A DNA stretch of 62,528 nt from Chitinophagaceae bacterium (GTDB lineage: Bacteria > Bacteroidota > Bacteroidia > Chitinophagales > Chitinophagaceae), in assembly GCA_019638595.1 (NCBI GenBank), contig JAHBTJ010000033.1, positions 1-62,528 on the forward strand, in the 5' to 3' direction. The position numbers and the translations under genes were made by a program. Positions 1 through 62,528 of this stretch are shown in pieces (positions within the stretch are counted from its first letter, which is position 1; the number at the start of each line of letters is the position of its first letter). The notes under the pieces are model-generated. The model worked only from the letters and a program-made list of their open reading frames with translations, ran no database searches and was not told where the DNA came from.

Positions 1-705
1 GCGTTTAGTAAAGAAATCTTTAGGCGAAACTCCTGAATATTCTTTTACAATCCGATATAAGCTATTGGTGGTTAAAGCCAGCTTTTCGGCTATTGCATTT
101 ACAGAAGGTTGCTCCGTAAGATGCGTTTCCACCACTAGTTTGAATTCAATGAACTTTGACAGATTGGTGTTTAAAATATTAAGTGGTTCTTTGTTTTCGA
201 AATAAGCACTATTTAATTCTGCTAATAGTGAGTTCAGGTAAGCTAATATTATTTCTGTATCGGTTGGATGTTCGTCTATATGAAGTATCTGATTTAAAAT
301 TTCAAAAACTTTTCTTACCCTTTCTCTTGTAGCATTGTCAAAAATTATAGTCTGTGAGTTTAAAGGATTAACTAAAAAAGGATATTGTTGAGGTAATAAT
401 GCTAATGTGTTTTCATCAAATAATACTTTGAAATATTTAAGGTCGGCATTTTTAGGCGGAGGGGTAAAAAACTGATCAGGCATTGCAAAAAGCAAGTGCC
501 CTTCAGCAAGAGTAATGTCTTGCAAATCCAGATTGTAAGTAATAGAACCGCTGTCAATCAACACCATAAAATAAGAAGTTAGCTTGCGGGGTTGTAAAAG
601 CTTTTGCTGAATATCGGAAGAAAGATAAGGATTGTTGTTGGAAACAATCTTTATGCTCAACCTGTCGTTCTTTACGTTCTTAAGTTTTGAGTTTGTATCC
701 TGCAT
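1..705 (-). CDS. AraC-family transcriptional regulator, C-terminus cut by window edge
   Basis: An open frame starts at the ATG at 705 (MQDTNSKLKN...) and runs without a stop to base 1, giving 235 residues. The N-terminal part looks like a cupin-type effector domain (LAEGHLLFAMPDQFF near residues 75-90). The visible C-terminal part carries the first AraC helix-turn-helix (PSVNAIAEKLALTTNSLYR), followed by the KEYSGVSPKDF segment that begins the second half of the domain. The remaining helix lies outside the window. It is the last of a minus-strand set of accessory genes and is preceded by the attC-like repeat at 722-950. The regulated target cannot be told from this sequence. Confidence 0.85.
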   Translation of the reverse strand, partial: MQDTNSKLKNVKNDRLSIKIVSNNNPYLSSDIQQKLLQPRKLTSYFMVLIDSGSITYNLDLQDITLAEGHLLFAMPDQFFTPPPKNADLKYFKVLFDENTLALLPQQYPFLVNPLNSQTIIFDNATRERVRKVFEILNQILHIDEHPTDTEIILAYLNSLLAELNSAYFENKEPLNILNTNLSKFIEFKLVVETHLTEQPSVNAIAEKLALTTNSLYRIVKEYSGVSPKDFFTKR

Positions 706-721
706 ATTATCTGCTCAAAGT

Positions 722-950
722 TTGGTAAGTATCGCTTTACAATGACCGCCGGCGATGGCTCGGCATTTGTGTTCGTGACGTAATTTGAAAAACGTCTGCC
801 CGGAACTGAAGCCCGATTGAAAAACTGAAGTTGAAGTTAACAACTAAAAGCTAAATTGAAAAACGTCAAGCCCGAACAAAAATTGATAGCGATAAAATAT
901 TGAAGTTAACAACGTCCAGCCCCAAAAACGCCAAGCCCCATGTTGGTGGC
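722..950. repeat. attC-like dispersed element, copy R1
   Basis: This ~229 bp spacer follows the 3' end of the alkD-like gene. It shares ordered blocks with 1640-1861: TCGCTTTA (732), GTCTGCC (794), GATTGAAAA (815) and GTCCAGCCC (914), with nearly the same spacing. Between them the arms 757-771 and 923-937 pair 12 of 15, and two of the three mismatches become G-T wobbles on the bottom strand. It ends in GTTGGTGGC (942-950), the exact complement of 1665-1673 on the other side of the alkD-like gene. The layout resembles an integron cassette site, but the terminal heptamers do not match the RYYYAAC/GTTRRRY consensus here. Confidence 0.6.
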
Positions 951-987
951 ATGTGCTTCTTGTCTGCCGTTCAGTCGCCACAAAAAG

Positions 988-1629
988 TTATAGGTTTCGT
1001 TTATTGCTTTCAATGGCAATGAACTCCGGCAAATATTCAGGAGTACAACCTTTTGAAACCATTTTGCCTTTATACAGACCTGTTTTTTCTCCAAGTGCAA
1101 TACAACGATTTCTATATTTTTTTTCGTAAACACCAATCCAACCTGTTGTAAAGTTCATTGCCCATTGAACTTCGGCTTCTTCTTTTTCCATTTGTTTTTC
1201 AATGACAGTTAATAACTCTCCGCTATTGGGTTGTGTTTGTCCCATCCAACGCAAACGACCTTGATAATACCAATAAATTCGTCTTTTAAGCGAAGTTGAG
1301 CTGTTTTTCCAACTCTCAATCATTTCAATTGTCTTTTTGTCTTTGGTGAGTTGGTTTGCCATTAGCCAATCAATTAGTTGAAGTTTCTCATTTTCGCTGT
1401 GGTGCTTAATGTCAGCGACTAATTTGTCAATCACTTCTTCGGTTAGAAGTTTCTTGTCCATAATTAAGATTGCCAATTGTCGGGCAAAAAAATGTTTAGA
1501 TGACCAAAGTTCCATTGCCAATTGGTGGTCTTTTTTTATGTCTTTAGCAATGGTTCGTAAGTCGCCAAGTTTGGTACTCTTGTCGGTGATTTGAGTGAGT
1601 ATTTTTTGTGCTTTTGTTGAAAGTTTCAT
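988..1629 (-). CDS. AlkD-like DNA alkylation repair protein
   Basis: The 213-aa protein starts at ATG 1629. It is built of alpha-helical HEAT-like repeats and carries the family features LWSSKHFFARQLAILIMD (about 41-58), IESWKNSSTSLKRR and a C-terminal KGCTPEYLPEFI segment typical of the DNA alkylation repair (AlkD) family. Members excise N3- and N7-alkylpurines as DNA glycosylases in the cytoplasm. The length is close to the family norm (~220). It lies between two attC-like repeats and reads like a single-gene cassette. It is AT-richer than the glycan-uptake genes further on, which fits acquisition by transfer. Activity is inferred from the family only. Confidence 0.8.
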   Translation of the reverse strand: MKLSTKAQKILTQITDKSTKLGDLRTIAKDIKKDHQLAMELWSSKHFFARQLAILIMDKKLLTEEVIDKLVADIKHHSENEKLQLIDWLMANQLTKDKKTIEMIESWKNSSTSLKRRIYWYYQGRLRWMGQTQPNSGELLTVIEKQMEKEEAEVQWAMNFTTGWIGVYEKKYRNRCIALGEKTGLYKGKMVSKGCTPEYLPEFIAIESNKRNL

Positions 1630-1639
1630 CTCAATATAG

Positions 1640-1861
1640 TTTGTCTAACGGTCGCTTTATCATTGCCACCAACGAACAGGGCTTTATGCAGGTTGGGAAT
1701 TTGTATTCCGTCTGCCGATAACCGCTGCTGATTGAAAATATTTTGTTGAAATTAGGTATAAAAGCTGATAGTTATTCGTCTGACCGAACCGAAGCTGGGA
1801 TTTGCAAATAGCTGATGTTACAATGTCCAGCCCAACTTGCATAAAACCCAATGTTGGGTGC
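1640..1861. repeat. attC-like dispersed element, copy R2
   Basis: This spacer follows the 3' end of the AraC gene at 1873. It begins with GTCTAAC (1643-1649, fits RYYYAAC) and ends with GTTGGGT (1853-1859, fits GTTRRRY), the two core sites of integron attC sites. Inner arms 1679-1697 and 1831-1849 pair 17 of 19. The arm sequence is unrelated to that of copy R1, so the pairing and not the sequence is kept. Shared blocks are TCGCTTTA (1652), GTCTGCC (1710), GATTGAAAA (1730) and GTCCAGCCC (1825). At ~220 bp it is longer than classical attC sites. Confidence 0.6.
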
Positions 1862-1872
1862 TGGGCTTCCTT

Positions 1873-2775
1873 TCAATTAAACGATTGTCTGAACTCCAAA
1901 GGCGATTGGTTCGTCTTTGTCTTAAAAAGTTTGCTGAACGATTGAGGTTGCTCAAATCCTAATTCATAAGCAATTTCGCTTACCGACAAGTCTGTAGTTG
2001 ATAATTTTTCTTTCGCCTTTTCAATAAGTTTTTCGTGGATATGTTGCTGTGCTGACAAGCCTGTATTTTGTTTGAGCAAATCGGAAAAATACTTGCTTGA
2101 TAAATTTAATTGCTCGGCAAAATAGCTGATCGTTGGTAAACCGTTTTCCGCAATTTCAGTGTCAAAATATTGATACAATAGTTTTTCAAACTTGCTTAAT
2201 AAGGTATTATTGTTGGGCTTTCTTACAATAAATTGTCTGTTGTAATACCTGTTGCTGTAAGTAAGCAATAAGTCTAAGCTGGCAATGACTACATCTTGAC
2301 TGAATTTGTCAATGAGCAAATGATATTCGGCATAGATTTGTTGAAATATTTGTTCGATTGTTTTTTCTTCGTCCTCCGATAAAATTAAAGCCTCACTAAC
2401 TCCATATTCAAAAAATCCATAGTCCTTAATTTTTTTTGCCAAATCATAACCTTGCAAAAAATCAGGGTGTATGCTGATAGTCCAACCCAATGTAGGAAAC
2501 AAGATGCCTTGCTCTACAATACTCACTTGTTTGGGTGCAAAATACGACATCACGCCTTCATCAAAATCGTACATCGTTTGTCCGTATTGAAGTTTATTGG
2601 GGCAGTCTTTTTTTAATACGATTTGATAATAATCGTATATCAATTTTGTTTTCTCTTTCACTTCAACTTGTGGTATTTCCTCAAACTTCTTTATGCTGAA
2701 CAAAGGGTGTTTGGGCTTGCTCAATTTCATCAACTGATGACTTTGAGCAATAGTTTTTATATGAACTGTTTCCAC
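1873..2775 (-). CDS. AraC-family transcriptional regulator
   Basis: This is a 300-aa protein with a GTG start at 2775. The C-terminal ~95 residues form the two-helix AraC DNA-binding domain: FAEQLNLSSKYFSDLLK, then LSVSEIAYELGFEQPQSFSKLFK and the closing NQSPLEFR. The N-terminal ~190 residues look like a cupin-type sensing domain (FAPKQVSIVEQGILFP). The gene starts 41 bp after the stop of the upstream short-chain dehydrogenase gene on the same strand, so the two are probably co-transcribed and the regulator may control that enzyme. A tandem -7 box pair just upstream (2802-2819) suggests it can also be transcribed alone. The effector is unknown. Confidence 0.88.
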   Translation of the reverse strand: METVHIKTIAQSHQLMKLSKPKHPLFSIKKFEEIPQVEVKEKTKLIYDYYQIVLKKDCPNKLQYGQTMYDFDEGVMSYFAPKQVSIVEQGILFPTLGWTISIHPDFLQGYDLAKKIKDYGFFEYGVSEALILSEDEEKTIEQIFQQIYAEYHLLIDKFSQDVVIASLDLLLTYSNRYYNRQFIVRKPNNNTLLSKFEKLLYQYFDTEIAENGLPTISYFAEQLNLSSKYFSDLLKQNTGLSAQQHIHEKLIEKAKEKLSTTDLSVSEIAYELGFEQPQSFSKLFKTKTNQSPLEFRQSFN

Positions 2776-2801
2776 TATTCAGAATTTAAAATATTAAGGT
2801 A

Positions 2802-2819
2802 CAAAGTTAATCAAAGTTA
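2802..2819 (-). promoter_or_regulatory. tandem TAACTTTG boxes before the AraC gene
   Basis: On the minus strand TAACTTTG occurs twice, at 2819-2812 and 2809-2802, exactly 10 bp apart. Both match the Bacteroidota -7 consensus TAnnTTTG. The second lies 26 bp before the GTG start of the AraC gene. No convincing TTTG -33 box is visible, so this is only a candidate. The first copy overlaps the stop codon of the dehydrogenase gene. Confidence 0.35.
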
Positions 2820-3611
2820 ATGCGACATTAGTTTTCTCTTGCTTCGTGCAGAGTTGCGTGCTAATCTGGCTTGTGAAAACAAAGACATTATTTTAATCAT
2901 CATTCTATTTCTTCGTCCCGAGATGTGATAGGTTTTTCCTTTTTCAAATGCTTCCAGCATTTCACTTGCTACTTCTTCGGGTGTCTGAGTACTTGCACTA
3001 TTGGAGCTTGCCTTTCCCATATCATTGTTCATTTCTTTTGAGTTCATAAAACCCGAAGAGGTCAACCCAGGACTGAACAGCATAACCTTTACGTTATATG
3101 GTTGGCATTCTTCTGTCAGAGATTGTGTAAAGGTTCGTACAAAAGATTTTGATGCCGAATAAACAGCCATAAAAGCACTTGGGAAAAAACCTGCCATTGA
3201 CGATACATTAATGATATATCCACTTTTATTTTTAATCATTTCAGGCAGAAATAAATGGCAAAGACTTACCATTGCAGCGTTATTCAAAGCCATCATATTT
3301 AACTCGGCTTGCAGGTGGTTTTTATAAAATTCGCCCGTAGTACCCATTCCTGCATTGTTGATTAGAACATTTACTTGAATACCTCGTCTTTGACATTCAT
3401 CAAAAACAGTTTTCGGTGCTTCTGCCTTGCCCAAATCGGCAACGATGTATTGGGCGTTTATTTGATATTTTATTGTTAGTTCGTTACAAAGTGTTTTTAG
3501 TTTGTCCTCGTTTCGAGCTACTAAAAGCAAGTTATGTTTTATTGAGGCAAATTTGTAAGCAATAGCTTCGCCAATTCCTCCCGATGCACCTGTTATTAAT
3601 GTTACTTTCAT
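2817..3611 (-). CDS. short-chain dehydrogenase/reductase (SDR)
   Basis: The 264-aa classical SDR has a Rossmann fold with the cofactor motif TGASGGIG at the N-terminus, NNAG in strand 4, a catalytic Ser in NVSSMAG and the catalytic Tyr-Lys pair in YSASK. It should be a cytoplasmic NAD(P)-dependent oxidoreductase. The substrate is not predictable, though the fold is close to the ketoacyl-reductase-like DltE/YqjQ group. An upstream TTG at 3635 would add eight residues. I chose ATG 3611 because the TTG lies inside a 16-bp palindrome that looks like an operator. It is the first gene of the SDR-AraC pair. Confidence 0.88.
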   Translation of the reverse strand: MKVTLITGASGGIGEAIAYKFASIKHNLLLVARNEDKLKTLCNELTIKYQINAQYIVADLGKAEAPKTVFDECQRRGIQVNVLINNAGMGTTGEFYKNHLQAELNMMALNNAAMVSLCHLFLPEMIKNKSGYIINVSSMAGFFPSAFMAVYSASKSFVRTFTQSLTEECQPYNVKVMLFSPGLTSSGFMNSKEMNNDMGKASSNSASTQTPEEVASEMLEAFEKGKTYHISGRRNRMMIKIMSLFSQARLARNSARSKRKLMSH

Positions 3612-3628
3612 TTTATTCAAATTTTTAT

Positions 3629-3644
3629 GTCGCAAAGTTGCGAC
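3629..3644. promoter_or_regulatory. palindrome GTCGCAA-AG-TTGCGAC, candidate operator
   Basis: This is a perfect inverted repeat with 7-bp arms and a 2-bp centre, 17 bp upstream of the chosen SDR start. Its position would allow a repressor bound here to block transcription of the SDR-AraC pair. The binding protein is unknown; the neighbouring AraC protein is one candidate, although AraC sites are usually direct repeats. Confidence 0.45.
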
Positions 3645-3661
3645 TACCTGAAAAATTTAAA

Positions 3662-3697
3662 GTGTTCAAATGTCGGAATGTTGTGTTCAAATGTCGG
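3662..3697. repeat. 15-bp direct repeat, period 21
   Basis: GTGTTCAAATGTCGG occurs at 3662-3676 and again at 3683-3697. A 21-bp period puts the two copies on the same face of the helix, as for a dimeric AraC-type activator. They lie about 50-85 bp upstream of the SDR start, where an activator would bind. Confidence 0.45.
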
Positions 3698-3900
3698 GGT
3701 GGTGGGTGGGCTTGGTTTGTCTGTTTTATTGTGTCAGTTGATGTTTGTACGATGGTCGGTCGCCTTGCAGGCGATGTTGGTTCAACTCATAAATTTACGC
3801 TATTGCACAAAATCATTAAAATCATAAAGGGCTAAAAACAAGCCTTTTAGCATTATGCATTTTTATTATCACAATTGCGTCAATGCAATCCCGTGCTTTC

Positions 3901-3930
3901 GTTTACAAACGTTTATAAACATTTGTAAAC
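3901..3930. promoter_or_regulatory. 30-bp near-perfect palindrome
   Basis: The segment starts GTTTACAAA and ends TTTGTAAAC around a central GTTTATAAAC. Only one base pair of the 15 pairs is mismatched. It could be a double operator, since each third is itself a half-palindrome, or the end of a mobile element. A separate 7-bp hairpin (GCTAAAA/TTTTAGC) lies at 3831-3851. The rest of 3645-4190 shows no recognisable gene apart from the weak frame at 3949. Confidence 0.5.
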
Positions 3931-3948
3931 AATTAACCACACATAGCT

Positions 3949-4212
3949 TTGCACATCCAGCCCATGCTACTTTTACCGCCGCCTGCAGGATCCGCATACG
4001 AAAAGCCACCACACAGCTCAAACTTGTGCGTTAATAAAGAGACTACTAGTTTTAAATACGGATTCGGGTACTGGCAGGTTTCCCGGATCATACAGGCAAA
4101 CAGTTCTGCACGCACGACAAGGCAGTCAAAAGATGAGAAAGGATTAAAAAGTCCTTTCAAGGTAAGAAGTTTTTTAATAATGTCAAATATTCTACAGGGA
4201 TTTCGCTTTTAA
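3949..4212 (+). CDS. doubtful short ORF, interrupted by MITE
   Basis: An 87-codon frame has a tail (QGFRF) that lies inside the MITE starting at 4195. If the MITE and one target copy are removed, the frame reads on for about seven codons and stops. The stretch FKYGFGYWQVSRIIQANSSAR gives an impression of real protein, but I cannot name a family. There is no ribosome-binding site. It may be a relic at the edge of a mobile element or not coding at all; the opposite strand also has a 75-codon frame. Confidence 0.2.
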   Translation: MHIQPMLLLPPPAGSAYEKPPHSSNLCVNKETTSFKYGFGYWQVSRIIQANSSARTTRQSKDEKGLKSPFKVRSFLIMSNILQGFRF

Positions 4213-4546
4213 AGTAATGTTATACTCCAAAGGTAATGTCGTTCGTTCTGGTTCGGAATAAATGATGGCTTTTCCGTTATTCCGATTGAGCCAACACGAA
4301 CATTGTATTCAAATAGCTCTTTCGCGAAGGAGAACTCTTCTCACCGAAGGTAAATCTGCCAGGTAGTAGTGCAGATGTTGAGCATTAGTACAAAAGGCTG
4401 GCGGATTCCTCTCCCGCCGCAATACAGCTTTGGTTCAACACATATTCGGGCGGGATCGGAATGACGGCAAGCGTGTTTTATTACTATTACAGCACTCAAA
4501 GATGATACTATCGCCACTGATCTTTTTGCTAAAAACGAAATCCCTG
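4195..4546. mobile_element. MITE, 352 bp, copy E1
   Basis: The terminal inverted repeats are CAGGGATTTCGCTTTTA on the left and, read inward from the right, CAGGGATTTCGTTTTTA (16 of 17 identical). The element is flanked by a perfect 10-bp duplication AAATATTCTA at 4185-4194 and 4547-4556. It has no transposase frame, so it must be mobilised in trans. A second copy lies at 46083-46520. From memory, CAGGG ends and 8-10 bp duplications are typical of the ISAs1 family; this needs checking. It sits between the accessory region and the aminotransferase gene. It contains repeat A1 and a TCACCGAAGGTAAAT module (4341-4355). Confidence 0.85.
4413..4467. repeat. CCCGCC/GGCGGG repeat, copy A1
   Basis: This ~55-bp module starts CCCGCCGCAATA, has TTCAACACA in the middle and ends GGCGGGATCGGAATGACG. 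The ends can pair as a stem. Related copies lie at 46334-46389 (inside the second MITE) and 54981-55036. Confidence 0.7.
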
Positions 4547-4592
4547 AAATATTCTATTAAGAGTGTGGCTATCTTGAAAAAGAAATAATGTG

Positions 4593-5954
4593 CTATAGTA
4601 CTTGTTCAAAGGAAAGCTTTAAGACATGTATGACCAGGTCGCAATCTTCTTTTGTAATCACCAGCGAGGGACGCATGGTTAAAATATTTCCTTCAATTAC
4701 TTTCAGCGCTACTCCCTGCTGCAGGCAATGATACATGACTGCTTCTGCCAGGTGATCTGCTCTTTCTTTTGTATCCGGATCTTTTACCAGGTCTATGCCC
4801 AGGTGAAATCCACGACCGGCTATATTGCCGATAATAGGGAATTGTTGCTGCAGTTGCTTCAATTGTTCTACCAGGTAATTGCCCAGTTGCTCCGCGTTCT
4901 GTACCAACTGGTGTTTTTCAATATATTGGATAGCTGCGAGCCCCGCGGCGCAGGAGAGCGGGTTTTTTTCGTGCGTAAAATGGCCGATAGAACGGTGTTG
5001 CAGGATATTGTATTTTTCTTTTGTAACGATGCCTGCAAGCGGTACTATACCACCTCCCAATGATTTACCCAATACGAGTACATCGGGCGTTACAAAATGT
5101 TCGCTGGCAAACCATTTACCGGTTCTTCCCAATCCTTCTATAATTTCATCAAATATGAGGAAGATGCCGTAGTCGTCGCAGATCTTGCGTACCTGCCGCC
5201 AGTAATACTCCGATGGTACTACAGGGGTGGCAGATATGGGCTCCGCTATCAGCGCTGCAATATCAGGATTGCGGTGAAGTATATTGGTGATCTGGCGCAG
5301 ATACTCATCGTCCACCTGCTTTTGATCAGTAAAACCCCAGGGATTGCGGTAATAGTTGGGAAATTCCACGTGAAAAGCGCCGGGCATCATAGGGCCCTGC
5401 CCATTGGTAAAATGTTCTTCACCCCCAACGCTGGAGGCCTGGAAGCCATTGCCATGATAGGAGTCCCAATAGGAAATGGTTTTCCACCGGCCTGTCACCT
5501 GCTTGGCAAGGGCAATCGCCATTTCAATGGCCTCCGACCCGCCGGGGCAGAACAATACACGGTACAATCCTTCCGGTGTTATTTCAATGAGCTTTTTAGC
5601 CAGTTGAACAGCCGGTATATTGGTATAACGCCGTGGGGTAAACGCTAAATGATCCTGCAACTGCTGTATGACCGCGGCAATCACTTCGGGGTTCGAAAAT
5701 CCCGCGTTATGCACACCATTCCCGTGCAGATCGAGATATTTTTTCCCGTTCAGGTCGTATATATAAGCGCCTTCCGTTTTGCTCAGTACATTCATTACCG
5801 GCGTGGATAATGCCTGGTGCAGAAAGTATCTCGCATCTTCGTTTATCCAGTACCGTGTGTTCTCATCAAGCGATTGGCTGTATTGTTTTCTCAGGTCACT
5901 GCTGTTGTTGTCTCCCTGTTCGGTAGATACTTTTTTTGCGGGTGGGTTGTGCAT
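4593..5954 (-). CDS. class III PLP-dependent aminotransferase
   Basis: This is a 453-aa fold-type I enzyme of the class III (ornithine/GABA aminotransferase) family, the usual length. Visible features are CPGGSEA (137-142) for phosphate binding, the SYHGNG segment (165-170), IFDEIIEGLGRTGKWFA with the PLP-ring Asp269, and the Schiff-base Lys297 in LGKSLGGG. It is soluble and cytoplasmic. Annotated relatives include omega-amino-acid aminotransferases and the phosphonate enzyme PbfA; sequence alone does not decide the substrate. The gene stands alone on the minus strand, with the MITE downstream and a repeat-rich spacer upstream. Confidence 0.88.
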   Translation of the reverse strand: MHNPPAKKVSTEQGDNNSSDLRKQYSQSLDENTRYWINEDARYFLHQALSTPVMNVLSKTEGAYIYDLNGKKYLDLHGNGVHNAGFSNPEVIAAVIQQLQDHLAFTPRRYTNIPAVQLAKKLIEITPEGLYRVLFCPGGSEAIEMAIALAKQVTGRWKTISYWDSYHGNGFQASSVGGEEHFTNGQGPMMPGAFHVEFPNYYRNPWGFTDQKQVDDEYLRQITNILHRNPDIAALIAEPISATPVVPSEYYWRQVRKICDDYGIFLIFDEIIEGLGRTGKWFASEHFVTPDVLVLGKSLGGGIVPLAGIVTKEKYNILQHRSIGHFTHEKNPLSCAAGLAAIQYIEKHQLVQNAEQLGNYLVEQLKQLQQQFPIIGNIAGRGFHLGIDLVKDPDTKERADHLAEAVMYHCLQQGVALKVIEGNILTMRPSLVITKEDCDLVIHVLKLSFEQVL

Positions 5955-6002
5955 TTTATGAATGTTAAAACTTGCACCTAAGATACTGAATTATATTAGC
6001 AG

Positions 6003-6230
6003 TCAGCGATCGGCTGTCGGCTATGGGCTGTCAGTAATTTATAGTTTATGGTTTTTTGTTTGTAGTTGAGGAATTATAAATAGCTTTCAGCGATCGGCTT
6101 TCAGCTATCAGTCGTCGAAACCCGGAATCTGCAACAAAGGGGTAAGGTATAAGGTGTAGGGTGCAAGGTATTAAACTTGTAACAGCTATCAAATTTCAAA
6201 TTTCAAATCTAACCTGTAACCCAAAACCTT
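6003..6230. repeat. patchwork spacer of CGATCGGCT / TGTCGGCT words
   Basis: CAGCGATCGGCT occurs twice (about 6004 and 6089) with variants of GCTGTCGGCTATGGGCTGTC and GCTTTCAGCTATCAG. An ACCCGGAATCTGCAAC word and a TGTAACCCAAAACC word follow. The same words, partly in other orientations, recur at 16686-16785. No gene is visible. These appear to be short interspersed repeats of unknown origin. Confidence 0.5.
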
Positions 6231-7367
6231 TTACCTTTTTGTTCTGTCTTCCATGTTCAGGTCGCTGTCGAAAGGGCTTTTGGTGAACGGGTAGATCATT
6301 TGTTTGAGATAACCTTTGGGATAATGGGCTTCGTGCAGCCCGGTGCCCTCGGGCCATTGGTTGCCCGGCAGGTAGTAGGTGCCGAACATTTTATCAATAA
6401 ATGGAAAGATAGTGGCAAAATTTTTACCATAGTATTTCGGATCCTCGCAATGATGCCAGTGATGATATTGCGGGGTAGCGATAATGTATTTAAGGAATCC
6501 AAAATTAATCCGCGTATTCGCGTGGATCAATACGGCGTGAATGGCCATAAATACGATGTACGTATTAAACGTGATTTCAGAAAATCCGAAAACATACAAT
6601 GGAATAAAGGCCATAGAGCGGGTCACGAAAATATCAACGAAGTGCGTACGGCTGCCAGCCAGCCAATCCATGTTTTGCGTGGAATGATGCACCGAATGGA
6701 AGCGCCATAAATAGTGATGGCTGTGAAAAAAGCGGTGCGCCCAATACTGGAACAGGTCGGTAATAAAAAATGCGAAGATCAATTCTATTACAAACGGAAG
6801 CTGTTGCACCCACTGATGTACTGTATCCAGCCCTATCCAGCCAAAGAAGAGTTTAGCAGGTTGTTGGGTGATCACCCCGAAAAACTGTATGAATAAATGA
6901 CTCACAACAAAATATACCAGGTCGGTGCGCCATTCTTCATGAAATTTACTTTGGTTTTTGTTCTTGGGGAATACCATTTCAATGGGAACAAATATTACCG
7001 CCATCAGTAACAGGTCAAGCAGTAACCAGTCCAGTCCCAAATGCCAGTTGGTTTTTTCTACCGCTCTTCCCTGCACAGTAAAGCCGCCTGTTACAATGGT
7101 GATGGTGCAGAGGAGTAATCCGATCAATGCCCATTTCTTTTTTTTGCTCAGCATAAAGCTCAGCAATGCAAAAAAGAAGGAGGCTATAATGGTGGCTGTA
7201 AGTAGTATGGCCATAGACCTGCCGGTATACACTTCCCTGAATTCGGGAGAGGTTAACCATTCAGGAAATTGAAAGCAAAAAACTGCAAGGAACGATAAAG
7301 CTCCCAGGAAAATAGAAATATATCCGCTGATCCTGCCTTCCCCTATAACAAAACGTTGCTGGCTCAT
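6231..7367 (-). CDS. sterol desaturase / fatty acid hydroxylase family membrane protein
   Basis: This is a 378-aa integral membrane protein with about seven hydrophobic segments (roughly 15-32, 52-72, 80-95, 110-130, 150-165, 192-208 and 255-282). It has the histidine clusters of the di-iron hydroxylase family: HRFFH (211-215), HSVHH (224-228) and HHWHH (302-306). Family members use O2 and an electron donor to hydroxylate or desaturate lipids such as sterols, fatty acids, alkylglycerols or carotenoids. The CEDPKYYGKNFATIFPFID tail motif is typical of bacterial members. The substrate is unknown. The gene is on the minus strand downstream of the first SusCD operon but separated from it by a strong terminator. 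Confidence 0.88.
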   Translation of the reverse strand: MSQQRFVIGEGRISGYISIFLGALSFLAVFCFQFPEWLTSPEFREVYTGRSMAILLTATIIASFFFALLSFMLSKKKKWALIGLLLCTITIVTGGFTVQGRAVEKTNWHLGLDWLLLDLLLMAVIFVPIEMVFPKNKNQSKFHEEWRTDLVYFVVSHLFIQFFGVITQQPAKLFFGWIGLDTVHQWVQQLPFVIELIFAFFITDLFQYWAHRFFHSHHYLWRFHSVHHSTQNMDWLAGSRTHFVDIFVTRSMAFIPLYVFGFSEITFNTYIVFMAIHAVLIHANTRINFGFLKYIIATPQYHHWHHCEDPKYYGKNFATIFPFIDKMFGTYYLPGNQWPEGTGLHEAHYPKGYLKQMIYPFTKSPFDSDLNMEDRTKR

Positions 7368-7469
7368 ATTGCAAATGGTTTATCCTCAAAACTAAACGCA
7401 TTTTAAAGAAACATAGTATCCTGCTGAGTAAAACCCGTGGAATATTGATCAGGCTGCGGCAAATAAAAA

Positions 7470-7494
7470 GCGGACTGCATTAACAGCAGTCCGC
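7470..7494 (-). terminator. Rho-independent terminator after SusD
   Basis: GCGGACTGC and GCAGTCCGC form a 9-bp perfect stem with a 7-nt loop. On the minus strand the stem is followed by CTTTTTATTT. It lies 41 bp beyond the susD-like stop codon and should end the sigma-FecR-SusC-SusD transcript. Confidence 0.8.
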
Positions 7495-7535
7495 CAACAT
7501 TGGATGTAGGAATGTATAATTTTAAATTCTTCAGG

Positions 7536-9077
7536 TTATTGATCCCACCAAACTTTTGTACTCAATTCGTCCGGTCCCAACCATTGCACCGCCTGTTTAT
7601 AATGATCTTCATTGATCCTCATCTCATCAGCAGGGTACAAAGCCCTTCTCGGTACATAACCTGGTCCTATAGGCCCGATGGGAATGTCCGGATACCCCGT
7701 CCGCCTCCATTCAAACCATGCTTCATATCCAACCAGGTAATGGGATATCCATTTCTGCAGCCATATCTTCTGCAGTTTTCGCTCACTGCTGCCAGCGTAC
7801 GCTACTGAGCTTTGTTGAAGATAGGCATTGTCTGCATATACATTTGCGGATGACAGCTTCAGGTAAGAGCCGGCATAGTTGCCGGGGATTCTGCCGGCAT
7901 AGTAGAGAAACTGGTCTTTTACACCGTTCAGGTAATAGGTTTCGGCTGCTGCGGTGCCGCCGGGTATGAACCCTTTTTCCGCTGCTTCCGCTAATATGAA
8001 CTGAACCTCCGAATAAGTAATAATAATACCCTGTGCCGCGGTTTTAGAGGAGAGGTCTATATCATATTTCTGCGACATCCACAGCATTCCCATGGAAGAA
8101 GTAAGGTTGGCATTCGGGAAAGAGCCAATGCCGTTCAGGTCTCCTTCATATTTGAATGCCGAAGGGTCAGGACGAACGCCGTTAGCATCTGCCGCACTAC
8201 TGATGGGGGTTGGCAGGGTATACACATAAAGGCGGGTATCGTTCAGTGCTTTCAGTGTATCAATTAATTGTTTACTTACTTTGGTATCGGTTGAAAAATT
8301 GCTGGCGTTATAGAATGGAGAATAGTTTGCTTCGCGATCGGCATTGAACTGCAGCGCTGCCTGATCAGCATAAGATTGGAACAACGGATATTTAGAGGGG
8401 GTACCGGCAATGGCAGTCATTTGTGCCGATACATCCTTTTTGCCAGACTCTCTTAGTAAGAGCCTTAGCGCAAGGCCATTGGCAAACATTTTCCATTTAT
8501 TCACATCTCCGTTGTATAAAATATCCCCGATGATTGTTTCGTCAGAGGTGCCGAGAATATTGTTTGCTTCTTCAAGATCTGCCAGTACTCCTGTATACAC
8601 CTGCTCCTGCTGCTCATAAGCCGGGCTGTAAATGCCTCCCAGCTTTGCCTGGGCTGCTTCCCTGAAGGGAATGGGACCATACATGTCTGTTAAACATTGA
8701 AACATCCAGGAGCGAAGCACCAGGGCCAATCCTTTATAATTTTTTAATCCTTCGGTTTCCGATATAGAAATTACTTCGTTCAAGTCCCTGATATAGTCGT
8801 AGTAATTCCATAAAAAATAACCATTGGCGTCTGACCGTGCCCAGTTGCTGAAATTGCTGGCATAATCGGATGCTACAAGGTTGGCTGCAACGCTGCCCCT
8901 TGCGTAAGAATTATAAAAGTTGCTTTTTACGGATGATCGTATTGCATCAGGCAACAACAGACCCACGCTTGTTACTTTATCCGGATTATTGGGGTTGGTA
9001 TTGATTTCTTCAAAATCCTTTGTACAGCTCACCATTAGCAATACGCAACACAACGGTATTAAAATATTTTTTTTCAT
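7536..9077 (-). CDS. SusD/RagB-family outer-membrane lipoprotein
   Basis: The 513-aa lipoprotein has its lipobox at Cys18 (LLMVSC) and the SusD-like-2 hallmark start NTNPNNPDKV. The body is alpha-helical with TPR-like segments (YKGLALVLRSWMFQCLTDMYGPIPFREA about 114-141), and the C-terminus has QKWISHYLVGYEAWFEWRRTGYP. SusD proteins sit on the cell surface, bind the oligosaccharide and close like a lid over the SusC channel. It lies 18 bp after the susC-like gene and is the last gene of the operon. The ligand is unknown; the adjacent GHL6-like hydrolase hints at a plant-type or fucose-like glycan. Confidence 0.9.
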   Translation of the reverse strand: MKKNILIPLCCVLLMVSCTKDFEEINTNPNNPDKVTSVGLLLPDAIRSSVKSNFYNSYARGSVAANLVASDYASNFSNWARSDANGYFLWNYYDYIRDLNEVISISETEGLKNYKGLALVLRSWMFQCLTDMYGPIPFREAAQAKLGGIYSPAYEQQEQVYTGVLADLEEANNILGTSDETIIGDILYNGDVNKWKMFANGLALRLLLRESGKKDVSAQMTAIAGTPSKYPLFQSYADQAALQFNADREANYSPFYNASNFSTDTKVSKQLIDTLKALNDTRLYVYTLPTPISSAADANGVRPDPSAFKYEGDLNGIGSFPNANLTSSMGMLWMSQKYDIDLSSKTAAQGIIITYSEVQFILAEAAEKGFIPGGTAAAETYYLNGVKDQFLYYAGRIPGNYAGSYLKLSSANVYADNAYLQQSSVAYAGSSERKLQKIWLQKWISHYLVGYEAWFEWRRTGYPDIPIGPIGPGYVPRRALYPADEMRINEDHYKQAVQWLGPDELSTKVWWDQ

Positions 9078-9095
9078 TGTTTTTTGTTTTGCTGT

Positions 9096-12000
9096 TTAGA
9101 AACTCAGGTTAAGGCTTAAGCCCATTTCTTTGGTAGACGGCGTGCTCATGTTTTCAAATCCTGCTATGAGCCCGCTGCCTCCTGTTGCTACAGATACTTC
9201 AGGATCGAAGTGTTTATTGCTCTTGGGTGTAAACAGCAATAAGTTTCTTCCTGTTACAGCAATCCTGGCATTTTTAATAAAAGTTCCATTGGTGATTTTT
9301 GATGGTAAGCTGTACCCGATGGATAGTTCTCTTAATTTAAAGTAAGTGGAACTGAATAGCTGTGCTTCCGAAATATGATCTAAAGGCTTTTTAATGAAAT
9401 ACCTGGCATTGGTTCCGTACACTCCTTCGCTGTATGTGCCGTCTTTACTGGTGGAGTTTTGCTGATAGCTTCCATCGGGCATTTGCGCTGCCCCGGGAAT
9501 ATAGTACTGGTCAGCATATTCCTGTCCCGCCGCCCGTGCTTCACGTCCCAGCGCGGCTTCTTCCAGTTGGCCGGCGCCTGCCGCTTTATTATAGAAGCGG
9601 GAAATAAATTTGCCGCCATACTGACCTGCAAATAAGAAATTTAAAGTAAAGTTTTTATAGCTGACCTGGTTATAGAAGCCCCCGATCCAGTCGGGATTTA
9701 TATTACCCAGGTAAATATCCGTACTGGTAGGTCTGGGATAGGCGTCCGAAAAGATTATGATCTCCCCTTTCATTGAGCCGTCTGCTACCCGCTGGTAACC
9801 TGGTCCCCATATAGCGCCCATTTTTTCCCCTACGCGTGCCTGTATGGAGGCATCCTCCCCGGGAGCAGCCTGTACAATTTTATCTACTTCAGGCGCCAGG
9901 GATACAAGCTTACCCACATTCCTTGACCAGTTGATCGTAAAGTTCCATTTGAAGGAATTAGGAAGGCTAACCGGGGTAGCTGATAATACTACTTCAAAGC
10001 CCGTGTTTTTAATTTCCCCGGCATTGATAACCCTGGATGTTGCACCAGAACTTTGCGGAGTTGACAAAGGAATGATCTGGTTCTTTGAAATGATATTGTA
10101 ATAAGTAGCATCCAGCATAAGCCTGTTGTTGAAAAAGCCTAAAGAAGTACCAACTTCATAAGTAGAGGTAATTTCAGGCTTCAAATTTGGATTTAACAAG
10201 CTTGAACTGCCCACCAGTGAGTAGTAGTTTCCCCAGGGAGTACCATATCCGTAAATATTGTAAAGACTGTAAGCGCCGGCATCGTGGCCTACCTGTGCTG
10301 TTGCAAGGCGTAACTGGGCCTGGCTGAAAGCTTCAGGCAAATGAAGTAAGTCTTTTAAGTTCCCGTTTAAGCCGATAGACGGATAAAAATAAGAGTTGTT
10401 ACCGGCGGGTAATGTGCTGGACCAGTCATTGCGGGCAGTGATATCAAGGTATACGAGATTTTTATACCCGATATTAGCCATTCCGTATAAGCTGTTTACT
10501 CTTGACTTGGATATAGAAGCCCAGGATTCAAGAGGGCTGGCCGTGTTGCTCACGTTGTAGATCCCTGGCACTAACAGTTGGGGCGCCGCTACAGAAGCGT
10601 TATTACTGTTTTGATCGAACCTGTTCCCCCCCACCGAAATCGTATAAGTAAGATCTCCATTTAAACCCGCATTGTTATAGCTGAGTAAGAAATCCGCATT
10701 CCTTTCTTCGCGTTTTAAACGAACTTCTTCATAGCGGCCATTTTCATAGTCAACTGTGCTTACTGCCCATTTCATAGGGCGGAAATCGTAATAGAAATCA
10801 TCGCCAACACGTAATTTCAGGTTTAAATGATCGCTGAATGCATAGTCAAGCGAAATATTACCATATAGCCTGTCTTTATCCTGTCCTTTTGTGTCTTCGT
10901 ATAGCAGGAAGAAAGGATTGTTATGGTTTTCACCGTAGTTGTATTGAAACTGGCGGATGCCTTCCATACCCGGCTGCCAGTAATTGCGTAAACTGTTGAT
11001 GTTTACATTACGCCCCATCCATGTAAAGAAGTACATAAAGGTATTGCGGCCGTAACCATTGTCAGGACGGCTGTCGCTTTTTTGTTTTACATAGTTCAGG
11101 TTAATGCTGGTGGTGAGTTTGCTTGTTATATGGTAAGAGCTGTTAAAATTTACCTGGTAACGGTTCAGGTCGTTATTAGGTATAACGCCTTTTTCGTTGA
11201 GTGATGTGAGGGATAGCCGGTAATCGGATTTTTCCGTTCCTCCCGAAAATGCAATATTGTTTAAATATTTCTGCCCGGTGGTAAAGAAATCCCTGATATT
11301 ATCGGGCTGAGAGATCCAGGGCGTTTCAATAATGTCTCCCCTGTTATTTAAGGCTACATCTGCACCGCGGTACCCATTGCTGGTAGGAGAATCAAATTGA
11401 GCTTCGGTGGTGCCATTATCTAACCGGGGTCCCCAGCTTTCATCATAATCATCATCAATCCCGTTGGGGTATATTGACCAGGTAGCGCCAAAGTTTGATC
11501 CTTTATAGTTGCCATTGCTACCCTGCCCGAATTTATTTTGAAATTTGGGTAAGCGCCCTGCTTTTTCCATAAAGTAGGTGGAGTTGAAGCTTACACCAAT
11601 ACCTTTTCTTTTGCTTCCCTTTTTTGTTGTAATGATAATAGCGCCATGAGCGGCCCTTGAGCCGTACAGCGCTGCGGCGGCAGGGCCTTTCAATACGTTC
11701 ATTGATTCTATATCAGCCGGGTTGATCTCCGCGGCACTGTTGCCATAATCAGCGCCCCCGCTGGTATTGGATACTCCGTCGTTACCTACCGGAACCCCGT
11801 CAATAACAAAAAGAGGTTGATTGCCGTTGATGTTTAACGAAGTTTCGCCTCTTACTGTAATTTTAGCAGTTCCGCCAACAGAACCGGAGCTTACAATATT
11901 TACCCCTGCTACCTTACCGGAAATATTACTTACGAAATTAGATGCAGGCGATTCTGTAAGCATGCTTCCATCCACTTTTTGGGTAGCGTATCCCAGTGTT

Positions 12001-12653
12001 TTTTTCTCGCGCGATATACCAAGAGCCGTTACCACCACTTCCGACAAATTTTTCTGCTCTTTCTGAAGCGTTATATTCAACGTGCTCTTGCCCGAAACCG
12101 CGATTTCGGTATTGGTGAAGCCAACGGAGCTTATAACCAGTATGGCATTGCTGCCGGCATCAATGCTGAAATTGCCGTCGTTGTCTGTAATAGTGGATTG
12201 AGAAGTGCCTTTTACCTGTATGGTAGCGCCCGACAACGGGTTACCCTCTTCATCCGTTATCCTTCCCTTAACAATGGCAAGCGGGGCGGGGGCAAAGCTT
12301 AATACTACCAGCTCGTTGTTATTGATCGTGTATGCTAAACCGGTACCTTCCAGTATGCGGTCCATTACCGCGGTAAGCGAAGCGTTCTGCACTTTCAGCG
12401 TTACCCTGCTTTGTTCAAATACAGGATCGTCGGAATATAAAAAACGGTAGTCAGAGTTTTTTTCAATTAATGAAAGCACTCTTCTCAGCGGTTCTTTTTT
12501 TACAGACAGCGAAATTTCTTTTTGAGCGTTGGCCCAAAGGCTGATCTGCATACATAAACATGTGGTAATAATGAAAGAAACTTTCATGATAAATTTCCAT
12601 TTCCGGGGAAAGGGCAAATCAAGCCTTGCCCAATTAGTTTTGGAAAAAAGCAT
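9096..12653 (-). CDS. SusC/RagA TonB-dependent outer-membrane transporter with STN domain
   Basis: The TonB-linked transporter is about 1185 aa. Numbered from an alternative upstream start at 12734, it has an export signal (~50-70, ending WANAQ), an STN secretin/TonB short N-terminal domain (~75-145), a carboxypeptidase-regulatory beta-sandwich (~155-225), a TonB-box-like SEVVVTALGI (231-240), a plug (IDGVPVGND, AAALYGSRAAHGAIIITTKKG) and a 22-strand-type barrel ending in LNLSF. I prefer ATG 12653 (MLFSKTNWARL), which gives the arginine/lysine-rich leader usual in this group. The STN domain contacts the FecR protein encoded just upstream. It imports oligosaccharides together with the following SusD. 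Confidence 0.92.
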   Translation of the reverse strand: MLFSKTNWARLDLPFPRKWKFIMKVSFIITTCLCMQISLWANAQKEISLSVKKEPLRRVLSLIEKNSDYRFLYSDDPVFEQSRVTLKVQNASLTAVMDRILEGTGLAYTINNNELVVLSFAPAPLAIVKGRITDEEGNPLSGATIQVKGTSQSTITDNDGNFSIDAGSNAILVISSVGFTNTEIAVSGKSTLNITLQKEQKNLSEVVVTALGISREKKTLGYATQKVDGSMLTESPASNFVSNISGKVAGVNIVSSGSVGGTAKITVRGETSLNINGNQPLFVIDGVPVGNDGVSNTSGGADYGNSAAEINPADIESMNVLKGPAAAALYGSRAAHGAIIITTKKGSKRKGIGVSFNSTYFMEKAGRLPKFQNKFGQGSNGNYKGSNFGATWSIYPNGIDDDYDESWGPRLDNGTTEAQFDSPTSNGYRGADVALNNRGDIIETPWISQPDNIRDFFTTGQKYLNNIAFSGGTEKSDYRLSLTSLNEKGVIPNNDLNRYQVNFNSSYHITSKLTTSINLNYVKQKSDSRPDNGYGRNTFMYFFTWMGRNVNINSLRNYWQPGMEGIRQFQYNYGENHNNPFFLLYEDTKGQDKDRLYGNISLDYAFSDHLNLKLRVGDDFYYDFRPMKWAVSTVDYENGRYEEVRLKREERNADFLLSYNNAGLNGDLTYTISVGGNRFDQNSNNASVAAPQLLVPGIYNVSNTASPLESWASISKSRVNSLYGMANIGYKNLVYLDITARNDWSSTLPAGNNSYFYPSIGLNGNLKDLLHLPEAFSQAQLRLATAQVGHDAGAYSLYNIYGYGTPWGNYYSLVGSSSLLNPNLKPEITSTYEVGTSLGFFNNRLMLDATYYNIISKNQIIPLSTPQSSGATSRVINAGEIKNTGFEVVLSATPVSLPNSFKWNFTINWSRNVGKLVSLAPEVDKIVQAAPGEDASIQARVGEKMGAIWGPGYQRVADGSMKGEIIIFSDAYPRPTSTDIYLGNINPDWIGGFYNQVSYKNFTLNFLFAGQYGGKFISRFYNKAAGAGQLEEAALGREARAAGQEYADQYYIPGAAQMPDGSYQQNSTSKDGTYSEGVYGTNARYFIKKPLDHISEAQLFSSTYFKLRELSIGYSLPSKITNGTFIKNARIAVTGRNLLLFTPKSNKHFDPEVSVATGGSGLIAGFENMSTPSTKEMGLSLNLSF

Positions 12654-12813
12654 ACCTTTAATTGTTAAGTTAATAATGTGGGAACTACTAACAGGGTGCT
12701 CCCGATTTTGCTTGACGGGGAGGTGTTGCCGCATCTCCCTTTTTATATAATTCTCAAGTCATAGCTGTTGATTTAGGATGTAAAAATTGAATGGTCAGTC
12801 TGTTTGTTTCTCG

Positions 12814-13950
12814 TCATTTCTGCCTGCTTATAATAATGTTCCTGTTTTCAATGGTGTAATGAAACGGCGTTGATTGCCGCAAGGCGTTCAGCGCTTCCAC
12901 GATATCTTCTTTTTCAAAAGAGCCGGTAAATGTTACTCCTTCCATTTTTGAATCCCTGAAATCAATTGACACATTGTACCATCTTTCCATTTTTTTCGCC
13001 AGGCTCAAAAACGGCTCTTTATAAAAGGCCAGCTTGTTTTCGATCCAGGCTATTTCCGCTATACTGCTGTCCACAGGATTCGGCTTTATTTTACCCAGTG
13101 AGATCATCTCTTCTGCCTGGTAGGAAGGCGTATCCTTTTTCTGCGATGAAATTGTAGCGCTTTTGCCTATTATGATCTTTTCGTTGGGGCGCATTAAAAT
13201 TTTCCGTTCAGGATCGTTTTGCGAAAAAACTTCAATGGCTCCTTCGATCAGCGAAGCTTCTACTATACTGTCTTCCACATAGGCTTTCACATTAAAAATG
13301 GTTCCTTTTACTTTTATTTCCACGTTCCCGGCATGAACTACCAGGGGCGCCTGCTCATTTTTCACTATGTCAAAAAACGCTTCTCCTTTTAAAAATATCT
13401 CGCGGGTTTCTACCCCGAAATCCTTGTTGTAGGTAAGCTTACTTCCTGTATTGATTATTACCGACGACCCGTCCGGCAAATGAACAGTGCTTTTGGATCC
13501 GCCGTTGGTAACTACTTCATTCATGGAAACGCCGGCTTTGTTCCTGCCGGTGATCTTTTTAGTACCCGTCATCAGCCATAATGCCAATACCAGCATTACC
13601 GAAGCCGCGATGCCTGTTATCAATGCCGTTCTCTTACCCCATCCTGTTTTTTCCTTATAGCCGGGCAGGATGTCATCCTGCAAAGCTTCCTCCTTTTCTT
13701 CATTACTTTTCAGCAAGGCCAGTTGAAGGGTTTCCAGGCTTTTTATTTCATCTGCAGCCGATGTTATTTTCTTCAGGGGTAAATCATGCAGTCCGGCCAT
13801 TAATTCGTTCAACTGGAATGCATCCTGGTGTTGTTGGAGCAATAGTTCCAGCTCACGCAACTCATCGTCGGAAATTTCGTGGTTGTATTTCCGGGCGAGC
13901 AGTTCCCATATCCTTGAAACAGACATACGTTTGGAATCGTTTGAAAACAC
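12814..13950 (-). CDS. FecR-family anti-sigma factor
   Basis: This is a 378-aa single-pass inner-membrane protein. The N-terminal ~100 residues (ARKYNHEISDDELRELELLLQ) face the cytoplasm and bind the sigma factor. A transmembrane segment follows at about 110-127 (ALITGIAASVMLVLALWLM). The periplasmic FecR domain (VHLPDGSSVIINTGSKLTY, GEAFFDIVKN) comes next, and the C-terminal DUF4974-like domain (LAFYKEPFLSLAKKMERWYNVSIDF) ends the protein. It relays the signal from the SusC STN domain. It lies between the sigma gene and the susC-like gene on the same strand, spaced 46 bp from the former. Confidence 0.92.
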   Translation of the reverse strand: MFSNDSKRMSVSRIWELLARKYNHEISDDELRELELLLQQHQDAFQLNELMAGLHDLPLKKITSAADEIKSLETLQLALLKSNEEKEEALQDDILPGYKEKTGWGKRTALITGIAASVMLVLALWLMTGTKKITGRNKAGVSMNEVVTNGGSKSTVHLPDGSSVIINTGSKLTYNKDFGVETREIFLKGEAFFDIVKNEQAPLVVHAGNVEIKVKGTIFNVKAYVEDSIVEASLIEGAIEVFSQNDPERKILMRPNEKIIIGKSATISSQKKDTPSYQAEEMISLGKIKPNPVDSSIAEIAWIENKLAFYKEPFLSLAKKMERWYNVSIDFRDSKMEGVTFTGSFEKEDIVEALNALRQSTPFHYTIENRNIIISRQK

Positions 13951-13996
13951 TAAGGATACCTGTTTTCAGGCAATACCCCCAAAGCATTTTAAAAAA

Positions 13997-14557
13997 TCAG
14001 GAAATAAAGGAAAGCGGGATGGCATGGCTTAGCTTTTTGAGCGCGATCCCCATTTGGTTTTCTACTGTTTTTTCGGAAAGCGAAAGCAATTTGGCTACTT
14101 CCCTGTATTTAAGGTTGTTTTCTTTTACCAGGCTGAATATGAGCTTGCACTGCGGCGGAAGCGCCTGTATGGCTTCGTTGATGCGCCGCTGGATCTCGGA
14201 GCTGATCAGAATATCGTGGGGAGTTCTTTCAATGCTGCATTCAAAATCGTGAAGATTTTCCAGCTTTTGCTGGTACCGGTTTTGCTTTTTGAGCTGCTTC
14301 AGCGCCTTGTTCTTGGCGCACATAAACAAATATACTTCCGGGTTGGCTACGTTATCCAGCAAATATCTTTTTTGCCATAACCCCAGGAAAGTGTCGTTTA
14401 CCACTTCTTCCGTAAGCTCTTTATTGCCCATAAAGGCGAATACAAATCGGAAAAGCTTATGAAAATAGCCGGAGTGCAGCGCCCATAAAGCCGATTCATC
14501 GCCGGCAGATGCCATACGCCGGAACAAGTCATCTATATTTGTTTTTATGACTTCCAT
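13997..14557 (-). CDS. ECF sigma factor (FecI-like, RpoE family)
   Basis: This 186-aa protein has sigma region 2 (LHSGYFHKLFRFVFAFMGNKELTEEVVNDTFLGLWQKR, about 28-65) and region 4 with the helix-turn-helix YREVAKLLSLSEKTVENQM (about 150-168). This is the Bacteroidota FecI-like ECF type. It should be held inactive by the FecR protein encoded 46 bp downstream and released when a substrate engages the SusC protein. Its product would then transcribe the fecR-susC-susD genes. A 16-bp palindrome lies in its upstream region. Confidence 0.93.
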   Translation of the reverse strand: MEVIKTNIDDLFRRMASAGDESALWALHSGYFHKLFRFVFAFMGNKELTEEVVNDTFLGLWQKRYLLDNVANPEVYLFMCAKNKALKQLKKQNRYQQKLENLHDFECSIERTPHDILISSEIQRRINEAIQALPPQCKLIFSLVKENNLKYREVAKLLSLSEKTVENQMGIALKKLSHAIPLSFIS

Positions 14558-14643
14558 TCATTTTGGTTGAAAACAATCGTTGAATCGGCAGTTGACTACA
14601 ATGTTACATTTTTATTTTATAAATACCTTACGCAAGAAAATAA

Positions 14644-14659
14644 ATTCAAACGTTTGAAT
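14644..14659. promoter_or_regulatory. palindrome ATTCAAACGTTTGAAT, candidate operator
   Basis: This perfect 16-bp palindrome lies 87 bp upstream of the sigma gene and 18 bp beyond the stop of the glycosidase gene. Its central CAAACGTTTG recurs at 46695-46704, upstream of the third SusC gene. The shape is like a LacI-type operator. No LacI-type gene is in the window. Confidence 0.45.
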
Positions 14660-14677
14660 AAAAAAATAATGTAATGA

Positions 14678-16675
14678 TCATTCGCTGATCTCTATAATGC
14701 TGTAAATATTCAGCTCCGGTATGGTAATATCCAGTTTGCCGTTAGCATAATGCTGCTCTGCCGCAATATTGCCAGGCTGCAATAAAACAGCAGCAGGTTT
14801 TTTGGGTAAAGCCACTTTTACCTGTATTTTTTTAAGCGCGGCTACTTCATCGTATACCAAAACATTGGGATTGTTATGCGGCCCGCCGGTATTAATAAGA
14901 TGTATATATAATCTTCCGTTTTTACGGGTAATGACCTGGTGTATTTTTTCCGATCCTTCTACCACCGATAAAAATGACGGAACCATTTCTTTAATTACAT
15001 CCGTAGCCAGTTCCCTGAACAATGGGTTTTGATTGCCGTTATAAAAATTACCCATGTTCATATAGATGCCTGCTATTTTTCCTTTGCCATAGGGCTGAAC
15101 GCTTGCCAGGCAATTGCCGGTTGCAAAGCGCCAGTCGTCGGCTGTTAATTGAATTCCTTTTTTAATGGCGCTGGCGGATGCGGCTACGGGCAAAAAATCG
15201 GTATGAGCCAGCACAATGCGGTTATTAAAGCCGGCAAACAATCCTGTTTGTTGTTTGGTTGCGTCTGTAATGTGGATGCCGAGCTCGTTTTTAAAATCCT
15301 TTACCGCGTTGGCGCCGATCACCAGCAGGTTACCCCCGTTGTTTACATATTCAATTAATTGAATGCGGATGGAAGGATCTATATGTTCCCATTCGGGAAT
15401 GACCAGTACAGGGTATTGCTGCAGTTTTCCGGGCAACTGGTGATCCATTAATATATCCACCGGCAACCGGCTGTCGAGTAAAATATTCAGCACTCCTTTT
15501 AACGCTTCCTGGTGATGAGCAGTATACAGGCTGTTCGTTTCATATCTTTTCCATGCATAGGTAGCATATAAAAGTCCTATTTGCGGAACGCTCTGTCCTT
15601 TGAATGTATACGCTTTTCTTTCGTTGCAGAAGCGGATGATCTCCGCCATTTTCCTGAACTGGTATGGCTCCGGCGAACCATCGTTGTTTTGTTGCCAGTA
15701 GGTTTGAAATCCTCCCCCCTGGGCTAACACTTCCGCCGCTTCCTGCTGCAATTGTGCCACGGATTTGGTGGCTTTTGAATTGTTCTTCCAGGCAAACGAC
15801 CACGACATCAGATCCCAGGGCTTGCCCTGCAAAGCCAGGCAGCGGCTTTCAAACGCCGAGCTGTACAGGCTGTTTGATCCTGCTACATCGCCCGACAAAT
15901 AATCAACAGGTATATTAACAGGTTCGGGCATCATAGAAGAAAAAGACCAGTTGCTGGTAACCTTAAATTGCGGCGCTACCTTATGCACCGCGTTGGCGTA
16001 TTTGGTAATATAGTCTCTGAAAGCTTTGCGGTGAAACTCCATCCATTCAAAAAAATGTGGCTCACCCGGTTTTTGCGGAATGGCGCTGATGCCTGTTGCC
16101 TTGGTAAACGCGGCTTTGGCGGCGGGAGCATAATCGGTACCCAATACCCAGCAATCGCCATCTACCCAAATGCCGTCCAGCTTGTAATCCACCGCCAGTT
16201 CTTTCAGCTGCGGGATCAGTAACGAGTCTGCATAAGCGCTGAACAGGGATGTAGCGTTTTCATGAGGCTTTCCATCGGCAGTATACCTGGCCCAATGTGG
16301 ATGGAGCCTGAGCGCCTGGTTGTCCCAAATGCCTGAGTAGTGAGCGTATAGAGGTACCTTATACCTGGCCGTTACTTCGCGCCATATTTTCATTATGTCT
16401 TTGGCAAAAGCCGGGGCGGCGTTACCCACTTTGGTAGGGTAGCTGGAAATGCCCGGGTGTCCTTTACAATCTACCTGGATGAAATCGGGTTGAATGATCC
16501 GCATCATCGAATCTATCATTTCAAACGTGAACGTTTTGCCGATACCGGAATCGCTGGCGCCTGCATGAAAATCGAGATGCAGTCCTGCAAAACGTTCGCG
16601 CTGCTGGGAGGATGCGATCAGGCATCCCCAGATACATGCAGACAATATGGTTATCCTTAGCGTATATATATTCAT
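14678..16675 (-). CDS. secreted glycoside hydrolase, GHL6 / fucosidase-like TIM barrel
   Basis: The 665-aa protein has an export signal (1-22). Residues ~28-360 form a TIM-barrel like the hypothetical glycoside hydrolase family GHL6 and GH29-type fucosidases: FAGLHLDFHAG, PDFIQVDCKGHPG, VPLYAHYSGIWDNQALRLHP, DGIWVDGDCW (candidate catalytic Asp) and LSGDVAGSN. Residues ~430-600 look like the glutamine-amidotransferase-like trimerisation domain of GH42 enzymes (YPVLVIPEWEHIDPSIRIQLIEYVNNGGNLLVIGA). The terminal ~60 residues are a small beta domain. It is probably periplasmic or surface-exposed and cuts the glycan taken up by the neighbouring SusCD operon. The substrate is not certain. Confidence 0.75.
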   Translation of the reverse strand: MNIYTLRITILSACIWGCLIASSQQRERFAGLHLDFHAGASDSGIGKTFTFEMIDSMMRIIQPDFIQVDCKGHPGISSYPTKVGNAAPAFAKDIMKIWREVTARYKVPLYAHYSGIWDNQALRLHPHWARYTADGKPHENATSLFSAYADSLLIPQLKELAVDYKLDGIWVDGDCWVLGTDYAPAAKAAFTKATGISAIPQKPGEPHFFEWMEFHRKAFRDYITKYANAVHKVAPQFKVTSNWSFSSMMPEPVNIPVDYLSGDVAGSNSLYSSAFESRCLALQGKPWDLMSWSFAWKNNSKATKSVAQLQQEAAEVLAQGGGFQTYWQQNNDGSPEPYQFRKMAEIIRFCNERKAYTFKGQSVPQIGLLYATYAWKRYETNSLYTAHHQEALKGVLNILLDSRLPVDILMDHQLPGKLQQYPVLVIPEWEHIDPSIRIQLIEYVNNGGNLLVIGANAVKDFKNELGIHITDATKQQTGLFAGFNNRIVLAHTDFLPVAASASAIKKGIQLTADDWRFATGNCLASVQPYGKGKIAGIYMNMGNFYNGNQNPLFRELATDVIKEMVPSFLSVVEGSEKIHQVITRKNGRLYIHLINTGGPHNNPNVLVYDEVAALKKIQVKVALPKKPAAVLLQPGNIAAEQHYANGKLDITIPELNIYSIIEISE

Positions 16676-16685
16676 GGTAGTAAGA

Positions 16686-16785
16686 TTTTATTTGAGTCTA
16701 TCAGTTGTGGGCTGTCGGCTGTGGGTACAAAATCACAAACCATAAACTACAAACTCCAAACCAGTAACCCGAAATCTGCAACCTC
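16686..16785. repeat. patchwork spacer related to 6003-6230
   Basis: It contains GGGCTGTCGGCTGTGGG, ACCATAAACTACAAACTCC and CAGTAACCCGAAATCTGCAACC. All three have counterparts at 6003-6230, one of them on the opposite strand. No gene is visible here. Confidence 0.45.
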
Positions 16786-17307
16786 CTATACACTCCTTAT
16801 CTCCGTGCTCAATCCCCAGTGGTTGTTCAGCTTCAGCACTTTTTCCACTACATCGCGCACACATCCTTTTCCGCCGTTGAAGGGAGAAATATAATGCGCA
16901 ATATTTTTTATCTCAGGTACTGCGTCGGCAGGGCAGCAGGCCAGTCCCGATGCCAGCATTACATCGTAGTCTGGAATATCATCACCCATATACAGGATAT
17001 TCTCTTTGGTAAGGGCATGCTTTTGACAATACTCATTAAAGTGCTCTGTTTTATGATGTACTGTATGATATACATCGTGTATGCCAAGGTTGCCCATACG
17101 TTCCACCACCGCAGGCACGTATCCACCGGTGATCACGGCTACCTTATATCCTTTTTTTACTGCCAGTTGTAAAGCGTAGCCGTCCTTGGTATTCATGGTC
17201 CTTATATATTCATTGCCTGTTACTATACCTATTGATCCATCGGTCATTACGCCGTCCACATCAAAAATAAATGTGCTGATCTGCTTAAAACGTTCCAGGA
17301 TGTTCAT
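16786..17307 (-). CDS. kdsC: KdsC-like 3-deoxy-manno-octulosonate 8-phosphate phosphatase (HAD)
   Basis: The 173-aa HAD-superfamily phosphatase of the C0 type carries motif I FDVDGVMTDG near residue 15, motif II in VAVITGG and motif IV MGDDIPDYDVM. That set and the short length match KdsC, which dephosphorylates KDO-8-phosphate in lipopolysaccharide core synthesis. Some close relatives act on other sugar-acid phosphates. A longer frame begins at 17355, but ATG 17307 lies five bases after a good promoter box and gives the normal family N-terminus. It is cytoplasmic and divergent from the exported sugar module. Confidence 0.82.
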   Translation of the reverse strand: MNILERFKQISTFIFDVDGVMTDGSIGIVTGNEYIRTMNTKDGYALQLAVKKGYKVAVITGGYVPAVVERMGNLGIHDVYHTVHHKTEHFNEYCQKHALTKENILYMGDDIPDYDVMLASGLACCPADAVPEIKNIAHYISPFNGGKGCVRDVVEKVLKLNNHWGLSTEIRSV

Positions 17308-17312
17308 AGCCG

Positions 17313-17344
17313 CAAACTTATAATACAAAAAGGGTATCACCAAT
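17313..17344 (-). promoter_or_regulatory. kdsC promoter, nearly leaderless
   Basis: On the minus strand the sequence reads ATTG (17344-17341), 20 bp, TAAGTTTG (17320-17313), then CGGCT and the ATG at 17307. This fits the Bacteroidota -33 TTTG / -7 TAnnTTTG promoter with one change in the -33 box. Transcription would start at or next to the start codon. Confidence 0.55.
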
Positions 17345-17478
17345 AGGTTAAACATCCGTTTGCCGGGTAAGGTTATATAACTGTGTAAAAGCTACACACA
17401 AAAATCAGTTTTATTGTTTTTTACATTCTGTTTAACTTCAGCGCTTAAAACCTTAAATCACTTAACACAAAAAAAGGC

Positions 17479-18897
17479 ATGGTTAAAGAAAGACTGATGG
17501 CAGTTTTGTCGGGCATTGTATTGCTGACCGGCAGTTATGCGCAGGAAGGAACAGATTTTACTACTATTTCCCTTAACAACCTCGACGCTTTTTCAGTATC
17601 GGGATCAAACTGGGCCGTAGCATCGGATGCTGAAGCCGATATGGAACGGGAGGGAGCGATGAAGCCGGTGGCGGGAAGCGGTGCGCTGGTAAATATTATA
17701 TCTAAAAAAAGCAAGGCCCACCTGGTAACGAAAGAAAATTTCGGCGATGTGGAGCTGGAGCTCGATTTTATGATGGCGAAGGGTTCTAACTCCGGGCTGT
17801 ACCTGCAGGGCCGTTATGAAGTGCAATTGTTCGACAGTTGGGCAAAGTCCAGTCCCACTTATATAGATTGCGGCGGTATTTATCAACGATGGAATAACAC
17901 CTCCAATTCGGGCTACGAGGGAATATCCCCGCTGGTAAACGTAAGCCGGGCGCCGGGTTTGTGGCAACACATCAAAATAAAATTCAGGGCGCCCCGGTTT
18001 AACGCGCAGGGTATAAAAACAGAAAACGCCCTATTTGAAGAAGTATACCTGAACGGGGTGCTGGTGCAGCAGCAGGCGGCGGTTACGGGGCCCACCCGCT
18101 CTTCTTACTTTGAAGACGAAAAAAGTACAGGACCTTTAATGATACAGGGCGATCACGGGAACGTGGCTATCCGCAACATCCGGTACAGGCCCCTTACTTC
18201 CGCTAACACAACACCCGAAAAAGTACGGTTCACTGATCCTATCATTATCAATCCCGGGAATAAGCCTTACCTGCTGCGCAGCTTTTTAAGCTATAACAAA
18301 AGGATGATCACCCATGCCATATCGGTAGGCAGTCCTGCCGGGATAAATTATTCTTACGATCTTAAACGCGGAGCTTTATTGCAGGTTTGGAGAGGACAGT
18401 TTGCCGACGCTACCGATTTATGGTACGAGCGGGGCGAGCCTTACCAGCGCATTGTTCCCCTGGGTAGTTTGATACCACTATCCGATGCTCCTGCGCTTGC
18501 GGTGTTGCAGGATGCCGGATCAGGCGCCTGGCCTGATTCTGTATCGTTTGACGATGTTCATACCAAAGGATATACGTTGGACAAGGAAAGGATGCCCGCT
18601 TTCCGCTATACTATACAGGGAGCGGATATTAGTGATAAAATAGTTATAGACGGGGCAACCGGGCTATCCAGGACCCTTACCGTAACCAACGCCCCTTCGC
18701 AATTGTATCATCGCGTAATAGCATGTAAAACCATCAGGCAGGTAAAAAAGGGCTTATACCTGGCAGAAGACAAATCGCTTTATATTAAAATAGACGACAG
18801 AATAAAACCGGTTATACGCAGTATAGGCGATACGAGGGAATTGTTACTTCCCATTGACAACACGAATGCAACCGTAACCTATTCTCTCATCTGGTAA
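17479..18897 (+). CDS. exported DUF1080 (3-keto-disaccharide hydrolase-type) protein
   Basis: The 472-aa protein has an export signal (1-21). Residues ~26-235 are a DUF1080 concanavalin-like sandwich: GALVNIISKKSKAHLVTKENFGDVELELDFMM, SNSGLYLQGRYEVQLFDSW, GGIYQRW and LMIQGDHGNVAIRNIRYRPL. Characterised DUF1080 proteins act on 3-keto-glycosides. Residues ~240-472 form a second beta-rich domain (HAISVGSPAGINYSYDLKRGALLQVWRGQF) that I cannot name. The gene is 11 bp upstream of the beta-propeller gene and clearly in one operon with it and the ThuA gene. Together they suggest oxidation-dependent cleavage of glycosides in the periplasm. Confidence 0.8.
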   Translation: MVKERLMAVLSGIVLLTGSYAQEGTDFTTISLNNLDAFSVSGSNWAVASDAEADMEREGAMKPVAGSGALVNIISKKSKAHLVTKENFGDVELELDFMMAKGSNSGLYLQGRYEVQLFDSWAKSSPTYIDCGGIYQRWNNTSNSGYEGISPLVNVSRAPGLWQHIKIKFRAPRFNAQGIKTENALFEEVYLNGVLVQQQAAVTGPTRSSYFEDEKSTGPLMIQGDHGNVAIRNIRYRPLTSANTTPEKVRFTDPIIINPGNKPYLLRSFLSYNKRMITHAISVGSPAGINYSYDLKRGALLQVWRGQFADATDLWYERGEPYQRIVPLGSLIPLSDAPALAVLQDAGSGAWPDSVSFDDVHTKGYTLDKERMPAFRYTIQGADISDKIVIDGATGLSRTLTVTNAPSQLYHRVIACKTIRQVKKGLYLAEDKSLYIKIDDRIKPVIRSIGDTRELLLPIDNTNATVTYSLIW

Positions 18898-18908
18898 TTA
18901 TAACAATC

Positions 18909-20966
18909 ATGACTATTTCATTATATAATCATTGTTTTAACAAAAGCAGGCTGCTGGTGCTGGCAGTAGTAAGCCTGCTGACAGCAGGAGCGGTAAAAGC
19001 TCAAACAAAAGACAGCACTGTACAGGTGCAAAAGGAAGAAGATTTTTATACCATACAAACCATACCTGTACCCGAAGGTGTATTGCTGGAAGTAGGGGGG
19101 ATGACTTTTTTACCAGACGATGCGTTGGCCGTATCAACAAGAAGGGGAGAAGTGTGGATCATCAGCAACCCGTATATGCGCAACGGCGCGCGCCCGGTGT
19201 ATCGCCTTTTTGCCCGGGGTATGCATGAGGTGCTGGGGTTGAACTACATTAATGGCGACATATACGCGGTTCAGCGTTCGGAGCTTACCCGCCTGCGCGA
19301 CCTGGATGGTGATGGAGAAGCCGATGAATATGAAACAGTGTATTCGTGGCCGTTAGCTGCCAATTATCACGAATTTTCCTATGGCCCCGTGCTTGATAAA
19401 GAAGGGAATATGATCCTTACCCTCAATCTTGGGTGGGTGTATGATCATGGTGAAAGCTTGTCTAAGTGGCATGGCTGGATGGTGAAAATTACGCCTGATG
19501 GCAAACTAAAACCTTTTGCCGCGGGTATGCGCTCACCGTCGGGCTTTGGATTGAATAGCGCCGGAGATATTTTTTATTCGGAAAACCAGGGCGACTGGGT
19601 AGGGTCGGGGTATATTACGCATGTGGAGGAGGGCGATTTTGTAGGCAACCCCGCCAGCCTTGTATGGTCGCACCTGCCGGGGTCTACCGTAAAGCTGAAA
19701 AAGGAAGATATACCCGATACCGGCGAACCCAAATATGATGTAGCCCAACGGGTGCCGGGTTTAAAACCTCCCACCGTTTGGTTCCCCCACACTGTGCTGG
19801 GTATTTCCACATCGGGTATATTGAATTATGACGATAAGGGAATGATGGGGCCTTTTAAAGACCAGTTGTTCGTGGGCGACCAGGGACAAAGTAAGATCAT
19901 GCGGGTATACCTTGAAAAAGTAAAAGGAGTATACCAGGGTGTGGTATTTCCTTTCCGCGAAGGATTTTCATCCGGCATTTTACGAATGAACTGGGGATCG
20001 GACGGCAGCATGTTTGTAGGTATGACCTCAAGGGGATGGGGTTCAACCGGTAAAGGATTATTCGGGTTGCAGCGGTTGCACTGGAATGGAAAAACCGCTT
20101 TTGAAATGAAAACCATACAGGCCCGGCCCGATGGTTTTGAAATTGAATTTACCGAACCGGTAGACGAGCGGTCGGCCCGCGACGCAGCCTCGTACCAGGT
20201 TTCCAGCTTCAATTATAAATATCATCACAATTATGGCAGTCCCGTCATCAACCAGGGAAGCTGCCCGTTGAAAGCGATCGTGGTTTCGCCCGACCGTATG
20301 AAAGTGCGTTTGGTAGTAGATAGCCTGCGCCTGGGATATATTCATGAAATAAGGGCGGAAGGCGTGTTATCCGCGCAACGGCATACCCTGTTGCACGATT
20401 ATGGCTTTTATACGCTCAACCAGTTGCCCGATGGCGACAGGATTGTTATTACCGCTGAAAATAAAGTAAGTGCGCCCGCAATGCAGCATCAGCATATGGA
20501 GCATACCGCAGGCGCTGCCGCGAATAATACGGCCAAAGCCGCTGCTGCTACGGTTAAGCATCTTACCAAACAACCGGCGGATTGGACAAAAGGCGCCGAC
20601 AGGACCATTACGGTGGGTACAAAGCCCGGGCTGAAATTCGATCTTGAAACGATCACGGTAAAAGCGGGATCGAAGATCAGGCTGGTATTCAACAACGATG
20701 ATGATATGCTGCACAATCTTGTAATTACCAAACCAGGCGCGGCGGATAACGTGGGTGCTGCCGCTACAAAGCTGGGGCTAAATGGTGAGAAGGCATGGTA
20801 TGTACCGGCTATACCGGATGTGTTGTTCCATACCCGGCTGCTGGGACCTGCAGAAAAGGAAACGATCTACTTTACAGCGCCCTCCCAGTCGGGCGATTAC
20901 CAGTATGTATGCACCTATCCCGGGCATTATGTGGTTATGCGGGGGATATTGAAAGTGACCAAATAA
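18909..20966 (+). CDS. PQQ-dehydrogenase-like beta-propeller fused to cupredoxin
   Basis: The 685-aa exported protein has a signal peptide of about 31 residues. Residues ~45-420 form a beta-propeller like soluble sugar dehydrogenases (GEVWIISNPY, ITPDGKLKPFAAGMRSPSGFGLNSAGDIFYSENQGDW, SDGSMFVGMTSRGWGSTG). After a linker rich in Ala and Thr (~530-570), residues ~575-685 are a blue-copper domain with all four ligands visible: His602 (MLHNLVI), Cys668, His673 and Met677 in CTYPGHYVVMRG. The copper domain would take electrons from the propeller enzyme. In many relatives a cytochrome c plays this part. Cofactor and substrate are inferred. Confidence 0.8.
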   Translation: MTISLYNHCFNKSRLLVLAVVSLLTAGAVKAQTKDSTVQVQKEEDFYTIQTIPVPEGVLLEVGGMTFLPDDALAVSTRRGEVWIISNPYMRNGARPVYRLFARGMHEVLGLNYINGDIYAVQRSELTRLRDLDGDGEADEYETVYSWPLAANYHEFSYGPVLDKEGNMILTLNLGWVYDHGESLSKWHGWMVKITPDGKLKPFAAGMRSPSGFGLNSAGDIFYSENQGDWVGSGYITHVEEGDFVGNPASLVWSHLPGSTVKLKKEDIPDTGEPKYDVAQRVPGLKPPTVWFPHTVLGISTSGILNYDDKGMMGPFKDQLFVGDQGQSKIMRVYLEKVKGVYQGVVFPFREGFSSGILRMNWGSDGSMFVGMTSRGWGSTGKGLFGLQRLHWNGKTAFEMKTIQARPDGFEIEFTEPVDERSARDAASYQVSSFNYKYHHNYGSPVINQGSCPLKAIVVSPDRMKVRLVVDSLRLGYIHEIRAEGVLSAQRHTLLHDYGFYTLNQLPDGDRIVITAENKVSAPAMQHQHMEHTAGAAANNTAKAAAATVKHLTKQPADWTKGADRTITVGTKPGLKFDLETITVKAGSKIRLVFNNDDDMLHNLVITKPGAADNVGAAATKLGLNGEKAWYVPAIPDVLFHTRLLGPAEKETIYFTAPSQSGDYQYVCTYPGHYVVMRGILKVTK

Positions 20967-20989
20967 AACATTCATTTAAATAAGTAAAG

Positions 20990-21886
20990 ATGAAAAAGCT
21001 TTTTGGAGCAGCGCTGCTTGTAATGTTTGCCCTGGTTATACCTGTTGCCCGGTTGGGGGCGCAACCTTCGCAAAAGAAGCTCAGTGTACTGATCATAGAC
21101 GGGCAAAACAACCACGGTAACTGGCCCCAAACCACTTTGTTGATGAAAGGATACCTGGAAGAAACGGGACTGTTTACGGTAGATGTTGCCACCACACCGG
21201 GTGAAAAGCAGGATATGAGCGGGTTTGCACCTGATTTTAAAAAGTATAATGCCGTTGTGCTGAATTATAACGGAGATGCGTGGCCGCAGGCAACACAAGC
21301 CGCGTTTGAAGCTTTTGTGAAAGAAGGCGGAGGTGTGGTATCGGTGCATGCGGCAGACAATGCCTTCCCGGAATGGAAGGCGTTCAACCAGATGATAGGG
21401 CTGGGCGGCTGGGGCGACCGCAACGAAAAAGACGGGCCGTATGTATATTACAATGCAAACGGCCAGCTTGTTAAAGACAATACCCCCGGCGTTGGCGGAA
21501 GCCACGGAAAGTTTCATGCTTTCCGGGTGAAATCCCGGGATAAAAAGCATCCTGTTATGAAAGGACTGCCTGAAGTATGGATGCACAACAAGGACGAATT
21601 ATACGACCGGTTACGCGGTCCTGCCGAAAATATGGAAATACTGGCAACGGCTTATAGCGCGAAAGATCAGAACGGAACCGGCAGGGATGAGCCCGTCATG
21701 ATGACCATCCGGTACGGGAAAGGCAGGATATTTCATACAACGCTCGGGCATGCCAACGAATCGCAGCAATGCGCTGGGTTTATAACATTCCTGCAACGCG
21801 CCGCCGAATGGGTTTGCACCGGCAGGGTAACACAAAAAGTGCCGGCGGATTTTCCCAAAGACAATGAAATAAGCGTGCGCCGGTAG
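20990..21886 (+). CDS. exported ThuA-domain protein
   Basis: This 298-aa protein has an export signal (1-24). The rest is a ThuA-like class I glutamine-amidotransferase fold (VLIIDGQNNHGNWPQTTLLMKGYLEETGLFTVDVA, YNAVVLNYNGDAWP, GGGVVSVHAADNAFPEW, GRIFHTTLGH). ThuA domains are named from trehalose utilisation; members of this group lie beside DUF1080 and sugar dehydrogenase genes and are thought to act on oxidised sugars, but the reaction is not established. It is 23 bp after the propeller gene, third in that operon. Confidence 0.85.
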   Translation: MKKLFGAALLVMFALVIPVARLGAQPSQKKLSVLIIDGQNNHGNWPQTTLLMKGYLEETGLFTVDVATTPGEKQDMSGFAPDFKKYNAVVLNYNGDAWPQATQAAFEAFVKEGGGVVSVHAADNAFPEWKAFNQMIGLGGWGDRNEKDGPYVYYNANGQLVKDNTPGVGGSHGKFHAFRVKSRDKKHPVMKGLPEVWMHNKDELYDRLRGPAENMEILATAYSAKDQNGTGRDEPVMMTIRYGKGRIFHTTLGHANESQQCAGFITFLQRAAEWVCTGRVTQKVPADFPKDNEISVRR

Positions 21887-21910
21887 CCGGGCGTTATCGG
21901 TGCGTGGTTT

Positions 21911-22831
21911 TTACTTTTTATGATTGATGATATCCCGGCAGTACTGCATGCATTTATTCAGTTCTGTTTTAGTATCCGGGCCATTGTATTCATACTCAAC
22001 ATTGGCGGGGATAGGCCATTGGTTGTCGCGTATTAATTCCAGCACTTCTTTGATCGGTGTATCGCCTTCGCCAAAGGGTACATTTACGCCCTGGTTCTTT
22101 TTCCTGTCTTTTACGTGCAGGCACACAATTTTTTCGTGGTTGTTTTTAATAAAATCAACGGGATCAAAATTAGCCGCAACAAAGTGACCGATATCCAGGT
22201 TAATGCGGGTATAGGAGGAGCAGCCCTCCATGGCGCGGGTAAAGCTTTCCGGCGATGAAAAATCATTTGGTCTGTCAACGTTGGAATGATTGTGCATACC
22301 TACCTTGATTTTATACTTTTCGGCGAAGGCATCGATCCTTTTCATGGACGTGATGGTGGCGGAAGTAGTAACGGTATCTGTTTTAAGCGCTTTCGCGATC
22401 CTGAAAACCAGTTCCATATCATGGTCGGAAGTAGCGTCGTTCATATTGCTGGCATAGGCTTGTATGTTGATGCCTGCGTCTTTAAATTGTTTGCGCATGG
22501 CCGCTATCTCTTTCATACTCACCTGCTGTCTCCATTTTATAAGCGATTCCTGGCGCGCCTGCAATTGTTCCGGCGTTATATTCCGCGCCCATTGAAATTC
22601 CAGGGGTTCAATATGTCCCTGCCATATTTCACAGCTTTTTATGCCCAGCTCCTTCATCATTTGTATGGCTTCCTCCCTCGACCTGTCGCGCAGGCTATAG
22701 GTTTGTATGCCCAGTACAACAGGCGGTTTGTAAAATGGGGTATTGGCTGACAGTGTGGAAGGAAGCATGGCGCCGGCAAATCCGGTCAGCATCAGCTTGC
22801 TCCATTCTCTCCGGTTAAATGTGTTTTGCAT
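21911..22831 (-). CDS. sugar phosphate isomerase/epimerase-type TIM barrel, exported
   Basis: The 306-aa protein starts with a twin-arginine-like signal (NRREWSKLMLTGFAGAM). An AP-endonuclease-2 / xylose-isomerase-like TIM barrel follows. Metal-site features are the Glu in SCEIWQGH, the His in KIKVGMHNHSNVD, the Asp in TRINLDIGHF and the His in IVCLHVKDRKKN. Close relatives in Bacteroides work in the same loci as DUF1080 proteins on 3-keto-sugars. The gene converges on the ThuA gene with a 24-bp gap and would form the fourth component of the sugar module on its own transcript. Confidence 0.83.
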   Translation of the reverse strand: MQNTFNRREWSKLMLTGFAGAMLPSTLSANTPFYKPPVVLGIQTYSLRDRSREEAIQMMKELGIKSCEIWQGHIEPLEFQWARNITPEQLQARQESLIKWRQQVSMKEIAAMRKQFKDAGINIQAYASNMNDATSDHDMELVFRIAKALKTDTVTTSATITSMKRIDAFAEKYKIKVGMHNHSNVDRPNDFSSPESFTRAMEGCSSYTRINLDIGHFVAANFDPVDFIKNNHEKIVCLHVKDRKKNQGVNVPFGEGDTPIKEVLELIRDNQWPIPANVEYEYNGPDTKTELNKCMQYCRDIINHKK

Positions 22832-23207
22832 ATACGCGATTAAAGTATTTGTTAATGATTAAAGTTCAAGATAAGGATTTTCCTTCACCCCGTTACCTCC
22901 GGCAAAAAAATCAACTTTTTAGGGGGGGCAAATGTCATCTATTGCCGGTAAAAGAGTGCTGCACCTACGGCGCAGAGGGAGAGGTAAAGGTCAGGTGGTT
23001 ACAAACGGGTTGCACCTGCAGTGCAGAAAACTCCTGCTGTAAAAGAAAGGTGTAGATTTGATGAAACAGAGACGGTAATTGTGCCTTGCAGCGCCTGGCT
23101 CGCGCACAAAAGGCCCGGAGTTGAGACTGCGGAGAACTGAATTGTTAAGTTGAAAGATGCTTCTTGCTTCAATTAAAAACTTACATTAACAGCCCATTTA
23201 GGTATAT
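22832..23207. other. spacer with two TGCACC hairpins, no gene
   Basis: No coding frame is convincing here. TGCACC-TAC-GGCGCA (22960-22974) and TGCAC-CTGCA-GTGCA (23011-23025) are two related short hairpins 37 bp apart. The remainder is mixed sequence without further structure that I could see. Confidence 0.5.
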
Positions 23208-23855
23208 ATGGATGAACTGAGAAAAGCAACATATTCAGGAAATGCAGAAGCTCAATTCGAACTGGGACAAATTTATGAGACGAAAAAGAATTCCAGGCGA
23301 AGTAAATACTGGTATGAAAAAGCATGCCTCCAAAATCATGCGGAGAGCTGTATTGCTTTGGCAAATTTTTACTCTTCGAAACCACATAGAAACTCAAAAA
23401 AAGAATTGATTTTATTGCAAAAGGCTTACAGTTTTGGTAGTCCGATAGCAGCAGATAATTTGGCATTGTATTACAAAAATAAAGGGAACTATAAAGCTTT
23501 TAAAAAATGGTTAGACAGATCATTAATGAAGTTGCCTAATAATGGTGAGGCTTTATTCGAGTTGGCAAAATATTACTATGAAGGGCTGGGAGGACGAAAA
23601 GCGTATAAAAAGTCTTACAAATTATTTATTAAAGCATTAGGAACAAAGGATATCAGTTTTTTTACACGAGAGGAATTTTTTTTCATTATTGGTAAAATGT
23701 ATTTTTCAGGATATGGTGTAAAGAAATCACTGCGGAAAGCTAAATATTTATTTTATCAGGCAAATATTGATAATGATCATCCCGATGTGAACAATTTTAT
23801 AAGTGAAAATGCCCGGATATTAATTGATATTAAGAAGCAAAAGGTCACTCTATAA
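23208..23855 (+). CDS. Sel1-repeat (TPR-like) protein
   Basis: The 215-aa soluble protein is made of Sel1-type helical repeats: GNAEAQFELGQIYETKKNSRRSKYWYEKAC, AESCIALANFYSS, NGEALFELAKYYYEGLGGRKAYKKSYKLFIKA and EFFFIIGKMYFSGYGVKKSLRKAKYLFYQA. There is no signal peptide. It is very rich in Lys and Tyr and AT-richer than its neighbours, which suggests transfer. Sel1 proteins are usually protein-protein adaptors. The gene stands alone; no partner is recognisable nearby. Confidence 0.75.
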   Translation: MDELRKATYSGNAEAQFELGQIYETKKNSRRSKYWYEKACLQNHAESCIALANFYSSKPHRNSKKELILLQKAYSFGSPIAADNLALYYKNKGNYKAFKKWLDRSLMKLPNNGEALFELAKYYYEGLGGRKAYKKSYKLFIKALGTKDISFFTREEFFFIIGKMYFSGYGVKKSLRKAKYLFYQANIDNDHPDVNNFISENARILIDIKKQKVTL

Positions 23856-24004
23856 TTCACGCTTTGGCGCAAGTCTGCAGCATTGGCATTGTGTGATAGC
23901 TGACTTGTTGGCTGAGCATTACTTGCTTTGCAATAGTTTATAATTTTGTACCACGCCTACAAATAATTTGCTTGTGAAAAATTAAGATAAATAAATATAG
24001 GGCA

Positions 24005-24055
24005 GCAGGTTTGGCTAAACACAAGGCCTCCGCAGTGGCGGACTACCAAACCTGC
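24005..24055. repeat. 51-bp two-level hairpin upstream of sigma gene
   Basis: The outer arms GCAGGTTTGG (24005-24014) and CCAAACCTGC (24046-24055) pair perfectly. Inside them TCCGC-AGTG-GCGGA (24029-24042) forms a second stem. It lies about 70 bp before the sigma gene and 150 bp after the Sel1 gene. It could be a folded-DNA recombination or protein-binding site, or an RNA structure. It has no T-run. Confidence 0.5.
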
Positions 24056-24106
24056 GCCAGTGTGCAGCAAGAATGGCAGGTGAAACTAACAGATACATCT
24101 AATAAG

Positions 24107-24114
24107 TATATTTG
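24107..24114 (+). promoter_or_regulatory. TATATTTG -7 box before the sigma gene
   Basis: This is a perfect TAnnTTTG match, 11 bp before the ATG at 24126. No -33 TTTG is visible at the usual distance. If used, the transcript would have a leader of only a few bases. Confidence 0.45.
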
Positions 24115-24125
24115 TAGTATACACG

Positions 24126-24710
24126 ATGCGCAGCGAACGATTGTCATACCTGGTATATGCTATTGCCGAAAATGGTGATGAACAGGCTTTTGATGAGCTT
24201 TTCAGGGTATATTATCCCGCACTGTTGTCGTATACTTATTCCATATTGAAAGACAGGCAGCATGCGGAAGAAATTTGCCTGGATGTAATGTTCAGGCTGT
24301 GGCAGAACAGGAAGATATTGCCTACCATCAAAAACCTGTCGCATTATTTATACATCGCTGTAAAGCACGCCGCTATCAGCTATATGCGTACCAAAGGATA
24401 CCGGGTTTCACAAAAAATGACAGGACTGGAAGAAGCAGGGGAGAGCTTTGCTTATGAGCTTGGCAATCATGAGCTGAGAATGATCAATAAAGAAACGCTT
24501 GAACGTATCAATATCGCTATCAATACTTTACCATTGAGGTGCCGGCTTATTTTTAAGCTGATCAAAGAAGACGGACTCAAATACTCGGAAGTAGCGCAAC
24601 TGCTTGAAATATCTGTAAAAACAGTAGAAAATCAAATGACTATCGCCATGAAAAAACTGACGGCGATCATTGCGGAAACGGTAAAGGATCAAAAAAAAGA
24701 TATTTCCTAA
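24126..24710 (+). CDS. ECF sigma factor (FecI-like)
   Basis: This 194-aa protein has sigma region 2 (FDELFRVYYPALLSYTYSILKDRQHAEEICLDVMFRLWQNR, about 20-60) and region 4 with the helix-turn-helix YSEVAQLLEISVKTVENQM (about 157-175). It heads the second sigma-FecR-SusC-SusD-rhamnosidase operon and should be released by the FecR protein encoded 78 bp downstream. It is of the same type as the one at 13997-14557 but clearly divergent, so the two switches probably do not cross-talk. Confidence 0.93.
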   Translation: MRSERLSYLVYAIAENGDEQAFDELFRVYYPALLSYTYSILKDRQHAEEICLDVMFRLWQNRKILPTIKNLSHYLYIAVKHAAISYMRTKGYRVSQKMTGLEEAGESFAYELGNHELRMINKETLERINIAINTLPLRCRLIFKLIKEDGLKYSEVAQLLEISVKTVENQMTIAMKKLTAIIAETVKDQKKDIS

Positions 24711-24788
24711 CTGATTTTTAAAAAATTTTCTGCTTCCCTTTGGGGGCAGGGATACAATACTGCGTCTATGTGTTATATATCCCTACGC

Positions 24789-25859
24789 ATGGACGATAAC
24801 AGACTGATATATTTGCTGGTACAAAAAAAATCCGGTGAAATCACCCTGGAAGAGCAACTGGAACTATCAGAGCTTCTTAAAAATGATTACACTGCACTAT
24901 TGCTTAGCGAAGGGGTAGACGAAGTATTTGAAAGCAGCTTAAGCTATGGAAAGAGCATTACCAATAACACGGTAAACGATGCTCTTGACCTTTTACATAA
25001 AAAAATGGAGGAAACCGGGCGGGAGCCGGTCCATTTTGGCACAAACAAATACAGGCGGCTTAAACAGTGGAGCATGGCGGCTTCGGTATTATTGATAATG
25101 AGCGCCGCTGCCTTTTATTTAATGACCCGCACCCAACCACATTCACAATCCAGTAATATTATTACTACGCAAAAAGGTTCTAAAACCAACCTTGTATTGC
25201 CCGATGGCACCAAAGTATGGGTAAATGCCGATACGAAATTAATGTACGATAAGGAGTTTGGCAATAACGCACGTGAGGTGACCCTTACAGGCGAAGCCTA
25301 TTTTGATGTGGTGAAAGACAAAACAAGACCCTTTGTAATACATACCAGCGCCGTGCAGGTAAAGGTATTAGGCACTACGCTTAATGTACGTTCCTATCCT
25401 ACGGAAAAAACCACGGAAACAACGCTGATAAAAGGTTCGGTAGAAGTAACGCTGAACACCAGTCCCGACAAAAAAGTAATACTTAAGCCTAATGAAAAAG
25501 TGGTGATCGAAAATACAGGCGCTGCACTGCCGGGGCAGCCTGCAGATACGATCAGCGTTCGCAAACAAAGATCGCCTATGGTGATCAACCCGGTACATTT
25601 CGATAAAAAAGACCGGGAAGTATATGAAACCATGTGGGTAAAAAACAAGCTGGCCTTTGATGAAACGCCTTTTGATAAAATGATCGCTGAGCTTGAGCGG
25701 TGGTATAATGTGCAGATCATTGTTAAAAACAAGGCGCTTAGCACCAGCACCTATACGGTAACGTTTGAAAACAAATCGCTGGATGAAGTGCTGGAAGGAT
25801 TACAGTTTTCCGCACACTTTCAATACCAGGCAAAAGACGGGATAGTAACGATCTGGTAA
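24789..25859 (+). CDS. FecR-family anti-sigma factor
   Basis: This 356-aa protein (363 if ATG 24768 is used) has a cytoplasmic N-terminal part (LIYLLVQKKSGEITLEEQLELSELL), one transmembrane segment at about 94-113 (WSMAASVLLIMSAAAFYLM), the periplasmic FecR domain (LVLPDGTKVWVNADTKLMY, GEAYFDVVKD) and a C-terminal DUF4974-like domain (LAFDETPFDKMIAELERWYNVQIIV). I chose ATG 24789 because it gives the usual family N-terminus; neither start has a clear ribosome-binding site. It connects the STN domain of the next SusC to the sigma factor. Confidence 0.9.
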   Translation: MDDNRLIYLLVQKKSGEITLEEQLELSELLKNDYTALLLSEGVDEVFESSLSYGKSITNNTVNDALDLLHKKMEETGREPVHFGTNKYRRLKQWSMAASVLLIMSAAAFYLMTRTQPHSQSSNIITTQKGSKTNLVLPDGTKVWVNADTKLMYDKEFGNNAREVTLTGEAYFDVVKDKTRPFVIHTSAVQVKVLGTTLNVRSYPTEKTTETTLIKGSVEVTLNTSPDKKVILKPNEKVVIENTGAALPGQPADTISVRKQRSPMVINPVHFDKKDREVYETMWVKNKLAFDETPFDKMIAELERWYNVQIIVKNKALSTSTYTVTFENKSLDEVLEGLQFSAHFQYQAKDGIVTIW

Positions 25860-25925
25860 ATAAAAAATTAATAACCAAACTATATGCCTTATGAGTAAGA
25901 TCACATAACACACCCAACCAAAAAA

Positions 25926-25993
25926 GAACGGAGCATGTTTGCGGCATACTCCGTTGGTTAAATTCAGAAAGAAATAAAAGTCTCGGGCGAGAC
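25926..25993 (+). promoter_or_regulatory. two hairpins in the fecR-susC spacer
   Basis: AACGGAG (25926-25932) pairs with CTCCGTT (25948-25954). A tight GTCTCG-GG-CGAGAC hairpin follows at about 25980-25993, some 33 bases before the susC start. They could lower read-through from fecR or stabilise the susC message. Neither has a proper T-run, so they are not classical terminators. Confidence 0.4.
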
Positions 25994-26026
25994 ACTTTCA
26001 TCCTTTAACATTTCAACGTTCAAATT

Positions 26027-29000
26027 ATGAAAAAAATTGGATGTGGGAGCTATTATTATGCCCCTGCCTCAGTAATCAAATGCCTGCTGCTAATGAAAAT
26101 GGTAATACTGCTTACTTGTGTTTTTTCCATGCAATCCTTTGCCAATGCAGGTATGGCGCAAGGTAACATTACTATTAAGCTGGAAAATGTTTCTCTGAAA
26201 AAAGCATTCAAAACCATTGAGAAGCAAACAGCTTACCATTTCCTGTATAACGATGGGATCCTGCCATCCGAACCGAAAGTAAATATTGTTGTGGAGGATA
26301 TGCCGGCTGATGAGCTGATGAAAAGATTGCTTGAAAATACCAAACTTACTTTTAAGATCATCGCCAACGACCTGATCGTAATATCCAACCAGAATGAGGA
26401 AAAGGAACCGGTACTGGTGCTCATCACCGGGCGTGTGGTTGACTCCGATAACCAGCCCATCGCCAAAGTAAGTGTGGTGGAAAAAGGAACCAGTAACGGA
26501 ACTGTTACCAACGAGGATGGTACTTTTTCCCTGAATGTGATCAATCCCAATGCCGTTCTGGTAATCAGCTATGTAGGATTTGTTACGCAGGAAATAACTG
26601 TGAGCGGGCGCAGCAATATAGAAGTGCAACTGAAGGCGGATACCAAAGATCTGACGGATGTAGTGGTGATCGGGTACGGCACTTCAAAAAGAAAAGATTT
26701 TACGGGGGCTGTTTCCTCTGTACAAATGGAAAATTCTCCGCTGGCGCTGATGCCTAATTTAAATGCGCTTGAAGCCCTTAAAGGAACCGTAACAGGGCTG
26801 AATGTAGGAGCCGTAAACTCTGCGGGAGGACAGCCTTCCATACAAATACGCGGGCAGCGTTCTATCAGCGGCTCCAATGACCCGCTGATCCTGCTGGATG
26901 GCGTTATTTACCTGGGTTTGCTCAGTGATATCAATCCCAATGATATTGCCAGCTACGACGTGCTGAAAGATGCGGTTTCCGCAGCGGCCTACGGCTCCCG
27001 CTCGGCTAATGGTATTATTGCCATTACTACAAAAAAGGGAAAAACCGGGAAGCCCGTTATTTCTTTCAGAGCAGAAGGAGCGGTTCAAAAATGGCATAAC
27101 CGCCCGGTGATGATGAAGGGTGACGAATGGATAGAAGTGGTAAATGCGAGAAACCAGTATGATCCCGGAACAACCAGTTGGCTCAAGCCCGGAGAACTGG
27201 CAAATCTGAACGCGGGAAAAGAAACAGTATGGTTAGACGAAGTCATTCAAACCGGTATAACCCAAAACTACCAGGCTGCTATTTCTGGCGCGGCTCAAAA
27301 TGTAAATTATTACCTCTCCACATCGTTTGATAATAATCGTGGACTGGTAGTAGGCGATAAATTCAAGCATACGTCGGTAATGGGAAAAGTGAATACCAAG
27401 GTCACTTCCTGGCTTGAGCTGGGATTGGATGGAAGTTATTCAAAAAGAGACTACTCAGGCGTTGCAGCTAATGTTGCTGCTGCCGAGCTGATGTCTCCTT
27501 ACGGTGTTATGTATCGCGATCAGGAGGGAAATCTTGAGAGATATCCTTATACACAATCGTTAGCCAATCCCTTATGGGGGTTGGATGGAACCGTAAAAAA
27601 CCTGGATATATATAATGTTTTCCGGTTAAATGCATATGCGATAGTAAAAATTCCTTTTATAAAAGGGCTGAGCTACCGTGCAAACCTGCTATCTAATTAT
27701 CAAAGACAGCAGAGTGGAAATTTTTATTATGAAACTTATTTCATCAAAGAAGGAGAGGGTATTGACGGGCGTTATGATCCTGCCAGCACACAGGCCTTGT
27801 TGGCTAACGCCAATGGAAACCTTAATAATATCAACACCAATAGCTATGTGCTTGATAATATTATCACTTACGATAATACATTTGGGCGGCACCAGGTTAC
27901 AGGTACCCTGGTAGCAACACGGGATCACTGGAAAGAGGAAGGTGTCAATACTACAGGCAGTAATTTTGCGGCTAACGGCAATACAGCATTGGGTATTTAC
28001 GGTTTATCCAAAGCCGATGTGCAAAAAGTAGTCCTTAACAATATCGAGCGTTCCAATGTAGGGTACCTGGCACGCATCAATTACTCGTACGACAGCAAAT
28101 ATTATTTAACGGCTTCACTCCGCCGTGATGGCGCATCTGTTTTTGGGGAAGAAAAAAGATATGCCAATTTTGGCGCTGTCGGTGTAGCCTGGAGGATTTC
28201 AGGTGAGTCTTTCCTGAAAGATTTACGGCCGCTGGATAACCTGAAATTAAAATTCTCCTGGGGGCAGAATGGCAATCAGGGGCTCAGTCCTTACGCTACC
28301 TTATCGCAGGTGCTTAACGGAGCTGCCGGCAATGCCCGTTACCAGTTTTCTGATGCGCAGGGCAAGATATACTATGGATTGGTGCAAAGCTCGTTAGGCA
28401 ATCCCAGCCTGGGATGGGAAAAAACTTCCGCCATCAATATAGGGTTCGAATCCGCCTGGTTAATGAACCGCCTCTTTGTAGATGTGGATTACTATACATC
28501 CAGCACTACCGATCAGATCTTTGTACGGAATATTCCTATCATGACCGGCTTTGCCACACAACTTGCTTCATTAGGCGAGGTGAGCAACAAGGGGGTTGAA
28601 ATAACCGTGAGAACTGTAAATATTGACCGGAAGGATTTTAACTGGGGCTCAACTCTTACTTTCTGGAAGAACAATAACAAGCTGGTACACCTTTACGGGG
28701 AGGACAAAAATGGTGATGGAAAAGAAGATGATGATATAGCCAATAACTTTTTTATTGGAAAATCGCTGGAAGCGATTTATGGCTTTAAGCAGGATGGCAT
28801 TGTACAAACAGGTGACGATGCTTATATAACCATGACAGGGGCGGCTCCCGGGGCGCCTAAATACATAGACCTGAATAAAGACAATAAAATAGATGCGGAC
28901 GACAGGACTATTTTAGGGTATAGAAAAGAAAATTTCAGGCTGAACCTGAGCAACACATTGCGCTATAAAAACCTGGAGCTGTATGTTATGGTAACGGGCA

Positions 29001-29398
29001 TTTTTGGTGGCAATAACATGTATATGCTAAGTAACACATCAGCCTATATGACTTCCGGAACGGGGCGGTTTAACGATAATACCATTTCCAAGCCCTATTG
29101 GACACCCGACAATCCAGGTAATGTATATCCATCGGCTTACTTTTCAGGCGATAGCCGTTTTCTTGGATTACAATCACGACAGTTTATAAGGATACAGGAT
29201 GTATCGCTCTCCTATACGATCAATACAGCATGGATGAAGAAGCATCACATCAATGCCATTAAAGTATTTGCGGCTGGCAGGAACCTTGCCACATTTACCA
29301 AATGGATTGGAGGTGATCCGGAAACAGGCACTACGGTGCAGTCCAACATCTTCCCTGTACCAACTACTTATTCATTAGGTGCGAACTTTAGTTTCTGA
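26027..29398 (+). CDS. SusC/RagA TonB-dependent transporter with STN domain
   Basis: This 1123-aa transporter has an export signal (~20-45, SMQSFANAGMAQ), an STN domain (~48-118, VSLKKAFKTIEKQTAYHFLYND), a carboxypeptidase-regulatory sandwich (~130-210, ITGRVVDSDNQPIAKVSVVEKGT), a TonB-box-like TDVVVIGYG, a plug (ILLDGVIYLG, AAAYGSRSANGIIAITTKKG) and the outer-membrane barrel ending LGANFSF. The STN domain fits control by the FecI/FecR pair encoded just upstream. It pairs with the SusD protein 19 bp downstream to import the oligosaccharide that the GH106 enzyme acts on, probably rhamnose-containing. Confidence 0.93.
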   Translation: MKKIGCGSYYYAPASVIKCLLLMKMVILLTCVFSMQSFANAGMAQGNITIKLENVSLKKAFKTIEKQTAYHFLYNDGILPSEPKVNIVVEDMPADELMKRLLENTKLTFKIIANDLIVISNQNEEKEPVLVLITGRVVDSDNQPIAKVSVVEKGTSNGTVTNEDGTFSLNVINPNAVLVISYVGFVTQEITVSGRSNIEVQLKADTKDLTDVVVIGYGTSKRKDFTGAVSSVQMENSPLALMPNLNALEALKGTVTGLNVGAVNSAGGQPSIQIRGQRSISGSNDPLILLDGVIYLGLLSDINPNDIASYDVLKDAVSAAAYGSRSANGIIAITTKKGKTGKPVISFRAEGAVQKWHNRPVMMKGDEWIEVVNARNQYDPGTTSWLKPGELANLNAGKETVWLDEVIQTGITQNYQAAISGAAQNVNYYLSTSFDNNRGLVVGDKFKHTSVMGKVNTKVTSWLELGLDGSYSKRDYSGVAANVAAAELMSPYGVMYRDQEGNLERYPYTQSLANPLWGLDGTVKNLDIYNVFRLNAYAIVKIPFIKGLSYRANLLSNYQRQQSGNFYYETYFIKEGEGIDGRYDPASTQALLANANGNLNNINTNSYVLDNIITYDNTFGRHQVTGTLVATRDHWKEEGVNTTGSNFAANGNTALGIYGLSKADVQKVVLNNIERSNVGYLARINYSYDSKYYLTASLRRDGASVFGEEKRYANFGAVGVAWRISGESFLKDLRPLDNLKLKFSWGQNGNQGLSPYATLSQVLNGAAGNARYQFSDAQGKIYYGLVQSSLGNPSLGWEKTSAINIGFESAWLMNRLFVDVDYYTSSTTDQIFVRNIPIMTGFATQLASLGEVSNKGVEITVRTVNIDRKDFNWGSTLTFWKNNNKLVHLYGEDKNGDGKEDDDIANNFFIGKSLEAIYGFKQDGIVQTGDDAYITMTGAAPGAPKYIDLNKDNKIDADDRTILGYRKENFRLNLSNTLRYKNLELYVMVTGIFGGNNMYMLSNTSAYMTSGTGRFNDNTISKPYWTPDNPGNVYPSAYFSGDSRFLGLQSRQFIRIQDVSLSYTINTAWMKKHHINAIKVFAAGRNLATFTKWIGGDPETGTTVQSNIFPVPTTYSLGANFSF

Positions 29399-29417
29399 TC
29401 CATTAAAACAAACTAAA

Positions 29418-31118
29418 ATGAAAACATTAAAATATATAAGTGGTATCTGTTCCTGTATACTACTCATCAATATTGCGGGTTGTAAAAAAATAGATGACAA
29501 ATTCCTGCAAACGACTCCTGAAACATTTTATACTGTAGATAACATTTTTACCACCTCCTCGCAAATAGATCAGGCGGTAATAGCCATCTATTCACAGTTG
29601 AGGGATATCTGGGCAAACCCTACTGAACAAAACTGGACCTTTGTGTTTCGTGGCAATGGAACCGATATGTTTGATGTGCCCAGTATAAGACGGGGTAATA
29701 CATTTAACAACTACGGGCTTATCAATCCTAACAACGGCAATTTTAACAGCATATACGGAGTTTGGTACCAGGTCATTGCAAAAGCAAACCTGGCGATCTA
29801 TAGCGCGGAACAGCCTGGCATCAGTTGGGCGTCGGCTGCTGATAAAGCATATACCATTGCACAGGCAAGGTTTTTCCGGGCGTTTGCGTACCGCAACCTG
29901 GCAGAGCTGTTTGGCGGTGTGCCTGTTGTAACTGATGTAGCCAAAGTAGCCCGGTACGATTATACCCGCTCTACCCGGGCAGAGACTTATCAATATGCTA
30001 TTGATGAGCTGCTGGCCATTGAAAACGATCTGCCGGAAGTAACTGCACAGGGTGGCAGGCTGGTAAGAGGAGCGGCCCAGCACAATCTTTGCGAGCTGTA
30101 CCTGGCGCTTGGCATACAGTTGCAGGCCGATGGAGATGGGAGCGGGGCGTCTGCAGCCTTTACACAATCCATCGCTTATGGAAATAAAGTGATTGATGGT
30201 GGCGTCTATTCGCTGATGAGCTCCCGCTACGGGGCCCGTAAAGCAGAACCCCAGGGCAATGTATACTGGGATCTGTTCCAGGAAAACAATGTGAATTACC
30301 AGGATGGCAACCTGGAGTGTATCTGGGCTATCCAGATTGATTATGCCGCATATCGTGCGGAAGATCCCAGGTCAAAATTGCCTTATTCGCGTACATACGG
30401 TCCTGTTTTTCGCGATGGCTCGCCAGGTAACATCACCGGTACGGGCGCTGATGTAGGCGGACGCGGGATCGCGCAGATAATACCTACCATGTATGCCCGG
30501 GATAGTATTTACAACGGTGCATTTGCAGATGATATGCGTAACTCGGATATCGTATTTCGCAGGAATATTTTGGGGAATGTTGCATCTTCTCCTTACTACC
30601 AGCAGCCTGTTCCCTGGCCGGTATTATATGATACCAAAGATCATCAAAGCCTCAATTATCCTATATCGTGCAAAATAGCCACCGACCAGTATACCGGTAT
30701 TGCCGATGGAGAGAATTTAAGCAACCTTTTCCGGGATGATTATTTTATAAGGCTGCCTGAAACCATCCTGTTGCGTGCGGAAGCTAAACAACGCAATGGT
30801 GATAAGGCAGGCGCTGCCGGGGATATCAACCTGCTGCGTACCCGCGCCAACTGCGGCTACCTGGTAACGGCAGCGGATATGGACGATCAATACAACATGA
30901 TACTGGATGAGCGGGCACGTGAGCTGGTATACGAAGAATGCCGCTGGAATACCCTCCTGCGCATGGGGGGAACTATTGCGGCAGACCGTATCCGCAAATA
31001 TGCCTTCTGGCCCGAGGCGGCGGCTACGCTTACCTTTAATTACAATCTCTGGCCAATCCCGCAATTGGTCATTGATGCCAATAAAGACGTTAAGCTGGAT
31101 CAAAACCCGGGTTGGTAA
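29418..31118 (+). CDS. SusD/RagB-family outer-membrane lipoprotein
   Basis: The protein from ATG 29418 is 566 aa. An in-frame start at 29379 would overlap susC and spoil the lipoprotein signal, so I reject it. The lipobox Cys is in INIAGCKK (about residue 22). RagB-type features include TVDNIFTTSSQIDQAVIAIYSQL, ARFFRAFAYRNLAELFGGVPVVTD and, near the end, DERARELVYEECRWNTLLRMG. It is a surface glycan-binding partner of the preceding SusC protein. Confidence 0.92.
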   Translation: MKTLKYISGICSCILLINIAGCKKIDDKFLQTTPETFYTVDNIFTTSSQIDQAVIAIYSQLRDIWANPTEQNWTFVFRGNGTDMFDVPSIRRGNTFNNYGLINPNNGNFNSIYGVWYQVIAKANLAIYSAEQPGISWASAADKAYTIAQARFFRAFAYRNLAELFGGVPVVTDVAKVARYDYTRSTRAETYQYAIDELLAIENDLPEVTAQGGRLVRGAAQHNLCELYLALGIQLQADGDGSGASAAFTQSIAYGNKVIDGGVYSLMSSRYGARKAEPQGNVYWDLFQENNVNYQDGNLECIWAIQIDYAAYRAEDPRSKLPYSRTYGPVFRDGSPGNITGTGADVGGRGIAQIIPTMYARDSIYNGAFADDMRNSDIVFRRNILGNVASSPYYQQPVPWPVLYDTKDHQSLNYPISCKIATDQYTGIADGENLSNLFRDDYFIRLPETILLRAEAKQRNGDKAGAAGDINLLRTRANCGYLVTAADMDDQYNMILDERARELVYEECRWNTLLRMGGTIAADRIRKYAFWPEAAATLTFNYNLWPIPQLVIDANKDVKLDQNPGW

Positions 31119-31153
31119 AAAATCACAAAAAGAAATAAAGACAGATATTGGTT

Positions 31154-34100
31154 ATGCTAAAATGTAAGCTTATTGTACCGTTACTTTTTTGCTGTACAAT
31201 GCTGGCAGCGCAAAAGCCGAACTATCCTCTTCATTCTTCTAACGAGATCAACTATACGCAGTTGCGCTCGGGATTCGTGCAACCACCCGCAGAATCCCGG
31301 CTGCGCTGCTACTGGTGGTGGCTCAATAGCATGGCAACGAAGGAGTCTGTTACGCGCGACCTGGAGGAGATGAAGAAAAACGGTTATGGCGGCGCTTCTA
31401 TTGTAGACGCCGGCAGCTCCAGCTACAACGTGGCCGCCAGAACAGCGGCCGGCCCGTTGTTTATGAGCCCCGAATGGATGGAACTGTACAGGCATGCCGT
31501 AAAAGAAGCGCAACGGCTCGGTATAGAATTAAGCGTAAATACGCAAAGCGGCTGGAACCCCGGAGGACCCACCATTACCCCGGAACTGGCACAGAAAAAA
31601 ATTGTTTTTACCGAAACTAAAATACAGGGAGGAAAGAAAACAGAGATCAGCCTGCCCCAGCCGGCATCGAAACTCATGTACCAGGATATTCTTGTGCAGG
31701 CCTTTCCTGAACCTGCCGGAACGCCTGTAAAAAATGAGGCTATTAAAAACTGGAGGATCAAATCTTTTAATGAAAGCTTTGGCGCAAAAGGAACATATCC
31801 TCTTTATAAATTAAGAGAAGAAGATCCCGGTGCGGAAAAAATACCGGGCATTAAAACGTCTTCCATCATTAACCTCAGCGATAAATTTGTAAATGGCGTG
31901 CTTACATGGGAGGCGCCGGAAGGAGAATGGACTATTATCCGTTATGGCTGGACCTGTACCGGCGCGGTTACTTCTACCAATAGTGACGGATGGAGCGGGC
32001 TGTCGCTCGATCATCTCAACGCGAACGCTTTTAATGTATTCAGCAGGGATGTGATATTGCCGTTGATCGCCAATGCGCAGTCGGCGGGTAACAGTCTGCG
32101 TTTTTTACAAACAGATAGTTGGGAAATGGGAAATGTGGGGTGGACCAATGATTTTCCCGCGGAGTTTAAAAAATTCAGGGGATATGATATCGCAACGTAT
32201 CTTCCGGTGCTGGCCGGCAGAATAGTAGAAAACCTGGATGTATCGAACCGGTTCCTGCACGACTATCGTATGACCATTGGCGATTGTATCGCCGCCAATC
32301 ATTACCAATTATTCAGCGATCTGGCCCATCGGCATGGGCTGGGTTTTCATCCCGAATCGGGCGGGCCGCATTCAGCGCCGGTAGATGCATTAAAGGTAAT
32401 GGCGATCAATGATTTTCCGCAGGGCGAATTTTGGGCAACATCCAATACGCACCGGGTGAAAGATGATGAGCGGCTGGTAGTAAAACAAAGTGCCAGTGTG
32501 GCGCATACCAATGGAAAAAGATTTGTAGCCGCCGAAGGACCTACATCCATAGGCCCGCAATGGGAAAGGTCACCGAAAGACCTGAAAAGCAATATTGACC
32601 GGGTGTTCTGTTCGGGGGTGAACAGGATCGTATGGCATACCTTCACTTCTTCACCCAAAGAATTCGGGCTTCCCGGTAATGAATATTTTGCCGGCACACA
32701 CATGAACCCGAACGTTACCTGGTGGAAGCAGGCGGACAATTTTATCACTTATCTCAACCGCTGCTCCTGGCTGTTATCGAAAGGACTGTTTGTGGGGGAT
32801 GTGCTATATTATTACGGGGATGATGTGCCTAATTTTGTTTTCCTGAAAGAAGATGTTAAAGACCTGGCTCCGGGCTACGACTGGGATAAATGTTCAAAAG
32901 AAGCATTGCTTAAAAACGCGTCGGTCATAAACGGTCAGTTGGTCTTTCCGGACGGAACTGCTTACCGGCTGTTGGTTTTGCCAGACGAAAAAGCGATTGA
33001 CGTAGCACTGCTGCGTAAGCTGGAAACAATGGTACAGCAGGGACTGACCCTTATAGGACCCAAACCGCTCAAAGACGGAAGCCTGGGCAATTACCCGCAA
33101 AACGACCGGGAACTAACGGCAATAGCTAACCGTATGTGGGGTGCTACGGATGGATTAAACAATATGGAAAACAAATATGGAAAAGGGAAAGTAATATGGG
33201 GCCGGGATGTGAATACCGTGTTGCGTGAAATGAAAGTAGCTCCTGACTTCAGCTTTAAAAGCTCCAACAGCGCTACCTCGCTTGATTATATTCACCGTAC
33301 CGGAAAGGATATGGAAATTTATTTTGTGGCTAACCGCTTTGGCAGGAAGGACTTCAGTGATTTTGAATACCGCTATATTACCACTTTACCCGACAGGTAC
33401 GAAAACGTGGAATGCTCATTCCGGGTGAGCGGCATGGTGCCGGAGCTGTGGGATCCGGTAACCGGCGAAACCAGTGAATTGGCGATATATCGCGAAGAAA
33501 ACGGGCAAACCATTATTCCTTTGCATTTTAATCCCGATGGTTCCCTGTTTGTTATTTTCAGGAAAAAGACTGCAGAAGCGCATATTGTAAAAATTGAAAA
33601 AGACGGGCAAGCGCTTTTTCCGGGAGTACAGTTGAATAATACGGGCAAACCATTTATTGAAGTGCTGCGTAAGTCGGGAAAGGTCGTGACCAGTTTGTTT
33701 GAGCCGGGTAAGTATACACTATACTGGTCTGATAGAAAGACAACCCGCCATACACTCTCAAAATCCAATTCAGTTGTTACCCTGACCGGAGCCTGGGATA
33801 TCAGCTTTGATACTGCCTGGGGAGGTCCCGCACATATTACAACGGATACATTAAAATCATGGACAGGCTTTGAAAATGATGGGATAAAATATTATTCCGG
33901 CTCCGCAGCTTATAAGAAAATCTTTACAGTAAGATCCACTCAATTAAGGCAATCCAAAGTCATCCTTGATCTGGGCAATGTATTGGAGCTGGCAACGGTA
34001 AATATCAACGGGCATACATTGCCTGTTGTATGGGCGCCGCCTTTTACGGTGGATATAACATCCTTTATAAAGCCTGGTAATAATACGCTGGAAGTAGAAG

Positions 34101-34285
34101 TGACCAATGTATGGCCCAACCGGCTGATCGGGGACAGTAAGCTGCCGCCGGAGCAAAGGCGCACTAAAACAAATGTCATGAAATTCAACGGTCCCGACGC
34201 GGAGAAGCTGCTAAGGGCATCCGGCCTGTTAGGCCCCGTTACGCTTAATTTTATTCACAGCGAATCCATGAATAAGAACCTGTAA
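31154..34285 (+). CDS. GH106-type alpha-L-rhamnosidase
   Basis: The 1043-aa protein from ATG 31154 (a TTG at 31148 is possible) has an export signal to about residue 20. The N-terminal part matches GH106 enzymes: RCYWWWLNSMATKESVTRDLEEMKKNGYGGASIVDAG, then LGIELSVNTQSGWNPGGP. The barrel continues with FLQTDSWEMG, GLGFHPESGGPH, FWATSNTHRVKDDERLVVKQ and AAEGPTSIGPQW, where acidic candidates for catalysis lie. The last ~170 residues form a galactose-binding-like sandwich (LDLGNVLELATVNINGHTLPVVWAPPF). GH106 removes alpha-L-rhamnose from plant pectin such as rhamnogalacturonan. It is the final gene of the operon. Confidence 0.88.
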   Translation: MLKCKLIVPLLFCCTMLAAQKPNYPLHSSNEINYTQLRSGFVQPPAESRLRCYWWWLNSMATKESVTRDLEEMKKNGYGGASIVDAGSSSYNVAARTAAGPLFMSPEWMELYRHAVKEAQRLGIELSVNTQSGWNPGGPTITPELAQKKIVFTETKIQGGKKTEISLPQPASKLMYQDILVQAFPEPAGTPVKNEAIKNWRIKSFNESFGAKGTYPLYKLREEDPGAEKIPGIKTSSIINLSDKFVNGVLTWEAPEGEWTIIRYGWTCTGAVTSTNSDGWSGLSLDHLNANAFNVFSRDVILPLIANAQSAGNSLRFLQTDSWEMGNVGWTNDFPAEFKKFRGYDIATYLPVLAGRIVENLDVSNRFLHDYRMTIGDCIAANHYQLFSDLAHRHGLGFHPESGGPHSAPVDALKVMAINDFPQGEFWATSNTHRVKDDERLVVKQSASVAHTNGKRFVAAEGPTSIGPQWERSPKDLKSNIDRVFCSGVNRIVWHTFTSSPKEFGLPGNEYFAGTHMNPNVTWWKQADNFITYLNRCSWLLSKGLFVGDVLYYYGDDVPNFVFLKEDVKDLAPGYDWDKCSKEALLKNASVINGQLVFPDGTAYRLLVLPDEKAIDVALLRKLETMVQQGLTLIGPKPLKDGSLGNYPQNDRELTAIANRMWGATDGLNNMENKYGKGKVIWGRDVNTVLREMKVAPDFSFKSSNSATSLDYIHRTGKDMEIYFVANRFGRKDFSDFEYRYITTLPDRYENVECSFRVSGMVPELWDPVTGETSELAIYREENGQTIIPLHFNPDGSLFVIFRKKTAEAHIVKIEKDGQALFPGVQLNNTGKPFIEVLRKSGKVVTSLFEPGKYTLYWSDRKTTRHTLSKSNSVVTLTGAWDISFDTAWGGPAHITTDTLKSWTGFENDGIKYYSGSAAYKKIFTVRSTQLRQSKVILDLGNVLELATVNINGHTLPVVWAPPFTVDITSFIKPGNNTLEVEVTNVWPNRLIGDSKLPPEQRRTKTNVMKFNGPDAEKLLRASGLLGPVTLNFIHSESMNKNL

Positions 34286-34325
34286 GGTTCGTTGTCAGGC
34301 TTCTTCTAATGTAAAAACGGCTGCT

Positions 34326-34356
34326 GTGTGAAGCGTCCTCGCTTCACACGGTTTTT
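34326..34356 (+). terminator. Rho-independent terminator after GH106
   Basis: GTGTGAAGCG-TCCT-CGCTTCACAC is a perfect 10-bp stem with a 4-base loop, followed by GG and TTTTT. It lies 40 bp beyond the rhamnosidase stop codon. Confidence 0.8.
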
Positions 34357-34381
34357 CCTGTCGCCGAAGGTGACTGTTATA

Positions 34382-34458
34382 TGTCGCCGGTAGGCGACAG
34401 GAGTATTGTGCGAGGCGAAGACGCCTCGCACAGCACTACGAAGACGCCTCGCACAGCA
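34382..34458. repeat. double-hairpin repeat, copy C1
   Basis: TGTCGCC-GGTA-GGCGACA (34382-34399) is followed after 7 bp by TGTGCGAGGCG-AAGA-CGCCTCGCACA (34407-34432), and then a second partial GAAGACGCCTCGCACAGCA. The same two stems, in the same order and spacing, occur at 43049-43136. Confidence 0.75.
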
Positions 34459-34475
34459 GTAACGGATAAATAAAT

Positions 34476-34483
34476 TACATTTG
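34476..34483 (+). promoter_or_regulatory. TACATTTG -7 box before the MG2-like gene
   Basis: This perfect TAnnTTTG match lies 10 bp before the GTG at 34494, with a GGAG-type ribosome-binding site between them. The same octamer lies at 41025-41032. No -33 box is visible. Confidence 0.4.
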
Positions 34484-34493
34484 ACCGGAGAAG

Positions 34494-36773
34494 GTGAAAT
34501 ATTTTACAGTATATATAATCAGTATAATTATAAGTATAACCTACCCGTATGCTGTTCTTTGCCAGGCTTCCGATACTACAATGGATCGGCTTGCTGAACG
34601 ATTGGACAGGTTGGTTGCAGGGAATCCGCTGACTATTGTTTACATACGGTCCGATAAAGAAACCTATTTGTGCGGTGAGGATCTTTGGTTTAATGCATTT
34701 GTATTGAATGCGCAGGATCTTACGCTATCCGGTCTTGATAAAACCCTGTATGTTCAATTAAAGCACAGGGAAAAGGATAGCACGGTATGGCAGGAAATGT
34801 ATCCCATCAATAGCAACGGGGTGTCTTCCGGTAAGGTGTATTTACCCCAAACCTTACCCGGAGGCAATTATATATTAGAAGCGTATTCGGTTCATTCCTC
34901 TTTTTTCTATAAGCAAAGATTTTATTCGGCGTCACGGGTAAGGGTGGTGAACGACCTGAAGGAAATCAGGAATAAAAGAAATGGAATGGCAAAAGCTGCC
35001 GGAATACAAAACGGAAAAATTCAGTTTGGAATATATCCCGAAGGAGGAAGCCTTGTTGCCGGATTGCAAAGCGTTGTGGCGTTTAAGGCGGTGAATAAGG
35101 ATGGGGCTTTCGCTGATGTATCGGGCTCGCTGTTGAAGGACAATATACCTGTAGCTGATTTTACAACTACTCACGCCGGGATGGGTCGTTTTGTGTTCAC
35201 ACCCGAAAGGGGCGCGAAGTATAGCATAGCGCTTACAAACAAAAGCAATTACACATTCCCCGTTACTGGTATCCGGGACAGCGGAATGGTGATGAGCCTG
35301 CTCAAAAATGAGGGAGACAGCCTCGTTTTCAGGCTTACTTCTACTTATGCAAATAAGAAAAAGATATTTCTCCGGTTGCAGACAAGAGGCATGGTGCAGG
35401 CTATTGCAGCAGGATCGCTTACAGACAGTCTTACCATAAAAATACCCATCGCCAACTGCCCGCAGGGCATTGCCGAAGTAACCCTGTTTGATGAGCAACT
35501 ACAGCCATTGGCAGAACGGTTGCTGTATGTTCATCCTGAGAAAAAGCTTGGCATAAGCTTACACCTGGAAAAAGAACGGTTTGCCCAAAAGGAAAAGGTA
35601 TCCCTGAAAATTAAGACAACCGATGAGAAGGGGAATGCAGTTCCGGCAATATTGAATCTACGGGTATATGACGATCTTTTTGGAAACCCCGGCAACACAA
35701 ATAACATCGTGAACTATTGTTATTTATCCAGCCAGTTACGGGGAAGGATATACGACCCTTCTTATTATTTTGACAGCAGCAATACAGACCGTTTTAAGCA
35801 CCTGGATGTATTGCTTTTAACACAGGGCTGGAGGAAGTATATATGGAATGAAGAAACTTTGAAAGATGGATCAGCAAGTGGAAAAATAGTACGCTCTGAT
35901 AGTCTGTCTGCCGTTTTATCTCCGTTAAGGAAACAAACTAAAAGCACACAACCGGTGGCGGTTATGTTTTTCAACTATAACAGGAGCATCACACAGGTTG
36001 GTACTACCGATGATAAAAGGTCTTTTTTTCTTACCCCTGAAAACCTGGCTATCGGCTCCCGTTTTTTTATTAAATATTTTTCTGAAGACGAATACAGTAT
36101 GGCTGTCGAAAATCCTTTTGATACTTTGCATGCATTCAACAAAACATTTGCCGGGGAGTATGTGTTTAGTGAAAAAATAGCAGCACAGGAAAGCTCCGCT
36201 GATACAAGCGATCTGCTGCAATATGGCAAAACGCTTGCCGAAGTGATCATAAAAGGGAAAGGGTATACCTACCGGGATAAATACCTGGGTTACCTGGACA
36301 GCATTGCGAAATATGAAGGCAATACGGATTATGTAGGAGAGTGTGGCTGGTTAAACTGCCCATCAAGTCGAACCAACATTAAACCAATTGAGGGTAAACA
36401 ATATAATATGTTCACAAGTGAAGTTACTTCACATAACAAAGTGATATTGACAAGCACAAATCATAAAACTGTTACGTATCACTATCCGCAATACACCGAA
36501 GAAGAGCTCCTGAAAAAATTCAAAATGGCAATGATAAAAGGCTACTATCAAAGTAAAGCCTTTTATGAGCCCGATTATGACGTGGAAGATCGTTCTTTGC
36601 CCGACAACCGCAATGTGATCGCCCGGAACCCGGAGATCATTACAGATGCAAACGGGGAAGCGGTTATCAGCTTTTTCTGTTCCGATATTCAATCCCGGTT
36701 TACCGGTATAGTGGAGGGGGTGGGGCAGGGCGGACTATTGGGCAGCGCTGAGGTTGGTTTTATAGTCAGGTAG
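34494..36773 (+). CDS. exported MG2-like (macroglobulin-type) large protein
   Basis: The 759-aa protein uses a GTG start with GGAG just upstream. After an export signal (1-23) comes an MG2-like beta-sandwich (PLTIVYIRSDKETYLCGEDLWFNAFVLNAQ, LPGGNYILEAYS), a second sandwich (FGIYPEGGSLVAGLQSVVAFKAVNKDG) and a third (ERFAQKEKVSLKIKTTDEKGNAVPAILNLRVYDD). A region around LAEVIIKGKG recalls a TonB-receptor plug linker, and the protein ends with a macroglobulin-like NPEIITDANGEAVISFFCSD. Such proteins are common in Bacteroidota; their role is unknown. It precedes a LuxR regulator and two thioredoxin-like proteins. Confidence 0.7.
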   Translation: MKYFTVYIISIIISITYPYAVLCQASDTTMDRLAERLDRLVAGNPLTIVYIRSDKETYLCGEDLWFNAFVLNAQDLTLSGLDKTLYVQLKHREKDSTVWQEMYPINSNGVSSGKVYLPQTLPGGNYILEAYSVHSSFFYKQRFYSASRVRVVNDLKEIRNKRNGMAKAAGIQNGKIQFGIYPEGGSLVAGLQSVVAFKAVNKDGAFADVSGSLLKDNIPVADFTTTHAGMGRFVFTPERGAKYSIALTNKSNYTFPVTGIRDSGMVMSLLKNEGDSLVFRLTSTYANKKKIFLRLQTRGMVQAIAAGSLTDSLTIKIPIANCPQGIAEVTLFDEQLQPLAERLLYVHPEKKLGISLHLEKERFAQKEKVSLKIKTTDEKGNAVPAILNLRVYDDLFGNPGNTNNIVNYCYLSSQLRGRIYDPSYYFDSSNTDRFKHLDVLLLTQGWRKYIWNEETLKDGSASGKIVRSDSLSAVLSPLRKQTKSTQPVAVMFFNYNRSITQVGTTDDKRSFFLTPENLAIGSRFFIKYFSEDEYSMAVENPFDTLHAFNKTFAGEYVFSEKIAAQESSADTSDLLQYGKTLAEVIIKGKGYTYRDKYLGYLDSIAKYEGNTDYVGECGWLNCPSSRTNIKPIEGKQYNMFTSEVTSHNKVILTSTNHKTVTYHYPQYTEEELLKKFKMAMIKGYYQSKAFYEPDYDVEDRSLPDNRNVIARNPEIITDANGEAVISFFCSDIQSRFTGIVEGVGQGGLLGSAEVGFIVR

Positions 36774-36789
36774 TAATACGGTCTGATCT

Positions 36790-36810
36790 GAAATAATTGA
36801 TCAGCATAAA
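36790..36810 (+). promoter_or_regulatory. shared 21-bp leader motif, copy 1
   Basis: A G followed by AAATAATTGATCAGCATAAA lies 21 nt before the ATG of the LuxR-type gene. The identical 21 bases occur at 39189-39209, also 21 nt before a start codon. A shared promoter, operator or untranslated-leader element is likely. Confidence 0.6.
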
Positions 36811-36831
36811 CATGTTAAAATACTATGTGAT

Positions 36832-37593
36832 ATGGATATCTCTGTTAAGGACTTTTTTCAATCCATACGCCTTGATTCGCCTCCCTCCCCCGAGGACTAT
36901 AAAAAGGCACAGTCCTATATCAGGTTTGCTGAGGCCCTCTCTAAAATATCTTATCAAAGTATTTATCTTATTGATTATTACAAAAAGGGATTTCTGTATG
37001 TATCGGACAATCCTTTATTTCTTTGCGGTAAAACTGCATTGCAGGTACTGCAGCTCGGCTATTCATTTTACCTTGAGCATGTTCCGCAGGAAGACCTTGA
37101 ATTACTTTTAAAAATAAATGAAGCAGGATTTGAGTTTTATAAAAAAATGCCATTAGAGAAAAGGTTGGACGGTTCCATATCTTATGATTTCAGGCTCCGT
37201 CAGCCTAAAGGTCATTTAAAGCTCATTAATCATAAATTAACTCCTTTAGCGCTTGACAACAATGGTAATATGTGGCTTGCGCTATGTATTGTGTCGCCAT
37301 CCCCTAACAATAAGCCGGGTAATATTGCTATTAAAACTGCTGCAGATAAAAAGATATATAATTATAACCTGAGCACCGGGAAGTGGGAGGAGAATACAAT
37401 TGTTTCCCTCAACAGCCGGGAGAAGGAAATACTAATGCTGTCTATACAGGGACTTACAGTTGAAAAAATAGCGAAAGAATTATACTTATCCGTAAATACC
37501 ATCAAGTTTCATAAGACTGCCCTCTTTAAAAAGTTGAATGCGGACAATATATCTGAAGCAATTTTTGCTGCGCTTAATTTTGGTGCTATATGA
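36832..37593 (+). CDS. LuxR-type transcriptional regulator
   Basis: The 253-aa protein ends in a LuxR/GerE helix-turn-helix domain (about 188-250): LNSREKEILMLSIQGLTVEKIAKELYLSVNTIKFHKTALFKKL. The N-terminal ~180 residues look like a PAS-type sensor (SIYLIDYYKKGFLYVSDNPLFLCG, then a long beta region). There is no receiver domain and no membrane segment, so it is a cytoplasmic one-component regulator. It carries the shared 21-bp leader motif and sits between the MG2-like gene and the thioredoxin-like genes, which it may control. Confidence 0.87.
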   Translation: MDISVKDFFQSIRLDSPPSPEDYKKAQSYIRFAEALSKISYQSIYLIDYYKKGFLYVSDNPLFLCGKTALQVLQLGYSFYLEHVPQEDLELLLKINEAGFEFYKKMPLEKRLDGSISYDFRLRQPKGHLKLINHKLTPLALDNNGNMWLALCIVSPSPNNKPGNIAIKTAADKKIYNYNLSTGKWEENTIVSLNSREKEILMLSIQGLTVEKIAKELYLSVNTIKFHKTALFKKLNADNISEAIFAALNFGAI

Positions 37594-37628
37594 GGTAGTA
37601 GCGCCGGGTAACGATATCTTTTGATCCC

Positions 37629-37648
37629 CACCCTTTAGGGCGGTTTTT
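37629..37648 (+). terminator. terminator after LuxR-type gene
   Basis: CC-a-CCCT-TT-AGGG-c-GG forms a short stem directly followed by six T. It lies about 36 bp past the stop codon of the regulator gene. Confidence 0.6.
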
Positions 37649-37747
37649 TACAAAATAGCTTTAAAACTAAATTCATAGTTATATATTTATATTAAACTCT
37701 TTTTTCACACCGAAAATCTGCTGTATTAGCAATTATAGCATACGTTT

Positions 37748-39166
37748 ATGAAGAAACTATATTTAGTATTATGCCTGCTCTTGTCATCAATGGCTCATTC
37801 GCAAATCACTATACAGGCTACTGTGAATGGATATGGAAACAAGATAGCTATCGGGTACTGGAAAGACTTCACTTATATCAGTGATACGCTCCGGCTTAAC
37901 AGGAATAAAGCCGGTTTTAAACTTGAATCGTCAGAGCCGGTATATTTCAGGCTTCAAACAATAGATCCTGACACCTATAGCCCTTTTCTAATTGGTTTTC
38001 CGGGCGATACCATTTCTATTGAAAAAGACACGAAGCACTTTGTGATAAAAGGAGGCGCCGAAAGTTATAATACCTTTTTCTCCAGGCTTGGAGCAGAAAT
38101 GAGAGAAAAATTTGCCGGAACGCCCCCGGACTATAATACGTTAACCCAATATTTGCTGGAACGATCAGAAGATTTTTTTTCAACGTTAAAACATCCCCAA
38201 AAACAGTTGATAAAGGATATCCATACCCTGTATATAGTTACTAACTATAAACTATACCCGGTAATGAAAAAATACAGTGGAGATACAACCACAATGAACA
38301 GCATATCTGACTTTATAAAAAGCCAGGGAGTAGCAAACGAAAACGGAGATGATAAACTGAAGTACCTGGATAAAGTGAATTTTAACAACCCCAACATTGG
38401 CTTTGCAAACATCACTGATATCATGATGATGAATAATTTGATCAGGATATTGCGCATGCATGCTGTAGAAAAGGATACTACCTTACAAGATATTGACGCG
38501 TATGTTATAGAAAATAACATCATAAAAGATATTTTTAAAAAAAGCCGGTATCGTTCCAGGCTACTTGCTTATAACCTGTATTACAGGATCAATCAATATA
38601 TCGAATACCCCATGCAACTGGCAGGAGCAGCAGATTTTATTGCAGACTTCAGGAAGGAAAATTTCAATACAGATCTTCTTCCGGCCATTGAAAGATCATA
38701 TTCAAGCCAGTTGGCTTCGATAGGCGCTCTTTCAAAAGAGGCTGCCGCACCTGCTTTTAAGCTGCCTGATACAAAAGGAAAACCGGTACGGCTCTCCGAC
38801 TTTAAGGGGAAAGTTGTATATTTAGATATTTGGGCAACCTGGTGCGCTCCCTGCCTTAAAGAAATACCATACCTGGAACGCCTCAAAGAAAAATTCAGGA
38901 ATAAGGATGTTGAAATGATCGCTATATCAATCGATACAAAGGTGGATACATGGTTGGCAAAGGTATCTGCAATGAAAATGGGAGGCATACAACTTATAGA
39001 CAGCAACGGTTCCGAGAACAGTAAGATTGCAAAAGATTATAAAATTCACGGTGTGCCACATTTTGTGCTCATTGATAAGAAGGGCCGTATCGCTTCGGCA
39101 TTTGCGCCAAGGCCAAGCATGGAAGCGGAGCTGGAGAAACAAATTAACGAGTTGCTGCAGGAATAG
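37748..39166 (+). CDS. exported TlpA-like thioredoxin-fold protein
   Basis: This 472-aa protein has an export signal (1-19). The N-terminal region (~20-330) starts like the DUF4369-type domain of Bacteroidota TlpA proteins (ITIQATVNGYGNKIAIGYW, FLIGFPGDTISIEKD). Residues ~331-472 are a redoxin domain with the active site WATWCAPC (Cys366 and Cys369) and the cis-Pro in HGVPHFVLID. It should be a periplasmic thiol-disulphide reductase. A second thioredoxin-like gene follows 64 bp later, so the two may form an electron-transfer pair. Confidence 0.88.
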   Translation: MKKLYLVLCLLLSSMAHSQITIQATVNGYGNKIAIGYWKDFTYISDTLRLNRNKAGFKLESSEPVYFRLQTIDPDTYSPFLIGFPGDTISIEKDTKHFVIKGGAESYNTFFSRLGAEMREKFAGTPPDYNTLTQYLLERSEDFFSTLKHPQKQLIKDIHTLYIVTNYKLYPVMKKYSGDTTTMNSISDFIKSQGVANENGDDKLKYLDKVNFNNPNIGFANITDIMMMNNLIRILRMHAVEKDTTLQDIDAYVIENNIIKDIFKKSRYRSRLLAYNLYYRINQYIEYPMQLAGAADFIADFRKENFNTDLLPAIERSYSSQLASIGALSKEAAAPAFKLPDTKGKPVRLSDFKGKVVYLDIWATWCAPCLKEIPYLERLKEKFRNKDVEMIAISIDTKVDTWLAKVSAMKMGGIQLIDSNGSENSKIAKDYKIHGVPHFVLIDKKGRIASAFAPRPSMEAELEKQINELLQE

Positions 39167-39188
39167 CAGAAGGATACAGTTTGAATCC

Positions 39189-39209
39189 GAAATAATTGAT
39201 CAGCATAAA
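39189..39209 (+). promoter_or_regulatory. shared 21-bp leader motif, copy 2
   Basis: Identical over 21 bp to 36790-36810 and placed at the same 21-nt distance from the ATG at 39231. Similarity continues weakly for about 12 bp further (TTAAAA in both). Confidence 0.6.
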
Positions 39210-39230
39210 ACGCATTAAAAGATTCAACGG

Positions 39231-40472
39231 ATGAAAAAAATCATTTCTCTTTGTTTTGCTACTGTTTTTGTAATAACCTTGTTGGCGCAAACAAACGCAG
39301 GCAAAGGCATACAATTCTACAAAGGCACCTGGAAGGAAGCGCTCAAGACAGCCGGGAAAGCTGATAAAATGATATTCATTGATGTATCTACCGACTGGTG
39401 CGGCCCCTGCATATACATGGAGAAATTTATATTCACCAAGCAGGCCGTTGGCAAAAAGTACAATGAAGCATTTCTGAATTATAAAATTGATGCCGAAAAA
39501 GGAGAAGGGGTGGATATTGCCAGAAAATATGAAGTGAGCGCTTATCCTACTTTTTTGTTTGTAAACAGTAGCGGTTATCTTATTTATAAACATACGGGAG
39601 AAAGAGATGAGGCTGGTTTTATGGGGCTGGTTCAGGAAGCGAAAAAACAGGACGCCGACCCCAATAACCTGGGTAAAATGAAACAGATCTTCGATGAAGG
39701 CAATCGCGATTCTTCGTTTCTGCGTCTCTATCTTAACCGTCTGGCGGAAATGCAGGTGAATAACGGAGAGGTGCTGGATGCCTATTTTAACATGCTGACT
39801 GACGAGCAACTCCGGCAGGATTCCACACTCCTATACCTCTTAAAATATATGCCAGGAACACAAACTGCATTCTCGGCATATTTTATCAATCATTACGACC
39901 AACTGGCAGCAGCATCTAAGGCTAAACTTACCGATTTCTTATTCGACAGAATAGTCCGGACATGGGGCGGTACCGCTCTGTCAGAAAAGAGATTGCCGGA
40001 ATATGCAACGTTAAGAAAATTTGCTGATAAATTAGATGGTTTGGGTAAGGGAGAAAGAATGTTATTAAACCGCATAGATTTGAAATACGGCGTTTTGGTC
40101 AGGGACTATGATCTGATAAAAAAGGTGGGCTATCTCCATACCGACGGGCTCCTTTCCATACCGGTTGACAGCATTCGCAGGGAAGATAAACGGAGGGCCG
40201 AGAAGATGCAATCAGTTATGAGCGGAGAAAAGGACAGTGCAAAAATGGCTGCGTTTGAAGAAGAAAGAGAGTTTTGGATAAATATTTATTCCAGGGAAAT
40301 ATACAGCCCTTTATACGAAGCGGCAGACGCATTTACACATTTACCCTCCACGGAAAAGCAGGCGCTAAAAGATGCATTGGCATGGGCGCAAAGATGCCGT
40401 GAACTGATGCCGGGAGAGGAAGCGCGGTTTTCCGGGCTGATAAGAAAGCTTGAACAGAAAATAGGGGATTAA
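39231..40472 (+). CDS. exported thioredoxin-family protein
   Basis: The 413-aa protein has an export signal (1-19) and an N-terminal thioredoxin-like domain of the DsbD-gamma/Thioredoxin_7 type: MIFIDVSTDWCGPCIYMEKFIF with Cys57 and Cys60, then YEVSAYPTFLFVNSSG containing the cis-Pro. The C-terminal ~250 residues are helical (SFLRLYLNRLAEMQ, YSREIYSPLYEAADAF) with no recognisable family. The role is probably periplasmic disulphide exchange. The gene carries the shared leader motif and ends at a terminator. Confidence 0.85.
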   Translation: MKKIISLCFATVFVITLLAQTNAGKGIQFYKGTWKEALKTAGKADKMIFIDVSTDWCGPCIYMEKFIFTKQAVGKKYNEAFLNYKIDAEKGEGVDIARKYEVSAYPTFLFVNSSGYLIYKHTGERDEAGFMGLVQEAKKQDADPNNLGKMKQIFDEGNRDSSFLRLYLNRLAEMQVNNGEVLDAYFNMLTDEQLRQDSTLLYLLKYMPGTQTAFSAYFINHYDQLAAASKAKLTDFLFDRIVRTWGGTALSEKRLPEYATLRKFADKLDGLGKGERMLLNRIDLKYGVLVRDYDLIKKVGYLHTDGLLSIPVDSIRREDKRRAEKMQSVMSGEKDSAKMAAFEEEREFWINIYSREIYSPLYEAADAFTHLPSTEKQALKDALAWAQRCRELMPGEEARFSGLIRKLEQKIGD

Positions 40473-40490
40473 TGTGATCCATGCTGTGCA

Positions 40491-40520
40491 GGGTTTCCAC
40501 CTTCTAAAAGTTGGAAACCC
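40491..40520 (+). terminator. terminator after thioredoxin-family gene
   Basis: GGGTTTCCA (40491-40499) pairs with TGGAAACCC (40512-40520) and is followed by TTATTAAT. It lies 19 bp past the stop codon. Confidence 0.65.
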
Positions 40521-40585
40521 TTATTAATATGCCTTATTTCAGAAAGCATAGCTGAATTTCATATCTTAACTCACAATTTAGCATT

Positions 40586-40732
40586 ATGTCCCCTAAACCC
40601 CTGTTTTGCCTGACAGGCTTTTTGCTTTGCCTGTTTACAGCTACGGCACAATCATCGCGCATTAAAAATGTTATTTTAGTCGATCGCCCCGGCGCGTGTC
40701 TCACGCGCCGGAAAGTAAAACCTTTAAGTTGA
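40586..40732 (+). pseudogene. 5' remnant of an exported alpha/beta-hydrolase-like gene
   Basis: The 48-codon frame starts with a complete export signal (MSPKPLFCLTGFLLCLFTAT, then AQ) and the strand SSRIKNVILV. In related alpha/beta hydrolases that strand leads into a His-Gly oxyanion motif. Here the sequence turns into DRPGACLTRR, encoded by the GC-rich hairpin at 40689-40711, and stops soon after. The gene seems to have lost everything after its first strand, with the hairpin at the break. Assignment to hydrolases is from the short N-terminus only. Nothing else up to 40987 codes convincingly. Confidence 0.5.
40689..40711. repeat. GC-rich hairpin at the break of the pseudogene
   Basis: CCGGCGCGTG-TCT-CACGCGCCGG is a perfect 10-bp stem with a 3-base loop. 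It resembles in style the hairpins of repeat family C. About 80 bp further (40790-40804) lies the module TCACCGAAGGTAAAT that is shared with the MITE E1 and with 55137-55151 and 62093-62107. Confidence 0.6.
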
Positions 40733-41024
40733 CGCAGTGGTGTATCACCGACCGGATTACCGCGTATGAAGCGAAAATTTGACCTCTTTTCACCGAAGGT
40801 AAATACAATCCAACATCACTTCCGGAGGTTGTTGTATTTTCCGTGCTATACAGCGGATAAACGATGACACGAGATCAGTTAAGCCCGAAATCAGACCTGG
40901 AAGAACATGATTTTCGTTGCCGGAGAACTCCTTTCACTTGTTAAACAGGAGTTAAATAAGCAAGGCTGACCTATATTCCATCACAGTGTGATAAACCTCA
41001 TGTATTCTCACAAAAATTATACTT

Positions 41025-41032
41025 TACATTTG
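41025..41032 (+). promoter_or_regulatory. TACATTTG -7 box before barrel gene
   Basis: Perfect TAnnTTTG match, 24 bp before the ATG at 41057. The -33 region has no exact TTTG. Confidence 0.45.
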
Positions 41033-41056
41033 GCGGTTAATTTTAAAACAAAAAAT

Positions 41057-41755
41057 ATGAAGCTAAAAGCTGTAATCCTGGTGTTGATCAGTATTTCGAT
41101 TCACCATGCCATGTCAGCGCAGGTACAATGGGGCGTAAAAGCAGGAGGAAATTTGTCTGCAATGTTGTTAAAAGACGAAAGCGGTTATACGAATGTAAAA
41201 TTGCGCCCGGGATTTCATCTCGGAGGAACCGCGGATCTGGCGCTTTCGGAAAAGTTCGCTTTACAACCTTCGTTGCTGCTTACCAGCAAAGGATTTACGA
41301 TAGATAAAAACGGGGGCGCTCAATACCTGTATGGCGTTGACAGGATCAAATTCACCAGCTATTACATAGAATTGCCGGTGAACTTTATTTTTAAGCCACA
41401 GGTTGGGAACGGCAAAATGCTGTTGGGTGCAGGACCGTATATTGCTTACGGAGTTGGCGGACGCTGGAAGGCTGAAGCAAATGGTATGAGTGTAACGGGA
41501 AAGCTGAAATTTTTAAACAACTTTTCCAGTGCCGACTCTTCTATGGGCGGGAATAGCAAAACAATTCCCTATACCAAACCCTTTGATTTTGGGGCTAATA
41601 TTCTTATCGGGTACGAATTTTCAAAGAATTTGTATTTCCATATTAATGGGCAACTGGGTTTTTTAGATGTTGATCCGTCGTACGATGGCGTGAGTGATGA
41701 AACAAGTTCTTTAAAAACAGTGCAGGGCGGTCTTTCTATCGGGTACAGGTTTTAA
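41057..41755 (+). CDS. PorT-like outer-membrane beta-barrel protein
   Basis: The 232-aa protein from ATG 41057 has an export signal ending HHAMSAQ, followed by an outer-membrane beta-barrel domain of the OMP_b-brl_2 (PorT) type: QWGVKAGGNLSAMLL, FHLGGTADLALSEKFALQPSLLLTSKGF, YIELPVNFIF, LGAGPYIAYGVGG and the C-terminal GGLSIGYRF with terminal Phe. A start at 40988 would place 23 residues before the signal and is rejected. Such 8-stranded barrels are abundant in Bacteroidota; the exact function is unknown. It converges with the next gene. Confidence 0.85.
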   Translation: MKLKAVILVLISISIHHAMSAQVQWGVKAGGNLSAMLLKDESGYTNVKLRPGFHLGGTADLALSEKFALQPSLLLTSKGFTIDKNGGAQYLYGVDRIKFTSYYIELPVNFIFKPQVGNGKMLLGAGPYIAYGVGGRWKAEANGMSVTGKLKFLNNFSSADSSMGGNSKTIPYTKPFDFGANILIGYEFSKNLYFHINGQLGFLDVDPSYDGVSDETSSLKTVQGGLSIGYRF

Positions 41756-41797
41756 AACGGATCATAGACAAGGGTTGCATTAAGCTTTGTTATAGGT

Positions 41798-42967
41798 TTA
41801 CCTGGCGCCAAAGTTCCAGTTTATAAATGGAAGTGAACGCTTTTGATTTTTGTTCCAGAGCCCTATTTGTATTCCTTTAAAGTCTTTGCTCGAATTGAAC
41901 AGGGCTATTTGTACACCCCGGGCTCTTTTGCACTGGTTACGTAATCCTGAGATGCATACCCCTTTCATTTCCACGGCAATCGTATTTAACCCGGTAAATG
42001 CAAATCCTTCCAGCTTATTCACCATAGTGGTTATGCCTGCAGTATACAGTCCTGATATTTCTTCGTCTCCAACGGCGCCGCTTACATTTATATTCCACCC
42101 TTTCTTGGTTACCTCGGTCGGGTTGATCTCTTTGTTGTATACAAACGCGTCTTTTTGAAGAAAACCTCCAAAAAGAGGTGCAAAATATCCCATGGTCAAA
42201 ACTTCAATACACAGTCCCTTTACTTTTAGTGTCTTTTTATCGTTAGCCGGCAAAGCTGCAAAGCCCAGTGCCAATCCCTTTATTTCATCCACATTCGTGT
42301 CAAAAGGCGGAATGAACCAAACTGCTTTTTTCCTGTACACGGTATCATACACCCTGGCATTGGGGTTGGGCAGCATTCCTTCATAATAGTATGTTTTACC
42401 TCCCTTTTCATATACCCGGTCAATTCCCACTTTGGTGAGGTAAGGATAAATTTCATACAGGGTAGAATCTCCATAAAAAACAGGTACTTTTTTTATTATT
42501 GCGGCAGCATGAGCTGTATCCTGTTGAAATGAAATGGTATACCTGCCGAGATCAATATTGCTGTATAAGCCAATGATCCTGTCGGCAAGAAGGAACAGCT
42601 TGCTGATATCAGTAAAGCTCAAAGCCAGGGTATCTAACCGCACCCCTTCCCGTTGCGCTACAGCCTCGTTCACATGGCTCAAAAAAAACAGGCTGTCCGG
42701 ACGTATATCTGCCAGGCGGGCCTGGTATCTTTCGCCAGACTTTAACCGCAGGTCGTAAATACAATTCCGGTAAAGATAAAAGCCATTATCATTTACTTCT
42801 GCCATGTTTTCTCTGAGCACAAGGTTTTTTCCTTTTTTTTGAACCAGGGCGGTCCACTGTAGAGGCGACTGCCCCTTTACGAATTGTACGATCAGGATAT
42901 GTATAATAATTATACCTGCTGACCTGAAGATCATATAATGTGGCATTGTGTATATGCAATTTTTCAT
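41798..42967 (-). CDS. LA_2272-type surface repeat protein
   Basis: The 389-aa protein has a hydrophobic leader (SAGIIIIHILIVQFVKGQ, about 15-32) that should export it. Residues ~35-200 are a beta-rich domain of unknown type. The last ~170 residues carry repeated GL-x-GF / G-x-Q-I-G-L segments (IKGLALGFAALP, KVKGLCIEVLTMGYF, ISGLYTAGITTM, MKGVCISGLRNQ, RGVQIALFN, FKGIQIGLWNKNQKRSLPFINW). These match the surface repeats first named from Leptospira LA_2272. The function is unknown. Confidence 0.65.
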   Translation of the reverse strand: MKNCIYTMPHYMIFRSAGIIIIHILIVQFVKGQSPLQWTALVQKKGKNLVLRENMAEVNDNGFYLYRNCIYDLRLKSGERYQARLADIRPDSLFFLSHVNEAVAQREGVRLDTLALSFTDISKLFLLADRIIGLYSNIDLGRYTISFQQDTAHAAAIIKKVPVFYGDSTLYEIYPYLTKVGIDRVYEKGGKTYYYEGMLPNPNARVYDTVYRKKAVWFIPPFDTNVDEIKGLALGFAALPANDKKTLKVKGLCIEVLTMGYFAPLFGGFLQKDAFVYNKEINPTEVTKKGWNINVSGAVGDEEISGLYTAGITTMVNKLEGFAFTGLNTIAVEMKGVCISGLRNQCKRARGVQIALFNSSKDFKGIQIGLWNKNQKRSLPFINWNFGAR

Positions 42968-43048
42968 TCACTAAAAATAATTCATTGGGGCGTATTTACT
43001 GTCGGTGATAAAGGCGGTCAAGCCTGCGCGAATAATTCTTGTGTATTG

Positions 43049-43136
43049 TGTCGCCGGGAGGCGACAATATATATGTGCGAGGCGAGGACGCCTCGCACAG
43101 CTAAAGCTTCGCACAGCTAAAGACGCCTCGCACAGC
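43049..43136. repeat. double-hairpin repeat, copy C2
   Basis: TGTCGCC-GGGA-GGCGACA (43049-43066), then 7 bp, then TGTGCGAGGCG-AGGA-CGCCTCGCACA (43074-43099), and a further partial AGACGCCTCGCACAGC at 43121-43136. The order and spacing match copy C1 at 34382-34458. It lies between the LA_2272-type gene and the AAA gene. Confidence 0.75.
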
Positions 43137-43212
43137 TTGAAAAGAACAAACACCTTTTGCAGCAGTTACTTATGATTTGCTACGCTGCAAGCCCTACAGG
43201 CTAAAAGAATAT

Positions 43213-44736
43213 TTAATATTCCTCCTGGTCAAATCCTTCTTCGTCTTCCATCGAGGAAGTTTGTTTTCCCATGTTCAGCATGGATCCCATCAGGTCTTTG
43301 AATTCTATTTGACCATCCAGCACTTTTTTGCTGATGAGGGAGTAGGAAGAGAGCCCGTGTAAGATCAGTTCCATCAGCAGGGCATTCTCTTTTTCATTGG
43401 CATGAGGATAGCTTTTCTTTACCAGCCCGTACAACCCGTCTACTTTATAAAGAAGCTGAACCTTGTCTTTATCCTTCAGGTTGAATAGCACATTCAGCGA
43501 GTTTCCGCTGTCGAACCAATTGATAACAGCGCGGTAAGGATTGTCATTTTCTTTTTGTTGAGCCTTTCTTTTTTTGAGAGAGTCAGGGTTGGGAAAATAC
43601 TGGATGAACTGAGTGCGGATGGCTTTGTTCAGGAGGTTAAAAGCAACCTGGTAAGGCCCTTCCTGCTCTCCTTCGTATACCAGCTCCACTTTTCCCGTTA
43701 CAGACGGAATGATGCCGGTAAGATCAGATACCCACACCTGTGTATCTTTCTCTTTGTTCAGTATCGCCCTTCTTTCGGCGGCGCTCACCGCATTTTCAAA
43801 AGCCGATATGGTAAGCCTGGCGCTTACACCGCTTTTTTTATCTACCAGCTCGCTGTTCCTCGCTTCAAACGCTACCTGCTCAATCAGGCGTTTTACAAGA
43901 TCGCTCACCTTTACAGTTTCTTTCTGAGCCTTGTCTATATCGGCTTCCTGTTCTGTTATTTCCAACGCCTGCTCCAGCGATTTAGGATAGTGGGTGAGTA
44001 TCTGGCTTTCAATACGGTCTTTCAGCGGGGTAACGATAGACCCGCGGTTCGTGTAGTCTTCGGGGTTAGCTGTAAAAACGAACATTATATCTAAGGGCAA
44101 TCGCAGCTTGAAGCCTCTTATCTGCACATCTCCTTCTTCCAGTATATTGAACAGTGCCACCTGTATTCTTGCCTGCAGGTCGGGCAGTTCGTTGATCACG
44201 AAAATACCCCGGTTGCTCCTGGGAATAATGCCATAGTGAATAACCCTTTCATCCGCGAAATTGAGCTTGAGGTTGGCGGCTTTAATAGGGTCAATATCGC
44301 CTATCAGGTCGGCCACGCTCACATCGGGCGTAGCCAGCTTTTCGCCGTATCGCTCACTGCGGTGTATCCAGACTATGGGTGTGTTATCTCCCTGTGTGGC
44401 AATAAGGTCTTTTGCAAATTTGGATATGGGGTTCAACGGATCATCATTGATATCGCTGCCCGGGATAACAGGAATGTATTCATCCAGCAGCTCGGTCATT
44501 TGCCTGGCCATTCTTGTTTTTGCCTGTCCGCGTAAACCCAGGAAAAGAATATTGTGTTTGCTTAATAAAGCGCGTTCCACATCGGGTATAACAGTATCTT
44601 CGTATCCTATAATACCTGAAAATGTATTTTCTTTTTTCTGAAGCTTTCGAATAAGGTTCTGTCTTATTTCTTCTTTAATGCTTTTAGGCTGATATCCTGA
44701 AGCCTTTAATTCACCCAGCGTTTTTATCGTAGTCAT
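43213..44736 (-). CDS. MoxR / magnesium-chelatase-type AAA ATPase
   Basis: The 507-aa cytoplasmic ATPase has a MoxR-style Walker A (LFLGLRGQAKTRMARQ), a Walker B (GIFVINELPDL, with Asn for the usual Asp), a sensor-1 Asn (MFVFTANPEDY) and an arginine segment (PLKDRIESQI). It resembles the ChlI/BchI subunit group. With the VWA protein encoded just upstream it should form an AAA/VWA chaperone-type pair that remodels or inserts cofactors into client proteins. The client is not evident. The C-terminus is acidic (SSMEDEEGFDQEEY). Confidence 0.85.
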   Translation of the reverse strand: MTTIKTLGELKASGYQPKSIKEEIRQNLIRKLQKKENTFSGIIGYEDTVIPDVERALLSKHNILFLGLRGQAKTRMARQMTELLDEYIPVIPGSDINDDPLNPISKFAKDLIATQGDNTPIVWIHRSERYGEKLATPDVSVADLIGDIDPIKAANLKLNFADERVIHYGIIPRSNRGIFVINELPDLQARIQVALFNILEEGDVQIRGFKLRLPLDIMFVFTANPEDYTNRGSIVTPLKDRIESQILTHYPKSLEQALEITEQEADIDKAQKETVKVSDLVKRLIEQVAFEARNSELVDKKSGVSARLTISAFENAVSAAERRAILNKEKDTQVWVSDLTGIIPSVTGKVELVYEGEQEGPYQVAFNLLNKAIRTQFIQYFPNPDSLKKRKAQQKENDNPYRAVINWFDSGNSLNVLFNLKDKDKVQLLYKVDGLYGLVKKSYPHANEKENALLMELILHGLSSYSLISKKVLDGQIEFKDLMGSMLNMGKQTSSMEDEEGFDQEEY

Positions 44737-44810
44737 ATTTAATTTAGCTCTTCTTTTTGTAATTGTTTTTCTTTCTCTTTCAGCAATCAGCTTATTTTGG
44801 TATCCGTGTT

Positions 44811-45908
44811 CTAATACACTGTTTTTCTTTTACCGCTTTCAAAGTCTTTAAAAATAAAAGCGCCCAGTTTGTCGAGCGAAGCAAAAAATGCCTTGCCGTT
44901 GTTGGTTTCGGTAAATTCCTGTACAAAGCGTTGCAGGTAAGGATCGGTGGCTATCATAAAAGTGGTGATAGGGATTTTCAGCTTTTTGCATTGCGCTGCC
45001 AGGTTCATACAGCGGTTGATCACTTTCCTGTCGAGCCCAAAGCTGTTTTTATAATACCGTTTACCTGTTTTCAAACAGGTAGGTTTTCCATCGGTGATCA
45101 TGAATATCTGTTTGTTCGGGTTTTTTCTGCGGCGCAGTATATCCATCGCCAGCTCCAGTCCCGCTACCGTATTGGTATGATAAGGCCCCACCTGCAGGTA
45201 AGGCAGGTCTTTTACTTCTATCGGCCACGCGTCATTGCCAAATACAACAATGTCCAGCGTGTCTTTCGGGTATTTGGTCTGGATCAGCTCACTCAAAGCC
45301 ATGGCTACTTTTTTCGCGGGGGTGATCCTGTCTTCGCCGTATAAGATCATCGAATGAGATATGTCAATCATCAGTACGGTAGATGTCTGGGCTTTGAAGT
45401 CGGTTTCCCGGATGCTCAAATCATCTTCCTGCATGCGGAAGCTGTCTATGCCGTGATTGATCTGCGCGTTGCGGATGGATTCCGTGAAATCTATCTGCTC
45501 AAGCATATCGCCAAACTGGAATTGACGGGTTTCGGGATTCAGTTCATCACCCTGTCCCGGCTTAAAGCTGTGATGATCGCCCTGTTTCGTTTTTTTGAGC
45601 TTGCCAAAAATTTCTTCCAGGCTTCTTTTCCGGATGCTTTGTTCCGTTTTGGGAGTAATTTTTATTGCTCCCTGCCGATTATCGTCGGTTATATACCCTT
45701 TTTCCTTCAATTCATCAATAAAATCGCCCATGCCATACTCATCATCCGTAAGCTCATAATTCTTATCCAGCTCGTTCAGCCACTGCAATGCTTCACCCAC
45801 ATCGCCATTGGTGTAAGTTAACAACTGCATGAACAGACCCAGCAATTGCTCAAATTTTGATTTACCCTGCTCACGAGGGTCAAATAATGAAAAATGAAAA
45901 CCTGTCAT
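44811..45908 (-). CDS. VWA-domain protein, partner of the AAA ATPase
   Basis: The 365-aa protein starts at ATG 45908, which has AAGGAG about 10 bp upstream; a longer frame from 46007 is rejected. The C-terminal half is a von Willebrand A domain with a MIDAS motif DISHS (TVLMIDISHSMILYGEDRITPAKKVAMALSEL), then FGNDAWPI and MITDGKP. The N-terminal half is helical and charged (LQWLNELDKNYELTDDEYGMGDFIDELKEKG). It is encoded 74 bp upstream of the AAA gene in the same direction, so the two are one operon, VWA first. Confidence 0.87.
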   Translation of the reverse strand: MTGFHFSLFDPREQGKSKFEQLLGLFMQLLTYTNGDVGEALQWLNELDKNYELTDDEYGMGDFIDELKEKGYITDDNRQGAIKITPKTEQSIRKRSLEEIFGKLKKTKQGDHHSFKPGQGDELNPETRQFQFGDMLEQIDFTESIRNAQINHGIDSFRMQEDDLSIRETDFKAQTSTVLMIDISHSMILYGEDRITPAKKVAMALSELIQTKYPKDTLDIVVFGNDAWPIEVKDLPYLQVGPYHTNTVAGLELAMDILRRRKNPNKQIFMITDGKPTCLKTGKRYYKNSFGLDRKVINRCMNLAAQCKKLKIPITTFMIATDPYLQRFVQEFTETNNGKAFFASLDKLGAFIFKDFESGKRKTVY

Positions 45909-46082
45909 ATTGTTATTTCTCCTTCTTCTTAATAATGTAGCGTTGGAGCTAATAATTGATTCATAGCGGGGAGTAGAAGGTGCATAACAGCCGTTGAAGC
46001 GGATCAATCACTCATTCCTTCGTTACATCTCACTGCAATTTACGGCATTCATAATTAAATCCGGTTGGCAATACTTCCCGGG

Positions 46083-46520
46083 CAGGGGTTTCGCTTTTAG
46101 AAAAAAATAAAGGAAGAAGCTATCTCAACTTTCGGGTATACCCCATATATACAGGATCCACAACGAGGGCTTATTGTTTTTGCTATCAGCATTAAAGCAA
46201 GGCATACATTCACTCAACCTCTCACGCGTCACCCCGCCAGCATCAAAACCTGAGTTGGAGCAATGTTACGGCGGGAGCTTGCCCGCCGGGGCGGGAAGCA
46301 ATCCTCGTGTGTATGCATCTTTCAAACTGCGGACCCGCCGCCATATACCTTTAATTCCATGCAGGCTGTGGGCGGGTTCGCAGTAACGTTCGAGCGTGTT
46401 TGTATTTTACAACCAGTGCTAAAAATGTAGCGGATGCCTTTTGTTATGAAACCTCCTTTTATTGCTTAACCAAATGATATTGTCTTTTGAGTATAAAATA
46501 TTTTAAAAGCGAAATCCCTG
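46083..46520. mobile_element. MITE, 438 bp, copy E2
   Basis: The left end CAGGGGTTTCGCTTTTA and the right end, read inward, CAGGGATTTCGCTTTTA differ at one base. The flanks ACTTCCCGGG (46073-46082) and ACTTCCTGGG (46521-46530) are a 10-bp target duplication with one later change. The inside contains a GGCGGG-AGCTTG-CCCGCC hairpin near 46270-46287 and repeat A2. It has no coding frame. It belongs to the same family as 4195-4546 but is less recent. The 46521-46802 stretch beyond it is AT-rich and holds the promoter region of the third susC-like gene. Confidence 0.82.
46334..46389. repeat. CCCGCC/GGCGGG repeat, copy A2
   Basis: Starts CCCGCCGCCATATAC, then TTTAATTC, and ends GGCGGGTTCGCAGTAACG. 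Over about 56 bp it is closest to the copy at 54981-55036 and matches 4413-4467 less well. Confidence 0.7.
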
Positions 46521-46694
46521 ACTTCCTGGGTTGAGGTAAAGGTATCTGCTCTCGGCGGGCACTTTTTATAACCGGGCTACTGCGTATAAAGAAAATAGCA
46601 TTGTTTTTAGTTGCCTTACCAAATAGCTGGGGTGCTGTTCAAAAATTGCACAATCGTTTGATATAAATTTAGGCAATCGGTTGTTTTGTTTAGT

Positions 46695-46704
46695 CAAACG
46701 TTTG
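46695..46704. promoter_or_regulatory. CAAACGTTTG palindrome upstream of third susC
   Basis: This 10-bp palindrome lies 98 bp before the ATG at 46803 and equals the core of the 16-bp palindrome at 14644-14659. Further down, TAATCTTTG at 46765-46773 is a -7-like box with one extra base in its spacer. Confidence 0.35.
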
Positions 46705-46802
46705 TGTAATCTCCTTTTGTTGCCTGTTCTTTTAGTTGTCCATGCAGCATATCTAAGATTTTTTTAATCTTTGTAAATATCTGCAAAAATTAACTAAATA
46801 TT

Positions 46803-49800
46803 ATGAGATTAAAACTGTTGCTAATATTAATACTTGTGGGGGGTAATTCTTTTACCCTGTATGCACAACAACTTCAGGTTATTTCAGGTGTTGTAACAGA
46901 CTCCAAAGGGAGTCCTTTGGCAGGCGTCTCTGTTAAAGAATCTTCAAAGAACGGTACAACAACTGATGAAAGTGGAAAATTTAGTATTACGCTGAAATCT
47001 TCTTCTGCTACTACGTTGGAATTTAGCTATATCGGCTATTTTAATCAAAAAGTTACTATTAAGGGGAAATCTGTGATAGCAGTAGTAATGAAAGAAAATG
47101 AAGCTAAAACCGGTCTTGATGAAGTTGTAATTATCGGGACACAACGGCAAAACCGGAGAAATACAACGGCATCTCTTTCCAGTGTGTCTGGTAAGCAAAT
47201 AGAAAATTTGCCGGCGCCCAGCGTGGATGTAGTGCTACAAGGGAGGATATCAGGATTAAATGTGCAATTAAACAGTGGGGAACCTGGTGTAGCCCCTACA
47301 ATAGTAGTGCGTGGTAATACCAGGGTAAATACCAATATAGGATCCAATAAATACGTGGCACAGGCGCAGGCAATGAGCGGACCGCTATATGTGATTGATG
47401 GAATTCCTGTTAATCCGGAAGATATTTCCAATAATATAGACGCTACCGGTACTAATTATCTTGCGGGGATAAATATTAATGATATTGAGAGTGTGGATGT
47501 GCAGAAAGATGCTGCTGCTACTGCTGCATGGGGATCAAGAGGCGCCAACGGTGTTATTTATATCAAAACAAAAAGAGGAAGATCTGCAACACCTGAATTC
47601 AGGGTAAATGTATATGCGGGAGTAACCCAAAAGCCAACATTAATAAAAACGTATACCGGTGCAGAAGAACGCCGGTTGAAGATGGATATAATTAATCAGT
47701 ATGCTCCTTATGCTACTTCAGCTCAACTGGCTTCTCTTCCGCAGATACTCACTGACAGCTTAAATCCGTCGTTTAATAACGCCACTGACTGGCAGGATCT
47801 GTTCTACAGGTCGGGTCTTATTCAAAATGCCGACCTTACCGTTTCTGCTGCCAGTGAAATAGTGAATTACAGGGTTAGCATGAACTATTATGATGAGAAA
47901 GGGATTATTACGGGTACAGGTTACAAAAGATATGGGATACGCGGCAATTTTGATTTTAAGATAAATTCAAAATTGAACAGCCAGTTGATTGTTAAGCTTA
48001 CTAAAGGCGACAGGCAACGGGGAAAGAAGTATAATAATGATGATGATGATACGCCTTTTACAGGATCTTCCCAGCCATCTTCTTTTTACAGGCTTACGGC
48101 TTTCGATTCTCTCAATTTTTCCGGCTTATATAGTAAGCTCAGAAATAAAAATATTGATGATAACTATCAGGCATCGTTTACTACCAATTATGATATATTG
48201 AAAGGGTTGAGATATACTTTCCAGGGAGCGGCTGATATTTCTTCATCGGCCAAAGATTATTTTCAGCCGTCAAACATTGATGAGATCAGCGCGCTTACTG
48301 ACGGCGGAAATGCACAGCCATCGTATGCAAGAGCAGACAGGGGTACTTTTTCAACATATTTTCTTTCCAATACCCTGAATTATAATAAAAGGTTCCAGGT
48401 ATCGGACGGCCATTCTCATAATATAGCTGTTACTGCTGCCCAGCAATATACAAGCAATGTTTCGAAAGGCAGCTCAGTATATGGATATAACGTTCCATCA
48501 AACGATATCCAGGTAGTAAGCGGTATCCCTCAGTCTGACCTGGGCGGCTATTCTTATTATGCCAAGGATGCATTGCTTTCAATAATGGGACAGGTGCAAT
48601 ACGATTTGGATGGGAAATATCTGCTCTATGGATCTTATCGGGGAGATGCCTCGTCGAGATTTGGCGAAAACAGCAAATGGGGGTATTTTCCCGCTGTGGG
48701 AGCTGGTTGGATCATTTCCGATGAGAATTTTATGAAGAATTTTTCCAGCACTATTAATTTTCTTAAATTAAGAGGTAGTTGGGGTATTTCGGGAAACCAG
48801 TCGGGCGATTTTTATGCTCCGTTTAACTCTTATGCAATTCCCGGAACCTATAATGGGTCCATCGCTATTCAACCCAGCTATTCAAACGGGTTAACTAAGA
48901 ATGATCTTACCTGGGCAAGAACAGAGCAAAAAAATATTGGCATAGAAGCCCAATTATTTAACAGCAGGATAAGTATTACTGCTGATATTTATGATAAGAT
49001 ATCCAAAGATGATTATTATGATTTTGTGCTGCCGTTTTACACTGGTTTTTCCGGTATCAATTTCAATGCTCACGATCTCTGGATAAGCAACCGCGGGTTA
49101 GACCTTTCCATAAATACTAAGAACCTTTCTCCTTCGAGCAAACTGCAATGGAATTCTCTGTTAGTGCTGACCTTCAATAAAAATGCGATAGCAAAACTGC
49201 CTAATAATAACAGAACTTTTATTGTTAGCGACTGGTATGGAGTGGACAGGGTATTTGCAGTGGGGCAGCCGATATACAGGATGTTCCAAATGCAATATGA
49301 GGGGGTATATAATTCTGCAGAAGAAATACCATTTAATCCTTTGACCGGAAATCCCATGACCTATTATAAAGGGTATTTCCCGGTTAAACCGGGTTACCCG
49401 ATCTGGAAAGATGTAAATGGTGACTATGATGTATGGAGCGGGGAAGATAATGGTGATCAGTATGGCGACAGAGTGCCCACAGGTAATCCTAATCCTAAGT
49501 TTACCGGTGGGTTTACCAATGATTTTACTTACGGGAATTTTTCGCTTTCAATCGTAAGTGTATTTACCTGGAAAAGAGATGTGGTAAATACTTTTTTGCA
49601 GCAACAGATGGATGGTATAGGCGGCAATATTCAGAACTTTGCAAAAAACCGGTTACCGGATTTATCTAATGTTGATTACTGGACTCCTGTAAAAGCTGCG
49701 GAAGCTAAGGGCAACTATAAAGCCAATTTCCCCGCTATTAATCCATTCGGAGGATATTTCTACCAGTTCTTCCCGTTTACGGATATGTGGAATGTTGATG

Positions 49801-50036
49801 GCAGCTACTTTAAGGTGAAATATTTGATAGTAGGGTATCAAATACCAAGGTCTGTCACAAGCAAACTGAAAATAAAATCTGCCAGGTTATATGGCATGAT
49901 GGATAATGTATTAATCATAAAAAACAAGAAAAATACCATGCCTGATCCGGAGGCCGTAGATCAATTGGGCATATATACCGGTGGGCTTTACCCTCAGTCG
50001 CACAAGTTTACTTTCGGTGTGGATATCCAGTTTTAA
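46803..50036 (+). CDS. SusC/RagA TonB-dependent transporter without STN domain
   Basis: The 1077-aa transporter has an export signal (1-21, ending TLYAQQ). A carboxypeptidase-regulatory sandwich follows at once (~25-100, ISGVVTDSKGSPLAGVSVKES), then the TonB-box-like LDEVVIIGTQRQ, the plug (LYVIDGIPVNPEDI, AAWGSRGANGVIYIKTKRG) and a barrel ending FTFGVDIQF. The STN domain present in the other two SusC proteins is absent and there is no FecI/FecR pair nearby, so regulation is different. The SusD gene follows after 18 bp. The substrate is unknown; no glycosidase belongs to this operon. Confidence 0.92.
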   Translation: MRLKLLLILILVGGNSFTLYAQQLQVISGVVTDSKGSPLAGVSVKESSKNGTTTDESGKFSITLKSSSATTLEFSYIGYFNQKVTIKGKSVIAVVMKENEAKTGLDEVVIIGTQRQNRRNTTASLSSVSGKQIENLPAPSVDVVLQGRISGLNVQLNSGEPGVAPTIVVRGNTRVNTNIGSNKYVAQAQAMSGPLYVIDGIPVNPEDISNNIDATGTNYLAGININDIESVDVQKDAAATAAWGSRGANGVIYIKTKRGRSATPEFRVNVYAGVTQKPTLIKTYTGAEERRLKMDIINQYAPYATSAQLASLPQILTDSLNPSFNNATDWQDLFYRSGLIQNADLTVSAASEIVNYRVSMNYYDEKGIITGTGYKRYGIRGNFDFKINSKLNSQLIVKLTKGDRQRGKKYNNDDDDTPFTGSSQPSSFYRLTAFDSLNFSGLYSKLRNKNIDDNYQASFTTNYDILKGLRYTFQGAADISSSAKDYFQPSNIDEISALTDGGNAQPSYARADRGTFSTYFLSNTLNYNKRFQVSDGHSHNIAVTAAQQYTSNVSKGSSVYGYNVPSNDIQVVSGIPQSDLGGYSYYAKDALLSIMGQVQYDLDGKYLLYGSYRGDASSRFGENSKWGYFPAVGAGWIISDENFMKNFSSTINFLKLRGSWGISGNQSGDFYAPFNSYAIPGTYNGSIAIQPSYSNGLTKNDLTWARTEQKNIGIEAQLFNSRISITADIYDKISKDDYYDFVLPFYTGFSGINFNAHDLWISNRGLDLSINTKNLSPSSKLQWNSLLVLTFNKNAIAKLPNNNRTFIVSDWYGVDRVFAVGQPIYRMFQMQYEGVYNSAEEIPFNPLTGNPMTYYKGYFPVKPGYPIWKDVNGDYDVWSGEDNGDQYGDRVPTGNPNPKFTGGFTNDFTYGNFSLSIVSVFTWKRDVVNTFLQQQMDGIGGNIQNFAKNRLPDLSNVDYWTPVKAAEAKGNYKANFPAINPFGGYFYQFFPFTDMWNVDGSYFKVKYLIVGYQIPRSVTSKLKIKSARLYGMMDNVLIIKNKKNTMPDPEAVDQLGIYTGGLYPQSHKFTFGVDIQF

Positions 50037-50054
50037 TTTTCAACAACAATAATT

Positions 50055-51632
50055 ATGAGCAAGCTACTATTCAATATAAAATATTTATTTCTGATCTCCT
50101 CCGGCATTGCAATAATATGTTCTTCCTGTAAAAAAGAACTACACCAGGGTCCCATTACTTCTACGTATGGTTCGGAATTCTGGGTGTCTCAAACTTCGGT
50201 AGAACAGGCAACGCTTGCGATGTATGGTCAGTTAAGGGCGTGTTTAAGAAATGCACCTTCTTATAATTTGGGCGAACCTTCTTACTTCGTGTTTGGGGAT
50301 TTCGTTTCAGGCTTATTTGAGCCGGCTTCGGGGGATGTATTTATACCTTATGGATTGAAGGCGACCAATACCATACCCTGGAACTTCTCCTACGTTCCTT
50401 ATGGTGAAGCCTCATTGCACAACTGGTCGAGATTTTATCAGTTAATTGCCCAGGCAAATCTTATTTTAAAAAATGTTCCTGAAATGCCGGCTGCCGCATT
50501 TTCCAGTCAGGAGGCCCGAAACAGCTATATAGCAGAGGCATTATTTATGAGGGCGTACACTTATTTTTATATGATCCGTGTGTGGGGAGATCCGGTATAT
50601 GTAAGTAAAACTTTTGACGATGTTGATTATGGCAATATTCCTCCGCTTCCACGTACGGATGAAAATGTTGTTTTAGACAGTTGCCTCGCCGACCTGAGGA
50701 CGGCTGCATCGTACCTGGGTTTTTCCGGGGGAGACCCTTCAAAGAGCTTACGTGCCAATAAGGGAAGCGGTTATGCGCTGATGGCTCATATTTTTGAATG
50801 GAAAAAGGAATATGACAGCGCCCATTATTATTGCCAGGAAGTGATCAATAAAGGCGGCTATACTTTAGAGCCTATGAACAGCTATACTAATATCTGGAAA
50901 GGAACGTCTTCCTCAGAAAGCATATTTGAACTTTCTATGCAGTATAGCGCTAATGATCCCAATTTTAAGAACGGCGGAGATTGGGCGGAAGCCGCTTTTG
51001 ATTGTTTTGCAACCTTTGTAAAGGGATCTATTGTAGATAATCAAAAGTCGAGTTGCTGGATATCTCCTGAAGGAGGGTTGTTGGATCAGGTACTGTTCGA
51101 TACGGCGAATGATGCCCGGTATAAGGCTGTAATTTCAAAAGTTCCTGCTATAGGCGGAGATCCTGCCGGTTATATGCTTCTGAAATATACGAATTTCAAT
51201 TATCAGTCTCCCGATACCAAGGGTTATCCTTATTTCAATAACAATTTAGTATTGCTGCGTTTATCAGATATTATTTTATTGGATGCTGAAGCCCTGGCTT
51301 ATAAAGATGATCTTGAAGGGGCCAGAGCAAAATTAGCGCTTACTGAAGACCGCGCGGGAATAAACACTTATGCAGGCATTACGGATGCATATACCATGAT
51401 CGATGAAGTAGTAATGGAAAGAGGGCGGGAATTGATGGGAGAAGGGCATTGGTTTTATGATCTTATAAGAACAGAACCAACTCAGAACTGGCTCGAATAT
51501 GTAGGATACCCTTCCCAAAGAGTTACAAGTACTGCCAAAGGCTATTATTGGCCGCTTGACATGAACACCCTTTTTCCTTATGATAACCTGCTTACGCAGA
51601 ACCCTTATTGGGCCGCAAATGCCGGCAGGTAG
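50055..51632 (+). CDS. SusD/RagB-family outer-membrane lipoprotein
   Basis: The 525-aa lipoprotein has its lipobox in IAIICSSCKK. RagB-type features are SEFWVSQTSVEQATLAMYGQLRACL, RNSYIAEALFMRAYTYFYMIRVWGDPVYVSK and, near the end, VVMERGRELMGEGHWFYDLIRTEP. It is the surface ligand-binding partner of the preceding SusC protein. A fasciclin gene follows after 42 bp in the same operon. Confidence 0.92.
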   Translation: MSKLLFNIKYLFLISSGIAIICSSCKKELHQGPITSTYGSEFWVSQTSVEQATLAMYGQLRACLRNAPSYNLGEPSYFVFGDFVSGLFEPASGDVFIPYGLKATNTIPWNFSYVPYGEASLHNWSRFYQLIAQANLILKNVPEMPAAAFSSQEARNSYIAEALFMRAYTYFYMIRVWGDPVYVSKTFDDVDYGNIPPLPRTDENVVLDSCLADLRTAASYLGFSGGDPSKSLRANKGSGYALMAHIFEWKKEYDSAHYYCQEVINKGGYTLEPMNSYTNIWKGTSSSESIFELSMQYSANDPNFKNGGDWAEAAFDCFATFVKGSIVDNQKSSCWISPEGGLLDQVLFDTANDARYKAVISKVPAIGGDPAGYMLLKYTNFNYQSPDTKGYPYFNNNLVLLRLSDIILLDAEALAYKDDLEGARAKLALTEDRAGINTYAGITDAYTMIDEVVMERGRELMGEGHWFYDLIRTEPTQNWLEYVGYPSQRVTSTAKGYYWPLDMNTLFPYDNLLTQNPYWAANAGR

Positions 51633-51674
51633 AATATAAAACTAAATAATACTATTACTATTAATAAAGATATT

Positions 51675-52400
51675 ATGAGCAAAAAATATCAATTTGTCAA
51701 ACAGTTTTTGATGATTAGCTGCATCATATTGTTTTTGTATTCCTGTAAAAAAAATGATTATATCGTTGGAGGTGAACCGCAGGACGTAAATATCTACAAG
51801 AATATGAGCAATTATGATATGCTGAAAAGCAATGTGGCCTTCGATACGCTGGTTCAGGTTATAGACGCCGCGGGCATAAAGGATTTGATAAATGCGCAGG
51901 GAACAACTTTTTTTGCACCTTCTGATTACTCTATATTCGGTTATTTAAATAAACGTACCATCTATGTGCAAAATAATATTGACATCAATGGTAAGTTTGG
52001 ACTGGACTCTTTGTTATATTATATCAGTAACAATATTAACGGAACAAAGGATTCGTTGTTGATGTATATTATTAAGCAACCGTTGACGTATGACGTATTG
52101 AAAAGCGAAGGCGCTTTATACCCTACCGGGTTAATTGGAGATACCGCAGCAGTTTCGTATGAATATACGTATGAGGAAGCTTTGGGTTACAGTTCATCGG
52201 TTTCTACGGTTCCCAGGGTAGTATACTTTACACATCTCTGGTATCACTATGACCTGGATGAAGATAATCCCGCCGGCGATATTCCTAACGATGTTGGTGT
52301 GCGTACACTTGTTAAAACATCGGGCATTCTCACACAAAATGGCGTGGTTAATGCGCTGGAATCTTCTCATACCTTATTCTTTTACGGCACCAAACAATAA
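51675..52400 (+). CDS. fasciclin-domain (FAS1) lipoprotein
   Basis: The 241-aa protein has a lipoprotein signal (ISCIILFLYSCKKND). The remainder is one FAS1 domain: YDMLKSNVAFDTLVQVIDAAGIKDLINAQGTTFFAPSDYSIFGYL is the conserved first half. FAS1 domains mediate adhesion to carbohydrate or protein surfaces. Its place directly behind SusD suggests an accessory surface glycan-binding role like that of SusE/SusF. The gene is 13 bp upstream of the last gene of the operon. Confidence 0.83.
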   Translation: MSKKYQFVKQFLMISCIILFLYSCKKNDYIVGGEPQDVNIYKNMSNYDMLKSNVAFDTLVQVIDAAGIKDLINAQGTTFFAPSDYSIFGYLNKRTIYVQNNIDINGKFGLDSLLYYISNNINGTKDSLLMYIIKQPLTYDVLKSEGALYPTGLIGDTAAVSYEYTYEEALGYSSSVSTVPRVVYFTHLWYHYDLDEDNPAGDIPNDVGVRTLVKTSGILTQNGVVNALESSHTLFFYGTKQ

Positions 52401-52412
52401 ACTCGTTTTACT

Positions 52413-53504
52413 ATGAATAATTATAAAGCAGTAAAAATATTATTCCCGTTTTTCGCATTAACCCTGATTTCTTTTTTTACGGGATGCACAAAATACCAGG
52501 ATGGGTTTATCAGCCCGACAATGCAATATTCAGTAAGCACTTTTACTGTGATAAAGGGAAGAATCGCATCGTCGCCTACATTAGTGCCCGATGGATCAAG
52601 TATCCCGCTGGATGTTAAATGGACACATATTTATGACGAATCGGGAAACGTGGTTGACGACCTGTTCTCTCAATCATACGCGATAGAAGTTTGGACTGCA
52701 GGGTATAACGCTGCTACGGATACAACGTTTGCTCTTATCAAGACTAAAAGAGGGGTTTCAGAAATGCCGCCAATCGTAGTAAACCCTCTGAATGGCAGGC
52801 TTGAAGCTAATAGCGGTACTTATAATTTGCCAAGTGGTACTTATACCATGGATCTTGAAGTAAGCAATATTGCGGGTACCCAGGAGTTGAAAAAGGCTAT
52901 GACCATTGTTTTAGCCGATGGTAAACCTGTAGAAACCGCCCCAGAAACCGGATCTTTTGCCAATGGGAGAGCATTGGCCGGAACTGCTCCTGTAACATAT
53001 TTCTATAACGGCACAAATAATCCGTATGTGGTACCCACTGTTGTTAGATTTGCAGATACTCCGAATGTTTTTATACTGAAGTTTACCGACAGGAATGGTG
53101 TGCCGTTCAACCCGGCTACAGGAGAAGTGATTAAACGTCCCAATACGGGTTTGAATCCTATCCCGCCTTATTTACAGAATTTACAAGACTATGCCCCTGA
53201 TACTTACCTGGCCACAGATAGTGCAATATCAATCCAGTTTCCTCTGACGCCATTTCCAATAGCATCCCTTGGTAACGGATATAATATGTATTACCATATA
53301 AAAACCACAGCCCTTATTATAGACAGCACGTCTACATGGTCCGGAAATACTGAGAATAACTATTATCAGGGAACTTCGGATAGTCATTATTTGGGTACTT
53401 ATGCGGAAGGGATATATGATTATTCTATCAGAGTACCGATGCGTATACAAGTACCGGGATCGTATGAGTTAACAGTAAAGATATTGAATGTGACTCACAA
53501 ATAA
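52413..53504 (+). CDS. DUF5007-like surface lipoprotein
   Basis: The 363-aa protein has a lipobox in SFFTGCTKYQDGF. It is a beta-rich protein (YSVSTFTVIKGRIASSPTLVPDGSSIPLDVKWTHIYDESG) similar to the DUF5007 proteins found at the end of SusCD-FAS1 operons. Residues ~190-363 form a second beta domain (YVVPTVVRFADTPNVFILKFTDRNGVPFNP). It is probably exposed on the cell surface as an additional binding protein. The family call is from memory of gene order and N-terminal pattern, so moderate. Confidence 0.6.
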   Translation: MNNYKAVKILFPFFALTLISFFTGCTKYQDGFISPTMQYSVSTFTVIKGRIASSPTLVPDGSSIPLDVKWTHIYDESGNVVDDLFSQSYAIEVWTAGYNAATDTTFALIKTKRGVSEMPPIVVNPLNGRLEANSGTYNLPSGTYTMDLEVSNIAGTQELKKAMTIVLADGKPVETAPETGSFANGRALAGTAPVTYFYNGTNNPYVVPTVVRFADTPNVFILKFTDRNGVPFNPATGEVIKRPNTGLNPIPPYLQNLQDYAPDTYLATDSAISIQFPLTPFPIASLGNGYNMYYHIKTTALIIDSTSTWSGNTENNYYQGTSDSHYLGTYAEGIYDYSIRVPMRIQVPGSYELTVKILNVTHK

Positions 53505-53598
53505 CAGTGTTTTCATTACAAACAAACAGCTTTTCAGAGGACGGATACAAACATTCAGTTGTTGGGAAGGATGCAAGTTCTGAATAAACGATGCAGCC

Positions 53599-53643
53599 CC
53601 GATAGCTATCGGAGTTATTAACCAAAACTCCGATTTATCGGAG
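53599..53643. terminator. two hairpins ending the third SusCD operon
   Basis: CCGATAGCTATCGG (53599-53612, perfect palindrome) and CTCCGAT-TT-ATCGGAG (53628-53643, 7-bp stem) follow the last gene by about 95 bp. The second arm also complements the first. No long T-run follows, so termination is a guess. The rest of 53505-53859 has no gene. Confidence 0.4.
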
Positions 53644-53763
53644 GCTGTCCACTGCGGGTTAACAATTAGGCGGCGCCTCCATCACAGGGCGTAACAAACT
53701 GTATTTGACTATCACAGCTATAGATCATACACGTCAGGGAAAGCCGGGTTTGTGCGGCAACAA

Positions 53764-53794
53764 ATTGAAATACGCCCGTTTGATGCTATCTTTA
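53764..53794 (+). promoter_or_regulatory. candidate promoter of the dehydrogenase gene
   Basis: ATTG (53764-53767), 19 bp, then TATCTTTA (53787-53794). Each box differs by one base from TTTG and TAnnTTTG. The start codon is 65 bp downstream. Confidence 0.35.
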
Positions 53795-53859
53795 AAAGAT
53801 GCCTTACTATTGGGTTGCAAACCCCGCTTGTAAACTTTATATAAACCGTTCTTACATTT

Positions 53860-54873
53860 ATGAGATCATTGCAATGTGTGCAACCCGGATCATTTGAGTA
53901 TATTTTAACACCTGATCCAACTCCGCGCGAAGGATATGCTATTATAAAAATTCAGCGCATAGGCGTGTGCGGTACCGACCTGCATGCTTTTGAAGGAACG
54001 CAGCCGTATTTTGAATATCCCAGGGTACTGGGGCATGAGCTTGCCGCGACGTTTGTAAGTGGCGATGCTCCTGGTTTTAAGCCTGGCGAAGCGGTTACTA
54101 TTATTCCATATTTGTATTGTGGCAAATGTATTGCTTGCAGGAACGGCAAAACCAATTGTTGTGTAAGGATACAGGTGTGCGGAGTGCATTGCGATGGGGG
54201 AATGACGGAATATTATTCGGTACCTTCTTACGCATTGCTGCATGGCGAAGGTTTGGGTTTTGAAGAGCTGGCTTTGGTGGAACCATTGTCTATAGGGGCG
54301 CATGCTATCAGGAGAGCCGGGGTAAAGGAGGATGAGTTTGTACTGGTAACAGGAGCAGGACCTATTGGACTGGGCATTATGGAATTTGCCCGCATAGCCG
54401 GTGCGCGTGTAATAGCGATGGATATTAACCCGGCACGCCTGTCGTTTTGTAGCACCCATCTTAACGTGGAATATACCGTTAATGGATTAGAGGAGCATGT
54501 TACGGAAAAACTGCAGGATATTACCCGGGGTGATATGCCTTCGGTGGTAGTAGATGCAACCGGCAGTCAGCGAGCCATCAACAATGCTTTTCAATATATG
54601 TCGCATGGCGCAAGGTATGTATTGGTGGGATTGCAGAAGGAAATGATCTCATTTTCACACCCTGAGTTTCACAAAAGGGAAGCCACCCTCATGAGCAGCC
54701 GGAATGCGACCCGGGAAGATTTTATGCATGTAATGGAATCCATGAAAAAAGGTTTTGTAAAGCCTGCTACCTATGTTACGCACAGGCTTCCGTTCGGGGA
54801 AGTGAAAACCGGTTTCCCTGCATTGCTGAAACCGGAAACGGGGGTTATTAAAGCAATGATTGAAATGGACTGA
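53860..54873 (+). CDS. zinc-dependent alcohol/polyol dehydrogenase (MDR family)
   Basis: The 337-aa cytoplasmic enzyme belongs to the medium-chain dehydrogenases. The catalytic zinc ligands are Cys37 (GVCGTD) and the His59-Glu60 pair (LGHE). The structural-zinc loop has Cys87, Cys90, Cys93 and a final Cys at 100/101 (YCGKCIACRNGKTNCC). The Rossmann motif GAGPIGLG lies near 165. The closest types are sorbitol, threonine and galactonate-type dehydrogenases; it probably oxidises a sugar or polyol from the neighbouring uptake systems. It has its own spacer on both sides and appears monocistronic. Confidence 0.87.
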   Translation: MRSLQCVQPGSFEYILTPDPTPREGYAIIKIQRIGVCGTDLHAFEGTQPYFEYPRVLGHELAATFVSGDAPGFKPGEAVTIIPYLYCGKCIACRNGKTNCCVRIQVCGVHCDGGMTEYYSVPSYALLHGEGLGFEELALVEPLSIGAHAIRRAGVKEDEFVLVTGAGPIGLGIMEFARIAGARVIAMDINPARLSFCSTHLNVEYTVNGLEEHVTEKLQDITRGDMPSVVVDATGSQRAINNAFQYMSHGARYVLVGLQKEMISFSHPEFHKREATLMSSRNATREDFMHVMESMKKGFVKPATYVTHRLPFGEVKTGFPALLKPETGVIKAMIEMD

Positions 54874-54927
54874 GTAATGAGGTCGCAGTATTTTGATATG
54901 ATTGGATAGGATCGTCCTTTCGACCGG

Positions 54928-55036
54928 GCCAACAAGAACACTGTGGTTTAATCACTTTTATGCGAAGGAGAACTGTTCTCACCCGCCACAATATGCATTT
55001 AATTCAATACAACCTGTAGGTGGGTTCGAAATGACG
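54928..55036. repeat. MITE-derived segment with repeat copy A3
   Basis: GCCAACA (54928), GCGAAGGAGAACT (54962-54974) and the module ACCCGCCACAATAT...GGTGGGTTCGAAATGACG (54981-55036) appear in the same order as at 4290, 4324 and 4413 inside MITE E1. The CAGGGATTTCG ends are not recognisable here, so this looks like a decayed or recombined copy. Confidence 0.6.
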
Positions 55037-55080
55037 AAGGATACTGAATATTTATTGATATATTCTTCTATGCGAAACCA

Positions 55081-55151
55081 TGAACTTTACTTCGGTATGT
55101 GCTTATTTCTGATTTTGCCGCAATGAAAATAGTTCTTACCGAAGGTAAATA
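55081..55151 (+). repeat. 71-bp repeat, copy B3
   Basis: This runs from TGAACTTTACTTCGG to ACCGAAGGTAAATA and matches 62093-62163 (inverted) at 65 of 71 positions. The ends TTTACTTCGG and CCGAAGGTAAA can pair. The terminal TCACCGAAGGTAAAT-type module also occurs alone at 4341 and 40790. No gene is visible between 54874 and 55377. Confidence 0.75.
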
Positions 55152-55377
55152 CACCTGCATTTTGCTTTTCATTCTTTTGCCCTGCCTGTTAAACTTTTCA
55201 GCAAAATGATATAAAAAGTATAAAAAAGATCGTAGATTAGTAAGTCTGCCTTGCATAACGCCATGCTATACTCTGAAACCTCGTTGTTAAATAGCAGATT
55301 CTGTTGAACGATATATGCTGTATTTTTTAGCGGCATATTTTAATCTGCGCTGTAGATCATACATAATTTTATATAGC

Positions 55378-57087
55378 ATGAAAAAAGCAATCTTTTTTTT
55401 ACTTGGGATAGTTGCAATTCCTGTTTTTTTTATCAGGAGCAAAACCGACAGGCAAGCGGCAGACCGATCTTACAATAAAACCCGTATTTATTGCGCGCCT
55501 TCTTTTGACCCTGCTAAGCTCAGCAGCAATGCCCCTTTGCTGAAAGGATTGGGTAATTTTCATTATAAAGTATCTACCCGCTCAAAAAAAGCGCAGCAGT
55601 ATTTCAACCAGGGGTTTGCGCTGATGTACGGCTTCAATCATGGGGAGGCGGCCCGCTCATTTCTTACGGCTATCAGGTACGATTCTACCCTGGCAATGGC
55701 TTACTGGGGACTGGCGATGGTGCTGGGCCCTAACTACAATGCCCCGCTTGATCCTGCCGGACTGGATGAAATTAATAAGGCGGTAGACAAAGCGGTTATG
55801 TACGCAGATAAAGCTACAGCAGTTGAAAAGGCGCTTATCAACGCAGTTGTCCAAAAATTTCCACGTAAAGAAGCAGAAGATATGACGCCATTTTACGAGG
55901 CATACGCAGAAGCCATGCGGCAGGTGTATAACAATTTTTCAAACGATGCTGATGTGGGTACTTTATATGTGGAATCGCTGATGAACCTGCATCCCTGGGA
56001 TCTGTGGTTAAAGGATGGTACACCTCAGCCCTGGACAGCCCCTATTGTAGAGGCGCTTGAAAATGTTTTAAGCAGGTTCCCGGAACATCCCGGGGCGATA
56101 CATTACTATATACATGCTACGGAAGCCTCCAGGCAGGCAGACAAAGCAACCGTTTACGCAGACAGGCTGCGTGATAAGATGCCCGACGCGGGACATCTTG
56201 TGCATATGCCGTCTCATACCTATATACGAACAGGAGCATATCACAAGGGAGTAATAGCCAATGAAAAATCGAGCGAGGCAGACAGTACCTATATAGCGCA
56301 ATGTAAAATACAGGGCACATATCCCATGTTGTATTACCCGCATAACCTGCATTTCCTGGCGGCCTGTGCCTTTTTGGAAGGAAACAGCGCTAAAGCCCTG
56401 GATGCTGCCGAAGCGGTTTCACGAAAGGCGGATAAGAAATTCCTGGCAGACAATGCCACTGTTCAGCATTTTTATATCATACCGTTATATGTAATGATCC
56501 ATACCGGTAAGTGGGACGAAATTTTGCAGAGGAAAAATCCCGGCGAAGGACTGCTGTATCCTGAAGCCATCTGGCATTATGCACGCGGTATGGCGTATGC
56601 GGCAAAGGGAAAAGCAGTCCTTGCTGAAAAAGAGCTGGAGGCAATTGTAAAGATCAGTGAAAACGATCAACTGAAAACGCACATGATCTGGGATATTAAC
56701 AGCGCTGCCGACCTGGTAAATATTGCCAGGTATGTGCTGGAGGGAGAACTGCTTGCGCGTAATAAAAAGTACGACGAAGCGACATTGCTTTTTAACAAAG
56801 CTATTGCTGTTGAAGATAAGCTGAACTACAACGAACCGCCCGACTGGTTTTTTTCCGTAAGGCTTACCGCCGGGCACTGGATGTTGCAGGCAGGCGAGTT
56901 TGTTGCGGCTGAAAAAATATTCAGGGAAGATCTTGAAACATTTAAAGAAAATGGCTGGGCATTGATGGGGCTGTACAAAAGCCTGCAGGGGCAGGCAAGA
57001 ACAGAAGAAGCCAACCAGGCAAAAGAACGGTTTGACAAAGCGTGGCAGTGGGCGGATACGAATATTGAATCATCGAGGAAAATGTAA
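55378..57087 (+). CDS. exported TPR-repeat protein
   Basis: This 569-aa protein from ATG 55378 (an upstream frame to 55315 is rejected) has an export signal (IFFLLGIVAIPVFFIRS). TPR-type helical pairs follow: KKAQQYFNQGFALMYGFNHGEAARSFLTAIRYDSTLAMAYWGLAMVLGPNYN, EALENVLSRFPEHPGAIHYYIHATEAS, and near the end KYDEATLLFNKAIAVEDK and GEFVAAEKIFREDLETF. The HPGAIHYYIH and LVHMPSHTYIRTGAYHKG segments are conserved in this family and could bind a metal. The role is unknown. It is monocistronic. Confidence 0.8.
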   Translation: MKKAIFFLLGIVAIPVFFIRSKTDRQAADRSYNKTRIYCAPSFDPAKLSSNAPLLKGLGNFHYKVSTRSKKAQQYFNQGFALMYGFNHGEAARSFLTAIRYDSTLAMAYWGLAMVLGPNYNAPLDPAGLDEINKAVDKAVMYADKATAVEKALINAVVQKFPRKEAEDMTPFYEAYAEAMRQVYNNFSNDADVGTLYVESLMNLHPWDLWLKDGTPQPWTAPIVEALENVLSRFPEHPGAIHYYIHATEASRQADKATVYADRLRDKMPDAGHLVHMPSHTYIRTGAYHKGVIANEKSSEADSTYIAQCKIQGTYPMLYYPHNLHFLAACAFLEGNSAKALDAAEAVSRKADKKFLADNATVQHFYIIPLYVMIHTGKWDEILQRKNPGEGLLYPEAIWHYARGMAYAAKGKAVLAEKELEAIVKISENDQLKTHMIWDINSAADLVNIARYVLEGELLARNKKYDEATLLFNKAIAVEDKLNYNEPPDWFFSVRLTAGHWMLQAGEFVAAEKIFREDLETFKENGWALMGLYKSLQGQARTEEANQAKERFDKAWQWADTNIESSRKM

Positions 57088-57187
57088 TAATATTGATTGG
57101 GTTTGAGAAGCAAAGCGGTTGAATGCTCGTTTTTTTAACAACATTCCTTCAATTTGAAGTTTGGGTTTTACTTAACTTACGGCAGTA

Positions 57188-59560
57188 ATGACTACTGTTT
57201 ACATGAGGAGTGCGATCATTTTTATTTTTCTTTGTGCGTGTATAAACGGATTTGCACAACATTACACCCTCACTATACAAGTAAGCGACAGCCTTAACAT
57301 ACCGGTAGGCAATGCTACATTGCGGATCAATCAAAAAGAAAATAAGGTGGATGCAACCGGGAAACTGCTGTTGCAATTTCCTGCCGGAAAGTGTACCATA
57401 ACAGCCAGCGCCGTAGGCTACCGGTCTTCCACATTTACCATACTGCTTACGGCAGATACAGTGGCGCATGTAGTATTGGAAAGGAGTGAAAATTTATTAC
57501 AGCATGTTACCATCGTTGCGAGTCGCAATGTGAGCCGAAACCAGATGAGCACACAATCAATCGGTATAGGGCAGCTGAAAAAGCTCCCGGTATTGCTGGG
57601 TGAAATTGATCCTTTAAAAACGATCACGCTTTTACCGGGTATTAAAAGCGGGGGAGAAGCCAGCGCCGGAATTTATGTGAGAGGTGGTGGTCCGGACCAG
57701 AACCTGGTGTTATTAGATGGTATACCTGTATATAACCCCAATCACCTGCTCGGCTTTTTCAGCGTGTTTAATGGAGAAGCGGTGCAGAGCGTGGAGGTGA
57801 TTAAGGGAGGCATGCCGGCAGAATATGGCGGCAGGCTGAGCAGTGTAATTGCTGTTGAAACCCGTGAAGGAAGTAAGGATTCGTTAAAAGCAAGCGGCGG
57901 TATAGGGCTGATCTCTTCCCGTTTGTCGGCGGAGGGACCTGTTGTGAAAGGGAGATCTTCCTTTATTGTAAGCGCCCGCAGAACGTATATTGACCAGGTA
58001 GGCAGGCTGGTAGCAAAAAAGAGGATAGGAGATAACGGGTATTATTTTTATGATATAAATGCTAAGCTCAGCTTCGACATCAACCCAAAAAATAAGCTGG
58101 TTTTTACTTTTTATACCGGCAAAGACGATTTTTCATTTGTTGATATGGATAATGACGGAAGAGACCGGATATTCAATGCTGTATGGGGCAACAATATAGC
58201 CGGGCTGTCGTGGAAGCAGGAGATCAATTCAAAATTAAAACAGGAACTATCTGCAGTTTACAATGGCTTTACGCTCGACAGCAGGTTCGGCTTCAATACT
58301 ACCAGCATTTTGTTTACTTCCGGCTTGCGCGACTACCAGCTAAAAAACGACTGGTTGTATACGCCCGGAAATAAGCTGAGTATAAAATGGGGACTGCAAT
58401 ATACATGGCACAGGTTCAAGCCGGGTGCAGGCGGGGTAACTTCAGGCGTGCAACAGTTCAAATCGCAGATCAGCGATCAATACGCACGGGAGGCCGCTGC
58501 TTATATAAGCGGGGACTGGAACATTGCCCCGAAATGGAATATAATTGCAGGTATACGTTACAGTTATTTTAACCAGGTGGGCCCTACAGAACGGGTAATA
58601 TACAACGAGGAAGGAGTTCCTACAGGTGAAAAAGAACGTTTCGGGAAAGGAGAAAGTATTGCAAAGTACCATTATCCTGAACCGCGGGTGAGTATGGTGC
58701 GTTTGCTGCCTCATAACAGCAGCATTAAGCTTTCGTATACCCGTACCATACAATATCTTCATCTTGCTACTACCAGTGGCGCTACCTTTCCGAGCGACCT
58801 GTGGATACCCGGCAGTAAGCTGATACAACCTGGTAAGGCGCAACAGGTGGCAGCGGGATACTTCCGGGACTTTAATAACAGCGCGTATGAAATGAGTGTT
58901 GAAACCTATTATAAAACAATGACGAACCAGGTAGAATTTAAACCGGGCGCTCAACTGCTCCTGAACCAGAACCTTGAAGGACAAATGATATTTGGTAGCG
59001 GCAGGGCATATGGAATAGAGTTATTTTTACAAAAGAAAAAAGGAAAGCTTACAGGCTGGATAGGGTATACGCTGAGCCGGGCAGAACGCACTTTCCCGGA
59101 GCTGAACAATGGCAAAGCTTTTCCATATCGGTACGACAGGACGCATGATCTGAGCATTGTTGCCAATTATCCTTTAAGTGCCAGGTGGGAAATAAGTGGG
59201 GTGTTTGTATATGGAACAGGTAATGCGCTAACCATACCTGTGGGCAGGTTCACCTATAACCTGGGGTATCATGTTATAGAACAAAAACCTATATTCAGCA
59301 ACATTAACCAGTACGATAAGGTCAATGATTATCGCATGCCGGCGTATCACAGGCTGGATGTTTCTTTTGTGTATACACCACGTCCACTCAGTACCAAACG
59401 GTTTAAAAGCAGTTGGAATTTTGGAATATACAACGTTTACAACCGGTACAATCCTTATTTTATTTACCTGGATGTTGACAATGATGAGCAAATGATCAAA
59501 GGAAAAAAAGTCTTCCTGTTCCCTGTAATGCCTTCGGTAACCTGGAACTTTAAATTCTGA
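57188..59560 (+). CDS. TonB-dependent receptor
   Basis: The 790-aa outer-membrane receptor has an export signal (~1-21, CACINGFAQ), a carboxypeptidase-regulatory sandwich (~27-105, VGNATLRINQKENKVDATGKLLLQFPAG), a plug (~120-230, GIYVRGGGPDQNLVLLDGIPVYNPNHLLGFFSVFN) and a barrel that ends VMPSVTWNFKF. It is shorter than SusC proteins and belongs to the group that is paired with DUF4249 lipoproteins. The next gene, 3 bp downstream, encodes exactly such a protein. The ligand may be a metal complex or a small organic compound rather than a large glycan. Confidence 0.9.
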   Translation: MTTVYMRSAIIFIFLCACINGFAQHYTLTIQVSDSLNIPVGNATLRINQKENKVDATGKLLLQFPAGKCTITASAVGYRSSTFTILLTADTVAHVVLERSENLLQHVTIVASRNVSRNQMSTQSIGIGQLKKLPVLLGEIDPLKTITLLPGIKSGGEASAGIYVRGGGPDQNLVLLDGIPVYNPNHLLGFFSVFNGEAVQSVEVIKGGMPAEYGGRLSSVIAVETREGSKDSLKASGGIGLISSRLSAEGPVVKGRSSFIVSARRTYIDQVGRLVAKKRIGDNGYYFYDINAKLSFDINPKNKLVFTFYTGKDDFSFVDMDNDGRDRIFNAVWGNNIAGLSWKQEINSKLKQELSAVYNGFTLDSRFGFNTTSILFTSGLRDYQLKNDWLYTPGNKLSIKWGLQYTWHRFKPGAGGVTSGVQQFKSQISDQYAREAAAYISGDWNIAPKWNIIAGIRYSYFNQVGPTERVIYNEEGVPTGEKERFGKGESIAKYHYPEPRVSMVRLLPHNSSIKLSYTRTIQYLHLATTSGATFPSDLWIPGSKLIQPGKAQQVAAGYFRDFNNSAYEMSVETYYKTMTNQVEFKPGAQLLLNQNLEGQMIFGSGRAYGIELFLQKKKGKLTGWIGYTLSRAERTFPELNNGKAFPYRYDRTHDLSIVANYPLSARWEISGVFVYGTGNALTIPVGRFTYNLGYHVIEQKPIFSNINQYDKVNDYRMPAYHRLDVSFVYTPRPLSTKRFKSSWNFGIYNVYNRYNPYFIYLDVDNDEQMIKGKKVFLFPVMPSVTWNFKF

Positions 59561-59563
59561 CGG

Positions 59564-60475
59564 ATGAAAAGAAATTGTATAACGCGAAAATTACCGGTTG
59601 CTTTTGTAATGATATTGGTTGCGTGCGAACGTGATTTTAATATTGATATAAGATCCGCTGCACCTCAACTGGTGGTTGAAGGCTATATCAATAATGAAAT
59701 GCAGGCTTATAATTACGTGGTGCTGAGCAAAAGCCTGGACTATTATGCCCCGGATTTTCAGAGCGCGGCAGTGAGTGATGCAGTGGTTACTGTAACCGAA
59801 GGAGAGCTGAAAGCAGATGATGAGTATGAATGGAATGCGGCATCGAAAGTACGGCTCATGGAATCGGATCTTCCTCAAATACCCGAAAACTTCCGGAAGG
59901 GCGTTTATTTCGACCCCCGCCTGATAAGCGATCCTGCTCATGCGCTGAAAGGAGTGCCTGGAAAATATTATTTGCTTGAAATTGAAACGGATGATAAAAA
60001 ATATTCAGCAGTCGCTCCATTGTTGCCCGTGGTCCCTATCGACAGTGTTACCAGCGGGTATTATTTTACCGATGAAGAAGGCAAAGAAAAAGCCAGGGTG
60101 ACCATTCATTACAAGGATCCTGACACATTGGGGAACGTTCAACTGTTTTATTGGCGGTTTAAAGACAACCGGTACAATTTTGGATGGGGAAGTTTAGGGG
60201 CCAGCCGCCGCGGAAATGGTACTGATGATCTTACCAACGGAGAATATATACAGCTTACGCAATCGCATGGCTTTGAAATAGGCGATACGGTTAATTATTA
60301 TATGGCCAGCGTTACCCGGGATGTATATAATTTCTGGGACAGCTTTAATAAAGCCCGTAACAATGATGGTCCCTTTTCAACTCCTGTAACGGTGGTTAAT
60401 AAAATAGAAGGTGAAAATGTAACAGGTTGTTTCAGCGGGTTTAGCATGAGCCGCCGCGATATCATCATGCGATAG
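59564..60475 (+). CDS. DUF4249 outer-membrane lipoprotein
   Basis: The 303-aa protein has a lipoprotein signal with Cys21 (VMILVACERDF) and the DUF4249 start ...APQLVVEGYINNEMQAYNYVVLSKS. Beta-rich segments follow (VSDAVVTVTEGELKADDEYEW, YYLLEIETDDKKYSAVAPLLPVVPIDSV, FGWGSLGASRRGNGTDD), and the conserved end VTGCFSGFSM is present. It is translationally coupled to the receptor (3-bp gap) and presumably forms its surface-exposed lid or accessory subunit. The exact function of DUF4249 is unknown. Confidence 0.88.
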   Translation: MKRNCITRKLPVAFVMILVACERDFNIDIRSAAPQLVVEGYINNEMQAYNYVVLSKSLDYYAPDFQSAAVSDAVVTVTEGELKADDEYEWNAASKVRLMESDLPQIPENFRKGVYFDPRLISDPAHALKGVPGKYYLLEIETDDKKYSAVAPLLPVVPIDSVTSGYYFTDEEGKEKARVTIHYKDPDTLGNVQLFYWRFKDNRYNFGWGSLGASRRGNGTDDLTNGEYIQLTQSHGFEIGDTVNYYMASVTRDVYNFWDSFNKARNNDGPFSTPVTVVNKIEGENVTGCFSGFSMSRRDIIMR

Positions 60476-60566
60476 CAGGCCTTTGTTTATGATTTTCCGG
60501 CTACTTTATTTTTCCACATTGTTCGCAGGAATGGTTTTATTGAATGAAATCTTTTAATTTACAGCT

Positions 60567-60767
60567 ATGATGGATTTGACCAGAGAAGATATTGAGCAAA
60601 GGATTGTATCTGTTGAAGCATCTTTTCAGCGCCTGCTGAACCTCACAGGCAAACCAGGATTTGACCATTCGTTGGTACTGGCGCTCAAAAAAGACCTCGA
60701 TTGGCTGAAAGCACAACGTGACCGGCTACCTGCTGAAGCAGGCAATATATCGACTGACAGCATTTAA
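60567..60767 (+). CDS. small conserved-looking cytoplasmic protein
   Basis: This 66-aa protein has no signal or membrane segment and looks alpha-helical (LTREDIEQRIVSVEASFQRLLNLTG, LVLALKKDLDWLKAQRDRL). Two adjacent ATGs (60567 and 60570) are possible starts. The codon pattern and amphipathic helices suggest a real gene, perhaps a small regulator or adaptor. I do not recognise a family. It is followed by a terminator. Confidence 0.45.
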   Translation: MMDLTREDIEQRIVSVEASFQRLLNLTGKPGFDHSLVLALKKDLDWLKAQRDRLPAEAGNISTDSI

Positions 60768-60828
60768 ACAAAAAACCTCTTATGTCTCTCTTTTCCGGAT
60801 TACTTTATATCCTTATGTGCAGCTACCC

Positions 60829-60849
60829 ATCACCGGTAGTGATTTTTTG
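60829..60849 (+). terminator. terminator between 60567 gene and the convergent gene
   Basis: ATCAC-CGGTA-GTGAT forms a 5-bp stem followed by TTTTTG. It lies between the two convergent genes and ends about 12 bp before the stop codon of the minus-strand gene. Confidence 0.5.
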
Positions 60850-60860
60850 TGTGTAAAAAG

Positions 60861-62045
60861 TCATATGTATTTTAACCACCATTGGCTATGACTCATTTTG
60901 TACCGGTGAAACCACCGGCAGGGCAAATACAATATTATTACTATAACCAGCCAGGTAATGTACAGTACTGGCAGCCCGTAGCCAAAATTGGCAGGGCGGA
61001 ATAAAAATGGAGTGCCGGTATCTGCAATTTGTTCAGTTGTATGCCCTGTGGCGAAAAAAACGATTACCGTGAGGAAATGGATGAGGTAAAAATGTACAAC
61101 GTAATAAAAGAATGGTACTTTACCATATACTGTGGCGAAACGGCTCCAGCTTGTTTTCACTCCTTCTGTAAATGACAAAAAAAGTATAGATGGCCCAAGC
61201 GTCATGGCCATATATTGCAGGGACGGAGGATATTTGGTAGTGTTCAAAAACGACAGAAAGTTTTTAACGGGCGATTGATAATTCTGCCAGGGGGTAAGAT
61301 CTCCGAAATCATTCAGCGCCCGTAAGCACACAAACACAATAATCAAAATACTGCCGGTAATCCTTAATAGTTTTTTCCTCTTCCGGGTGCTAAAATCTTT
61401 TTTATACCATACGCCTGCGCAATATCCCAGCAGCATTACCGAAGTCCATGGTAAGATGGTATAAAGTACTGCCGCAAAATGGCCGGAAGTCAATTGCAAT
61501 ACAGCGCTTCTTGAAGTAAATAATACTTTCCATAAGGCTCCGGCTACGCCTTCAGTTGGCAAGGGTAAGTATTTTAAAAAATTGTGACCAATCAACAGTA
61601 TAAGCCCGGTTATTAAAATGGCTTTATAGGAAGTTCTTACCAGCAGCCCCAGCAGGATCATACTCCACCCGATAGCCCATATTACCTGCCATATAACAAA
61701 CCTGAAGAATGGATCGAAAGTAATACCAAACGTAATAATGGTTATTTCTGCCAGAACCAGCCATATACCCCGCCTGATCAGAAAATCGCTGGCTTGTTTT
61801 GTTGTTTTATACTGCCCTGAAAGATACGCGGAGATGCCGGAAAGAAAAATAAATACAGGCGCACAAAAATGCGTGATCCACCTGGTAAAGAACAAGGGTA
61901 CCGTTGTGGTGGCAGGATCCAGCGGGTCGGCCGTCATGGCTGTTTCGTGAAGGAAATCCCTTGTATGATCAAGGGCCATGAGGATCATCACCAGCCCCCT
62001 GAGTATATCTATAGAAGCTATTCGTGTAGCGTTTCGGATCGGCAT
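60861..62045 (-). CDS. DUF1624 / HGSNAT-like membrane acyltransferase
   Basis: The 394-aa integral membrane protein has about ten hydrophobic helices. It opens with the family signature RIASIDILRGLVMILMALDHTRDFLH, carries FFTRWITHFCAPVFIFLSG (helix 2) and MTLGPSILFLSFTEG, and ends in a basic stretch (RWFHRYKMSHSQWW). The His in the first helix (DHTRDF) is conserved in heparan-alpha-glucosaminide N-acetyltransferase-like proteins and in YeiB-type relatives. It may transfer an acyl group to a sugar across the inner membrane. A TACCTTTA box lies six bases before the ATG. Confidence 0.83.
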   Translation of the reverse strand: MPIRNATRIASIDILRGLVMILMALDHTRDFLHETAMTADPLDPATTTVPLFFTRWITHFCAPVFIFLSGISAYLSGQYKTTKQASDFLIRRGIWLVLAEITIITFGITFDPFFRFVIWQVIWAIGWSMILLGLLVRTSYKAILITGLILLIGHNFLKYLPLPTEGVAGALWKVLFTSRSAVLQLTSGHFAAVLYTILPWTSVMLLGYCAGVWYKKDFSTRKRKKLLRITGSILIIVFVCLRALNDFGDLTPWQNYQSPVKNFLSFLNTTKYPPSLQYMAMTLGPSILFLSFTEGVKTSWSRFATVYGKVPFFYYVVHFYLIHFLTVIVFFATGHTTEQIADTGTPFLFRPANFGYGLPVLYITWLVIVIILYLPCRWFHRYKMSHSQWWLKYI

Positions 62046-62051
62046 ACTACT

Positions 62052-62059
62052 TAAAGGTA
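62052..62059 (-). promoter_or_regulatory. TACCTTTA -7-like box before the acyltransferase gene
   Basis: On the minus strand TACCTTTA (one base off TAnnTTTG) is followed by AGTAGT and the ATG at 62045. If used, the message would be leaderless or nearly so, like the kdsC case. Confidence 0.35.
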
Positions 62060-62092
62060 TGCAATAGTGTCCGACTGTTCGCTTGTTGGGTA

Positions 62093-62163
62093 TATTTACC
62101 TTCGGTGAGAACTATTGTCGTTGCGGCAAAATCAGAAATAAACACATACCGCAATAAAGTTCA
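62093..62163 (-). repeat. 71-bp repeat, copy B4 (inverted)
   Basis: On the minus strand this matches 55081-55151 at 65 of 71 positions, starting TGAACTTTATTGCGG and ending ACCGAAGGTAAATA. The internal TTGCGG and CCGCAA can pair. Copies face each other across a 7-kb interval. Confidence 0.75.
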
Positions 62164-62528
62164 ATTTTTGCAGGTGGGTGCCCCCATAGCCGTATTCTTA
62201 TGCGGGGTAGGTCTGAACCGCGCCTGCGGTAAGCAGGTTTGAATAGTTGTTTTAGGCTTAGCAAAGGGTCGGTAATGCTGGCATTGGGATGAAATATTTT
62301 TCTGTATTTCACTGATCGCTTTACCGTTAAGGGTAGCCCGCCGCGGCGGACAAATAAACCCGTTGATATTTTTTTACAAACAGCTAGCCGCTATGCGGCA
62401 TGTTTCAAATGCATATTCCTCGTGAATGCAATACTTTTAGCTCAGTTGTCTCACGATACAAAATGCTGTTGGATATACCGGATTTTCTGTGCCTTCGGCA
62501 CAACCGGTTGGTAGGCAAAGAGGGTAAT
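62164..62528. other. gene-free end of window with GC-rich palindromes
   Basis: No convincing gene is present. Three short GC-rich stems stand out: CCGCCGCGGCGG (62338-62349), GCCGC-TAT-GCGGC near 62388-62400, and GTGCC-TTC-GGCAC (62489-62501), followed closely by AACCGGTT. A 66-codon minus-strand frame (62112-62312) overlaps repeat B4 and is probably not a gene. Confidence 0.45.

Follow-up and report, generated by a model that had tools for sequence, protein, structure and literature searches.

The 352-bp element described here is a real MITE, inserted at its present site with duplication of ten target bases. It lies in the window, the whole 62,528-nt stretch of a Chitinophagaceae contig that was analysed (Table 1). 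The element is short and gene-less, is bounded by inverted repeats and a target duplication, faces an empty site in a congener, and has dispersed copies, which together are the marks of a MITE. Judged from its ends and its duplication, it is a non-autonomous element that very probably owed its movement to an ISAs1-family DDE transposase acting in trans, an enzyme that recognises CAGGGATTTCGCTTTTA ends and duplicates 10 bp of the target.

The termini read CAGGG...CCCTG, and the 17-nt arms are 94% complementary (16/17). No ORF of at least 60 aa, with ATG, GTG or TTG as start, was found between 4195 and 4546. The original prediction had proposed a MITE with CAGGG ends of 17 bp differing at one position, no transposase frame in its 352 bp, and a perfect 10-bp duplication, and each of these points was borne out, the AAATATTCTA copies on both outer sides being identical at 10/10 positions. 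Its further suggestion that the insertion cuts a short frame on the left fails. The 87-aa frame concerned (3949–4212) is not a conserved gene: it has no match in Pfam, and its equivalent in the congener G004 is interrupted by stop codons.

Table 1. Features of the MITE and of a second, same-ended element; positions are those of the window.
Feature	Position	Strand	Remarks
MITE, 352 bp	4195..4546	.	inverted ends, duplication, other copies; no ORF of 60 aa or more
Left terminal inverted repeat CAGGGATTTCGCTTTTA	4195..4211	+	17 nt
Right terminal inverted repeat	4530..4546	-	16/17 identical to left repeat
Target duplication AAATATTCTA, left copy	4185..4194	+	10/10 identical to right copy
Target duplication AAATATTCTA, right copy	4547..4556	+	10/10 identical to left copy
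Interior core of MITE (element positions about 79–288)	4273..4482	.	patchy similarity (roughly 70–90%) to repeats at other places in the genome and genus
Second CAGGG-ended element, 438 bp, same ends, largely different interior	46083..46520	.	17-mer search and BLAST comparison
Target duplication ACTTCCCGGG of second element	46073..46082	+	9/10 to partner
Target duplication ACTTCCTGGG of second element	46521..46530	+	9/10 to partner

The ends are dispersed through the host genome (7.06 Mb searched, 52 contigs). Within the 62.5-kb window, the left-end 17-mer occurs four times when up to 3 mismatches are allowed (0.26 expected), and two of these occurrences belong to the 352-bp element and two to the 438-bp element. 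Genome-wide there are 20 exact and 8 one-mismatch matches (28 in all), and the reversed pattern gives none at up to 1 mismatch. With up to 3 mismatches the count is 77 versus 14, so the weaker matches include chance ones. The BLASTN comparison recommended in the original prediction gave 74 matches with E values up to 1, among which the 17-bp ends aligned to the other strand are weakest. The element is thus multi-copy, with two further full-length relatives at 93% (C12:205440) and 89% (C3:122368) identity as well as shorter and longer ones.

Eleven two-ended elements of 149 to 962 bp were accepted; one of the two ends of the 962-bp element carries 4 mismatches. A 44-bp pair in C2, whose duplication agrees at 7/10 positions, was set aside, as were five longer pairings in which one end had 4–5 mismatches. 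Several other 17-mer ends have no partner end in the stretch of DNA examined around them. Target duplications of 9–10 bp with at most 2 mismatches flank 8 of the 11 accepted copies, compared with 0 of 110 wrong pairings of flanks. The duplications are perfect in three copies (C27:4195, C33:12360, C51:138782), carry one mismatch in four (C27:46083, C12:205440, C3:122368, C30:34426) and two mismatches in one (C15:36792), and are absent at the remaining three (C41:216, C3:184209, C45:83629). The right flank of copy C30:34426 (L068 1724–1843) is itself a repeat, and at least 10 of the 12 genus genomes are among the matches listed for it, often many times.

The insertion can be dated relative to the congener G004. 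There the left flank continues through a single AAATATTCTA and the element is absent, which is the empty site, with one copy of the 10-mer, that the original prediction had asked to be sought. The left flank is 97.6% identical to G004 over 1,208 bp; most of this is a nearly identical tract ending near 3890, and the native flank from about 3890 to the insertion site is about 92% identical. The aminotransferase gene on the right is 89% identical. Immediately to the right of the AAATATTCTA of the empty site (L136), about 97 bp of G004 have no counterpart in the window's genome, so one of the two lineages has undergone a change on this side. These extra bases lend something to the idea that G004 once carried the element and lost it by precise excision. 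Such a loss is very unlikely, as an excision leaving exactly one 10-mer is a less simple account than absence throughout. In the congener G010 the intergenic part of this region does not align in the stretch examined and so does not help to choose between loss and absence.

Most simply, then, the insertion is younger than the split from G004. The suggestion that the element moved recently holds to the extent that the insertion is bounded as following this split (native flanks about 89–92% identical); the split, together with the 93% identity to the nearest copy, does not make the insertion very recent. The genus was also searched for empty sites of seven other copies, and the G004 match was inspected for four. 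None of these four (C3_122368, C33_12360, C27_46083, C15_36792) has a clean empty site in G004. For C3_122368 nothing in G004 matches the element, but about 160 bp to its left fail to align; for C33_12360 and C27_46083 a single flank aligns, and for C15_36792 the right flank does not align.

A separate observation concerns the start of the contig. Window positions 1–3890 are practically identical to G004, with 1 mismatch in the first 3.8 kb, and the rest that was compared, to 16,693, is about 89–92% identical. The break in identity falls about 300 bp left of the MITE. The near-identical 3.9-kb contig start may reflect either a recent exchange between species or a mixing of assemblies.

The empty site and the duplications also bear on whether the sequence is mobile at all. 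A repetitive extragenic element fixed in place, such as a palindromic regulatory or terminator repeat whose flanking 10-mers agree by coincidence, would account for the folding of the strand, which is better than that of shuffled sequences (z -4.8 as RNA, -4.2 as DNA). It would also suit the resemblance of the interior core to repeats found in the genus, frequently without the ends: among 37 loci matching some part of the MITE, 26 lack any end within 700 bp when up to 4 mismatches are allowed, 5 have one and 6 have both. The empty site in G004, however, contradicts a fixed repeat, and neither the perfect duplication at this site nor the excess of duplications over the control pairings fits with coincidence, so that we give this account almost no credence. 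An Rfam search with the element, as part of 3600–5200, gave no match at E up to 1, and a search of a plasmid collection in distant mode gave none. Scans of 4100–4650 returned two terminator-like sites on the - strand (shuffle mean 0.4), one of them inside the MITE, and one promoter-like site (shuffle mean 1.3). The gene right of the MITE encodes a class-III aminotransferase, and its frame, on the - strand, ends at 4593. The MITE might conceivably serve as a 3' structure of the aminotransferase transcript.

A likely partner was found in G010. This congener has three intact elements of 1234–1235 bp, all three with exactly CAGGGATTTCGCTTTTA at both ends and with perfect 10-bp duplications (GGGTTATGGT, CCGGTTGGAG and CAATCATTTC). 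For their 375-aa protein, the match to NF033564 (ISAs1 transposase) has E 3.9e-105 and that to PF13808 E 2e-24, and the frame is open in all three copies. The left end of the MITE agrees with both ends of the G010 elements at 17/17 positions and its right end at 16/17; the left 21 bp are identical to the element end that lies by the 3' terminus of the transposase gene. The MITE combines CAGGG ends in the 14–22-bp range and a duplication of about 10 bp, which are features of ISAs1 elements as excerpted from PMC11946415, with a same-ended autonomous element in a related genome. Comparison of the ends with those of full-length ISAs1 elements, planned for the same genome, thus found its match in a congener instead, and the guess of an ISAs1-type mobilisation is supported by both the ends and the duplication length, the movement itself being inferred. 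Beyond 17–21 bp, comparison by eye over 60 bp at each end showed no likeness between the MITE and the G010 element, so the latter need not be the direct parent of the MITE. The enzyme that recognised the CAGGGATTTCGCTTTTA ends of the MITE and left the 10-bp duplication was very probably this transposase or a near relation of it that has since been lost from the genome or is missing from the assembly.

The match to the G010 type is specific. As a control, the ISAs1 elements of G237, which belongs to a different genus of this family, end in the CAGGGCAGACGC type and show 10-bp duplications in 6/6 cases, so it is the G010 type alone that agrees with the MITE past CAGGG. Two ISAs1 copies in G235 sit at contig ends. 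Among 195 sampled genomes of the family, a sample that evidently did not include G010, five have a match to NF033564 at E<=0.001 and three pass the cut-off of NF033564 itself. In a genome-contig collection, the 21-mer end occurs in 15 stretches, of which 10 are from Parapedobacter soli (apparently near contig ends), 3 from ACE_NR_BACT8, 1 from ACE_BAC13 and 1 from Sphingobacterium gobiense; viral contigs gave 0 exact matches. Six of the 15 stretches, including 3 of the 10 from Parapedobacter soli, were searched for a transposase. In L134 (ACE_NR_BACT8) an ISAs1 transposase is whole at the locus with the 21-mer, and in Sphingobacterium gobiense the 21-mer directly adjoins a 55-aa ISAs1 C-terminal match at 67% identity. 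No transposase was found near the 21-mer in the DNA examined from the Chitinophagaceae MAG ACE_BAC13 and the 3 Parapedobacter soli loci.

The MITE's own genome gave no ISAs1 transposase match to PF13808, NF033564 or the G010 transposase, and an autonomous ISAs1 partner there was rejected on this ground; a repeat may be missing from the 52-contig assembly. Since a MITE can outlive its partner, the missing partner lowers certainty but leaves the kind of element unaffected. The same result gives some room to a transposase of another family (e.g. IS4-type) that accepts such ends. We consider such an enzyme improbable, for the whole 17 bp, beyond CAGGG, match the ISAs1 element of the genus, the duplication has the same length, and at eleven own-genome loci (nine unpaired ends and two long forms) inspection by eye of the stop-to-stop frames of at least 110 aa revealed no recognisable transposase.

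ISAs1 mobilisation remains preferred. Across the genus, the 17-mer at up to 1 mismatch is present in 7 of 12 genomes and a transposase match in 3 of 12, so the ends are commoner than the enzyme. The transposase is intact in G010, is 44% identical with a stop in G003, and is decayed in G005. An intact partner of the G010 type was found in none of the other six genomes holding the 17-mer; G000, G004, G007 and G008 are without a transposase match. At the G003 and G005 loci searched (L113, L114, L117, L119), no good copy of the MITE ends was seen. With no ISAs1 transposase detectable in the window's assembly, the MITE family is probably stranded there at present.

The elements sharing these ends differ in their interiors, as compared from BLAST tables. 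The 352- and 438-bp elements agree in their ends, over 49 bp at one terminus (83.7%, 17-mer included) and over a 73-bp stretch (71%). The duplication of the 438-bp element reads ACTTCC[C/T]GGG. Over its length this element matches C51:138782 at 91%, and it also matches parts of several others; because it resembles C51:138782 rather than the 352-bp interior, the family comprises at least two subfamilies. Two short forms, each 149 bp long (C33, C45), correspond to positions 3–65 and 251–352 of the 352-bp element. Two long forms, C41:216-1177 (962 bp; L004 216-1177) and C3:184209-185046 (838 bp; L086 1501-2338), hold other sequence between the MITE ends, part of which, GTAGCCCCATACGGGGC included, is common to both (by eye). 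These were rejected as autonomous elements, as no stop-to-stop frame above 119 aa lies in or reaches into either, and neither has a duplication. The interior core is similar to a repeat that is dispersed in the genus, often without CAGGG ends (e.g. L011, L012, L018, L025, L029). When borders of the interior repeat itself were sought at its copies as the CGTCATTCCG type, they appeared at 1 of 16 loci, and its borders were not found. We tentatively suggest, with considerable doubt, that the genus might carry a shell of ISAs1-type ends whose interiors have been repeatedly exchanged with other genomic repeats. One transposase would then move several unrelated interiors (at least two subfamilies and the 838- and 962-bp long forms), and in most of the species with the shell, it would outlive the transposase.

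Several known systems are comparable. The ISAs1 insertion sequences of G010 share the CAGGGATTTCGCTTTTA ends and the 10-bp duplication with the MITE, and differ from it in being 1234–1235 bp long with a transposase gene. The MITEs of Porphyromonas gingivalis (BrickBuilt, MITE239, MITEPgRS) also belong to Bacteroidota and have ends matching full-length insertion sequences; according to extracts of PMC4596501, those insertion sequences are of the IS5 family with other ends. MITEPye1 of Paracoccus yeei is likewise gene-less, with insertion-sequence ends, direct repeats and a strong fold, whereas its partner is of the IS1182 family (PMC11578231, in extract). For Anabaena sp. 90, the accessible portion of PMC3542288 lists one ISAs1 element and MITE ends that resemble no insertion sequence of that genome. 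Three MITEs are reported from Aeromonas in the excerpted text of PMC5756416. A term search of a review of prokaryotic MITEs (PMC10969869) did not find ISAs1 named, and the passages of PMC9208149 and PMC3281130 link no MITE to it. A partial literature search, by titles and the beginnings of abstracts, found no ISAs1-linked MITE and no description of the present family, in agreement with the original statement that none was known.

As far as could be searched, the MITE family is therefore new; the kind of element is well known, and its biology is that of ordinary mobile elements. The MITEs of Porphyromonas gingivalis are tied to IS5-family elements (PMC4596501, in the parts available), in contrast to the likely ISAs1 partner here. 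Through the matching ends, the duplication length and the empty site, the present analysis adds a Chitinophagaceae MITE family with a likely ISAs1 partner. The MITE and the same-ended full-length element, which reside in different species, form a natural pair for testing mobilisation in trans and the loss of partners.
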